Of a stretch of 40,119 nt of DNA, positions 1-40,119 are shown piece by piece. Both the position numbers and the translations under genes were made by a program. The notes under the pieces are model-generated. The model was not told the origin of the DNA, did not search any database, and saw nothing but the letters and a program-made list of their open reading frames with translations. This DNA comes from Saccharofermentans sp. (GTDB taxonomy: Bacteria > Bacillota > Clostridia > Saccharofermentanales > Saccharofermentanaceae): NCBI GenBank assembly GCA_024403655.1, contig JAKSRK010000016.1:1-40119 (forward strand), in the 5' to 3' direction. How positions within the stretch are numbered: the stretch's first letter is position 1; the number at the start of each line of letters is the position of its first letter.

Positions 1-793
1 GTTCTATTCCTTTTTCGATTCCGCGTTCTTCTATTACTTCACTAAAATTACACATCGTACCGATATCCTCCTTAAGCTCCTGCGAGATGTCTATCCCAAA
101 TCTGCTTTTAAGACCTTCAACCTTCTCTTCTGCGCTTCCGTCGTCACTGAAGGTATAGTTAAGAAGCTCCATCAGTTCTTTTACATTATATCCTGTCTCG
201 GTTGCACCATCAATTAACCCTAACTCAATTACTATGACTTCAATTTTGTCGTAGTCGGTTATGTTGTATTTCTTCTCGCCTGCTACAGACTTCTTATCAA
301 TAATAAATCTTGTTATACTGCTGCTTCTTGTTTTATCAGCAGACATGCATACCCATATCGAATATACCTTTTGAAGGTCCTCGTAATGAGAATTCTTTAC
401 TATGCTCCCGTATTCAGACGCGAGCATAACACCGCTATAGAATATCCCTCGAGTTACAGGATCGTAGGATAAGCTCTTTGTAGACTTCTGCCCTTCTATA
501 TCGACCAGTACACCGATGTTCTTCCTGCTTTGCTGCGGAAGCTTGCAGTCAAATCTTACATCGAATGTGACTTCTCCTGCCTTTGCCTTCTTCTTTCTTC
601 CTGTAATATCAGGCCTTACAAGTATACTTCCTACTGAATGTCTGATATCAGCAGGAAGGTATTTCTCTTTTATTTCATCAAGCGATACATCCCTATACTC
701 CCATGCAAGAGCCTTCAAAATCCGTGATGTATATTCCTTATCAGACAGAATCTTCTTACACTGAGCATCGTATCGCATATCGTTAATATCCAC
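1..793 (-). CDS. PD-(D/E)XK nuclease/transposase-family protein (Rpn-like), partial
   Basis: An open minus-strand frame runs from a GTG at 793 off the left edge, so about 264 residues are visible and the C-terminus is missing. I chose the GTG because AAGGGGG lies a few bases upstream; an in-frame ATG at 778 is the alternative. Segments seen include a helical start, FDVRFDCKLP, then IGVLVDIEGQKS (a D...DxE-Q core), SYDPVTRGIFYSG, and KVYSIWVCMS. This is the pattern of the PDDEXK_2 'nuclease family transposase' proteins that are multicopy in Lachnospiraceae-type genomes. The last visible residues (EERGIEKGIE) match the repetitive charged tail usual in that family. From family knowledge, Rpn-like proteins are DNA endonucleases that promote RecA-independent recombination; the actual role here is inferred. 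No inverted repeats or second transposase gene are visible. Confidence 0.75.
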   Translation of the reverse strand, partial: MDINDMRYDAQCKKILSDKEYTSRILKALAWEYRDVSLDEIKEKYLPADIRHSVGSILVRPDITGRKKKAKAGEVTFDVRFDCKLPQQSRKNIGVLVDIEGQKSTKSLSYDPVTRGIFYSGVMLASEYGSIVKNSHYEDLQKVYSIWVCMSADKTRSSSITRFIIDKKSVAGEKKYNITDYDKIEVIVIELGLIDGATETGYNVKELMELLNYTFSDDGSAEEKVEGLKSRFGIDISQELKEDIGTMCNFSEVIEERGIEKGIE

Positions 794-881
794 CGTTTAT
801 CCCCCTTTTCTTGGGTGTAGAACAGTGAATGCGCATTCGTGTTTACAGTCATCCTACACACTTGGCATCTACGTAACAAGT

Positions 882-914
882 ACAAAAAACACCTAAATTA
901 CGACAAAAAACACC
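882..914. repeat. 12-bp direct repeat, period 21 bp
   Basis: ACAAAAAACACC occurs at 882-893 and again at 903-914, so the copies are 21 bp apart (two DNA turns). They lie upstream of the PD-(D/E)XK gene (minus strand), with a perfect palindrome GAATGCGCATTC at 827-838 between them and the gene. The arrangement could be a regulator binding site; function is unknown. Confidence 0.5.
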
Positions 915-963
915 AAATGAAGCCGCTTATACCGAGTGTCATTTCAATAATATTTTCGAGCAT

Positions 964-987
964 AAAAAACGCCGCACACTTGCGGCG
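964..987 (-). terminator. Rho-independent terminator after hslO
   Basis: Read on the minus strand this is CGCCGC, a 6-nt loop, GCGGCG, then TTTTTT. It lies 20 bp past the hslO stop and ends the ftsEX-hslO operon. Confidence 0.85.
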
Positions 988-1007
988 CTTATCTTCAGTT
1001 TTGGATA

Positions 1008-1934
1008 TCAGTCTTCTGACAGCAGCTGTCCAATCTCTTCAGGAGTAAAGTGATACTTTTGGTCGCAGAAGTGGCACTCAGTATCGATGCCTTTTGTATC
1101 TTCCGACAGTGCCTTTATGTCGTCTCTTGGAAGTGCTGCAAGACCTGAATACATTCTGTCTCTGCTGCAGTTGCACTTATAGCTTATGGGATAGCCGTCC
1201 ATATAAACCATATCCGGATCGCCCATAAAGAGGTCAAGAATCTTAGCTGGAGTAAAGCCTTCCTCCATAAGGAAAGTAATATCAGGGAAGCCTCCGTTAG
1301 CTCTCTTCTCAACATAGTCGATATCTTCTTCCGTGGCACCCGGCATAAGCTGCACCATAAAGCCGCCCGCATTAAGCACGCCGTCAGGGCCGATCTGAAC
1401 ACCCAAAGCTACTACGGAAGGAGTCTGTTCGGAAGAAGCAAGATAGTAAGTAAAGTCTTCTGCAATCTCGCCCGATACGAGCTGAACCGAACCCGTGTAA
1501 GGCTCTTTAAGTCCGATATCTCTTATCACCGTAAGGGAGCCGTTACCTACTGCGGCACCTACATTAAGCTTCTGCGGTCTGTGGTATGTAGCCTCAACCT
1601 GAGTCTCAATAGCATACGCTTTGGCATGGCCTTGACTATCACAAACACACGTCATGCCGCGGATAGGACCGTCGCAGCGAATAATGGTCGTCTGCGTATC
1701 TGTAGGATTCTTCATGTTCTCTGCGATAAGAAGGGAGCCTGTAATGAATCTTCCGAGAGCCGCCGTAACTACAGGAGAAGTATTATGTATCCTGAGCGCT
1801 TCTGCAACGGCCTTTGTAGAATTAATGGCAACCGCCTTAACGTGACCTTTTAAGGCCATCGCTCTAATTATGTGATCTTCCTTCTGATCCATAGGAACGC
1901 CGGGGGCGTAATATGTGTTGTCTGTAGTGCTCAT
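1008..1934 (-). CDS. hslO: Hsp33 redox-regulated chaperone
   Basis: 308-residue Hsp33 family holdase that protects unfolding proteins under oxidative stress in the cytosol. The C-terminus carries the zinc/redox switch: CNC (in KCNCSRD) followed about 30 residues later by CHFC before KYHF, matching the family CxC...CxxC motif, so the switch is intact. Length fits the family (about 290-300). I chose ATG 1934 because GGAG sits 6 bases upstream; a TTG at 1961 and an ATG at 1946 are in frame but badly placed relative to the ribosome-binding sequence. It begins 1 bp after the methyltransferase stop and is the last gene of the operon, followed by a terminator. Confidence 0.93.
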   Translation of the reverse strand: MSTTDNTYYAPGVPMDQKEDHIIRAMALKGHVKAVAINSTKAVAEALRIHNTSPVVTAALGRFITGSLLIAENMKNPTDTQTTIIRCDGPIRGMTCVCDSQGHAKAYAIETQVEATYHRPQKLNVGAAVGNGSLTVIRDIGLKEPYTGSVQLVSGEIAEDFTYYLASSEQTPSVVALGVQIGPDGVLNAGGFMVQLMPGATEEDIDYVEKRANGGFPDITFLMEEGFTPAKILDLFMGDPDMVYMDGYPISYKCNCSRDRMYSGLAALPRDDIKALSEDTKGIDTECHFCDQKYHFTPEEIGQLLSED

Positions 1935-1935
1935 G

Positions 1936-2688
1936 TTATTCTCCATCTCTCCTGAAGACAAGAAATACCCTCTCGCCTTCCTCTTTGCGCGTAATATAAC
2001 TTAAACCGTATTCTCCGGCCAAATCTTTAAGATAGTCTTCTGAGTAATATCTCTCGTATACGGTAGCATCGGCCCTGCTATAGTTCTGTCCGTCTTCGCT
2101 ATAGAAGATCGTCATGTCGGAAGTGCTGAGCCCCGTCTCTTCGTCGTAGGAATTATCCCAGAGGAGAGTAAAATCGTCGTAGTCTTCAAAGAAAACATTA
2201 TCGCCGAGCGTCTTCTCGAAATGCTCCTTTGTGGCAACATCGAAGATAAAAAGGCCGCCTTCTTCGAGGTAAGTCGCGAAAGACTCGAATATCCTTGTAA
2301 GCGCTTCCCTCTCCGTTATGTGATTGACCGTCTCGGTAGTGCAGATAAAGACATCCGCCTTCCCGTAAAGTTCGTACTCTGTAATATCCTGATTAAGCCA
2401 CAGTATAGTGGAGTCTTCTCCTGCAAGATTACGTGCCTCATCCAGCATAAGAACAGAGTGATCTATTCCTATAAGATCGTAGCCGTAGTCCTGCTCAAGC
2501 TTTATGGTAATCGTACCCGAACCGCAGCCCAAGTCGCAGATAAGTCTCTTGCCGTCTTCTCCCTGAGGCTCGCTTTTACAGTATTCCTTAATGAAGGAAT
2601 CAAGCATCTTCGCCCACGAATCGTGGTCGATGCCTTCCTGCATGCTGTCGTAGTATCTTGCGATTATGTCGTAGAATTCTTCGTTCAT
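1936..2688 (-). CDS. Class I SAM-dependent methyltransferase
   Basis: 250-residue protein with a Rossmann-type methyltransferase fold. Motif I is LICDLGCGSGTITIKL near residue 50, followed by GYDLIGIDHS (acidic residue binding the SAM ribose) and an aspartate in LNQDITEYEL. The N-terminus (NEEFYDIIARYYDSM) resembles ubiE/YodH-like small-molecule or general methyltransferases. The substrate cannot be told from sequence. Its ATG overlaps the stop of the upstream murein hydrolase by one base (TGATG), so it is translationally coupled to the ftsEX operon. A cell-wall link is only inferred from context. Confidence 0.85.
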   Translation of the reverse strand: MNEEFYDIIARYYDSMQEGIDHDSWAKMLDSFIKEYCKSEPQGEDGKRLICDLGCGSGTITIKLEQDYGYDLIGIDHSVLMLDEARNLAGEDSTILWLNQDITEYELYGKADVFICTTETVNHITEREALTRIFESFATYLEEGGLFIFDVATKEHFEKTLGDNVFFEDYDDFTLLWDNSYDEETGLSTSDMTIFYSEDGQNYSRADATVYERYYSEDYLKDLAGEYGLSYITRKEEGERVFLVFRRDGE

Positions 2689-4103
2689 CAGTACAGGTAT
2701 GCAGTAGGATCTACTCTCTCGCCGTTAACTCTTACTTCAAAGTGAAGGTGAGCACCCGTAGATGTTCCGGTACTTCCGACTTCAGCAACTACCTGTCCGG
2801 CTGATACATACTCACCTGAAGATACATAAATATTTCTGCAGTGACCGTAAAGAGTTACAACTCCGTTGCCGTGGTCGATCATGAGGTAGTTACCGTATCC
2901 GCCGCCTGCAGAAGGATCAGAATAGTTAGAACCGGGACAGGGCAGGCATACATAAGATACCGTTCCTGAAGCAGCCGCACAGATAGAATCTCCAAAACCA
3001 TTTTCTATATCGATTCCGGTATGTCCTCTCCACTGACCTGTTACAGGATGATATCTGTAACCAAAGGGAGAAGAGATTGATCTTGAATAAGTAGGCCATG
3101 ACAAAGATACGCCGATTGAAGGATTGCTCGGGGGCGTAGTCGTCTCAGGCTGAGCTGCGGGAAGTTCTTCTGCCGTTCCCGTATCAGAAGATGATGAGGA
3201 CGAATTCGAAGAGGAAGATGAATCAGATGAGCTGTCTGAAGAAGACTGCTGCTCCTGACTCTGGCTCTGTGCCTGTGCTGCCGCAGCTGCAGCAGCCGCC
3301 TGCTGCTCAGCGTAAAGCTCATTCTGAATCTGTGATATCTCGTTATTAAGAGCCGCTGCCTGGGCATTAAAGTCATTAACAGTCGCCTGAGCTGAGCTTA
3401 TCTGGCTGCTGATATCAGAGATGCTGTTCTCCGTGATACCAATCTGCTCCTCAAGTTCTCTAAGCTGCTCCATCTTCTCATTAGCTGCAGCTTCCATCTC
3501 GTTAGCTTCCTGAAGTGCATACTCTTCCTGAGCTCTTGCATCGTCGAGAGCTATCTGCATCTGATCTACCGCCTGATTGTCGGCGTCGGCGATAAGTGTA
3601 ATAAGTTCGATATTAGTAAAGAAGCCCGCGATGCTGTCTGACTGAAGAAGTATTTCAAGCGGAGACTGATTCTGGTACTCAAACATTACGGATACACGGT
3701 CGCAGAACATCTGCTCAGTAGCCGCGAGTGTCTCCTGTGCCTCTACATATCTCTCAAGTGCTTCTGCCTTCGCTATAAGAGCTGCCGCATACTGGCTGGC
3801 GATAAGCTCATATTCAGCCTGCATCTGCACATTCTGTTCGTTAAGTTCGTTGAGCTGTCCGTTAAGGGCATCTCTCTGTGAAGAAAGCTCGCTGACTCTG
3901 CCGGCTGCTGCCTGCGCCTGTGCGAGAGCCTGATCTCTCTCTCTTCTTCTCTGCTCAAGCTCTTCCTCGGATGCTCTGTTAAGCTCCACAACCTGATCGT
4001 ACAAATCGAAGATCGTAGGTCCCTTGGGAACAATAGCTGATGCCTGACTCATAAGCATAGCCGATATAAGCAGTGAACTGATAAGAAGCTTTCTTATTTT
4101 CAT
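2688..4103 (-). CDS. Secreted coiled-coil M23 murein hydrolase (PcsB/EnvC/CwlO-like)
   Basis: 471-residue exported protein. A signal peptide (KIRKLLISSLLISAMLMSQASA) is followed by about 250 residues of Gln/Glu/Ala-rich coiled coil, a Ser/Gln low-complexity linker, and a C-terminal peptidase M23 (LytM) domain. The zinc-site motifs are visible: GHTGIDI (HxxxD) and HLHFEVRVNG (HxH). It follows ftsE and ftsX directly. In Firmicutes and Proteobacteria FtsEX recruits and activates a coiled-coil wall hydrolase or activator, so this is the likely FtsEX-gated enzyme for division or elongation. All three M23 ligand motifs are present, so it is probably an active peptidase rather than a LytM pseudoenzyme. 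I chose ATG 4103 (AGGTG about 6 bases upstream); a GTG at 4112 is in frame. Confidence 0.88.
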   Translation of the reverse strand: MKIRKLLISSLLISAMLMSQASAIVPKGPTIFDLYDQVVELNRASEEELEQRRRERDQALAQAQAAAGRVSELSSQRDALNGQLNELNEQNVQMQAEYELIASQYAAALIAKAEALERYVEAQETLAATEQMFCDRVSVMFEYQNQSPLEILLQSDSIAGFFTNIELITLIADADNQAVDQMQIALDDARAQEEYALQEANEMEAAANEKMEQLRELEEQIGITENSISDISSQISSAQATVNDFNAQAAALNNEISQIQNELYAEQQAAAAAAAAQAQSQSQEQQSSSDSSSDSSSSSNSSSSSSDTGTAEELPAAQPETTTPPSNPSIGVSLSWPTYSRSISSPFGYRYHPVTGQWRGHTGIDIENGFGDSICAAASGTVSYVCLPCPGSNYSDPSAGGGYGNYLMIDHGNGVVTLYGHCRNIYVSSGEYVSAGQVVAEVGSTGTSTGAHLHFEVRVNGERVDPTAYLY

Positions 4104-4113
4104 CTCTTTCACC

Positions 4114-5010
4114 TCAAACCTTAATATACTTTCTTACCGAGATACCGGATCCGATGGCACCGATAAGAACACCGATAACGGAAGCGATAATGAGAACCCA
4201 CCACATAACATTTCCTGCCGGAATAAGGGCATAGAAACTGTTAAGGTCAACGCCTTCCATCACCTGATAGAATAATGTTCTGTAAGCAAAAATACTGATT
4301 GCCCATGCGCACAAAGCGGATATAAGACCGACAAGCGCGCCCTCTATAATGTAGGGAAGTCTTATGTAGGAATTGGTAGCTCCTACAAACTTCATGATTT
4401 CTATCTCACTAGCTCTTGAATAAACCGAGATTCTTACCATGTTGGAGATGATAAAAAGGGCTATTACAAAGAGAACAATAAACGATATAACAGTAGCAAG
4501 GTTAACCATGCTCTTTGCTCTGGTCAGGAAATGCATGACATTACTTTCCTGTGAGACCTTAGCTACACCCGGAAGCATCGTAAGTCGGTTAACAACATCC
4601 TGAGCCATGGCCGGATCTGAGATCTGAACATGGAATGTATAAGGAAGATATGTGTTGTAATCGAAGTCATCGAGAATAGATGCACTTGATCCGAGGTTAG
4701 TCTTGAAGTAATTATAATTCTCTTCGGGGTTTTGTACCGAATACTCGATGATCGCAGGATCCGCATCGATGGCAAGAGCCGTCTGATTCAGCTCTTCTTC
4801 AGTCACCTGAAGCTTCATGTAGACTTCAATAGGCGGTTCCTGGCTGAGCTTTCTCATTATGGATCTGACGTTTGCAGAGAACATAAAGAAAGCGCTCATG
4901 ACTATAAGCATAAGAAGGATGGTAGTAATAGACGCAATAGTAACAAGAGGATGTCTCGCGATACCCTTGAATCCTTCTCTGACAGAATTCATAAAAGCTC
5001 TGAAACTCAT
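4114..5010 (-). CDS. ftsX: Cell division ABC transporter permease FtsX
   Basis: 298 residues with the FtsX layout: a cytosolic N-terminus (GFKGIARHPLVTIASI), TM1 near residues 22-45, an extracellular loop of about 120 residues (EVYMKLQVTEEEL ... PGVAKV), then three further membrane segments near 170-195, 220-245 and 265-285. The loop is the part that contacts the wall hydrolase. Its start overlaps the ftsE stop by one base (TAATG). It works with FtsE and the downstream M23 hydrolase. Confidence 0.95.
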   Translation of the reverse strand: MSFRAFMNSVREGFKGIARHPLVTIASITTILLMLIVMSAFFMFSANVRSIMRKLSQEPPIEVYMKLQVTEEELNQTALAIDADPAIIEYSVQNPEENYNYFKTNLGSSASILDDFDYNTYLPYTFHVQISDPAMAQDVVNRLTMLPGVAKVSQESNVMHFLTRAKSMVNLATVISFIVLFVIALFIISNMVRISVYSRASEIEIMKFVGATNSYIRLPYIIEGALVGLISALCAWAISIFAYRTLFYQVMEGVDLNSFYALIPAGNVMWWVLIIASVIGVLIGAIGSGISVRKYIKV

Positions 5011-6188
5011 TAATCGTCATCCTCCTGAATATCGAGGTCGATATCATTAAGGCTTAATTCTTCGATCCAATCGTCCCCTTTATCATCTTCTTCGTCTTCT
5101 TCACTGACTGACTCTTCTTCCGCCTTTACTTCTTCAGCGGGCTTTTTATCTTCGTCATTAAAGACAATATCAGCTGTTTTTGCAGGCTCAGACTCTGCTT
5201 CTGAGACTTCTTCCTTAACCTCTTCGTCAGCTTCTGTCTCTTCTGCTACTTCTGCCTTTTCAGCTTCTTCAGCCTCTGCCTGTGCGGCAGCAGCTGCAGC
5301 TTCGGCCTCAGCCTTAGCCTTGGCTTCCTCTATTACTTCGGGAGGAGTCTCACCGAAGAAGAACTCAGCGGGAGCCGGTACTTCATAATTCTCGTCATCG
5401 AAATTATCAGAGTAGTCAGCATCACCTTCAAAGTTCGGATCATCGCCGAAGGCAACGCCCGCATTCTCAACACCGTAGCCGGAGAACTCCTTCTCTTCAG
5501 GCTTCTTCTCCTGCTCGTACTTACTGTCTTCTTCGTCTCTGGCAATAAGTCCTGCATCAATCTCGATAACTCTCTTCTTCATTCGGTCAACAAGATTGGA
5601 GTCGTGTGTGCATACCACTACCGTACTTCCGGATCTGTTGATCTCCTGAAGAATAGCCATAATATTCTCTGATGTCTCAGGATCGAGGTTACCTGTAGGC
5701 TCGTCAGCAACTATAAGCTTGGGGTTATTTACCATGGCTCTTGCTATGGCAACACGCTGCTGCTCACCGCCTGAAAGTTCCTGCGGATATGCATCAGCCT
5801 TATCCTTAAGACCTACAATATTGAGAACAAGCTGAACCGTCTGTGTCAGGCTCTTTCTGGGGATACCGATAATCTCACCTGCGAAAGCAATATTCTCAAA
5901 TACCGTCTTAGTCTCGATAAGACGGAAATCCTGGTAAATCATACCAATCTGGCGTCTTAATACGGGCACCAGAGCTCGGCTCATGGACGATATATTAAAA
6001 TCGTCGATATAGACATTACCTTCTGTAGGAACCTCCTCACAGGTAATGCACTTCATTAATGTTGATTTACCTGAACCCGATTTACCGATGATAAATACGA
6101 ATTCTCCGTCTTTAATCTCAAAATCAATGCCTCTTAAGGCATCAACGCCAGACTTATAAGTCTTATGGACGTTCTCAAAAACTATCAT
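5010..6188 (-). CDS. ftsE: Cell division ABC ATPase FtsE with long acidic C-terminal extension
   Basis: The first 225 or so residues are a complete FtsE ATPase: Walker [11 protein letters not shown]-loop YQDFRL, signature LSGGEQQR, Walker [13 protein letters not shown], and H-loop CTHD. FtsE is normally about 230 residues; this one is 392. The extra 160 residues are highly acidic and Ala/Glu-rich (an [14 protein letters not shown] stretch, then many E/D), ending in a [17 protein letters not shown]-like acidic tail. The extension is in frame and followed directly by ftsX, so it is not an assembly fusion to a neighbour. The ATG overlaps the stop of the PucR-like gene (ATGA). Confidence 0.94.
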
Positions 6189-7291
6189 CTGATCATGTTA
6201 TCCTTACTGGTCTCGAGATACTCCAGATAAGTTCTTACCATGGATGCCATCTTAAAGAGAACGGCATCATCAAAGGAACGTAAATCAAGACCGGTGTTCT
6301 TCTTGACTTTATCAAGTCTGTACACAAGAGTATTTCTGTGTACATAAAGCTCACGGCTCGTCTCAGAACCGTTGAGGTTATTCGCGAAGAAGCTCTCGAT
6401 TGTAACGATAGTATCGTCATCAAGTGTCTTATAAGCTTCGTTGGGGAATACCTCATCTATAAACATCTGGCACAGTGTAGCGGGAAGCTGATAGATAAGT
6501 CTTCCGAGACCTAACTTGTCATATCTGGAGATATAGCAGTTCTTCTCAAAAATCTTACCTACACGAAGTGCGAGCATGGCGTCTCTGTAGGACTTCGAAA
6601 TATGCTGGAAAAGACTTACAAAGGAACCTACGCCGATAAAGACTGTAAGTCCTTCGTTATTAAGACAGTCGAGAACCGACTTTGCACTGTTCTCGATAAA
6701 GATATTTCTCTCATCTTCCGAACCGATAGCTTCTTCAGCGTTAAGCACGATGATTGTAGTAGTCTCATCCATTGCAAGAACGCATGCACTCTCAGAATCG
6801 GAATAGAAATTCTGAAGAATCTCAAGGACTTCGGCACCGTCTTCTCTTGTTGATCTTACGACGAATACAATCCTTGCTTCAGAACAGTTAATCTTATATT
6901 CTCTTGCCTTTATGGGAATCTCACCCTGAAGCTCATTCTCAAGAAGTACATTCTTGGTGAAAAGCTCCTTCTCGGCATCTGTTCCCCTCTCCTTGACTGC
7001 TGTCTTAATCCACTCGGCGATAAGCTCAAGATAGATTCTTGCAGAGGGTTCATCACTCTGTATATAGAGGATGTATTTAAACTGTTCACCGATAGCGACC
7101 TTCATGTAGGTCCTGTCAGCGGTACCTGAGAATACATCATCAGACATCATTACGGCTCTTGCCGATGAATCTGTTCTTCCTTCGTTCTCAGGATCCGTGG
7201 ATGCAATTACCAACCCGTTCGTATCCATGACTCCGACATCCTGCTTAAGGATTGTCTTTGTCTGGCGCATACATTTCTTGATCTCTTCCAT
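6185..7291 (-). CDS. PucR/CdaR-type helix-turn-helix regulator
   Basis: 368 residues. The C-terminal 60 residues carry the PucR-type HTH (ETSRELYVHRNTLVYRLDKV, then RSFDDAVLFKMA). The N-terminus (QTKTILKQDVGVMDTNGLVIASTDP) resembles the CdaR sugar-diacid-recognition/PAS-like sensor segment. The middle (residues about 120-260) fits a GGDEF-like CdaR domain. It is the first gene of the operon and overlaps ftsE by 4 bp (ATGA), so regulator and FtsEX are made together. The ligand is unknown. The ribosome-binding sequence is poor; no better in-frame start was found. Confidence 0.82.
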   Translation of the reverse strand: MEEIKKCMRQTKTILKQDVGVMDTNGLVIASTDPENEGRTDSSARAVMMSDDVFSGTADRTYMKVAIGEQFKYILYIQSDEPSARIYLELIAEWIKTAVKERGTDAEKELFTKNVLLENELQGEIPIKAREYKINCSEARIVFVVRSTREDGAEVLEILQNFYSDSESACVLAMDETTTIIVLNAEEAIGSEDERNIFIENSAKSVLDCLNNEGLTVFIGVGSFVSLFQHISKSYRDAMLALRVGKIFEKNCYISRYDKLGLGRLIYQLPATLCQMFIDEVFPNEAYKTLDDDTIVTIESFFANNLNGSETSRELYVHRNTLVYRLDKVKKNTGLDLRSFDDAVLFKMASMVRTYLEYLETSKDNMIR

Positions 7292-7405
7292 TCTCGCACC
7301 ACACTTTCTGCCAAAAGCATATTTCTACGTATTAATAATATATTTTTTTGGCAAGATGCACAAGTTCATGACAGCTTTTGACACCAAAGCGTAAAAGACC
7401 CCAAT

Positions 7406-7440
7406 AAAAAAGGCCGGACCACCACATAGGTGATCCGGTC
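7406..7440 (-). terminator. Rho-independent terminator after msmX-like gene
   Basis: On the minus strand GACCGGATCACC, a 5-nt loop and GGTGGTCCGGCC (with G-U pairs) are followed by TTTTTT. It lies 33 bp past the ATPase stop. Confidence 0.85.
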
Positions 7441-7472
7441 TTTTAAACACAACTCTTATCGAGTGTTTATTC

Positions 7473-8588
7473 TTAGGAAATGATGCTCTGCTCTGTATCC
7501 TTATCGAAGAGGTGGATACGGTTAGCATCGATAGCAAGGTCAACAACCTGACCAACTGCAGACTGAGAAGTTGTAGGGTCAACTCTACATGTAAGAGGAA
7601 GTGATCCGTTAACTGTTACATAGAGGTATGTCTCAGCACCAAGCATCTCAACGACGTCAACGTCAGCAGAGAAAGCTGTATCAGGGTGATCTGTAACGAA
7701 TGTTGCTTCGTCTGTGATTGCCTCAGGACGTACACCGAAGATAACTTCCTGACCGTCGCGCTCCATAACTTCCTCAACAGCATAACGCTCAGGAAGGCGA
7801 ACTGTAACGTTCTCGAATGAAACGTAAACATCAGAACCCTCAACGTTGATTGTAGCGTTGATGAAGTTCATAGGAGGCATACCGATGAATCCTGCAACGA
7901 ATGTATTAACAGGGTTATCGTAAAGCTCCGTAGGAGAGTCAACCTGCTGGATGAAACCATCCTTCATAACTACGATTCTCGTACCCATTGTCATAGCCTC
8001 TGTCTGGTCGTGAGTAACGTAGATGAATGTTGTCTTAAGTCTGTGGTGAAGCTTTGTGATCTCAACACGCATCTGAACACGAAGCTTAGCGTCAAGGTTT
8101 GAGAGAGGCTCGTCCATAAGGAATACCTTAGGATCACGAACGATAGCACGGCCGAGAGCAACACGCTGTCTCTGACCACCGGAAAGAGCCTTGGGCTTTC
8201 TGTCGAGAAGGTGCTCGATCTCAAGGATCTTAGCTGCTTCACTTACACGACGGTTGATTTCTTCCTTAGGCATCTTCTTAAGCTTAAGAGAGAAAGCCAT
8301 GTTATCCTTAACTGTCATGTGAGGATAGAGAGCGTAGTTCTGGAAAACCATCGCGATGTCTCTGTCCTTGGGAAGTACGTCGTTGATAACACGATCTTCG
8401 ATGTAGATCTCACCCTCGGAAATATCTTCAAGACCTGCGAGCATACGAAGTGTTGTAGACTTACCGCAACCGGAAGGACCAACGAGGATAACGAACTCCT
8501 TATCAGCGACTTCAAGGTTGAAGTCAGAAACAGCAACTACACCGCCGTCATACTTCTTGTAAACGTGCTGGAAAGATAAACTTGCCAT
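7473..8588 (-). CDS. Sugar ABC transporter ATP-binding protein (MsmX/UgpC/MalK type)
   Basis: 371-residue CUT1-type importer ATPase. Motifs in order: Walker [11 protein letters not shown]-loop [11 protein letters not shown], signature LSGGQRQR, Walker [18 protein letters not shown]-loop YVTHDQ, then a C-terminal TOBE/OB regulatory domain (FGVRPEAI and on) as in MalK/UgpC. No permease or solute-binding gene is near, so it is probably a shared 'multitask' ATPase serving several sugar importers, as MsmX does in Bacillus. I chose ATG 8588 because GGAGG lies 10 bases upstream; an upstream in-frame start adds 40 residues of unlike sequence. A strong terminator follows. Confidence 0.92.
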
Positions 8589-8961
8589 ATACCAATAACC
8601 TCCAAAAGTGCCCTGTGGGCTTTTTTCATCACAGATACTATAACAAATCAGTTTGACAGCTTCTATATGGCATAGTTGCCAAAAAAGGCAGGGGCAATTT
8701 GTAGGCAATTGCTTCTAAAACAGGGTTTCTTAGGGCTATCTGCACAGGCGTTTTGCGCCTCGTTTGTGCATCTCTCACAAGCACCCTTCGAAGCCCCCTG
8801 AATAAAAGTAAAAAATTTAAGACAATCGACAGTGTTGACATATGCATATTTATGCAGTATATTGCATAAATCACCATAAGATACGATGACATAACTATCC
8901 TCAGCTATCGCTTCTTTGGCGGCATATAAATATATAGTAATTAATTAAGGAAGTATTTTAT
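8589..8961. other. Divergent intergenic region between msmX-like gene and argC
   Basis: 373 bp without a gene. It holds the argC promoter and operator-like repeats (8835-8880). On the minus strand there is a possible -10 (TATAGT, 8637-8642) for the ATPase gene, and a small GCCC-TGT-GGGC hairpin near 8610-8626 in its leader. I see no small ORF or known riboswitch. Confidence 0.6.
8835..8880 (+). promoter_or_regulatory. argC promoter overlapped by ARG-box-like repeats
   Basis: TTGACA at 8835-8840, a 17-bp spacer and TATATT at 8858-8863 form a good sigma-A promoter about 90 bp before argC. The spacer contains the palindrome TGCATATTTATGCA (8843-8856), and TGCATAAATCA follows at 8863. The TGCATA halves are 20 bp apart, as tandem ArgR boxes usually are. 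Repression by arginine-bound ArgR is inferred; no argR gene is in the window. Confidence 0.7.
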
Positions 8962-10026
8962 ATGGACACTATTAAGGTAAGTATTATTGGAAGCACAGGT
9001 TACGTAGGAGCTGAACTCGTACACGGCTTTATCGGCCACCCTAATGTTGAGCTCGTTCACCTGACATCACAGTCCTTCGCAGGACAGCTTTTCTCCGATG
9101 TATATCCGGTCTACAGAGGCCTTTGCGATATTGTCCTTGAAGATATCACTCCCGAAGAAGTTGCCAAGGACTCTGACCTTGTTATTACTGCTCTTCCCCA
9201 CGGAGTTTCTTCCAAGACTGTTCCCGTATTACTTGAGAACGGCGCTCGTGTCATAGATCACAGCGGCGACTTCAGATATAAGATACTTGCTACTTACGAG
9301 AAGAGCTACAAGCTTGATCATCCTCATCCCGAACTTCTTAAGGAAGCTGTATACGGTCTTCCCGAGCTTTACAGAGATGAGCTTAAGAGTGCAAGACTTG
9401 TAGCTAATCCCGGCTGCTATCCTACATGTTCACTTACTGCTCTTGCTCCCTTCCTTAAGGCAGGACTTATCGATAAGGATTCAATAATCATCGATGCAGT
9501 TTCCGGTGTAACAGGTGCCGGCCGTAAGTCTGATCTCGCTTATGCTTACTGCGAACTCGACGAAGCTTTTAAGCCTTACGGTGCTGTCGGACACAGACAC
9601 TCTACAGAGATAAGCGAGCAGTGCTCATTTATAGCAGGCGGTGACGGAACTGACCTCAAGGTAACATTTACTCCCCACCTCGCTCCTTTCAGAAGAGGTA
9701 TGCTTGCTACTATCTACTGCAAGCCCTCCGCTTCCTTTACGGATGTATCTACAGAGAAGATTAATGAGATCTACTCCGAGTACTACAAGGATGAGCATTT
9801 CGTGAGAGTTCTTAAGAATAAGGAGCTTCCCGATGTAAAGGCAGTAAACGGTTCCAACTACATCGACGTCAACGGCGTATACGATCCCGAGACAAACGTA
9901 ATCAAGCTTTTCTCTGCTCAGGATAATCTTGGCAAGGGCGCGGCTTTACAGGCAATACAGGCCTTCAACGCCATGTTCTCCCTTCCCGAGCAGACAGGAC
10001 TTAACACAATAATAAGAGGTGTTTAA
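8962..10026 (+). CDS. argC: N-acetyl-gamma-glutamyl-phosphate reductase
   Basis: 354 residues; reduces N-acetylglutamyl-phosphate to the semialdehyde with NADPH, third step of arginine synthesis. The N-terminal Rossmann motif is [10 protein letters not shown] (residues about 10-19). The active-site cysteine is C152 in ANPGCYPT, and the HRHSTEI and [10 protein letters not shown] motifs follow. Length is typical. The start ATG has AAGGAAG upstream. It is the first gene of argCBDF-GNAT and is driven by the promoter at 8835-8863. Confidence 0.97.
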
Positions 10027-10027
10027 T

Positions 10028-10942
10028 ATGGCAGACAACAAAGTAATGCCCAACGTTACGGGCGAGATGCAGAACAAGATAGACAGAGCTTCCATCCTCA
10101 TCGAGGCACTTCCCTACATGAAGAAGATGAGAGGCCAGACCATAGTAATCAAGTACGGCGGTAATGCCATGGTTAACGAAGATTTGAAGCAGTCCGTAAT
10201 GGATGACATCACTCTTCTTAAGTTAATCGGCATCAATCCCATCCTCGTTCACGGCGGCGGACCTGACATCAACAACATGCTTAAGAGAGTTAATGTCGAG
10301 TCCCACTTCGTTAACGGCCTTCGCTACACAGACGAAGAGACAATGGGCATCGCGCAGATGGTTCTTATCGGTAAGACCAACAAGGAGATTGTCTCCAACC
10401 TTAACTCCAAGGGCGCGAAGGCAATCGGTATCTGCGGTATCGACGGCAACCTCATAGTAGCTGAGAAGCTTACAGAGGATGCTTCAGGTGCAGCTATAGA
10501 CGTAGGCTACGTAGGTAAGATTAAGAAGATCAACACCCGCGTTATCGAAATGCTCGCAAGCGACGAATACATCCCCGTTATTGCTCCTATCGGTGTAGGA
10601 GAGAACGGCGAGAGCTACAACATCAACGCAGATACTGTAGCAGCCGAGGTTGCAATCGCACTTAAGGCAAGTAAGCTTATTACACTTACCGATGTTCCCG
10701 GCGTTCTCGACAAAGAAGGAAGTCTTATCTCCATCCTTAACGAAGAGTCCATCGCATCCTATATTGCAGACGGTGCCATCACAGGCGGCATGATTCCCAA
10801 GATTCAGGGCTGTCTTGATACAGTTACAAGAGGCGTAAACAGAGCCCACATCATAGACGGAAGAATACCTCACAGCATTATCCTTGAGTTATTCACTTCC
10901 AAGGGCATAGGAACAATGATTACACAGGAAAAGAGGGTTTAA
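10028..10942 (+). CDS. argB: Acetylglutamate kinase
   Basis: 304 residues; phosphorylates N-acetylglutamate. Amino acid kinase fold: VIKYGGNAM (ATP loop), [13 protein letters not shown] (substrate loop), VGYVGKI, and [11 protein letters not shown]. It has the extended N-terminal helix ([18 protein letters not shown]) found in hexameric, arginine-inhibited argB enzymes, so feedback control by arginine is likely from family knowledge. I chose ATG 10028, which has AGAGGTG upstream and begins 1 bp after the argC stop; a GTG at 10019 lies inside argC. Confidence 0.97.
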
Positions 10943-10944
10943 TT

Positions 10945-12273
10945 ATGAGTAGCTTGGATAAAGATCTCGCTCTTACAATCAAATACGACAAAGACTACTG
11001 TCTTCAGGTTTTTGCTCCCATGAACGTAGCCTTCACAAAGGGTAAGGGCGTATACCTTTACGACACCGAAGGCAGGAAATATATGGATATGGTCGGCGGT
11101 ATTGCCGTCAACTCATTAGGTCACGGCAACCGCGAACTCGTACGTGCCGTACAGACACAGGCAGCTAACCTTATTCACTGCTGCAACTACTACTATATTC
11201 CCGGAAGAAGTGAGCTTGCCTATAAGCTCTGCCGCTTAAGCTTTGCAGATAAGGTATTCTTCTCCAACTCAGGTGCAGAAGCCAACGAAGCAGCTATCAA
11301 GCTTGCACGTGGTTACTTCTACCACAAGGGACAGAACCGCTTCGAGATTATCACGGCAAACATGTCTTTCCACGGAAGGACAATGGGTACTATCGCTGCT
11401 ACAGGTCAGGAGAAGTTCAGCAAGCCTTTCGCACCTAATCTGCCCGGCTTCAAGTATGTAGACTACAATGACATCGAGCAGCTTAAGGCAGCAGTTAACG
11501 ATTCAACAGCAGCTGTAATGCTTGAACTTATCCAGGGCGAGAGCGGTGTTCATCCCGCTGACCGCGAATATATTAAGAATGTAAGGAAGCTTTGCGATGA
11601 GAAGGGTATTCTTCTTATCATTGACGAAGTTCAGACAGGTGTCGGACGTACAGGAAGAATGTTTGCTTATGAGAACTATGGCGTCTCACCTGACATCATG
11701 ACTCTTGCCAAGGGCTTAGGCGGTGGCGTTCCTATCGGAGCTACACTTTGCACTAACGAAGTGGCAACCGGCATGAAGGTAGGCGATCACGGTTCCACAT
11801 TCGGCGGTAACCCCCTTGCAATGGCTGCAGGTAACTGCGTTCTTGATCAGATTATGGACAAGGACCTTCTTAACAACGTAGGTCAGGTAAGCGGAGTTAT
11901 CTTCGATCAGCTTCAGGCTCTTAAGGATAAGTATCCCGTCATCACAAGCGTTCGTGGTATGGGTCTTCTTATCGGTATCGAATTCGACGGCACAGTATCT
12001 TCTTCCGGCATGAAGGAAGCACTCTTCTCCAAGGGATTCCTGGTAAGTGCCATCGGCAAGAGCACTATCCGTATTGCTCCTCCCCTTATCATCTCACAGT
12101 CCGAAGCAAAGAAGTTCTGCAAGGCACTTGCTGATATCTTAAAGTCTCAGAAGAAGCGCCCCCTGCAGCTTACAGCAGCAGAAGGCTCCAGGAACGAAGA
12201 GGCCATCAAGGAAGCAATAGTAAAAGAGACAGGCGTTACTATCTCATCAGTAGATAATAACGAGCTCGAGTAA
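10945..12273 (+). CDS. argD: Acetylornithine aminotransferase (class III PLP)
   Basis: 442 residues; transaminates N-acetylglutamate semialdehyde to N-acetylornithine. Visible: FFSNSGAEANEAAIKLAR, SFHGRTMGT, IIDEVQTGVGRTG, and the PLP-lysine motif TLAKGLGGGVPIGA. Typical ArgD is about 390-405 residues. The last 45 or so residues (after ILKSQKKRPLQLT) form an extra tail with no recognised domain. It starts 2 bp after argB in the same operon. It could also act on succinyl-diaminopimelate, as some ArgD proteins do. Confidence 0.95.
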   Translation: MSSLDKDLALTIKYDKDYCLQVFAPMNVAFTKGKGVYLYDTEGRKYMDMVGGIAVNSLGHGNRELVRAVQTQAANLIHCCNYYYIPGRSELAYKLCRLSFADKVFFSNSGAEANEAAIKLARGYFYHKGQNRFEIITANMSFHGRTMGTIAATGQEKFSKPFAPNLPGFKYVDYNDIEQLKAAVNDSTAAVMLELIQGESGVHPADREYIKNVRKLCDEKGILLIIDEVQTGVGRTGRMFAYENYGVSPDIMTLAKGLGGGVPIGATLCTNEVATGMKVGDHGSTFGGNPLAMAAGNCVLDQIMDKDLLNNVGQVSGVIFDQLQALKDKYPVITSVRGMGLLIGIEFDGTVSSSGMKEALFSKGFLVSAIGKSTIRIAPPLIISQSEAKKFCKALADILKSQKKRPLQLTAAEGSRNEEAIKEAIVKETGVTISSVDNNELE

Positions 12274-12293
12274 TAACACTAAGGAGATTATCC

Positions 12294-13220
12294 ATGAAGC
12301 ATTTTATAGATTTACATGAAGACGTAGGAATCGAGGAACTTAACTATCTTCTCGATATCGCAGCTGATATGAAGAAGAAGACAAAGACAGGCATCGAGCA
12401 CCATTACCTTAACGGTAAGTCACTCGGCATGATCTTCACAAAGTCTTCCACAAGAACCCGTGTATCATTCGAAGTCGGTATGTACCAGCTTGGCGGACAG
12501 GCTCTCTTCCTCTCCAGCAACGACATCCAGATCGGCCGCGGCGAGACAATCTACGATACAGCAAATGTATTGTCCGGCATGCTTGACGGAATCATGATCA
12601 GAACATTCAAGCACCAGGATGTTGAAGACCTTGCAAAGTATGGTTCTATCCCTGTTATTAACGGTCTTACAGACGATCAGCACCCTACTCAGATGATCGC
12701 TGACCTTCTTACAATCAAGGAGTGCAAGGGTGAGCTTAAGGGACTTAAGCTTGCTTACCTTGGCGACGGCAACAACGTAGCAAACTCCCTCCTTCAGGCT
12801 TGTGCCAAGGCAGGAATGGACGTAGCTATCGCTTCTCCCAAGGATTACACATGCCCTGACAAGTACGTTCAGCAGGCTCTTAAGGACGCCAAGATTACAG
12901 GCTCCAAGGTTCTCATGACTGAGGATCCTTACGAAGCTGCCAAGGATGCAGATGTAATCTATACAGATACATGGACAAGCATGGGTCAGGAAGAAGAGAA
13001 GGCCATGAGAGTTAAGATTTTCAAGGACTATCAGGTTAATTCCGACATCATGAACACAGCACATAAGGATGCAATCTTCCTTCACTGTCTCCCCGCTTAC
13101 CGCGGCTACGAAGTAACGGAAGATGTAATCGACGGACCTCAGAGCAAGGTATTCCAGGAGGCTGAGAACAGACTCCACGCTCATAAGGCCATTCTTGTAA
13201 ACTGCTTCCTGAATGACTGA
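12294..13220 (+). CDS. argF: Ornithine carbamoyltransferase
   Basis: 308 residues; makes citrulline from ornithine and carbamoyl phosphate. Motifs: SSTRTRVSFE (carbamoyl-phosphate binding), HPTQMIADL, the ornithine-side segment DTWTSMGQE, and HCLPAYRGYE (catalytic Cys). Strong AAGGAGAT precedes the ATG. The 3' end overlaps the GNAT gene by 8 bp. Confidence 0.97.
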   Translation: MKHFIDLHEDVGIEELNYLLDIAADMKKKTKTGIEHHYLNGKSLGMIFTKSSTRTRVSFEVGMYQLGGQALFLSSNDIQIGRGETIYDTANVLSGMLDGIMIRTFKHQDVEDLAKYGSIPVINGLTDDQHPTQMIADLLTIKECKGELKGLKLAYLGDGNNVANSLLQACAKAGMDVAIASPKDYTCPDKYVQQALKDAKITGSKVLMTEDPYEAAKDADVIYTDTWTSMGQEEEKAMRVKIFKDYQVNSDIMNTAHKDAIFLHCLPAYRGYEVTEDVIDGPQSKVFQEAENRLHAHKAILVNCFLND

Positions 13221-13743
13221 TAAAGAACTCGAATTAAGATTAGCAACAGCCGAGGATGCGGGACCCGTAAGGGATCTCGTTCGCTCGGCTATGCTTCACT
13301 ATAGGGAAGAATCCGGAATCGTAAACGACACTCTGGAGTCTCTTACCGAGAGCATCGAATCCGTTCGTCACAGAATAGAGCAGAGCAACTGTCTCTGCCT
13401 CTTTGACGGGGATACGCCCTTAGGCACAATAACAATCAGCCAGTGTAAGACTCCTATGAAGTATTCGTTCTCCAGGAAGACTTCCAATTTCCTTGCAAAA
13501 TATACAAGCTGCGGCTATATCTCCAGATTCGCAGTAGCTGACAGCGTAAGAAAGACCGGCCTTGGAAGCCGCCTCATGGACGAGGCTCTTACCTTCCCCG
13601 AAGCCGACAATCTTGTTCTTCTTCATACTGCCGTATCTAATAAAGGTATGTGTGAATTCTACGAAGCAAAGGGCTTCATTCTTATAGACAGCGAATCTTC
13701 AAGAGGCTACGAACGCGGCCTGTTCGCTCTTATCAAAAACTGA
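13213..13743 (+). CDS. GNAT N-acetyltransferase in the arginine operon (candidate glutamate N-acetylating enzyme)
   Basis: 176 residues with a GNAT fold: N-terminal LRLATAEDAGPVRDLV, a central strand GYISRFAVADSVRKTGLGSRLMDEAL holding the acetyl-CoA loop (RxxGxG form RKTGLG), and a C-terminal MCEFYEAKGF (the usual Tyr and GF). It overlaps argF by 8 bp and is therefore translationally coupled. The cluster lacks argJ and argA, which normally supply N-acetylglutamate, so this protein may be the synthase; that is an inference from context. It could instead be an unrelated acetyltransferase. Confidence 0.8.
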   Translation: MTDKELELRLATAEDAGPVRDLVRSAMLHYREESGIVNDTLESLTESIESVRHRIEQSNCLCLFDGDTPLGTITISQCKTPMKYSFSRKTSNFLAKYTSCGYISRFAVADSVRKTGLGSRLMDEALTFPEADNLVLLHTAVSNKGMCEFYEAKGFILIDSESSRGYERGLFALIKN

Positions 13744-13810
13744 CAAATCAGAGCTGAATTCATACTCAGACAACGTTAAATACTTTGTGACATTTCACCT
13801 TTAGGCTGCC

Positions 13811-14710
13811 TTATACAGTCTCACAGGGAACCAGCAAATAACCGCTGTCCTTATATATCTCTTTTAATGCCGTAAGCGCATTATCTCTTTCTTCTTCTGA
13901 ATCATATATGGCAAAGACACTGCTGCCCGAACCTGACATGGCGGTATAGATGGGATTTGTCTTGCTCATATCCTCAATAATCGAATCTATCGCGGGAAGG
14001 AGTTCGCAGGCAGGTCCCTGCATATCGTTAGTTAAGATGTCTCTTAAGGCTCTGACTCTGTCCTCGGCTCTTCCCTCTTTATCAAGAGTATTCTTAATCT
14101 CTCTTTTATACTCATCTTCGTCGAATACGGCCGGAGACTCGTCACACATTTTAAAGCAGACAGGAGTAGATACACCCGCATCAGGCTTCACCATAACAAG
14201 GTGCATGCCGGCAAGGCTCCTGCAGGAAGTCACCTGCTCTCCGATTCCTTCGCAGAATGCGCTTTTGCCCGTAAAGAAGAAAGGAACATCAGCACCTAAG
14301 GAAGCACCGAGCTCATTAAGTTCTTCGCCGGTAAGCGGATTTTTAAACCTCTTCTGCAGAAGCTTTATTACACTTGCGGCATCCGAAGATCCGCCGCCAA
14401 GTCCTGCCTGAGAAGGAATATTCTTATTAACGTTTATTGTGATTCTGCCGTAGCCTTTGGCATCTATCTTATCTAAGTACTTACATGCAGCCTTATAGCA
14501 AAGATCATCTTCCTGCTTTAAGCCCGGCAGCATGTTAGCCACAACAATCTCGTCTTCTTCATCGGGATCAGCCGTAAGGTATATATCGTCAGCCAGAGAA
14601 ATCTCTTGCATAAGAGTAAACAATCTGTGGTATCCGTTAGGATACTTACCGCAGATACGAAGAAAGAGATTTATCTTGGCATAAGCCTTTGTGCTGTATG
14701 TATGTGACAT
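13811..14710 (-). CDS. ispE: 4-diphosphocytidyl-2-C-methyl-D-erythritol kinase
   Basis: 299 residues of the GHMP kinase family; phosphorylates CDP-methylerythritol in the non-mevalonate isoprenoid pathway. Signs: AYAKINLFLRICGKYPNGYH at the N-terminus (substrate-binding Lys and His), the ATP loop PSQAGLGGGSSDAAS near residue 95, and GADVPFF followed later by MSGSGSSVF. It lies downstream of veg on the same strand, as in Bacillus, but a terminator separates them. No clear promoter or Shine-Dalgarno sequence was seen just before the ATG. Confidence 0.96.
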   Translation of the reverse strand: MSHTYSTKAYAKINLFLRICGKYPNGYHRLFTLMQEISLADDIYLTADPDEEDEIVVANMLPGLKQEDDLCYKAACKYLDKIDAKGYGRITINVNKNIPSQAGLGGGSSDAASVIKLLQKRFKNPLTGEELNELGASLGADVPFFFTGKSAFCEGIGEQVTSCRSLAGMHLVMVKPDAGVSTPVCFKMCDESPAVFDEDEYKREIKNTLDKEGRAEDRVRALRDILTNDMQGPACELLPAIDSIIEDMSKTNPIYTAMSGSGSSVFAIYDSEEERDNALTALKEIYKDSGYLLVPCETV

Positions 14711-14743
14711 GCGTCAACTATACACTTTATCCTGCTCGAAAGC

Positions 14744-14778
14744 AAAAAAATCCCGTCGCCATAATACCGGCAACGGGA
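14744..14778 (-). terminator. Rho-independent terminator after veg
   Basis: On the minus strand TCCCGTTGCC, an 8-nt loop and GGCGACGGGA are followed by seven T. It lies between veg and ispE, so ispE is transcribed by read-through or from an unseen promoter. Confidence 0.9.
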
Positions 14779-14806
14779 CTTAAATGTTCTGTACTTATTC
14801 TTAGAA

Positions 14807-15076
14807 TCAGCTTACAGCTTCTGCTGCAGTATCCGCGGGAATAGCTATCCTTACTGCTCTTGTGAGTACGTCGATGTAACTGTAAGAAACAATCTCGTAA
14901 TCCTCTTCAGCTTCTCTCTTGCACTTGACTGTGAATACGTTCGGGTAGCAATTATCAATGATGCCTTCATGGATAATCAATCTCTTACGACCGCCATTGG
15001 AAGTGAGTCTAACTCTGCTGCCAATCATGGACTGAAGCTTGCTCTTGCAAGAATCAAGGTCAGATCTGATAATCAT
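14807..15076 (-). CDS. veg: Veg family protein
   Basis: 89-residue protein of the Veg family (about 86 residues in Bacillus). Family features seen: RSDLDSCKSKLQSMIGSRVRL, then a basic patch NGGRKR and a beta-rich remainder ending YSYIDVLTRAVRI. In B. subtilis Veg affects biofilm formation and spore outgrowth by an unclear route. Its position upstream of ispE is conserved. A near-consensus promoter and a GGAGG sequence 10 bases before the ATG suggest high expression. Confidence 0.93.
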   Translation of the reverse strand: MIIRSDLDSCKSKLQSMIGSRVRLTSNGGRKRLIIHEGIIDNCYPNVFTVKCKREAEEDYEIVSYSYIDVLTRAVRIAIPADTAAEAVS

Positions 15077-15115
15077 GGGTCCTTACCTCCGAGTAGTTGA
15101 TGCAATACAAAATTG

Positions 15116-15144
15116 ACTATAACAGTTTCTTGATTTTTTGTCAA
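15116..15144 (-). promoter_or_regulatory. Consensus sigma-A promoter of veg
   Basis: On the minus strand TTGACA (15144-15139), a 17-bp spacer, and TATAGT (15121-15116). This is a near-perfect vegetative promoter; the B. subtilis veg promoter is also famously strong. Confidence 0.88.
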
Positions 15145-15234
15145 CGAGGTGCCACAAGATATAGATTCTTTTTGTGTAATTCCAACAAAATGTAGTGTTC
15201 ACGGCGTTTTCGGGCCTTTTTGTGCGAGCTCACA

Positions 15235-15264
15235 TTGGAAAGACATATATATATATTGTAAAAT
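15235..15264 (+). promoter_or_regulatory. Possible fhs promoter
   Basis: TTGGAA at 15235-15240, an 18-bp spacer and TAAAAT at 15259-15264, about 50 bp before the fhs ATG. The match is moderate. The 237 bp between veg and fhs show no folate riboswitch that I recognise. Confidence 0.35.
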
Positions 15265-15313
15265 CACTATGCCTAGAGAATACAAAAGATATGTTAAAGA
15301 CGGGGGTTTTTAC

Positions 15314-16987
15314 ATGCTTAAAGACATAGAGATCGCAAGACAGGCCAAGCTTGATCCGATAACAGAGATTGCAAAGAAGATAGGTCTTACTTCAGATGAC
15401 CTTGATCTGTACGGTAAGTACAAGGCCAAGATTCCTCTTGATGTTATAAAGAGACTTGAGAACAAGCCTGAAGGAAAGCTTGTCCTCGTAACAGCAATGA
15501 ATCCCACTCCCGCAGGTGAAGGCAAGACTACGGTCAGCATCGGCCTTGCACAGGGCCTTGCAAAGCTCGGAAGAAAGCCTCTCCTTGCTTTGAGAGAACC
15601 TTCACTTGGACCCGTATTCGGCATTAAGGGCGGAGCTGCAGGCGGCGGCTACTCCCAGCTTGTTCCCATGGAAGATATCAATCTTCATTTCACGGGAGAT
15701 CTTCACGCCATTACTTCTGCCAACAACCTTCTGGCTGCTATGGTAGATAACCATATATATCAGGGCAACAGCCTCAATATCGATAAGGATAAGATTCTCT
15801 GGAAGAGATGCATGGACATGAATGACCGTGCCTTAAGAAATATCCATATCGGAGTCGGCGGCGGCACCAACGGTATCGAGAGAGATGATTCTTTTGTAAT
15901 CACTGCTGCTTCCGAGATAATGGCCCTTCTTTGCATGTCAAAGGACATGGAAGACCTTAAGAGAAGAATCAGAAATATCGCTGTTGCATACGACCTTGAC
16001 GGCAACATCGTTACTGCAGGTCAGCTTCAGGCAGAAGGCGCTCTTGCCGTTCTTCTTAAGGACGCAATGTGCCCCAACCTTGTACAGACTTTGGAGCACG
16101 TACCCGCTCTCGTTCACGGTGGGCCTTTCGCCAATATTTCTCACGGATGTAATTCCGTCATAGCTACAAAGGCCGGTCTCAAGATGAGCGATATCCTTGT
16201 TACAGAGGCAGGCTTCGGTGCAGACCTCGGTGCTTACAAATTCCTTGACCTTAAGTGCAGAGCTGCAGGCATCTGGCCCGACGCTGTTGTTATCGTATCT
16301 ACGGTAAGATCCTTGAAGTATAACTCCGGTATCCCCAAGGAAGAACTTACAAAGCCCAACGTTGAGGCACTTCGAGCAGGTTTCCCTAACCTTGCAAAGC
16401 ATATAGAGAACATGATGGCTTCCGGTATCCCCGTAGTAGTAGCATCCAACCGCTTCCCTACTGATACTGACGAAGAGATTGCAGAGATGAAGCGTCTTTG
16501 CGAAGAGACAGGTGCCATGTATGCAGCTGCAGATGTTTTCTCCAAGGGCGGCGAAGGCGGAATCGAGCTTGCTAATATCGTTACTTCCATCCTCGACAAG
16601 GATGAGAAGCCAGAGCCCAAGTTCACATACGACCTTAAGGATTCCGTTGAAGAGAAGATTCATAAGGTTGCTGTTAATATCTTCGGTGCAAAGGATGTAG
16701 ATATCCTCCCCGAAGCTCAGGCAAGAATCGATGAATTTACCAAGTCAGGCTACGGTGAACTTCCCGTCTGCATCGCCAAGACACAGTATTCATTGTCAGA
16801 CGATCCCAAGGCACTCGGAAGACCTGAAGGATTTACTCTCACTGTACGTGAAGTAAGACTTAGCGCAGGCGCAGGCTACCTCGTTGTATTAACAGGTAAG
16901 GTCCTTACAATGCCCGGCCTTCCTTCTCATCCCGCGGCTCTTGATATCAGCATCGACAACGATAACGTCATCCACGGACTTTTCTGA
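15314..16987 (+). CDS. fhs: Formate-tetrahydrofolate ligase
   Basis: 557 residues (family about 556); ATP-dependent formation of 10-formyl-THF, feeding one-carbon metabolism and, in acetogens, the methyl branch of the Wood-Ljungdahl pathway. Seen: ATP loop TPAGEGKTTVSIGL, LREPSLGPVFGIKGGAAGGG, the INLHFTGDLHAI motif, EAGFGADLGAYKF, and PGLPSHPAA near the end. I chose ATG 15314, preceded by GGGGG; an upstream in-frame ATG would add 55 unlike residues. No other Wood-Ljungdahl gene is in the window, so an acetogenic role is not shown. Confidence 0.97.
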   Translation: MLKDIEIARQAKLDPITEIAKKIGLTSDDLDLYGKYKAKIPLDVIKRLENKPEGKLVLVTAMNPTPAGEGKTTVSIGLAQGLAKLGRKPLLALREPSLGPVFGIKGGAAGGGYSQLVPMEDINLHFTGDLHAITSANNLLAAMVDNHIYQGNSLNIDKDKILWKRCMDMNDRALRNIHIGVGGGTNGIERDDSFVITAASEIMALLCMSKDMEDLKRRIRNIAVAYDLDGNIVTAGQLQAEGALAVLLKDAMCPNLVQTLEHVPALVHGGPFANISHGCNSVIATKAGLKMSDILVTEAGFGADLGAYKFLDLKCRAAGIWPDAVVIVSTVRSLKYNSGIPKEELTKPNVEALRAGFPNLAKHIENMMASGIPVVVASNRFPTDTDEEIAEMKRLCEETGAMYAAADVFSKGGEGGIELANIVTSILDKDEKPEPKFTYDLKDSVEEKIHKVAVNIFGAKDVDILPEAQARIDEFTKSGYGELPVCIAKTQYSLSDDPKALGRPEGFTLTVREVRLSAGAGYLVVLTGKVLTMPGLPSHPAALDISIDNDNVIHGLF

Positions 16988-16992
16988 TTCTG

Positions 16993-18243
16993 ATGAGATA
17001 TAATCCCAATCCCACATTCCTTACGAAGGCGTCGGGTATCAGGCACAAAAGACTTACCAGAACACTTATTGTTCTGGCAATCGTGCTGGTCTTATCCCTT
17101 GCTACGGTCTTTGTCATGTGGGAAGCTCATATGCAGTCCATTTATAAGGAACGTTTCCCCGATATGGTAGGTGCTGCTACAGCCACCCATACGGAGCGAA
17201 CCAGTAAAGAGACAAGCGAAGAGACTACCACGGAAGAAACTACCGAGGAGACAAGCGAGGAGACCACAACAGAATCTCTCCTTGCTCCCGTTGTCCCTCC
17301 TACTTCAAGCGTGGAAATCCCTGAGGAGACTGAGGCTACAGAGCAGAACAACAGCCCCGACCCGCTTCCCGAATATGAGCCGGTCGTCTTCTCCTCATCT
17401 CATCCGATCCAGTCCGTCTCCCACGAAGAGCGCGACATTATGCTTGAGGGTTTGCAGCAGAGCGTATTAAGCTACATAAACGCCAATCCCGGCGAAAGGA
17501 TTTCTTTCCGCTATGTAAACCTTGCTTCCAACGAGACTCTGGGAATAAATGACTTAACTCCAATTATTCCCGCCGGAGCTTACGCCCTTCCCGCAGGAAT
17601 CACCTACTGTGAAGCAGTGGCCTCAGGTTCTGTCATTCCGACCAACACCGTTACTTACGTTGGCGAAGAAGGCCCCGGAGGTGCTTCATATATAGCTTCA
17701 ACCTATCAGCCCGGCAAGAGCTTCTACCTGGGAAGCTGCATGGCTCTTACACTGGTAAAGAACGATTCACTTGCCTATAACTATCTTCTTAACAGTATAG
17801 GCGGCACAGAAGGCGTCTGGGAGCATGTGTCAGGCATAAGCGGCTACATCAATTACACTGCCAGCGTAACTTATGAGAACTATACCGGAACGATAATAAG
17901 AGGCAGCGGCAGAAGCAGCGTATACGATCTTGCCACTTATATGGAATATCTTTACTACGGTTATATCAACGACTGCGACACCTATCTTCCCCTTATGGGC
18001 GCCATGCAGGAATCCGAGCTGCCCACGGCATACAGAACCTCCTTCGGCGAAGATGCGCTTATTCTTCACGTAAGCGGACGCAATGAAGAGTCGCACTCTT
18101 ATACTGACGTGGCAATAATCGACGGTCGCGAACCCGTTATTCTCGTTATATCCTGCGAATGCAGTTCTTATGACCGTGCAAATACAATAATGGCGGACCT
18201 TTCAGGCTATCTCAGTTCTTATATCGAGGCCTGTCACTCCTAA
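16993..18243 (+). CDS. Membrane-anchored beta-lactamase-fold protein, probably catalytically dead
   Basis: 416 residues. A single TM helix at about 22-43 (RTLIVLAIVLVLSLATVF) is followed by a Thr/Glu-rich stalk (TSEETTTEETTEE) to about residue 130, then an extracytoplasmic domain laid out like class A serine beta-lactamases/DD-peptidases. The corresponding motifs are degenerate: SxxK is replaced in IPAGAYALPAG, the SDN region reads KNDSLAYNYLLNSIGG, and KTG reads VSGR. The nucleophilic Ser and general-base Lys are therefore absent, pointing to a binding or structural role in the envelope. It begins 5 bp after the fhs stop with no clear ribosome-binding site, so coupling to fhs is likely. The fold assignment rests on pattern only. 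Confidence 0.72.
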   Translation: MRYNPNPTFLTKASGIRHKRLTRTLIVLAIVLVLSLATVFVMWEAHMQSIYKERFPDMVGAATATHTERTSKETSEETTTEETTEETSEETTTESLLAPVVPPTSSVEIPEETEATEQNNSPDPLPEYEPVVFSSSHPIQSVSHEERDIMLEGLQQSVLSYINANPGERISFRYVNLASNETLGINDLTPIIPAGAYALPAGITYCEAVASGSVIPTNTVTYVGEEGPGGASYIASTYQPGKSFYLGSCMALTLVKNDSLAYNYLLNSIGGTEGVWEHVSGISGYINYTASVTYENYTGTIIRGSGRSSVYDLATYMEYLYYGYINDCDTYLPLMGAMQESELPTAYRTSFGEDALILHVSGRNEESHSYTDVAIIDGREPVILVISCECSSYDRANTIMADLSGYLSSYIEACHS

Positions 18244-18278
18244 GAGTTCAAACTCTTTACGCAATATGCGAGTTTATG

Positions 18279-18287
18279 TGTTATAAT
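18279..18287 (+). promoter_or_regulatory. Extended -10 promoter of the SRP RNA
   Basis: TGTTATAAT (TG at 18279-18280, TATAAT at 18282-18287) is an extended -10 element; no good -35 lies 17 bp upstream. The predicted start, about 18294, lies just before the outer RNA helix. Confidence 0.65.
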
Positions 18288-18320
18288 GTCTTCGGTTCAT
18301 CCCGTGTGATCTGTGGTCGG

Positions 18321-18421
18321 GGTCGGGTCTTGTGCAATTCGATCCCGTGAACCCTGTCAGGTCCGGAAGGAAGCAGCAGTAAGCGGACCTTCGTTTGTGC
18401 CGCAAGGGTGCCTGCCCGACT
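18321..18421 (+). ncRNA. ffs: Bacterial small signal recognition particle RNA (4.5S)
   Basis: The conserved Ffh-binding hairpin is present: CAGGTCCGGAAGGAAGCAGC with its GGAA tetraloop and asymmetric internal loop, matched downstream by GCGGACC. The stem base pairs GTCGGG (18322-18327) with CCCGAC (18415-18420). A further perfect 8-bp helix, CATCCCGT (18298-18305) with ACGGGATG (18431-18438), encloses the core and is followed by TTTTTT at 18443-18448, so the primary transcript probably spans about 18294-18448. The RNA targets nascent membrane and secreted proteins with Ffh. It precedes dnaX, a common arrangement. Confidence 0.95.
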
Positions 18422-18474
18422 GCAGTTTAGACGGGATGAGCCTTTTTTATTCCCGGAAAAAGGTCAGAAGAGAT

Positions 18475-20901
18475 ATGGAACATGTAGCGTTATACAGACA
18501 GTTCAGACCGAAGGACTTTGACGAGATAGTCGAACAGAAGGCTGCGGTCGCCACTTTGAGACAGACGGTCATTTCCAAGAGACTGGGACATGCATATCTG
18601 TTCTGCGGTCAGCGAGGCACCGGTAAGACCTCCATCGCCAGAGTATTTGCAAGGGCGATTAACTGCGAATCTCCCGTTAACGGCAATCCGTGCAACAACT
18701 GCCCTACATGTAAGGGAATTCTTGACGGAAGCCTTATGGACGTCATTGAGATTGACGCAGCATCCAACAGAAGTATCGACAACATAAGGAAGATATGTGA
18801 GGAAGTAACATATGCTCCCTCCAAGGCTCCTTATAAGGTGTATATAATAGACGAGGTTCACATGATCACCACGGATGCATTTAATGCACTCCTTAAGACA
18901 CTGGAAGAACCTCCCAAGCACGCGATATTCTTATTCGCGACAACAGAACCTCACCAGATTCCGGCTACAATCCTTTCCAGATGCCAGAGATTCGACTTCA
19001 GAAGGATTACGACGGATTCCATAGTATCAAGACTTAAGTATATCTGCGGCGAAGAAGGAATTAAGGCTGAAGACGACGCCTTAGCCCTTATCGCTTCTAT
19101 GTCTGACGGTGCCATGAGAGATGCCATCTCCATGCTCGACCAGGCGGCTTCTTCGGCAGGCGGCAGCAAGATAACTGCTGAAGCCGTGGAAGACATGACA
19201 GGATCCGTCAACAAGGAGATTCTCGCCAGAATGTCCGAAGTTCTTATCGAAGGTAAGTTCGATGACCTGCTTGTACTTACAAGACAGGTATCTGACGGCG
19301 GAAGAGATCTTATTCAGTTCACGCTGGATCTCGCCGGATATTTCAGAGATCTTCTAATAGTCCGCATGATGCCCGATCCCACTTCCCTTGTGCCTGCTTC
19401 GGCAGCAAGTCTCAAGAGAATGTATGAGATTGCATCAAGGACCAACTCTAATACACTTATCGCATTTATATCGGGTCTGTCGAAGACCGTAACAGAACTT
19501 AAGTGGTCCCCTTCTGTAAGGACTTCTTTTGAAGTTACTCTCCTTCGTATGTGCGGACGTAAGGTTAAAGCCGACGAAGTCCCTCTTGTTATTCCCGATT
19601 TTGCCAAGAAGCAGGCAGAAGCTGCAGCTAAGATTTCAGCAGGTCTTCCCGCCACAAAGGAAGAGACTCCTGCCCCTGCTCCCACAGCTTCTGTAGAAGC
19701 TGAACCCACTCCTTCTCCCGCTCCCGAAGTAAAAGAAGACACTGAGGATGAAGCAAAGGAAGAAGTTAAGGAAGAGATAAAGCCTGAGGAGAAGAAGTCA
19801 GAGGAAGAAGTAAAAGCAGAAGATTCCAAGAAAGAGGAAGCAGCTACTCCTAAGAGGTCGCCTTTCGCTGATATGACTTCTACTAAGGAAGAGAAGAAGG
19901 AAGATATTCTTAAAGATCTTCCCCCTATAGCAAGAAGCGCTGAGAAGACAGAAGACAGCAAGGCTTCTTCTGATTCAGATCCTCTGGCAGCAATAAGGGC
20001 AAGGCTTGATTTTATGAAGAATTCCAAGCCTTCCGAGGAGAAGTCTGAGACACCTTTGTTCTCCGCTTCTGAAGCCAAGGAAGAAGAGAAGAAAGAGGAG
20101 TCTTCCAAAGAAGACAGTTCGGCCAAGGAAGATATTGCCGTTCAGGATGAGTCCGTTTCTTCAGAAGAACCCGTAGCTCCCCCCGCTCCTTCTGAGCCGG
20201 TTGATCCGGAAGACCTTCCTATGGAAAATCAGGTCGATATCTTTAATATCCCTTCGGAAGAAGACGTTCCTGCGCCTGCTTCTGAGCCTGAAGCTGCTCC
20301 CGCACCGGCTCCTGCCGAAGAGAAGAAGGATAATAACCTTAATATATTCGCGGATTTGTCTTCGTCTTTCCTTGATGACGTCAATATAGAGCCTAAGGAG
20401 AATACGGAGCCGGACGAGGATATCTACGCTCCTACGGGAAGAATGGGAGAGACAAAGAAAACCAAGCTTACGGCAATGGTCGAGACTACTCCTATCGCAG
20501 TAACAAAGGCTTCAGAGCAGACTGCTGATGTCGACGCGATGTGGAATGCGATTATTGAGAGAGTCTCAGGCAACGACTTCCTTTTATACCAGCTTTTAAA
20601 TCAGGCTGAGCTTAAGATGAACGAGGATAAGGCATATATTGTCTTCCAGGATTCCGACGCATCTTTAATTGATACGATAAGGAAAGAGCCTAAGTTCAAG
20701 AGGGTCTCATCTGACATAAAGCAGGCTTTTGAAGGTATTAACAAGGTCTTCTTAAGCACATTAAGGCAGTACTATAACGCGGTAAACGGCGCTGCTCCCT
20801 CAGCTCCTTCGGAGAGCACGGCTGCAAGCAAGGCGGAAGAGTTCCTTAACAGGAGCAGTCAGGCCGGAATAGAGACCGAAATACATTTTGGCGACAATTA
20901 A
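18475..20901 (+). CDS. dnaX: DNA polymerase III subunits gamma/tau
   Basis: 808 residues. The N-terminal AAA+ clamp-loader part is complete: Walker A GQRGTGKTS near residue 45, the zinc module (C..NPCNNCPTC), Walker B VYIIDEVHM, sensor 1 region FATTEPH and the arginine finger in ILSRCQRF. Domain III follows to about residue 370. Residues about 390-670 are a Pro/Ala/Glu/Lys-rich acidic linker, and the last 130 or so form a tau-type C-terminal domain. I chose ATG 18475; the longer frame would run through the SRP RNA. It heads the conserved cluster dnaX-ybaB-recR. Confidence 0.95.
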   Translation: MEHVALYRQFRPKDFDEIVEQKAAVATLRQTVISKRLGHAYLFCGQRGTGKTSIARVFARAINCESPVNGNPCNNCPTCKGILDGSLMDVIEIDAASNRSIDNIRKICEEVTYAPSKAPYKVYIIDEVHMITTDAFNALLKTLEEPPKHAIFLFATTEPHQIPATILSRCQRFDFRRITTDSIVSRLKYICGEEGIKAEDDALALIASMSDGAMRDAISMLDQAASSAGGSKITAEAVEDMTGSVNKEILARMSEVLIEGKFDDLLVLTRQVSDGGRDLIQFTLDLAGYFRDLLIVRMMPDPTSLVPASAASLKRMYEIASRTNSNTLIAFISGLSKTVTELKWSPSVRTSFEVTLLRMCGRKVKADEVPLVIPDFAKKQAEAAAKISAGLPATKEETPAPAPTASVEAEPTPSPAPEVKEDTEDEAKEEVKEEIKPEEKKSEEEVKAEDSKKEEAATPKRSPFADMTSTKEEKKEDILKDLPPIARSAEKTEDSKASSDSDPLAAIRARLDFMKNSKPSEEKSETPLFSASEAKEEEKKEESSKEDSSAKEDIAVQDESVSSEEPVAPPAPSEPVDPEDLPMENQVDIFNIPSEEDVPAPASEPEAAPAPAPAEEKKDNNLNIFADLSSSFLDDVNIEPKENTEPDEDIYAPTGRMGETKKTKLTAMVETTPIAVTKASEQTADVDAMWNAIIERVSGNDFLLYQLLNQAELKMNEDKAYIVFQDSDASLIDTIRKEPKFKRVSSDIKQAFEGINKVFLSTLRQYYNAVNGAAPSAPSESTAASKAEEFLNRSSQAGIETEIHFGDN

Positions 20902-20917
20902 CGTTAACTGATATAAT
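20888..20917 (+). promoter_or_regulatory. Possible internal promoter before ybaB
   Basis: TTGGCG (20888-20893), an 18-bp spacer and a perfect TATAAT (20912-20917) span the end of dnaX and the 61-bp gap. This may drive ybaB-recR-rqcP separately. Confidence 0.45.
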
Positions 20918-20962
20918 ATAAAAGCTTTTTAAAAACGAATTTAAATATTGGAGGATATCAAA

Positions 20963-21301
20963 ATGGCAAAAGGATTCAGAGGAATGCCCGGCGGAATGGG
21001 CAATATGGGTAACCTTATGGCACAGGCTCAGAAGATGCAAAGAGACATCGAAGTAGCTCAGGCTGAGCTTAAGCTTCTCAGAATAGAAGGAACAGCAGGC
21101 GGCGGACAGGTTAAGCTTACATTAGGCGGCGACCGTCTTATCTACGGTCTTGAGATTGGCAAGGAAGTTATCGATCCCGAAGATCCCGAGATGCTCTCAG
21201 ATCTTATTATCGCAGCATTCAACCAGGCAAGCTCAGAGCTTGAGAAGACTTCTTCCGAGAAGCTCGAGAAGATCACAGGCGGAGTAAAGCTTCCTTTCTG
21301 A
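20963..21301 (+). CDS. YbaB/EbfC nucleoid-associated protein
   Basis: 112 residues. A glycine/methionine-rich N-terminus (FRGMPGGMGNMGNLM) precedes the family helix AQKMQRDIEVAQAEL and the GTAGGGQVKLTLGG strand region. Dimeric proteins of this family bind DNA and are nearly always encoded between dnaX and recR, as here. ATG 20963 has GGAGG well placed; an ATG at 20948 precedes that site and is unlikely. The next gene starts 1 bp after the stop. Confidence 0.94.
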   Translation: MAKGFRGMPGGMGNMGNLMAQAQKMQRDIEVAQAELKLLRIEGTAGGGQVKLTLGGDRLIYGLEIGKEVIDPEDPEMLSDLIIAAFNQASSELEKTSSEKLEKITGGVKLPF

Positions 21302-21302
21302 T

Positions 21303-21911
21303 ATGGCGCGATACTCACCTTCAGTTCAAAACCTGATATCTAAGCTCGGAAGTCTTCCGGGCATTGGCGGAAAGTCAGCTCAAAGGCTGGCTTTTCACAT
21401 TCTGTCAATGTCTAAGGACGATGCGGAGGGGCTCGCAGAAGCCATCTTGGAGGCACGTAAGCTCACAGTAAGATGCTCGGAGTGTCAGAATTTTACAGAC
21501 TCTGACCCCTGCCCTATCTGCTCGGATCCCACAAGGGACAAGTCTACCATCTGCGTGGTGGAATCTCCCAGGGACGTATCGACCTTCGAGAGAATGCACG
21601 AATATAAGGGCTTATACCATGTTCTTCACGGCGTATATAACCCAGTATCAGGCAAGAATATGAATGACATCACCTTAAGCCAGCTTTTTGACAGGCTCAG
21701 CAAGCACCCCGAGATAAAGGAAGTCATTATGGCGACCAACCAGACTGCGGAAGGTAATGCTACAGCCCTTTATGTCTCAAGGCTCCTTGCCCCTTCGGGC
21801 ATCAAGGTGACCCGTCTGGCGTCAGGTCTTCCCATGGGTTCGGATATCGAATTCACGGATGATCTCACGCTTGCAAGCGCACTTAAAGGAAGAGTGAATA
21901 TTACAACATGA
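21303..21911 (+). CDS. recR: Recombination mediator RecR
   Basis: 202 residues, usual length. Helix-hairpin-helix LGSLPGIGGKSAQRLAFH at the N-terminus, a zinc finger CSECQNF...PCPICSDPTRD near residues 57-75, and a Toprim domain (ICVVESPRDVSTFE ... HVLHGVYNP). It acts with RecO/RecF to load RecA at gaps. It overlaps the S4-domain gene by 4 bp (ATGA). Confidence 0.97.
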   Translation: MARYSPSVQNLISKLGSLPGIGGKSAQRLAFHILSMSKDDAEGLAEAILEARKLTVRCSECQNFTDSDPCPICSDPTRDKSTICVVESPRDVSTFERMHEYKGLYHVLHGVYNPVSGKNMNDITLSQLFDRLSKHPEIKEVIMATNQTAEGNATALYVSRLLAPSGIKVTRLASGLPMGSDIEFTDDLTLASALKGRVNITT

Positions 21912-22156
21912 GACTAGATAAATTTCTTAAAGTCTCCCGCATAATTAAGAGAAGGACCGTCGCCAACGACGTCTGTTCTCTCGGAAGAGTTACGGTTAAC
22001 GGCAAGGAATCCAAGCCCGGCGTAAAGCTCAAAGTGGGAGATATTGTTACGATTCAGTTCGGTAACGGCAACGTCAGCTTCAGAGTATTAAAGCTCGAGA
22101 ACACAGTAAAGAAGGACGATGCCGCATCTATGTACGAGATTCTGGAGGATGCCTGA
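21908..22156 (+). CDS. rqcP: S4-domain RNA-binding protein RqcP (YabO-like)
   Basis: 82 residues, almost entirely one S4 domain: MRLDKFLKVSRIIKRRTVAND followed by GRVTVNGKESKPGVKLKVGD. In Bacillus RqcP assists RqcH in alanine tailing during ribosome quality control. Here it is coupled to recR by a 4-bp overlap and followed by a divIC-like gene, matching the yabO-divIC neighbourhood of Firmicutes. Symbol assigned by size and context. Confidence 0.88.
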   Translation: MRLDKFLKVSRIIKRRTVANDVCSLGRVTVNGKESKPGVKLKVGDIVTIQFGNGNVSFRVLKLENTVKKDDAASMYEILEDA

Positions 22157-22172
22157 TATGGCATCCTCTTTT
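22146..22172 (+). terminator. Terminator hairpin overlapping the rqcP stop codon
   Basis: AGGATGCC (22146-22153), loop TGATAT, GGCATCCT (22160-22167), then CTTTTCC. The rqcP TGA stop lies in the loop. The T-tract is modest, so termination may be partial. Confidence 0.55.
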
Positions 22173-22270
22173 CCATTATTACAGTATCGTTAAAAAGCCC
22201 CCTGGGGCATCGCATAAAGCTCCCCTTAACGCTAAAATATACTTGTAAAAAGCTTCGAAAGGGATAGCGC

Positions 22271-22570
22271 GTGAAAAAGAAAGTACACAACACAACATTT
22301 TCTTTTGTTATGACGGTAGTCTGCATTGCCTTCGTGGTAGTTGCAGTTCTCTGCGCGACGAGGCTTTATGACGTACAGCAAAGAAGAGAGCGCCTCCTGC
22401 AGGAATCCCGCCAGCTTAATGCACAGAAGCAGGCTCTTCTTGATCAGAACGATGCCCTTCAGGCTCAGAGTGCTCACTCCGGTGATGAGATTTACATCGA
22501 GAAGGTCGCAAGAGACCAGCTCGACATGGTATATCCCGGCGAGATTATATTCAGAGTATCAGGCGAATAA
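22271..22570 (+). CDS. Septum formation initiator family protein (DivIC/FtsB-like)
   Basis: 99 residues with a short cytosolic N-terminus (KKKVHNTTFS), one TM helix at about 12-34 (VMTVVCIAFVVVAVLCA), a coiled coil rich in Q/L/E (residues about 37-70), and the conserved end YIEKVARDQLDMVYPGE typical of FtsB/DivIC. It forms part of the divisome with FtsL/DivIB. The start is GTG 22271 with AAAGGG upstream. Its stop abuts the stop of the convergent gene with no spacer. Confidence 0.9.
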   Translation: MKKKVHNTTFSFVMTVVCIAFVVVAVLCATRLYDVQQRRERLLQESRQLNAQKQALLDQNDALQAQSAHSGDEIYIEKVARDQLDMVYPGEIIFRVSGE

Positions 22571-22831
22571 TCAGTCGACCCACTTTATCTGGAAGCGGTC
22601 GAACTTCACTTTCTCATTAAACTGTTCAGCGAAGAAAAGCGTTTGGTGAAACGCTGCAAATTCGTGCGTATTATTCTTCATCCATAAAGGAATTGGTATA
22701 TCAAGCTCTCTGCAAAGCATTACGAGAGCTTCTTCAAGCTGCATCGAGAAGGCTGCATCCTCATTCGTGTGCTCCACTTCTGTGATGCTCAAAAGACGAT
22801 TCGCCTTATATGTCCTGCCCTCTAATCTCAT
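22571..22831 (-). CDS. Small conserved protein of unknown function
   Basis: 86 residues, probably cytosolic, with no signal peptide or membrane segment. Sequence features: a charged N-terminus (RLEGRTYKANRLL), a helix EEALVMLCRELDIPIPLWM, and a C-terminal AAFHQTLFFAEQFNEKVKFDRFQIKW. I recall similar small proteins in many Clostridia, but no function is assigned. AGGAGG lies 10 bases upstream of the ATG, supporting expression. It converges with the divIC-like gene, stops abutting, and is preceded by a tiny ORF that also has a good ribosome-binding site. Confidence 0.75.
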   Translation of the reverse strand: MRLEGRTYKANRLLSITEVEHTNEDAAFSMQLEEALVMLCRELDIPIPLWMKNNTHEFAAFHQTLFFAEQFNEKVKFDRFQIKWVD

Positions 22832-22855
22832 GCCTCAATTCCTCCTTTTCTTTGC

Positions 22856-22939
22856 CTATATTTTGCCCTTTTTGAAGGCCTGTGTAAACCGCCAAGGTGA
22901 TAAGATATAGATGTTCAAAGTAATTGTTCCTAACTTCAT
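22856..22939 (-). CDS. Candidate 27-residue short ORF (leader or small protein)
   Basis: ATG at 22939 preceded by AAAGGAGG with 6-base spacing, encoding MKLGTITLNIYILSPW and then RFTQAFKKGKI before TAG. It ends 24 bp before the start of the 86-residue gene, so it may be a leader peptide or a genuine small basic protein with a short hydrophobic segment. There is no homology that I recognise; the evidence is the ribosome-binding site and position only. Confidence 0.4.
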   Translation of the reverse strand: MKLGTITLNIYILSPWRFTQAFKKGKI

Positions 22940-22951
22940 AACACCCTCCTT

Positions 22952-22983
22952 TAGACACTGACATTACCCCTCGTCAGTGTCTA
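22952..22983. repeat. Perfect 11-bp inverted repeat in a divergent promoter region
   Basis: TAGACACTGAC (22952-22962), a 10-bp loop, and GTCAGTGTCTA (22973-22983). It overlaps the expected -35 position of the metzincin promoter and lies directly before the short-ORF ribosome-binding site on the other strand. It could be an operator or an mRNA hairpin. Confidence 0.8.
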
Positions 22984-22999
22984 TTTAATGCGTTATAAT
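22971..22999 (+). promoter_or_regulatory. Promoter of the metzincin gene, predicting leaderless mRNA
   Basis: A perfect TATAAT (22994-22999) ends 7 bp before the ATG at 23007; TCGTCA (22971-22976, 4 of 6 matches) sits 17 bp upstream as a weak -35. Transcription would start at or next to the A of the ATG. Confidence 0.6.
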
Positions 23000-23006
23000 C
23001 CTTACT

Positions 23007-23777
23007 ATGTTTTATAAGCTTAAGCCATATACGTCCGATAAGACTTTTGCCATATCCTACAAGGAACCTCTTAAGGTACCTGTCAGGATAAATGTCTCCA
23101 AGGACACCATATATATGACGGTTCATGTTGAGTTCGACCCATTCTTCCTCGAACCCATAGACAGGACTGACAGTAAAGACGCACTGCTTAAGAGCAAGCC
23201 CGAAGGCTACAGCCTTGCGGACGCCTTCGTAGAAGGAATCAGGAATCAGTGGGCCAAGACCTATGTTTTTGAAGGCAGCAGCAAGCCTGTCGTCGTTAAG
23301 ATGAATATTATCCGCAAAGATGACAAGGATGCCGAATACGATTCTGCCCAGCGCTTCTTTAAGGTCCGCCATACGAATATGTCTTCTACTTCTTTTGTCA
23401 CAAGTCCTGTCTGGCGAATGGGCTGGGGATTTCTTATTACAGGCTGCCCGGAAGCAGCCATGATTAACTGGTCACTTAAAAATCCCGGAACGATCAATAT
23501 GAATTCCTATTCCAGAATATCCGTCTTCCAGAGTGTCTCTGCTCATGAGTTCGGTCATGTGCTCGGCATAGGAGATGCATACGGAGCTCACTACAGATGT
23601 TTCTTCGAAGCTCCCGGAACGGAAGATTACATGATGAACAGCAACAGATGCGTAAATCCCAGAGAACTTGAGATGGTTCTGCGTGCCCACGAGACAGGCA
23701 GAATGCAGTACTTTCCCTATAGAGTTTCCATACCGAGATTCTTCAAAAATGTCTTCGGCTCTGTTAATAAAGAATAA
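23007..23777 (+). CDS. Metzincin-type zinc metalloprotease, apparently cytosolic
   Basis: 256 residues. Zinc motif HEFGHVLGIGD (H180, E181, H184, D190) fits HExxHxxGxxD, the form with Asp as third ligand seen in snapalysin-like (M7) metzincins. A methionine-turn candidate, DYMMNSN, follows about 25 residues later. No signal peptide, pro-domain or membrane segment is seen; the N-terminal 150 residues (from FYKLKPYTSDKTFAISY) are unrecognised. The substrate is unknown. No ribosome-binding site precedes the ATG, and a promoter -10 lies almost against it (see the promoter entry). It has no partner on its strand; divergent from the small unknown genes. Confidence 0.72.
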   Translation: MFYKLKPYTSDKTFAISYKEPLKVPVRINVSKDTIYMTVHVEFDPFFLEPIDRTDSKDALLKSKPEGYSLADAFVEGIRNQWAKTYVFEGSSKPVVVKMNIIRKDDKDAEYDSAQRFFKVRHTNMSSTSFVTSPVWRMGWGFLITGCPEAAMINWSLKNPGTINMNSYSRISVFQSVSAHEFGHVLGIGDAYGAHYRCFFEAPGTEDYMMNSNRCVNPRELEMVLRAHETGRMQYFPYRVSIPRFFKNVFGSVNKE

Positions 23778-23826
23778 ATCAATTAATTAATAAATTGTAA
23801 ACTGTCGTCAGACTGCACTATTCGTG

Positions 23827-23855
23827 TTGAAAATAGCTCTTTGAAATTGTAAAAT
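23827..23855 (+). promoter_or_regulatory. Promoter of the zinc-ribbon/HD gene
   Basis: TTGAAA (23827-23832), a 17-bp spacer and TAAAAT (23850-23855) lie in the AT-rich gap before the gene. Confidence 0.7.
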
Positions 23856-23901
23856 ATCTCTATCAAATCAACAAAATACTAATGATTAGGAGGTCAATTT
23901 C

Positions 23902-24732
23902 ATGAAGAAGTGTCCAGATTGTGGAATGACCATTGCGAACCAGGCCATCAGATGTCCCAAGTGTAAGTTCAATTTTGCAGAGTCCGAAGATGCAGGTGCT
24001 GCTGAGGCAGTTCCCGCTGCAGCAGCCGCAGTATCAGCAGCAGCTACAGGTGCTTCGATCAATCCTTCTGCAGGCATCATGCCCATGGTTGACGTAACAA
24101 AGGATAACGTAGACGAGCTTTACGCACAGCTTAAGGCAGCTGTTGTAAAGAGAAAGACAGAATTCGATCATTTCATCGATTTCCTTGAGAACAGAACTTC
24201 TTGGCTTACTGCTCCTGCAGATACAGAGGGTGCTCTCGCATGTGAAAAGGGACTTCTTATCAGAAGTGTTGCTGTTACAAAGCAGCTTCTCAGAATTAAA
24301 GATACTATTATGCCTCAGCTTGACGAAGAGTCCGCTATCATCATCGGTCTTTTCCACGATGTAGGCAAGGTTGGCGTTGAGGGTAAGCCTTACTTCCTCG
24401 TAGAAGAGCACCTCTCATCATCATCTTCTGCTCTTGGTCTTTCCTTCAGCAGCAGAATCTCAACACCCGGTACATCTTCTTCCAATACCTACTCCATCAA
24501 CCCCAAGCTGGTTGGCATGGATGTCGGAGTAAGAAGCCTCTACCTCGTATCACAGTACATGCTCGTTTCTGAGGATGAAGCACAGGCAATCAGCTATGCT
24601 GACAAGCGTTGTTCCGTATCCGGAGCTCTTTCTCCTTATACACTCACACTTGGTACAGCTATTGACCTTCAGAAGAACATCTACGAGAACAAGGATACGA
24701 TTGACAGCTACAGTTTCACTGTAATTAAGTAA
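23902..24732 (+). CDS. Zinc-ribbon protein with degenerate HD domain
   Basis: 276 residues. The N-terminal zinc ribbon has two pairs of cysteines (KKCPDCGM ... RCPKCKFNF), followed by an Ala-rich linker (residues about 32-55). Residues about 100-270 resemble the HD-hydrolase layout: LLIRSVAVTKQLL, GLFHDVGKVG (H152, D153), VRSLYLVSQYM then SEDEAQAI, and a late AIDLQKN. Several usual metal-ligand His positions appear replaced (for example R in LLIRS), so hydrolase activity is doubtful. AGGAGG precedes the ATG and codon use suggests good expression. It is monocistronic, with its own promoter and terminator. Confidence 0.7.
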   Translation: MKKCPDCGMTIANQAIRCPKCKFNFAESEDAGAAEAVPAAAAAVSAAATGASINPSAGIMPMVDVTKDNVDELYAQLKAAVVKRKTEFDHFIDFLENRTSWLTAPADTEGALACEKGLLIRSVAVTKQLLRIKDTIMPQLDEESAIIIGLFHDVGKVGVEGKPYFLVEEHLSSSSSALGLSFSSRISTPGTSSSNTYSINPKLVGMDVGVRSLYLVSQYMLVSEDEAQAISYADKRCSVSGALSPYTLTLGTAIDLQKNIYENKDTIDSYSFTVIK

Positions 24733-24766
24733 AATTTTATTTCTATCTTTATACTCCATTTCTTTT

Positions 24767-24796
24767 CCCCGCTCCTTTTAAAGGGGCGGGGTTTCT
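24767..24796 (+). terminator. Rho-independent terminator after the HD gene
   Basis: CCCCGCTCCTT pairs with AAGGGGCGGGG (one T-G pair), followed by TTTCTT. Confidence 0.85.
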
Positions 24797-24809
24797 TATA
24801 TGAGAACTT

Positions 24810-26210
24810 ATGAAAGACACACTCAATTCCAGGCTGGAAGAACTTAAGGGCGACAGCCTTCTTCCCATGCATATGCCGGGACATAAAAGGAACCCGGCTA
24901 CCTTCCCCGAAGGCATTTCTTACTCCTGTGACATCACTGAGATAGACGGCTTCGATAATCTTCACAGCCCCACAGGCGTAATTCGTAATATAGAAAATAA
25001 GGCAAAAGAGCTCTACGGCAGCGAAGATGCTTTCATCTCTGTAAACGGAGCCTCTGCCCTGCTTATAGCTTCAATTCTTTCCCACAGCAAGAGGGGCGAT
25101 AAGATTTTAATTGCCTCCAACTGCCATATAAGTGTATGGCATGCGATAGAACAGGGCGGGCTTACCCCCGTTATCTTAGACCCGCAGACAAGGGAAGAAT
25201 ATCCTTTCGCGATGAGAATTCTTCCTGAAGACTTCGAAGCAAAGCTTAAGGAAGAGGATATTAAGCTTGCGATAGTAACAAGTCCCACTTACGAAGGCGT
25301 AATAAGCGATACTGCTTCCATCCATGCTTTATGCAAAGAGAGGGGTGTAATTCTGATTGCTGATGAAGCTCACGGAGCGCACCTCGGTATAAAGGGTGAT
25401 AATAATTTCCCTTCTACTTCCACAGCAGATCTTGTTATAAAGAGTGTGCATAAGACCTTGAATGCGCCTACGCAGACGGCGGTTCTTTTAAGCTACGGGT
25501 CAAAGGTCAACAAAAGACTTCTTAGGCACTTCTTAAGTGTTTTTGAATCAACAAGCCCGTCTTATATGCTTATGGCAGGCCTTGAGAAAGCGCTCTACTC
25601 CTCCGATGTCGATGCACTTTACAAGAACGCCCTGCAATTACGCGCTGAACTTCTGGAACTTAAGCTGCTCTCGCTTTTTACTTACGAGCATATAGATATA
25701 TCCAAGATAGTTATTCTGACAAAAGGCGCCATCAGCGGCTACGAACTCGCATCCGTCTTAAGAGAGAGGTTCCTTATAGAAGTCGAAGCGGCCTTCCCCG
25801 ACTACATCATCGCCATGACGGGAACCGGCGATACACCTTCTTCCCTCGCAAGATTTGCTCAGGCTCTAAAGGCGATCGATTCGACCTTAACGGAGAATCC
25901 TTCTTATAAGAAGCCGCGATTTGAGATACCATCCTTCGACAGAGAATTTGCCGTAACTATAGAGGAAGCCGTCAGAGAGCAGTCTTCCAAAGTCTCTTAC
26001 GAAGCTGCGGCAGGAGAAATAAGCGCAGAGTATGTCTTCTCTTATCCGCCGGGAGTACCTCTTCTTATCCCCGGGCAGGAAATTACGGAAGAGATCATCA
26101 CTCTTCTTAAAAAAGCGGAAGAGAATGGGGTAAAGCTTAAGGCCGACCCTTATAGGACTTGGGACGGAACGCTTTTGAAGGTTGACACCGAAGCGGAAAT
26201 CAAAGTATAA
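24810..26210 (+). CDS. Orn/Lys/Arg decarboxylase-family PLP enzyme
   Basis: 466 residues of fold-type I. The start has the family's MPGHKRNP, followed by the segment DITEIDGFDNLHSPTGVI; INGAS-like SVNGASALL binds PLP phosphate; LIADEAHGAHLG has the PLP Asp; and SVHKTLNAPTQTAVLL has the Schiff-base Lys. A C-terminal domain (YPPGVPLLIPGQEI) matches YaaO/SpeA-type short decarboxylases. Likely substrate is arginine or lysine, giving agmatine or cadaverine for polyamines; the exact one is not determinable here. The ribosome-binding site is weak. It follows the HD gene after a terminator. Confidence 0.9.
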   Translation: MKDTLNSRLEELKGDSLLPMHMPGHKRNPATFPEGISYSCDITEIDGFDNLHSPTGVIRNIENKAKELYGSEDAFISVNGASALLIASILSHSKRGDKILIASNCHISVWHAIEQGGLTPVILDPQTREEYPFAMRILPEDFEAKLKEEDIKLAIVTSPTYEGVISDTASIHALCKERGVILIADEAHGAHLGIKGDNNFPSTSTADLVIKSVHKTLNAPTQTAVLLSYGSKVNKRLLRHFLSVFESTSPSYMLMAGLEKALYSSDVDALYKNALQLRAELLELKLLSLFTYEHIDISKIVILTKGAISGYELASVLRERFLIEVEAAFPDYIIAMTGTGDTPSSLARFAQALKAIDSTLTENPSYKKPRFEIPSFDREFAVTIEEAVREQSSKVSYEAAAGEISAEYVFSYPPGVPLLIPGQEITEEIITLLKKAEENGVKLKADPYRTWDGTLLKVDTEAEIKV

Positions 26211-26242
26211 TTCTTTTATTAAAAATCAAGGGGGCTCATACA

Positions 26243-26389
26243 ATGACTAGAATCATTACAGTCAATACACGTGACCTGAACGAGTCTGTTAAGGAAGGCG
26301 GCTGCGGCGAGTGCCAGACATCTTGCCAGTCTGCTTGCAAGACTTCCTGCGGCGTAGCTAACCAGGCTTGTGAGAAGGTTGAGAAGTAA
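26243..26389 (+). CDS. scfA: SCIFF six-cysteine ranthipeptide precursor
   Basis: 48-residue peptide. The N-terminal leader (TRIITVNTRDLNESVKEGG) is followed by the core with six cysteines at 21, 24, 28, 32, 36 and 43 in the canonical 'six Cys in forty-five' pattern (GGCGECQTSC, then QSACKTSC). The family is near-universal in Clostridia. The maturase next to it forms a Cys sulfur-to-carbon thioether on an acceptor Thr in the core. Ranthipeptides have been linked to population-density behaviours in Clostridium. GGGGG lies about 10 bases before the ATG. Confidence 0.97.
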   Translation: MTRIITVNTRDLNESVKEGGCGECQTSCQSACKTSCGVANQACEKVEK

Positions 26390-26415
26390 TTTAATTACTT
26401 AACGAAGTTGATTAT

Positions 26416-26452
26416 AAGGTCTCTTAATCTGTAAGATTCTGAGACCTTTTTC
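26416..26452 (+). terminator. Hairpin with T-tract between SCIFF precursor and maturase
   Basis: AAGGTCTC (26416-26423) pairs with GAGACCTT (26441-26448), with an inner AATCT/AGATT pairing, followed by TTT. It lies in the 92-bp gap and probably acts as a partial terminator or stabiliser so that precursor mRNA exceeds maturase mRNA. Confidence 0.8.
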
Positions 26453-26481
26453 ATGCCCATAAATAAAGGAGTGCACTAGAG

Positions 26482-27885
26482 TTGATTCACTGTTATAAAT
26501 TTGACGACAAAAACATCGTATTAGACGTATTTTCAGGGTCTGTCCACATGGTAGACGACGTTGCTTATGACATAATCGAGAGGTATGAGAATACTCCCAG
26601 AGAAGAGATTAAGAGCTTTATACTCGACAAGTACTCCGACAGGGCTGACGTAAACGAAGACGAGATTGAAGAGTGTTTCTCAGACATCGAAGCCCTTAAG
26701 GCACAGGGTAAGCTCTTTGCTTCCGATAAGTATGAGAATATCGCCATCGATCTCAAGAAGAAGAAATACACACTTAAGGCCATCTGCCTCCACGTTGCAC
26801 ACACATGCAACCTCAACTGCTCCTACTGCTTCGCAGCTCAGGGTAAGTTCTGCGGCAAGGGCGGCCTTATGAGCTTTGAGACCGGTAAGAGAGCAATCGA
26901 CTTCCTTATCGAGAACTCCGGCTACCACAAGAATCTCGACATCGACTTCTTCGGCGGCGAGCCTCTTATGAACTGGGAAGTCGTAAAGCAGATAGTAAAA
27001 TACGGTCGTTCCGTAGAGAAAGAGCATGGTAAGAATATCCGCTTCACTCTTACTACTAACGGCATCAACATAAATGACGATGTTATTGATTTCTGTAATG
27101 ACGAAATGCATAACGTCGTATTAAGCCTCGACGGACGTAAGGAAGTAAATGACCGCTTCCGTGTTGATATCAAGGGCAACGGCTCTTATGACAGAATCGT
27201 ACCCAAGTTCCAGGAGTTCGTTAAGCGCCGCGGCAATAAGAGCTACTATATGCGCGGTACCTTTACTCACTTTAATACTGACTTTGTAAACGACATCCTG
27301 CATATGGCAGATCTTGGCTTCAAGGAGCTTTCCATGGAGCCGGTAGTTACATCTCCCGACAGTCCTTCCGCACTTACGGAAGAAGACTTCCCCGTACTCT
27401 GCGCAGAGTATGAGCGTCTTGCGCGCGAGATGATGAAGCGTAACAAGGAAGGTAACGGATTTACTTTCTATCACTATATGCTCGACCTTACCTGCGGTCC
27501 CTGCATCTACAAGAGAATATCAGGCTGCGGTGCAGGAACAGAATATCTTGCAGTAACTCCATGGGGTGATCTCTTCCCCTGCCACCAGTTCGTATCAAGC
27601 CCTGAGTGCAAGATGGGCGATATCTGGAACGGCATCAGCAACACTGAGCTTCGTCACGAATTCGCTCAGGTAAATGCATACTCAAGAGAAGCATGCAAAG
27701 ACTGCTGGGCTAAGCTTTACTGCTCAGGCGGATGTGCAGCTAACTCCTTCCACGCAGACGGAAGCATCACAGGTATCTACGACTACGGATGCCGACTTTT
27801 TAAGAAGAGAATCGAATGCGCCCTTGCAGTAAGATTAGATAACTTATCCGAGGAAGATATAGCATCCTCTCCCAAAGGAGATTAA
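26482..27885 (+). CDS. scfB: SCIFF radical SAM maturase
   Basis: 467 residues. An N-terminal precursor-recognition part (residues 1-90) is followed by the radical SAM cluster motif CNLNCSYC (C109, C113, C116), GGEPLMNW, and a C-terminal SPASM region with many cysteines (LTCGPC, SGCGAG, FPCHQF, CKDCWAKLYCSGGC and a late GCRLF) binding auxiliary clusters. The start is TTG 26482 with AAAGGAG upstream; the N-terminal sequence IHCYKFDDKNIVLDVFSG matches the family start. It acts on the peptide encoded just upstream. The next gene begins 1 bp after its stop. Confidence 0.96.
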   Translation: MIHCYKFDDKNIVLDVFSGSVHMVDDVAYDIIERYENTPREEIKSFILDKYSDRADVNEDEIEECFSDIEALKAQGKLFASDKYENIAIDLKKKKYTLKAICLHVAHTCNLNCSYCFAAQGKFCGKGGLMSFETGKRAIDFLIENSGYHKNLDIDFFGGEPLMNWEVVKQIVKYGRSVEKEHGKNIRFTLTTNGININDDVIDFCNDEMHNVVLSLDGRKEVNDRFRVDIKGNGSYDRIVPKFQEFVKRRGNKSYYMRGTFTHFNTDFVNDILHMADLGFKELSMEPVVTSPDSPSALTEEDFPVLCAEYERLAREMMKRNKEGNGFTFYHYMLDLTCGPCIYKRISGCGAGTEYLAVTPWGDLFPCHQFVSSPECKMGDIWNGISNTELRHEFAQVNAYSREACKDCWAKLYCSGGCAANSFHADGSITGIYDYGCRLFKKRIECALAVRLDNLSEEDIASSPKGD

Positions 27886-27886
27886 T

Positions 27887-29047
27887 ATGAATACGCTTGC
27901 ACAGATGCCGTCAAAAAACAAAAACAGCAGACTTGCATCGTCAAATAAGAGCATCCTGATTGAAGCTTTTGCAATCTTTGTTGCTTCCAGAGCATTCTTT
28001 TTACTCATTATGCTCATCGCTCCTAACAGCTTGAAGGAAATCTTTTATCTGTTCGATGCAGAACAGTATATCAACATAGCAAAAGATGGCTATACAACAA
28101 TGATGCAGACTTCTTTCTTCCCTGTTGTTCCGCTCATACTAAGATACCTTGGAAGTGCATGTCTGCTGATTATCAATAATATCTGCTTCTTTGCTTCACT
28201 GTATCTACTGAAAAAGCTGGGATTAAACCGCATGGGGCTTCTTATAGTTGCATTTAGTCCGATTGCTTTCTTCTCAATGCTTATCTATACGGAAAGTATC
28301 TACTTTTTCCTTACAATCGCATCTTACTACCTCTACCACGAGCGTAAGATGCCCCTGTTAATGGGAATAGTCATGGGAATTGGAGTTTGCACAAGGAACA
28401 GCGCCGCAATGGTATTCTTTGCTATCTTTATCGCTATGGCCTATGACTGGTTCAATAAGAAGACAAAGCTCAAGGATATATTTACGGCTTATATTCCCGC
28501 GACATTAATCTCAATTCTTTTCCCTGCCTTCTTGCAAATTAAGTTTAATAACTGGAAAGCTTTTGTTGATTCTCAATATTCCGATTGGATCAAAATCAAG
28601 ACTAATCTGATCAAGACATTCTTAATACAGATTGATGTCTTATTCGGCGACACCATGTTCAAAAAAGATATAGAGCTTCGCCTTTTGTCGGTAATCAATG
28701 AGGCAATTACAATGCTGATTACAGGCTTAATAATTGCATTGGTTATATTCGAGATTGTTTATATAGTATCGCGCTCTCGCAAGGAAAAGAAGTTGTCTAT
28801 AAGCGGTTCGGAAATCGTTCTACTGGTGTATACAGTGGCTACCTTTTTTGCCTTCAATACAACAATCAGAAATCCCGAGATTGATATTCCTACCACAAGC
28901 TTCTTCAGATACTACGCATCACTGTTCCCGATTTACCTCTATATAAATAAGCGCGGAGAGCGAGCTCAACTTATTATTTTTGCATTAACAGCATCAATAT
29001 CATTAATAACATCTTACTTCTTCTGTAAAGGAATCTACTTCTACTAA
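27887..29047 (+). CDS. Polytopic membrane glycosyltransferase (PIG-V/GPI18-like)
   Basis: 386 residues with about 8-10 hydrophobic helices. Family-type motifs in order: FDAEQYINIAKDGY (the acidic loop), FFPVVPLILRYLG, FSPIAFFSMLIYTESIYFFLTI, and a C-terminal FFRYYASLFPIYL. This fits PIG-V/GPI18-like mannosyltransferases that use polyprenyl-phosphate sugars on the outer membrane face; donor and acceptor are unknown. AAAGGAG precedes the ATG, which lies 1 bp after the scfB stop, so it is co-transcribed with the ranthipeptide maturase. Its codon use is more AT-rich than its neighbours, hinting at separate origin. Followed by a terminator. Confidence 0.75.
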   Translation: MNTLAQMPSKNKNSRLASSNKSILIEAFAIFVASRAFFLLIMLIAPNSLKEIFYLFDAEQYINIAKDGYTTMMQTSFFPVVPLILRYLGSACLLIINNICFFASLYLLKKLGLNRMGLLIVAFSPIAFFSMLIYTESIYFFLTIASYYLYHERKMPLLMGIVMGIGVCTRNSAAMVFFAIFIAMAYDWFNKKTKLKDIFTAYIPATLISILFPAFLQIKFNNWKAFVDSQYSDWIKIKTNLIKTFLIQIDVLFGDTMFKKDIELRLLSVINEAITMLITGLIIALVIFEIVYIVSRSRKEKKLSISGSEIVLLVYTVATFFAFNTTIRNPEIDIPTTSFFRYYASLFPIYLYINKRGERAQLIIFALTASISLITSYFFCKGIYFY

Positions 29048-29072
29048 TAGCTTTCAAGTTAAGCGAACAAAT

Positions 29073-29105
29073 AAGGCCCCTCCTGCACTACTGCAAGAGG
29101 GGCTT
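29073..29105. terminator. Terminator between convergent genes
   Basis: GGCCCCTC with inner TGCA arms, pairing to GAGGGGCTT; modest T-rich flanks on both strands. It serves the PIG-V-like gene (+) and probably the ABC operon (-). Confidence 0.75.
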
Positions 29106-29135
29106 GTGTTTGACTGAACTATTCTGATTAACTCT

Positions 29136-31070
29136 TTACTCGAGCTCGAATGCTCCTGTATAGAGCTGATAGTATGTACCCTTATCGGCAATAAGCTTGT
29201 TGTGGTCACCACGCTCTATGATCTTACCGTGATCTAATACCATGATGACATCCGAGTTCATGACAGTCGAGAGACGGTGAGCGATAACGAATACCGTTCT
29301 GCCTTCCATAAGCTTATCCATACCTCTCTGAACGATAGATTCAGTTCTGGTATCAATGGAAGAAGTAGCCTCATCAAGAATCATTACAGGCGGATCAGCA
29401 ACTGCTGCACGAGCAATTGTAATAAGCTGTCTCTGGCCCTGTGAGAGGTTCGCGCCGTTATTATTAAGCATCGTATCGTAACCGTCAGGAAGACGCGTAA
29501 TGAAGTCGTCAGCGCCTGCAAGCTTTGCTGCAGCCTTACACTCTTCATCAGTAGCGTCTAGCTTACCGTATCTGATGTTATCCATTACCGTTCCGGTGAA
29601 GAGATTGGTCTCCTGAAGAACAAGTCCCAATGATCTTCTGAGGTCAGCCTTCTTAATCTTATTGACGTTAATACCGTCATATCTGATCTTACCGTCTGCT
29701 ATGTCGTAGAAGCGGTTGATGAGGTTGGTTATGGTAGTCTTACCGGCACCCGTCGCACCTACGAAGGCTACCTTCTGGCCGGGCTCGGCGAAGAGGGTTA
29801 TGTCATGCAGTACATCCTTGCCTTCTTCGTAAGCAAAGTCGACGTTAAACATCTGAACATCACCCTTAAGCTCGGTAAATGTAGTAGTGTCATCGGCCTT
29901 ATGGTAGTGCTTCCATGCCCACTTACCTGTACGCTCCTTGGATTCAGTCACATTGCCGTTCTCATCGATATTGGCATTAACAAGCTCTACGTAGCCTTCG
30001 TCTGCTTCGGGAGTCTCATCTATAAGGGCGAATACTCGCTGAGCACCTGCACCGGCCATTACGATAGCGTTAATCTGCATTGTGAGCTGATTGATATTAC
30101 CCGTGAACTGCTTGGCGATATTAAGGAAAGGCACGAGAATACTGATGCCGAATGCAAGTCCTGAGATGGATACGTTCTTAATTCCGGTAAGAAGGAAAAT
30201 ACCGCCTGCGAATGCAAGGATTACGTAGAGGATATTACCGATATTGTTGATAATGGGGGCCAGTATATTGGCATAAGCATGAGCCTTGCTGCTGTCTTCG
30301 CAAAGAGCATCGTTGAGCTTATTAAATTCTTCGATGCCTTCCTTCTCATGGTTAAATACCTTAATTACCTTCTGGCCGTTCATCATTTCCTGTACAAAAC
30401 CTTCTGTGGAAGCGATTGCCATCTGCTGACGAATGAAGTACTTGGCAGAACCTCCGCCGACCTTCTTGGCAACGATAACCATGAGAACTACTCCGGTAAT
30501 AAGCACCAGAGTCATCCAGACGCTAAAGTAAAGCATCATAAAGAATACGACAAGTACGGTGACGGTACACTGGATAAGTGTAGGGAAAGCCATTGATACC
30601 AGCTGTCTTAATGTATCGATATCGTTGGTATAGTGGCTCATGATATCGCCGTGCTTATTAGTATCAAAGTACTTGATAGGGAGCTTTTGCATTCTTGAGA
30701 ACATCTCGTTTCTAAGCTTATGCAGGAAGCCCTGTGTCATGAATGCCATTGTCTGTGTCTGAAGAGTATTAAGTATCAAAGCCAGCACATAAAGGATGAT
30801 AAGTACGGACAAGTACTTAACGAGTTCAGGCTTTGCTGCCTCGTAGTCTCCGCTTTGGTACCATTTCTCGATTATGGCAATAATATTCTGAGTAAAGAAT
30901 GAAGGTATAGCTCCGATGATGGAAGTAACTATTATACAAACGATAGCTGCGGGAGCTAATCTCGGGTAGAAGGAGAAGAACATCTTTACGGTTCTTCCAA
31001 GGCTGTTAAAACCTGTCTGGTAGCCTTTCTTGCCCATTCCAAGACCTGCGTTGCCTCTGTTTCCGCTCAT
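29136..31070 (-). CDS. ABC exporter, ATPase-permease half with canonical ATP site
   Basis: 644 residues. Six-TM exporter domain (residues about 30-350), then a family-typical inserted segment about 50 residues long (with TGKWAWKHYHKADDT), then the ATPase: Walker A GATGAGKTT, Q-loop LQETNLF, signature LSQGQRQL, Walker B VMILDEATSSID with catalytic Glu, and H-loop VIAHR. It overlaps the preceding half-transporter by 4 bp. With it, it should form a heterodimeric multidrug- or lipid-type exporter under MarR control. The substrate is unknown. Confidence 0.92.
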   Translation of the reverse strand: MSGNRGNAGLGMGKKGYQTGFNSLGRTVKMFFSFYPRLAPAAIVCIIVTSIIGAIPSFFTQNIIAIIEKWYQSGDYEAAKPELVKYLSVLIILYVLALILNTLQTQTMAFMTQGFLHKLRNEMFSRMQKLPIKYFDTNKHGDIMSHYTNDIDTLRQLVSMAFPTLIQCTVTVLVVFFMMLYFSVWMTLVLITGVVLMVIVAKKVGGGSAKYFIRQQMAIASTEGFVQEMMNGQKVIKVFNHEKEGIEEFNKLNDALCEDSSKAHAYANILAPIINNIGNILYVILAFAGGIFLLTGIKNVSISGLAFGISILVPFLNIAKQFTGNINQLTMQINAIVMAGAGAQRVFALIDETPEADEGYVELVNANIDENGNVTESKERTGKWAWKHYHKADDTTTFTELKGDVQMFNVDFAYEEGKDVLHDITLFAEPGQKVAFVGATGAGKTTITNLINRFYDIADGKIRYDGINVNKIKKADLRRSLGLVLQETNLFTGTVMDNIRYGKLDATDEECKAAAKLAGADDFITRLPDGYDTMLNNNGANLSQGQRQLITIARAAVADPPVMILDEATSSIDTRTESIVQRGMDKLMEGRTVFVIAHRLSTVMNSDVIMVLDHGKIIERGDHNKLIADKGTYYQLYTGAFELE

Positions 31071-32812
31071 TCCTGATCGCCTCCCTTCGTCTGCTGCTCA
31101 TAGATCTCCTTATAGATGTCGCTCGTCTTAATGAGTTCGTCGTGAGTTCCCTGAGCCTTTATTGTTCCGCCTTCCATTACGAGGATAAGATCAGCGTCCT
31201 GAACGGAAGCTACTCGCTGAGCGATAATAATCTTGGTCGTATCAGGAATGAACTTCTTAAAGCCCATTCTGATCTGAGCGTCAGTCTTCATGTCGACGGC
31301 ACTCGTTGAGTCATCGAGGATTAGTATCTTGGGCTTCTTAAGGAGAGCTCTTGCAATACAAAGTCTCTGCTTCTGACCACCGGATACATTTGTACCGCCC
31401 TGCTCAATATGCGTATCGTATCCTTCGGGGAAGCCCATAATGAAGTCATGTGCCTGAGCAAGCTTACATGCTTCGATAAGCTCTTCGTCGCTTGCGTCTT
31501 TATTACCCCAGCGAAGGTTCTCCTTGATGGTTCCGGAGAAGATAACATTCTTCTGAAGAACTACGGATACCGCATCACGAAGAGTCTCAAGATCGTACTC
31601 TCTGACGTCTGTTCCGGCTACTTTAACGGAACCGGATGTTACATCGTAAAGTCTGGGAATAAGCTGGATAAGAGTAGTCTTACTTGAACCTGTACCGCCT
31701 AAGATACCTACCGTCATACCTGAATCGATATGAAGATCTATATCAGTAAGAGCTTCTCTTGCTGCTCTCGCAGAATAGCTGAAGTGAACATCAGTAAAGT
31801 CGATTGAACCGTCTTTTACTTCCATAACGGGAGATTCGGGATTCTTAATCGCGGGCTCCTCATTAAGTACTTCCGCGATTCTCTTAACAGACTCCAGGGA
31901 CATTGTAAGTACAACATAGATCATGGAAATCATCATAAGGGACATAAGAATCTGTACACCGTATGTCATCATGGCTGATATCTGACCTACATCGATTGTC
32001 GTACCCTTATTAACAATAATGAGTCTTGAGCCTACCGTAAGGATAAAGACCATATTAAAGAACATGCAAAACTGCATAAGAGGGCCGTTCATGGCTACGA
32101 TTCTCTCAGCCTTGGTGAAGTCGCCTCTGATGTCGTCGGAAGCTTCTGAGAACTTATTTATCTCATAGCCTTCTCTTGCAAAGCCCTTTACTACTCGCAT
32201 GGCTCTTACATTCTCTTCTACGGATTCATTAAGTCTGTCGTACTTCTTAAATACGGCTCTGAATGCAGGCATCGCGAACTTACCTATAAGGTAAAGACCG
32301 AAGATCATAACAGGAACTATGACTACGAATGTCATGGCAAGCTTGCCGCCCATAATAAATGCCATTGTAACAGCGAAGATAAACATCATGGGGGATCTTA
32401 CGGCAGTTCTTATGGTCATCATGAATGCATTCTGCATATTCGTGATATCCGTCGTCATTCTCGTAACCAAAGATGCTGTAGAGAATTTATCTATATTACT
32501 GAAAGAGAAATCCTGTACCTTCTCGTACATATCCTTTCGAACATTACGGGCAAGACCTGCAGAAGCACTTGCTGCCGTCTTACCTGCAAGAGCACCGCAC
32601 AGGAGTGAGAGCATAGCCGCAAGTATCATTATGATACTCGTGACGGCTACGGAACTAAGCTGCGCCCCTGCCTTAATGTCGTTAACTACCCTCGCCGTAA
32701 TAAAGGGTATCAAAACCTCCAGGAACACCTCGCCTATAATATAAACGAAAGTGAGCTTGGTAGGCTTGGAAAATTCACGAAGCGATTTAAGTATCGTCTT
32801 TACGTCTTTCAT
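31067..32812 (-). CDS. ABC exporter, ATPase-permease half with degenerate ATP site
   Basis: 581 residues: six TM helices to about residue 310, then the ATPase with Walker A GGTGSSKTT, Q-loop VVLQKNVIF and signature VSGGQKQR. The Walker B end reads LILDDSTSAVD, so the catalytic Glu is Asp, and the H-loop reads IIAQR, so the His is Gln. These changes mark the non-hydrolysing site found in heterodimeric exporters such as BmrC/LmrC. The start overlaps the marR stop by 1 bp. Confidence 0.93.
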   Translation of the reverse strand: MKDVKTILKSLREFSKPTKLTFVYIIGEVFLEVLIPFITARVVNDIKAGAQLSSVAVTSIIMILAAMLSLLCGALAGKTAASASAGLARNVRKDMYEKVQDFSFSNIDKFSTASLVTRMTTDITNMQNAFMMTIRTAVRSPMMFIFAVTMAFIMGGKLAMTFVVIVPVMIFGLYLIGKFAMPAFRAVFKKYDRLNESVEENVRAMRVVKGFAREGYEINKFSEASDDIRGDFTKAERIVAMNGPLMQFCMFFNMVFILTVGSRLIIVNKGTTIDVGQISAMMTYGVQILMSLMMISMIYVVLTMSLESVKRIAEVLNEEPAIKNPESPVMEVKDGSIDFTDVHFSYSARAAREALTDIDLHIDSGMTVGILGGTGSSKTTLIQLIPRLYDVTSGSVKVAGTDVREYDLETLRDAVSVVLQKNVIFSGTIKENLRWGNKDASDEELIEACKLAQAHDFIMGFPEGYDTHIEQGGTNVSGGQKQRLCIARALLKKPKILILDDSTSAVDMKTDAQIRMGFKKFIPDTTKIIIAQRVASVQDADLILVMEGGTIKAQGTHDELIKTSDIYKEIYEQQTKGGDQE

Positions 32813-33270
32813 TACTGATCTTTCCTTCCTTCTTCGAAAATGTATTCAAGCATAACGTCAAGCATACTGATAAGCTCTTCTCTCTTCTTATCACTTAAGC
32901 CGCCGCACATCTCTTTCAGAACCATATTGTCAGTCTCTTCTACTTCCTTATGGATTCTTCGAGCCTTCTGTGTGCTTCTTATCGACTTGGACCTCTTGTC
33001 CTTACTGCTTTTGGAACACTCAATAAAGCCGTTGGCTTCAAGCTTCTTTACAATCTCAGTCATGGTCTGATGAGTAAGCCCCATAGCCTGTTCCAGATCC
33101 TTCTGGTTAACTTCTTCACCATCGGCATCCCACTCACACTTATAAAGAGCGCCAAGAACACCGGCCTGCACCGAAGTCAGTCCGTGTTCTCTCATAAGAT
33201 CGTCTATTCTGCTCTTAAAAGCCCGGCATACTATGGAGAACTTAACTCCGACGGGCATATCTTCACGCAT
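32812..33270 (-). CDS. MarR family transcriptional regulator
   Basis: 152 residues. Winged-helix core: LTSVQAGVLGAL, NQKDLEQAMGLTHQTMTEIVKKLEANGFI (the recognition helix), followed by the basic wing SKDKRSKSI, with terminal dimerisation helices. It heads the ABC exporter operon and probably represses it until a ligand binds. AAGGAG lies 9 bases before the ATG. Confidence 0.93.
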   Translation of the reverse strand: MREDMPVGVKFSIVCRAFKSRIDDLMREHGLTSVQAGVLGALYKCEWDADGEEVNQKDLEQAMGLTHQTMTEIVKKLEANGFIECSKSSKDKRSKSIRSTQKARRIHKEVEETDNMVLKEMCGGLSDKKREELISMLDVMLEYIFEEGRKDQ

Positions 33271-33305
33271 AAGTGCATGCTCCTTAAATACGCAGTGTAC
33301 GACAT

Positions 33306-33334
33306 ATTTTAGTCGCGTAAGCAGAGGCTGTCAA
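33306..33334 (-). promoter_or_regulatory. Promoter of the marR-ABC operon with dyad at the -10
   Basis: On the minus strand TTGACA (33334-33329), a 17-bp spacer, TAAAAT (33311-33306). CGAC and GTCG arms flank the -10, a plausible MarR operator position. Confidence 0.78.
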
Positions 33335-33340
33335 TCTAAT

Positions 33341-33381
33341 AAAAAATACGGCCACGAATCATTTACGATTCGCAGCCGTAT
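33341..33381 (-). terminator. Rho-independent terminator after the lipoprotein gene
   Basis: On the minus strand ATACGGC...GCGAATC, a loop, GATTCGT...GCCGTAT then TTTTT. Located 21 bp past the lipoprotein stop. Confidence 0.88.
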
Positions 33382-33402
33382 GTAAGTCTTTTAGCAAAAA
33401 TG

Positions 33403-34791
33403 TCAGTTCATAGAAAAGCCGCCAATAAAGACATCGTAATTATCAACACCCTCGGAGAAGAAGTAAACAACCGCACAAGAATCCTCATCACCTACAAGAG
33501 CAAAATGCAGGTAAGTTACAGTTCCGTCTGCTGCTGTTGCTGTAATATTACTAACTGTATATGTATAATCACCTACCGTGAACTCAGTATTAGTAGTCTC
33601 TGTGCTGACACCTTCAACAGAGTATTCTTCAACTGCCTGATTGAAACTGTTTATTGCCTCGGGAGAATCATAAGCAACAAAGGGAATATACATTGCAAAT
33701 GCTCCGGAATTATCAATCGGATTAACAGAGAAGAACAGCATAAACTGCGCAACGATAGGATCAGTTGATGACAATGACTCAAGTGCAGGATTATCACCGG
33801 GAATACATATCTGACCGTAAGGAAGTGAAAGCACGAGGTTCGTCTCGGGGAATGCGATAACTCCGTCGGCAGGTGCTATGTAGTAAGGACCTACATAAGA
33901 ACCTTCGACAGGCGCAGGCTCGGGTTCGGGCTCCTCCTCTGTAAGATCAGCCATTATAGTTCCGCTTGCCAGATAAGTGTCATCAGCAAGATAGAAAGTA
34001 AATGTATACTCACCAAAGAGGGGATCGCCAAAATATGAATAATCAGCGGTAAGACTTGTTCCGTCGCTGCTCATTACTTCCGAAGTAAGAAGGAATATGC
34101 CGTCGCACTCGATCATGTAGTAATAGTTCCACTCGAGTTCCTGGCCGTCACCTGTGATGGGAAGCTCGCAGCTGATTGCAGTAGCATCTAAATAGAAGTC
34201 GTTGCTTCCGAGACCGATGAACTCAACTTCTCCGATATAATTATCTCTGCTTAATGCCCAGTTGAACTCCTCAGTTGCATAAGGAAAAATATCCTTAATC
34301 TCATCTATATTGGTGCAGACGCATTCGCCGTCAATCTTCTCGAATTCAAAGGTAATAGTCAGCTCAACAACATCGTCACAGTCTTCGATAGCTGCTTCAA
34401 AAGAATCAATACCCTCAAAAATCGCAATGTCATCGATTGCCTTCTCATAATCTACATATGTGAAAACAATATCTATACTGCCTTCCTTACCAAAGAAATC
34501 ACCTTCAAAAGAATCCTCATCTACTTCATAAGTAAGAGTATCTGCGATAATCTCTCTTGCATCGTTATCTTCAGGAAAAGAATCCGTCTCCAATGTAAGA
34601 ACAGCTTCAAGCTCTTTGTCTTTGTCCGCTGCCATCTTCTCAATCTTCTTGTAGTTTCTTTCTACAATGAACTTACCAAGATCATCGGCCTTGTCCATAA
34701 CGCTGTTTTCAAACTTGGCAGAACATGAACATGTGCCTACCATCATTGAAGCAACAAGCGCCATCGAAATAACTTTCTTAGAATGATTCAT
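33403..34791 (-). CDS. Lipoprotein of unknown function
   Basis: 462 residues. N-terminal signal NHSKKVISMALVASMMVGTCSC with a lipobox-like VGTC (C21) or a second Cys at 23 suggests a lipid-anchored extracellular protein. The mature part is acidic, with two halves: residues about 30-290 (DUF-like, with helices around KFIVERNYKKIEKMA) and, after a Pro/Glu linker (EEEPEPEPAPVEG), a beta-rich domain of about 170 residues (YVGPYYIAPADGV onward). I do not recognise a catalytic motif. I chose ATG 34791, 7 bases after GGAGG; an ATG at 34797 is too close to it. Just downstream of the C39/mini-sigma genes but separated by an inverted repeat. Confidence 0.8.
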   Translation of the reverse strand: MNHSKKVISMALVASMMVGTCSCSAKFENSVMDKADDLGKFIVERNYKKIEKMAADKDKELEAVLTLETDSFPEDNDAREIIADTLTYEVDEDSFEGDFFGKEGSIDIVFTYVDYEKAIDDIAIFEGIDSFEAAIEDCDDVVELTITFEFEKIDGECVCTNIDEIKDIFPYATEEFNWALSRDNYIGEVEFIGLGSNDFYLDATAISCELPITGDGQELEWNYYYMIECDGIFLLTSEVMSSDGTSLTADYSYFGDPLFGEYTFTFYLADDTYLASGTIMADLTEEEPEPEPAPVEGSYVGPYYIAPADGVIAFPETNLVLSLPYGQICIPGDNPALESLSSTDPIVAQFMLFFSVNPIDNSGAFAMYIPFVAYDSPEAINSFNQAVEEYSVEGVSTETTNTEFTVGDYTYTVSNITATAADGTVTYLHFALVGDEDSCAVVYFFSEGVDNYDVFIGGFSMN

Positions 34792-34820
34792 TCTCATACC
34801 TCCCTTATATGGTTCGTATT

Positions 34821-34829
34821 AGTATAACA
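34821..34829 (-). promoter_or_regulatory. Extended -10 promoter of the lipoprotein gene
   Basis: TGTTATACT on the minus strand, about 30 bp before the start codon; no clear -35. Confidence 0.45.
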
Positions 34830-34832
34830 CGT

Positions 34833-34865
34833 TTAAGCAGCCACTTGTAGACTGTGGCTGCTTAA
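34833..34865. repeat. Perfect 12-bp inverted repeat (terminator or operator)
   Basis: TTAAGCAGCCAC, a 9-nt loop, GTGGCTGCTTAA. It is 24 bp past the mini-sigma stop and directly upstream of the lipoprotein -10. The T-run is poor, so terminator and operator are both possible. Confidence 0.75.
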
Positions 34866-34888
34866 GGGAGGGTTATGAAGATTTATCC

Positions 34889-35167
34889 TTATACTCCGGC
34901 CATAGCTTTATTGCCGAGAATAGCTCTTATCTCCTCTTCTTCAAGACCGAAGTAGAATCTGTAAAGATCCTCTTCGTTCTCATCAGGGAAGATATCCGCT
35001 ACGCATGTGCTGCGAACTATTCCGAAAAGCTCTGTCCTTGAAGGATTGTTTGCCTTTGCTGCTTCACTGAAAACCTGGTAGAAAGCTTCCTTTGCATCTT
35101 CCATACCGCCAAGATAATAAATACATAATCTGAGTACATCATTTGCATACTTGTCGATGTATTCCAT
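34889..35167 (-). CDS. Mini ECF sigma-like protein (region 2 remnant)
   Basis: 92 residues. The first 45 (EYIDKYANDVLRLCIYYLGGMEDAKEAFYQVF) fit sigma-70 region 2 of ECF factors, with the helix ending in ED-A-x-x-A-x-x-VF. The rest has a short FGIVRSTCVADIF segment like the start of the linker to region 4, and a truncated acidic EEEEIRAIL. A full region 4 HTH is absent. I chose ATG 35167 because AGGAG lies 7 bases upstream; an ATG at 35188 overlaps the C39 stop by 4 bp. It may be an anti-activator, an ancestral fragment, or part of a split sigma factor. Confidence 0.65.
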   Translation of the reverse strand: MEYIDKYANDVLRLCIYYLGGMEDAKEAFYQVFSEAAKANNPSRTELFGIVRSTCVADIFPDENEEDLYRFYFGLEEEEIRAILGNKAMAGV

Positions 35168-35184
35168 TTCATTACTCCTGTTAA

Positions 35185-36057
35185 TCATACGCTATACGCC
35201 CACATTCCTTGAATTTGAGGAAGAACCTCATCAATGTCCCACAGTCTTGACGTTCTCTCTCTGCTGTTGGGATCGATAATCCTTAAGTAACCGTCTTCAC
35301 AGGACACGAGAACGATAAAATGTCCTTCTGAAGTAAAATCTCCGGGGCCCATTATCGCGATAATCGGCTCGCCGTTAGCCAAATGCTCCTCAATGTCCCA
35401 GACCTCGCCTGTGACTTCGCAGCTCTGCAGTCCCAACTGTTCTGCCCCGCTATACATAAGGGACCAGTAAGTACCGCTGTAGTTCTCATAATCGTAATAT
35501 CCGTTATCCATGCTGAACTGGGCAACCCACGCAGGAGTCATATAATCATTTCCCAAAAGGTATACGGCTACCATCGACAGGCATGTCGGGCCGCATCCGG
35601 TAAAGGCAAAAAGGTCACTTCCGTAAGTTCTGTATCCCCATCTCTGGTCCCACTGATAAAACTCCGGAATCCCCTGAGCCATGTCTATATCTTTTCTTAT
35701 CGAAATGCTAACGATATTTACATCTTCGTCTTCTTCCATATGATTGGGATACTCTAAGACAAAATCTCTTAATTCAGGATTAGTTACCATTCTCTCAACC
35801 ATATAATCCGGATATAAATCTTCGTCGATGTTGTGTCTGTCAGCATAAATTGTTATTACTTCTCTGGCATCATCTTCGTTATTAATCGGAATCAGTCTGT
35901 AGTCATTGAATTCGATGTCCTGTTCCAATTCTCTGACCGATAAATCTTTACCGGCTGCCATGGCAGCGTCTTCGTATATGCCGTTTAAAATGATATATGT
36001 CGTTGCTGCAGTAATTAATAAAATGAAAAAACCGATTACTAGTTTATTGCGTTTCAT
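35185..36057 (-). CDS. C39-family cysteine peptidase, copy 1
   Basis: 290 residues. TM anchor or uncleaved signal at about 6-25 (VIGFFILLITAATTYIIL), a helical region to about 125, then a papain-like Peptidase_C39_2 domain with the Cys motif TGCGPTCLSM, the His in EGHFIVLVS, and Asp in RIIDPNSRER: a complete Cys-His-Asp triad. The domain starts at IPEFYQWDQRWGY. Outer-surface peptidase is likely; substrate unknown. It is a paralogue of the gene at 36153, sharing domain order. A shared 22-bp element lies upstream (36122-36143). Good GGAGG before the ATG. Confidence 0.85.
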   Translation of the reverse strand: MKRNKLVIGFFILLITAATTYIILNGIYEDAAMAAGKDLSVRELEQDIEFNDYRLIPINNEDDAREVITIYADRHNIDEDLYPDYMVERMVTNPELRDFVLEYPNHMEEDEDVNIVSISIRKDIDMAQGIPEFYQWDQRWGYRTYGSDLFAFTGCGPTCLSMVAVYLLGNDYMTPAWVAQFSMDNGYYDYENYSGTYWSLMYSGAEQLGLQSCEVTGEVWDIEEHLANGEPIIAIMGPGDFTSEGHFIVLVSCEDGYLRIIDPNSRERTSRLWDIDEVLPQIQGMWAYSV

Positions 36058-36121
36058 CGTAGCCTCCGTCAGGTTTTACGTTAATATCCTACCGAAGACT
36101 TGTCACACCCTAGTGTTGTAG

Positions 36122-36143
36122 ATGTGTCAAAGTTGCAATATTT
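36122..36143. repeat. 22-bp element, copy 1 (upstream of C39 copy 1)
   Basis: Contains TGTGTCAAAGTTGCAATAT; identical over 22 bp, in opposite orientation, to 40076-40097. It ends 33 bp before a TAGGAT -10-like sequence on the minus strand. Confidence 0.85.
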
Positions 36144-36152
36144 GATATGAAT

Positions 36153-37034
36153 TTACATAATTCTGAATACCCAGAGGGTAATTATCTCCTCAGACAGCTC
36201 GTCAAAGCTCCATTCACGCTCTGAATTTGCAATGCTGTTGGGATCGTTAACGGTAAAATAGCCGTCAGAATAATCCGTTATAACAATAAAGTGGCCACCG
36301 TCAGTAAACTGCCCCTCGCCTACTATGGCGATAATGGGGTTGCCGACATCAAGATTTCTCACCATCCTGTCTTCGTCAACAGTAATCTCTACCACATCTA
36401 TGCCAAGTCCGTTGGCACCGTCGGTCATAAGGCTCCAGTAAGAACCGGAGTTGTCCTCATAATCGTAATAGCCGTTATTCATGGCATAGTCAGCCATCCA
36501 TGCAGGAGTCATATCAGTATTGCCAAGAAGATGAATGGCAACCATAGACAGGCAAGTAGGTCCGCATCCGGTAAGTCCGAGAGGTCCGCTTCCGTATATC
36601 TTATAGCCCCATCTCATATCCCACTGGTAAAGTCTGGGAACACGGACACGACTTACTTCGGAAGAGAGATCAATGTCACTGTCTTCGCATGCTTCATGAA
36701 GCGGATAGTTAAGAACATAATCTATAGTCTCGGGATTACGCGCCAGAAGATTCACCATGTTCTCGGGATAATCCGACAGACTGAGACCGTTGACCTCAGC
36801 AAAAGCCGAGATAACATTTCTGGCATCTTCGGTGCTGTTTATCTGCATCGAATACCATACGGGCTCTTCTTCAGAAGCCTCAGTCAAATCACTTACAACA
36901 GTAATATCGGGTGCTATCCCGGGTGCTGACGACTCCTGAACATGTTCTCTTTGAGAGAATTTTATCCCCGCAAGAACAATGGCGGCGGCTGCCACCATTG
37001 TTAATAGTATTCCTGCAATCAATTTCTTATTCAT
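36153..37034 (-). CDS. C39-family cysteine peptidase, copy 2
   Basis: 293 residues, same plan as copy 1. TM or signal at about 4-22 (LIAGILLTMVAAAAIVLAGI), a less conserved acidic segment, a helical region (ARNVISAFAEVNGLSL), then the Peptidase_C39_2 domain VPRLYQWDMRWGYKIYG with TGCGPTCLSMV, GGHFIVITD and TVNDPNSIAN. The triad is intact. It follows the anchored unknown gene at 37057 by 22 bp and is probably the last gene of the regulator operon. The motif DMTPAWMADYAMNNGYYDYE is nearly repeated in copy 1, so duplication is clear. Confidence 0.86.
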   Translation of the reverse strand: MNKKLIAGILLTMVAAAAIVLAGIKFSQREHVQESSAPGIAPDITVVSDLTEASEEEPVWYSMQINSTEDARNVISAFAEVNGLSLSDYPENMVNLLARNPETIDYVLNYPLHEACEDSDIDLSSEVSRVRVPRLYQWDMRWGYKIYGSGPLGLTGCGPTCLSMVAIHLLGNTDMTPAWMADYAMNNGYYDYEDNSGSYWSLMTDGANGLGIDVVEITVDEDRMVRNLDVGNPIIAIVGEGQFTDGGHFIVITDYSDGYFTVNDPNSIANSEREWSFDELSEEIITLWVFRIM

Positions 37035-37056
37035 ATATTAAGTATATATCTTAAGC

Positions 37057-37926
37057 TTATATGTTTTCCATACCATCATACACATACAAAAATACACGCC
37101 AGACATAATATGGGGTGTAATAGTCACCCTGAATATACGATGCCTCGATTGGATAGTAGACTTCATAGCTGAAGCTGACCTCAAGTGTAAGTCTGTTGTC
37201 AGACGTCGTAATATATCTTGTATAGCTGTTCTCAGTCTCAGAACTTCCGGACTCAATCATGAAGTCTAGACCTGTATACGCGTTATACATCTCAGCTATA
37301 TTGTAGAATACTTCCGTTGAATCCAGATTCCTGCTATGTGATATAAAGCGAACATCAGAACTTACGGGGACTCCGCTTACGGTATCAAGAACAAACCAGT
37401 CACTCTGGGTGCCGGGAGTATCGCCGAGGACGATAGAATTCTCCCCAAGACCTCTGATATTAAAAAACTCGGGAGCAGTGCTGCCAAATACTTCGCTTAG
37501 ATAATCCAGATACTCAAAAACAAACTCTTCGCCATCAGAACTTATACCTATCTGAGCATATCCGTCATCACGAAGTGCCCTGTCCCGATATGGATATCCC
37601 ACCATATCGATATAATATTCGGCATAGAGAACTTCGTTTATGTAATCCTGATAAGCAGCGGCTAATGCCGTCTCGCTCTTTTCATAAGCGGCACTATAAG
37701 GCTGAACCTCGTTGATATCCACCTGGCCTGACGGAAGGCTGTCAGAATTGGATTTTAAGCCGATAATCAGACTTGGTATCATCGCACCGGCACCGACAAT
37801 GACAACGGTTGCAATTGCAAGCATAACAAGACCGGTAAGTCTTGTAGCATCACGCTTTATCCTTGACCTTCTTTTTCCCATTTTGCTCTGCAGCTTCTCT
37901 GATGAACTACTCTTCGTCATCGTCAT
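37057..37926 (-). CDS. Membrane-anchored extracytoplasmic protein of unknown function
   Basis: 289 residues. A basic cytosolic N-terminus (KMGKRRSRIKRDATR) precedes one TM helix at about 34-56 (VMLAIATVVIVGAGAMIPSLII), then an acidic, aromatic-rich extracellular domain of about 230 residues with many Tyr (EVLYAEYYIDMVGYPYRD). No catalytic motif is recognised. It follows the sensor kinase with a 20-bp overlap, so it is coupled to it; a role as sensor partner is inferred. ATG 37926 chosen; the site is weak, and an ATG at 37920 and a TTG at 37944 are in frame. Confidence 0.72.
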   Translation of the reverse strand: MTMTKSSSSEKLQSKMGKRRSRIKRDATRLTGLVMLAIATVVIVGAGAMIPSLIIGLKSNSDSLPSGQVDINEVQPYSAAYEKSETALAAAYQDYINEVLYAEYYIDMVGYPYRDRALRDDGYAQIGISSDGEEFVFEYLDYLSEVFGSTAPEFFNIRGLGENSIVLGDTPGTQSDWFVLDTVSGVPVSSDVRFISHSRNLDSTEVFYNIAEMYNAYTGLDFMIESGSSETENSYTRYITTSDNRLTLEVSFSYEVYYPIEASYIQGDYYTPYYVWRVFLYVYDGMENI

Positions 37927-39334
37927 ATCCGTTTCCGTCTTCAAGCTTAAGTCTGATTCTTATGGCGGTACCTTCGCCTTCCCTGCTTCGTATATCAAGT
38001 CTCGTCTTATGTATCTGCGCTATCCTTTCGCAAAGTGCGAGGCCAAGACCCGCACCGTGCTCCTTACGTGAACGTGCCTTATCTACCATGTAGAATGCTT
38101 CTGTAACTCGCTTCAGTTCTTCTTTGGGAATACCGCGGCCGTGGTCTACGATTGCGATCATATAGACGTCATCCTTACTTTGAGCAAGAACAGCTACGTC
38201 CGAAGTTCCGGACTTCATGGCATTATCTATAAGATTCAGTACAAGGGTCTTAAAGAGGTCAATCTCTATCCTTACGTAGCCGGGTTCATAGTCAAAGATG
38301 GTCTTTATTCCCTTTCGCGCTGCTGCAGGTTTTATAGTATCTTCGATATCCTTCATGAAGTCGCTCATCTGTATCTCTTCAAGCATAAAGTCGTCCTTAC
38401 GAAGTGTCATAAGTTCCAAAAGCTTAAAGGACAAAGATTCAAGTCTCATTCCTTCATTGACGATAAAGCCTGCTGCTGCTCTTGCCTCCGTCTCGGAAAG
38501 GTCCTTCTGATAAAGTGTATCAGCATATCCTATTATGCTCGTCATGGGAGTCTTAAGCTCATGTGCAAACGCAGCGGTGAAGTCCTCTCTCTGCTTTACG
38601 GCGAGCTCGAGTGCGGAGATTTTATCTTCAATCGAATCCGCCATCTGGTTATAAACGGAAGCCAGCTTGCCTATCTCATCACGGCTTCTGACCTTAACTC
38701 GTCCGGAATAGTCTCCATGAGTAAAGCCTGCGCCTACATCGGTCAGTTCCTTTATGGGCCTTGTAATAAAACTTGAGAATACAATCGCAAACAAGATACC
38801 TGTGGCAGTGACTCCAAGGAATACCCATACACAGTTCTTGGCCATTTCTCTGACATTGTCATAACCGGATGTAATATCGGTCTGTGTTATAAGAAGATAC
38901 TGCTTGTCGTTTTGTGAAATTAAACTTCCGGACATAATCAGCTTGCGATCATCTGCGGTAACCTTGGTGAAGTATTCAATCTGATTCTCAACCGGATCAA
39001 TCTCCGGAAGTGTCAGCTTAATCGAGTTGGAGATAAGGGCTCCTGACGGATATTCATATAAAGCAAGAGGAATATCCATGGACTCCGATACTGACATGCC
39101 GATGCTTCTAAGCGTGGTGTAATTAAGTCCCTGCCTGGAGTCACTGTCGGCTGAGGAAGAGAAGATATCAGACTGTATCGCATACTTAACAAGCTGATGG
39201 TTATTAAGTGCAGTATCTACCTGTGTGGATATGTTGGCTTCCAAACTCATGGCAACAGTAAAGTACTCTGTAACGGAAAGCGCCAGAGTAATCAGTACAA
39301 GCATTGAGAAATAGAGTTTGGAAAAGAAATTCAT
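37907..39334 (-). CDS. Sensor histidine kinase
   Basis: 475 residues. TM1 near residues 5-30, an extracytoplasmic sensor of about 130, TM2 near 168-190 (VWVFLGVTATGILFAIV), HAMP (ITRPIKELTDVGAGF to VYNQMADSI), HisKA with H258 in FAHELKTPMTS, and the ATPase with NLIDNAMKSG (N box), DHGRGIP (G1) and GAGLGLAL (G2). It is coupled to the response regulator by a 4-bp overlap. The signal is probably an envelope stress. Confidence 0.95.
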   Translation of the reverse strand: MNFFSKLYFSMLVLITLALSVTEYFTVAMSLEANISTQVDTALNNHQLVKYAIQSDIFSSSADSDSRQGLNYTTLRSIGMSVSESMDIPLALYEYPSGALISNSIKLTLPEIDPVENQIEYFTKVTADDRKLIMSGSLISQNDKQYLLITQTDITSGYDNVREMAKNCVWVFLGVTATGILFAIVFSSFITRPIKELTDVGAGFTHGDYSGRVKVRSRDEIGKLASVYNQMADSIEDKISALELAVKQREDFTAAFAHELKTPMTSIIGYADTLYQKDLSETEARAAAGFIVNEGMRLESLSFKLLELMTLRKDDFMLEEIQMSDFMKDIEDTIKPAAARKGIKTIFDYEPGYVRIEIDLFKTLVLNLIDNAMKSGTSDVAVLAQSKDDVYMIAIVDHGRGIPKEELKRVTEAFYMVDKARSRKEHGAGLGLALCERIAQIHKTRLDIRSREGEGTAIRIRLKLEDGNGYDDDEE

Positions 39335-40002
39335 AATCTGCTGTCAGGTATATATAATCTGTATCCTATTCTGAATACAGTCTGAATAACTTCATCGTAT
39401 CCGAGCTTCTTACGAAGTCGCTGGATGTGATTATCAAGCGTTCTGGTCTGGCCGAGATACTCTTCCTTCCACACGCTCTCATACAAATACTCACGCGTAA
39501 GCGCAATATTCTTATTCCTTATAAGTGTCTCAAGAAGGTCGAATTCCTTAGTAGTCAGAAGTATTTCACCTGCAGGGCCGAAGACACTTCTTGAATCGAT
39601 ATCAACGGAAATGCCGCCATAAGAAAACATCTCAGGCTGCTTAATGGTTCTTCTGAGGACAGACTCTACTCTTGCTACAAGCTCACCAATCTGGAAAGGC
39701 TTGCAAAGATAGTCGTCAGCACCCATTCTAAGTCCCCTGATTCTGTCGCTTACCTGATTCATGGCAGAGATAATAATTACCGGAGTATCTGACTCCCTTC
39801 TAATTATCTCAAGAAGCTCATAACCTGATACCTTGGGAAGCATCAGATCCAAAAGCACGAGATCCCAGTTATTATTCTCGAGAAGTGCCAGTCCCTCTTC
39901 ACCGTCAGTAGCAACAGTACACTCGTATCTGGCATCAGTTAAAGTCAAATATATAAGATTGGATATGGCCGCATCATCTTCGACCGTAAGGATTCTTATC
40001 AT
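39331..40002 (-). CDS. OmpR/PhoB-type response regulator
   Basis: 223 residues. Receiver with acidic pocket ED (8-10), phospho-acceptor D52 in VLLDLMLP, conserved SAMN and CKPF; then a winged-helix DNA-binding domain (LTTKEFDLLETLIRN ... TRTLDNHIQRLRKKLGY). It is the first gene of the operon. A candidate binding element lies upstream. Confidence 0.96.
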   Translation of the reverse strand: MIRILTVEDDAAISNLIYLTLTDARYECTVATDGEEGLALLENNNWDLVLLDLMLPKVSGYELLEIIRRESDTPVIIISAMNQVSDRIRGLRMGADDYLCKPFQIGELVARVESVLRRTIKQPEMFSYGGISVDIDSRSVFGPAGEILLTTKEFDLLETLIRNKNIALTREYLYESVWKEEYLGQTRTLDNHIQRLRKKLGYDEVIQTVFRIGYRLYIPDSRL

Positions 40003-40035
40003 TATCGTAACCTCAGTTTCTTTTTTGCACGTTAT

Positions 40036-40041
40036 ATTGTA
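40036..40041 (-). promoter_or_regulatory. Possible -10 of the response-regulator operon
   Basis: TACAAT on the minus strand, 34 bp before the start codon. Only CCCACA lies 17 bp upstream, so the promoter probably needs an activator. Confidence 0.45.
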
Positions 40042-40075
40042 GACCGAATTTTACGTTTTGTGGGGCTTCCTGTGT

Positions 40076-40097
40076 AAATATTGCAACTTTGACACAT
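40076..40097. repeat. 22-bp element, copy 2 (upstream of response regulator)
   Basis: Exact inverse of 36122-36143, lying 34 bp upstream of the -10 candidate. Position fits an activator site of the OmpR family. Confidence 0.85.
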
Positions 40098-40119
40098 ATA
40101 TAACCTTAATTAACCGTCA

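Follow-up and report, generated by a model that had tools for sequence, protein, structure and literature searches.

On a Saccharofermentans contig, a 22-bp sequence occurs twice, in inverted orientation. Very probably, it is where a two-component response regulator docks to control both its own operon and an adjacent operon of cysteine peptidases. In line with the binding-site reading of the initial annotation, we put at about 0.88 the probability that the element is a high-affinity operator of the regulator encoded at 39331-40002, acting in autoregulation and in activation of the C39/mini-sigma genes. Within this reading, binding of the box by the regulator is predicted with high confidence, activation at the C39b promoter appears likely, and autoregulation is rather more probably positive than negative. 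Comparison across genomes shows that, at the sequence level, the box is conserved, tied to one regulator clade, and held in fixed register with predicted -10 elements.

The window, i.e., the entire 40,119-nt stretch that we analysed, is the whole of contig 33. Scanning it places ATGTGTCAAAGTTGCAATATTT exactly at 36122-36143 (plus strand) and 40076-40097 (minus strand), which agrees with the inverted 22-bp repeat originally described, and the inverted arms around the 22-mer measure 29 nt at 93% identity. A genome-wide search, which the initial annotation had suggested, returned only two copies at up to three mismatches in the whole 2.15-Mb genome (124 contigs), both at the cluster. Chance had been judged an unlikely source of such a match, and indeed only 0.03 matches to the 18-base core are expected at up to three mismatches in shuffled windows. 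Further box members in the same genome were sought as matches, at up to three mismatches, to the D9/D31 promoter grammar defined below, and these were not above the reversed control. The identity of the two boxes within the genome could partly reflect gene conversion. Both copies are intergenic, again as first described, and lie 5' of the minus-strand genes C39b (start 36057) and the response regulator (start 40002); the contig ends 22 bases past the regulator box. All genes near the boxes are on the minus strand, and the cluster is composed as follows:

32812-33270: neighbouring MarR protein
33403-34797, minus strand: lipoprotein
34889-35188, minus strand: mini-sigma, a 99-aa sigma-region-2-like protein whose gene overlaps the end of C39b (Sigma70_r2 matched, weakly, in relatives only)
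35185-36057, minus strand: C39b, C39-like cysteine peptidase (Peptidase_C39_2, E 3.5e-17), first gene of the putative second regulated operon, with a D31 promoter
36153-37034, minus strand: C39a, C39-like cysteine peptidase (Peptidase_C39_2, E 6.7e-19)
37057-37944, minus strand: fast-evolving membrane-anchored protein of the operon
37907-39334, minus strand: histidine kinase (HAMP, HisKA, HATPase_c)
39331-40002, minus strand: OmpR-family response regulator, presumed box binder (Response_reg, E 4.1e-28; Trans_reg_C, E 7.8e-23), with recognition helix TRTLDNHIQRLRKKL

The regulator combines a receiver with a winged-helix Trans_reg_C domain, the arrangement of the OmpR/PhoB family, and its nearest solved structure is RegX3. 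The membrane protein of the operon, for which a Pfam search matched no family, is only ~22-35% identical between relatives, versus 71-93% for the regulator; the box has thus been retained with the regulator across a large divergence. This protein is a candidate for a partner of the sensor or a substrate of the peptidases. The genes of C39a and C39b lie in tandem and are paralogous (74% identical in DNA over 206 nt within 35185-37034), and some relatives (G044, G045, and G085) have a single C39 gene. As for mini-sigma, presumably cotranscribed with C39b and kept next to it in many relatives, it resembles region 2 of ECF sigma factors only (weak Sigma70_r2 matches in relatives at L054 and L055), with no recognisable region 4.

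The distribution of the box follows that of the regulator. In a blind scan of 85 Saccharofermentans genomes for the core TGTGTCARAGTTGNMA, allowing no mismatch, we found 46 sites in 19 genomes, while the control, the same pattern read backwards, gave 0; the other 103 genomes of the order contain just 2 matches. A close OmpR-type regulator with the helix NHIQRLRKK is encoded in 16 genomes of the genus, all 16 of which have sites, compared with 3 of the 69 others (hypergeometric P = 1.2e-14, a value that overstates independence because the genomes are related). The regulator promoter carries the box in 15 of these 16 genomes, and C39-side boxes are found in most. In 12/12 genomes of the genus, the window included, whose regulators are 71-100% identical, the same reverse box lies 5' of the regulator; the regulator box of G074 is degenerate (TGTGTCGGATTTGTCAT), and in G057 the regulator gene has no box directly upstream and four boxes lie elsewhere in the genome.

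Site and recognition helix also co-vary beyond this clade. Genomes encoding sister regulators with the helix NHIKRIRQK or NHVSSLRKK are devoid of core sites, and the NHIKRIRQK group has a diverged box at the regulator promoter (TTTTACAAATCTGATACA-AGTCAGTGG-TATAGT), at an unchanged spacing of 9 nt, as if protein and site had diverged together. In a Lachnospiraceae record, a regulator 67% identical to that of the window is accompanied by a box, TGACATCTTTGACACA, with an ACA half-site in matching register. The exceptions are G011, G031, and G078, in which searches with the full-length regulator, its DNA-binding domain, and the kinase as queries detected no regulator. The G031 assembly, at 97% completeness, contains a pair of perfect D31 promoters, one of them at a C39 gene, and neither a close regulator nor a close kinase; a single box is present in each of G011 and G078. 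In G031 and G011, the missing regulator possibly reflects gene loss or an assembly gap.

Two other sets of sequences came up during these scans. About 16 near matches in G062 (TATGTCAAAGTTGCATT) were considered as boxes and rejected, since the three copies that were read all proved to be an unrelated intergenic repeat. This interspersed repeat is built from TATGTCAAA/TTTGACATA units (~16 copies; L216-L218). On contig 85 of G000 (4165-4214; L233 and L268), two diverged boxes, CAACTCGTACACA and CAACTCGTATACA, stand in tandem at a distance of exactly 22 nt, followed after 9 nt by TAATAT; a paralogous regulator may use this pair as its site.

Placement of the box relative to the promoter is unusually strict. 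For this analysis, sites were chosen by sequence alone, except for two degenerate ones added by hand (the G074 regulator and a G044 C39 gene), and we designated as D9 or D31 a direct box, with TKRCAACTYTGACACA read towards the gene, followed by TANNNT exactly 9 or 31 nt on. One of these two offsets is seen in 35/36 direct boxes (27/28 when non-redundant), against a background of ~1 per offset, the exception being on contig 17 of G044. The two spacings differ by 22 nt, or two helical turns. All D31 promoters (16/16 non-redundant) have a second, weaker element in which ACA, usually within GTGACA, ends 9 nt before the -10, and the ends of the strong and weak boxes are 22 nt apart in the same 16/16; on contig 33 of G062 the second copy is nearly complete (TTGCAACTCAAACACA). 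Within the box, half-sites recur with a period of 11 (TGT-N8-TGT), weakly so in the window, which has TGC as the second. Direct repeats with a period of ~10-11 bp, boxes stacked in whole turns, and a fixed placement to the -10 that replaces or assists a poor -35 are all features of OmpR/PhoB-family sites. Head-to-tail dimers of this family have just such an 11-bp period and 22-nt stacking.

Regulator promoters of the window's clade show a different geometry. A reverse box is separated from TANNNT by 37 nt in six genomes and by 38 nt in the other six, and the far side of these boxes has no common -10 offset across the 12 genomes. In G062, G010, and G029, a direct D9 box replaces the reverse one. 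In G037 (L058, 6340-6472), a full divergent D31 promoter, like the C39b promoter of the same genome, is found 5' of the regulator, with no obvious gene behind it. The two promoters of the window are laid out as follows:

40076-40097, minus strand: box of the response regulator, reverse orientation, TGTGTCAAAGTTGCAAT read towards the gene, 38 nt to the -10
40036-40041, minus strand: predicted -10 (TACAAT) of the regulator operon, with TANNNT 37-38 nt from the box in 12/12 genomes
36122-36143, plus strand: box of C39b, direct when read on the minus strand, ATTGCAACTTTGACACA towards the gene, 31 nt to the -10
36101-36106, minus strand: weak second half-site GTGACA, ending 9 nt before the -10 (ACA in 16/16 non-redundant D31 promoters)
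36086-36091, minus strand: predicted -10 (TAGGAT) of the C39b operon

These positions revise the initial annotation, which had placed both boxes 33-34 bp from their -10 elements; the actual distances are 31 nt to TAGGAT (C39b) and 38 nt to TACAAT (regulator). The likeness it had seen between the two -10 regions (TTCGGT...TAACGT) is absent from relatives and hence incidental. It was right that both promoters lack a good -35 (neither has one), and the opposite orientation of the boxes relative to the promoters, which it had called odd, is real and conserved.

In relatives, the genes behind the boxes define a regulon whose constant members are the regulator operon and the C39 peptidases, the C39 genes having the box in direct orientation. 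This check of the genes behind each copy, another of the earlier suggestions, found that boxes follow promoters even where the locus is reordered, as in G085. D31 boxes before C39 genes are also present in G029, G057, and G062, whose regulators are 62-65% identical to that of the window. Several species add, with boxes, 746-822-aa lipoproteins with weak matches to solute-binding proteins and ABC-importer permeases, and G014 and G068 add small lipoproteins. Near-identical lipoprotein genes (MNSANRIVSIVLF...) preceded by a direct D9 box are found on several contigs in G010 (L060, L204, and L205) and G078 (L215).

The orientation and spacing rules resemble those of known OmpR-family systems. For Salmonella PhoP, activation is supported by direct boxes at 12 or 23 nt and by reverse boxes at 27, 37, or 48 nt from the -10, while other phases fail, i.e., one orientation works at integral and the other at half-integral helical turns (PMC3335776). 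Direct boxes at 9/31 nt and reverse boxes at 37-38 nt obey a PhoP-like rule, which explains the orientation that had seemed odd. PhoP shares with the present system its family, autoregulation, single- and two-box promoters, and direct boxes near the -10 with reverse ones at half-integral turns. However, it belongs to another phylum, with another regulon and sensor, its (T/G)GTTTA repeats are unlike the box described here, and its direct spacings differ from our 9 and 31 nt, which depend on our box boundary. The WalR/VicR box of Firmicutes is TGTWAH-N5-TGTWAH (PMC4168254), likewise an 11-bp direct repeat that starts with TGT and is used on either strand. In contrast, the half-sites here are TGTGTC and TGCAAT/TGTCAT at the same period, TGTGTC does not fit TGTWAH, and kinase and operon differ, with C39 peptidases and mini-sigma in the present case. 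A PhoB box also stands in for a -35, and the recognition helix of PhoB is similar to that of our regulator. The pho box, CTGTCATA-(T/A)A(T/A)-CTGTCACA (quoted in PMC4168254), shares TGTCA-type half-sites with ours, but the regulon here is without phosphate genes, and the strong/weak two-box layout 22 nt apart is unlike PhoB.

Could the box be the operator of another co-occurring regulator, such as the MarR protein (32812-33270) or a second OmpR-type protein? A MarR gene is found downstream in several loci, and the boxes of G031 and G011 occur without the regulator. Nevertheless, the loci of G068, G035, and G014 have both boxes without MarR, and box presence follows the recognition helix of the response regulator. 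Moreover, MarR sites are usually palindromes, whereas the asymmetric, 11-bp-period layout with its two-turn tandem is OmpR-like. We therefore consider another binder improbable, and MarR and mini-sigma were both disfavoured as candidates. The initial annotation had also raised a flanking inverted repeat of a mobile unit, here a cassette comprising regulator, kinase, membrane protein, and C39a. While exact inverted copies do bracket these four genes in the window, and the neighbourhoods of the cluster differ between species, segment bounds and gene order vary without regard to the boxes. Although outside the repeats, C39b and mini-sigma travel with the block (G044/G045), C39-mini-sigma is placed upstream of the regulator in G085, and lone boxes are found at unlinked promoters far from the regulator. 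No transposase was seen in the interval between the boxes, and a fixed -10 spacing is unexpected for terminal repeats. We reject the cassette reading as highly improbable.

A further alternative accepts the regulator as binder and confines activation to C39b, the box at the regulator serving repression or a feedback shut-off of the operon, or a divergent transcript. It draws on the opposite box orientation at the regulator, on the full divergent D31 layout 5' of the regulator in G037 (TGACAACTTTGACACA-N31-TATACT), and on a divergent coaX-like gene in G044/G045. However, the distance of 37-38 nt to the regulator -10 is retained in 12/12 genomes, the divergent side has no common -10 offset, and the box does not overlap the promoter but sits at a good distance upstream. 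This alternative thus appears unlikely, and the operator reading with probable activation of both operons is the one that we favour. The comparative evidence for an operator is that the box tracks one helix, sits at regulator promoters, and keeps a fixed -10 spacing.

We therefore propose the following mechanism, built from promoter geometry. Once phosphorylated, the regulator would occupy the box as a dimer in head-to-tail arrangement. In front of C39b, the strong box and the weak GTGACA, two helical turns apart, would set a dimer beside a -10 that has no -35, so that the regulator could recruit RNA polymerase and activate both C39b and mini-sigma. At the regulator's promoter, the reversed box, at 38 nt (half-integral in helical turns) from the -10, would also permit OmpR-type activation, which makes positive autoregulation the likeliest outcome. 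The lack of a -35 at both promoters fits activation. More speculatively, the cluster may be an envelope-signalling module in which one box is read by a three-way code of orientation and spacing (direct at 9, direct at 31 with a helper half-site, and reverse at 37-38), running a loop of kinase, fast-evolving membrane protein, paired C39 peptidases, and shrunken sigma-like protein. In such a tentative scheme, exported peptidases would process the membrane protein or another envelope ligand, feeding back on the kinase.

The regulon is a new one of a familiar type, and its promoter spacing is unusually strict and readable. Among the papers searched, none named Saccharofermentans together with two-component systems. 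For a two-component system of this rumen genus that is as yet uncharacterised, the comparisons would provide the binding site, its consensus, and the regulon, and would link C39 peptidases, lipoproteins resembling solute-binding proteins, and importer genes to one sensor. They also yield an unusually clean natural data set on the way in which promoter architecture in Firmicutes is set by the orientation and helical phase of a box.
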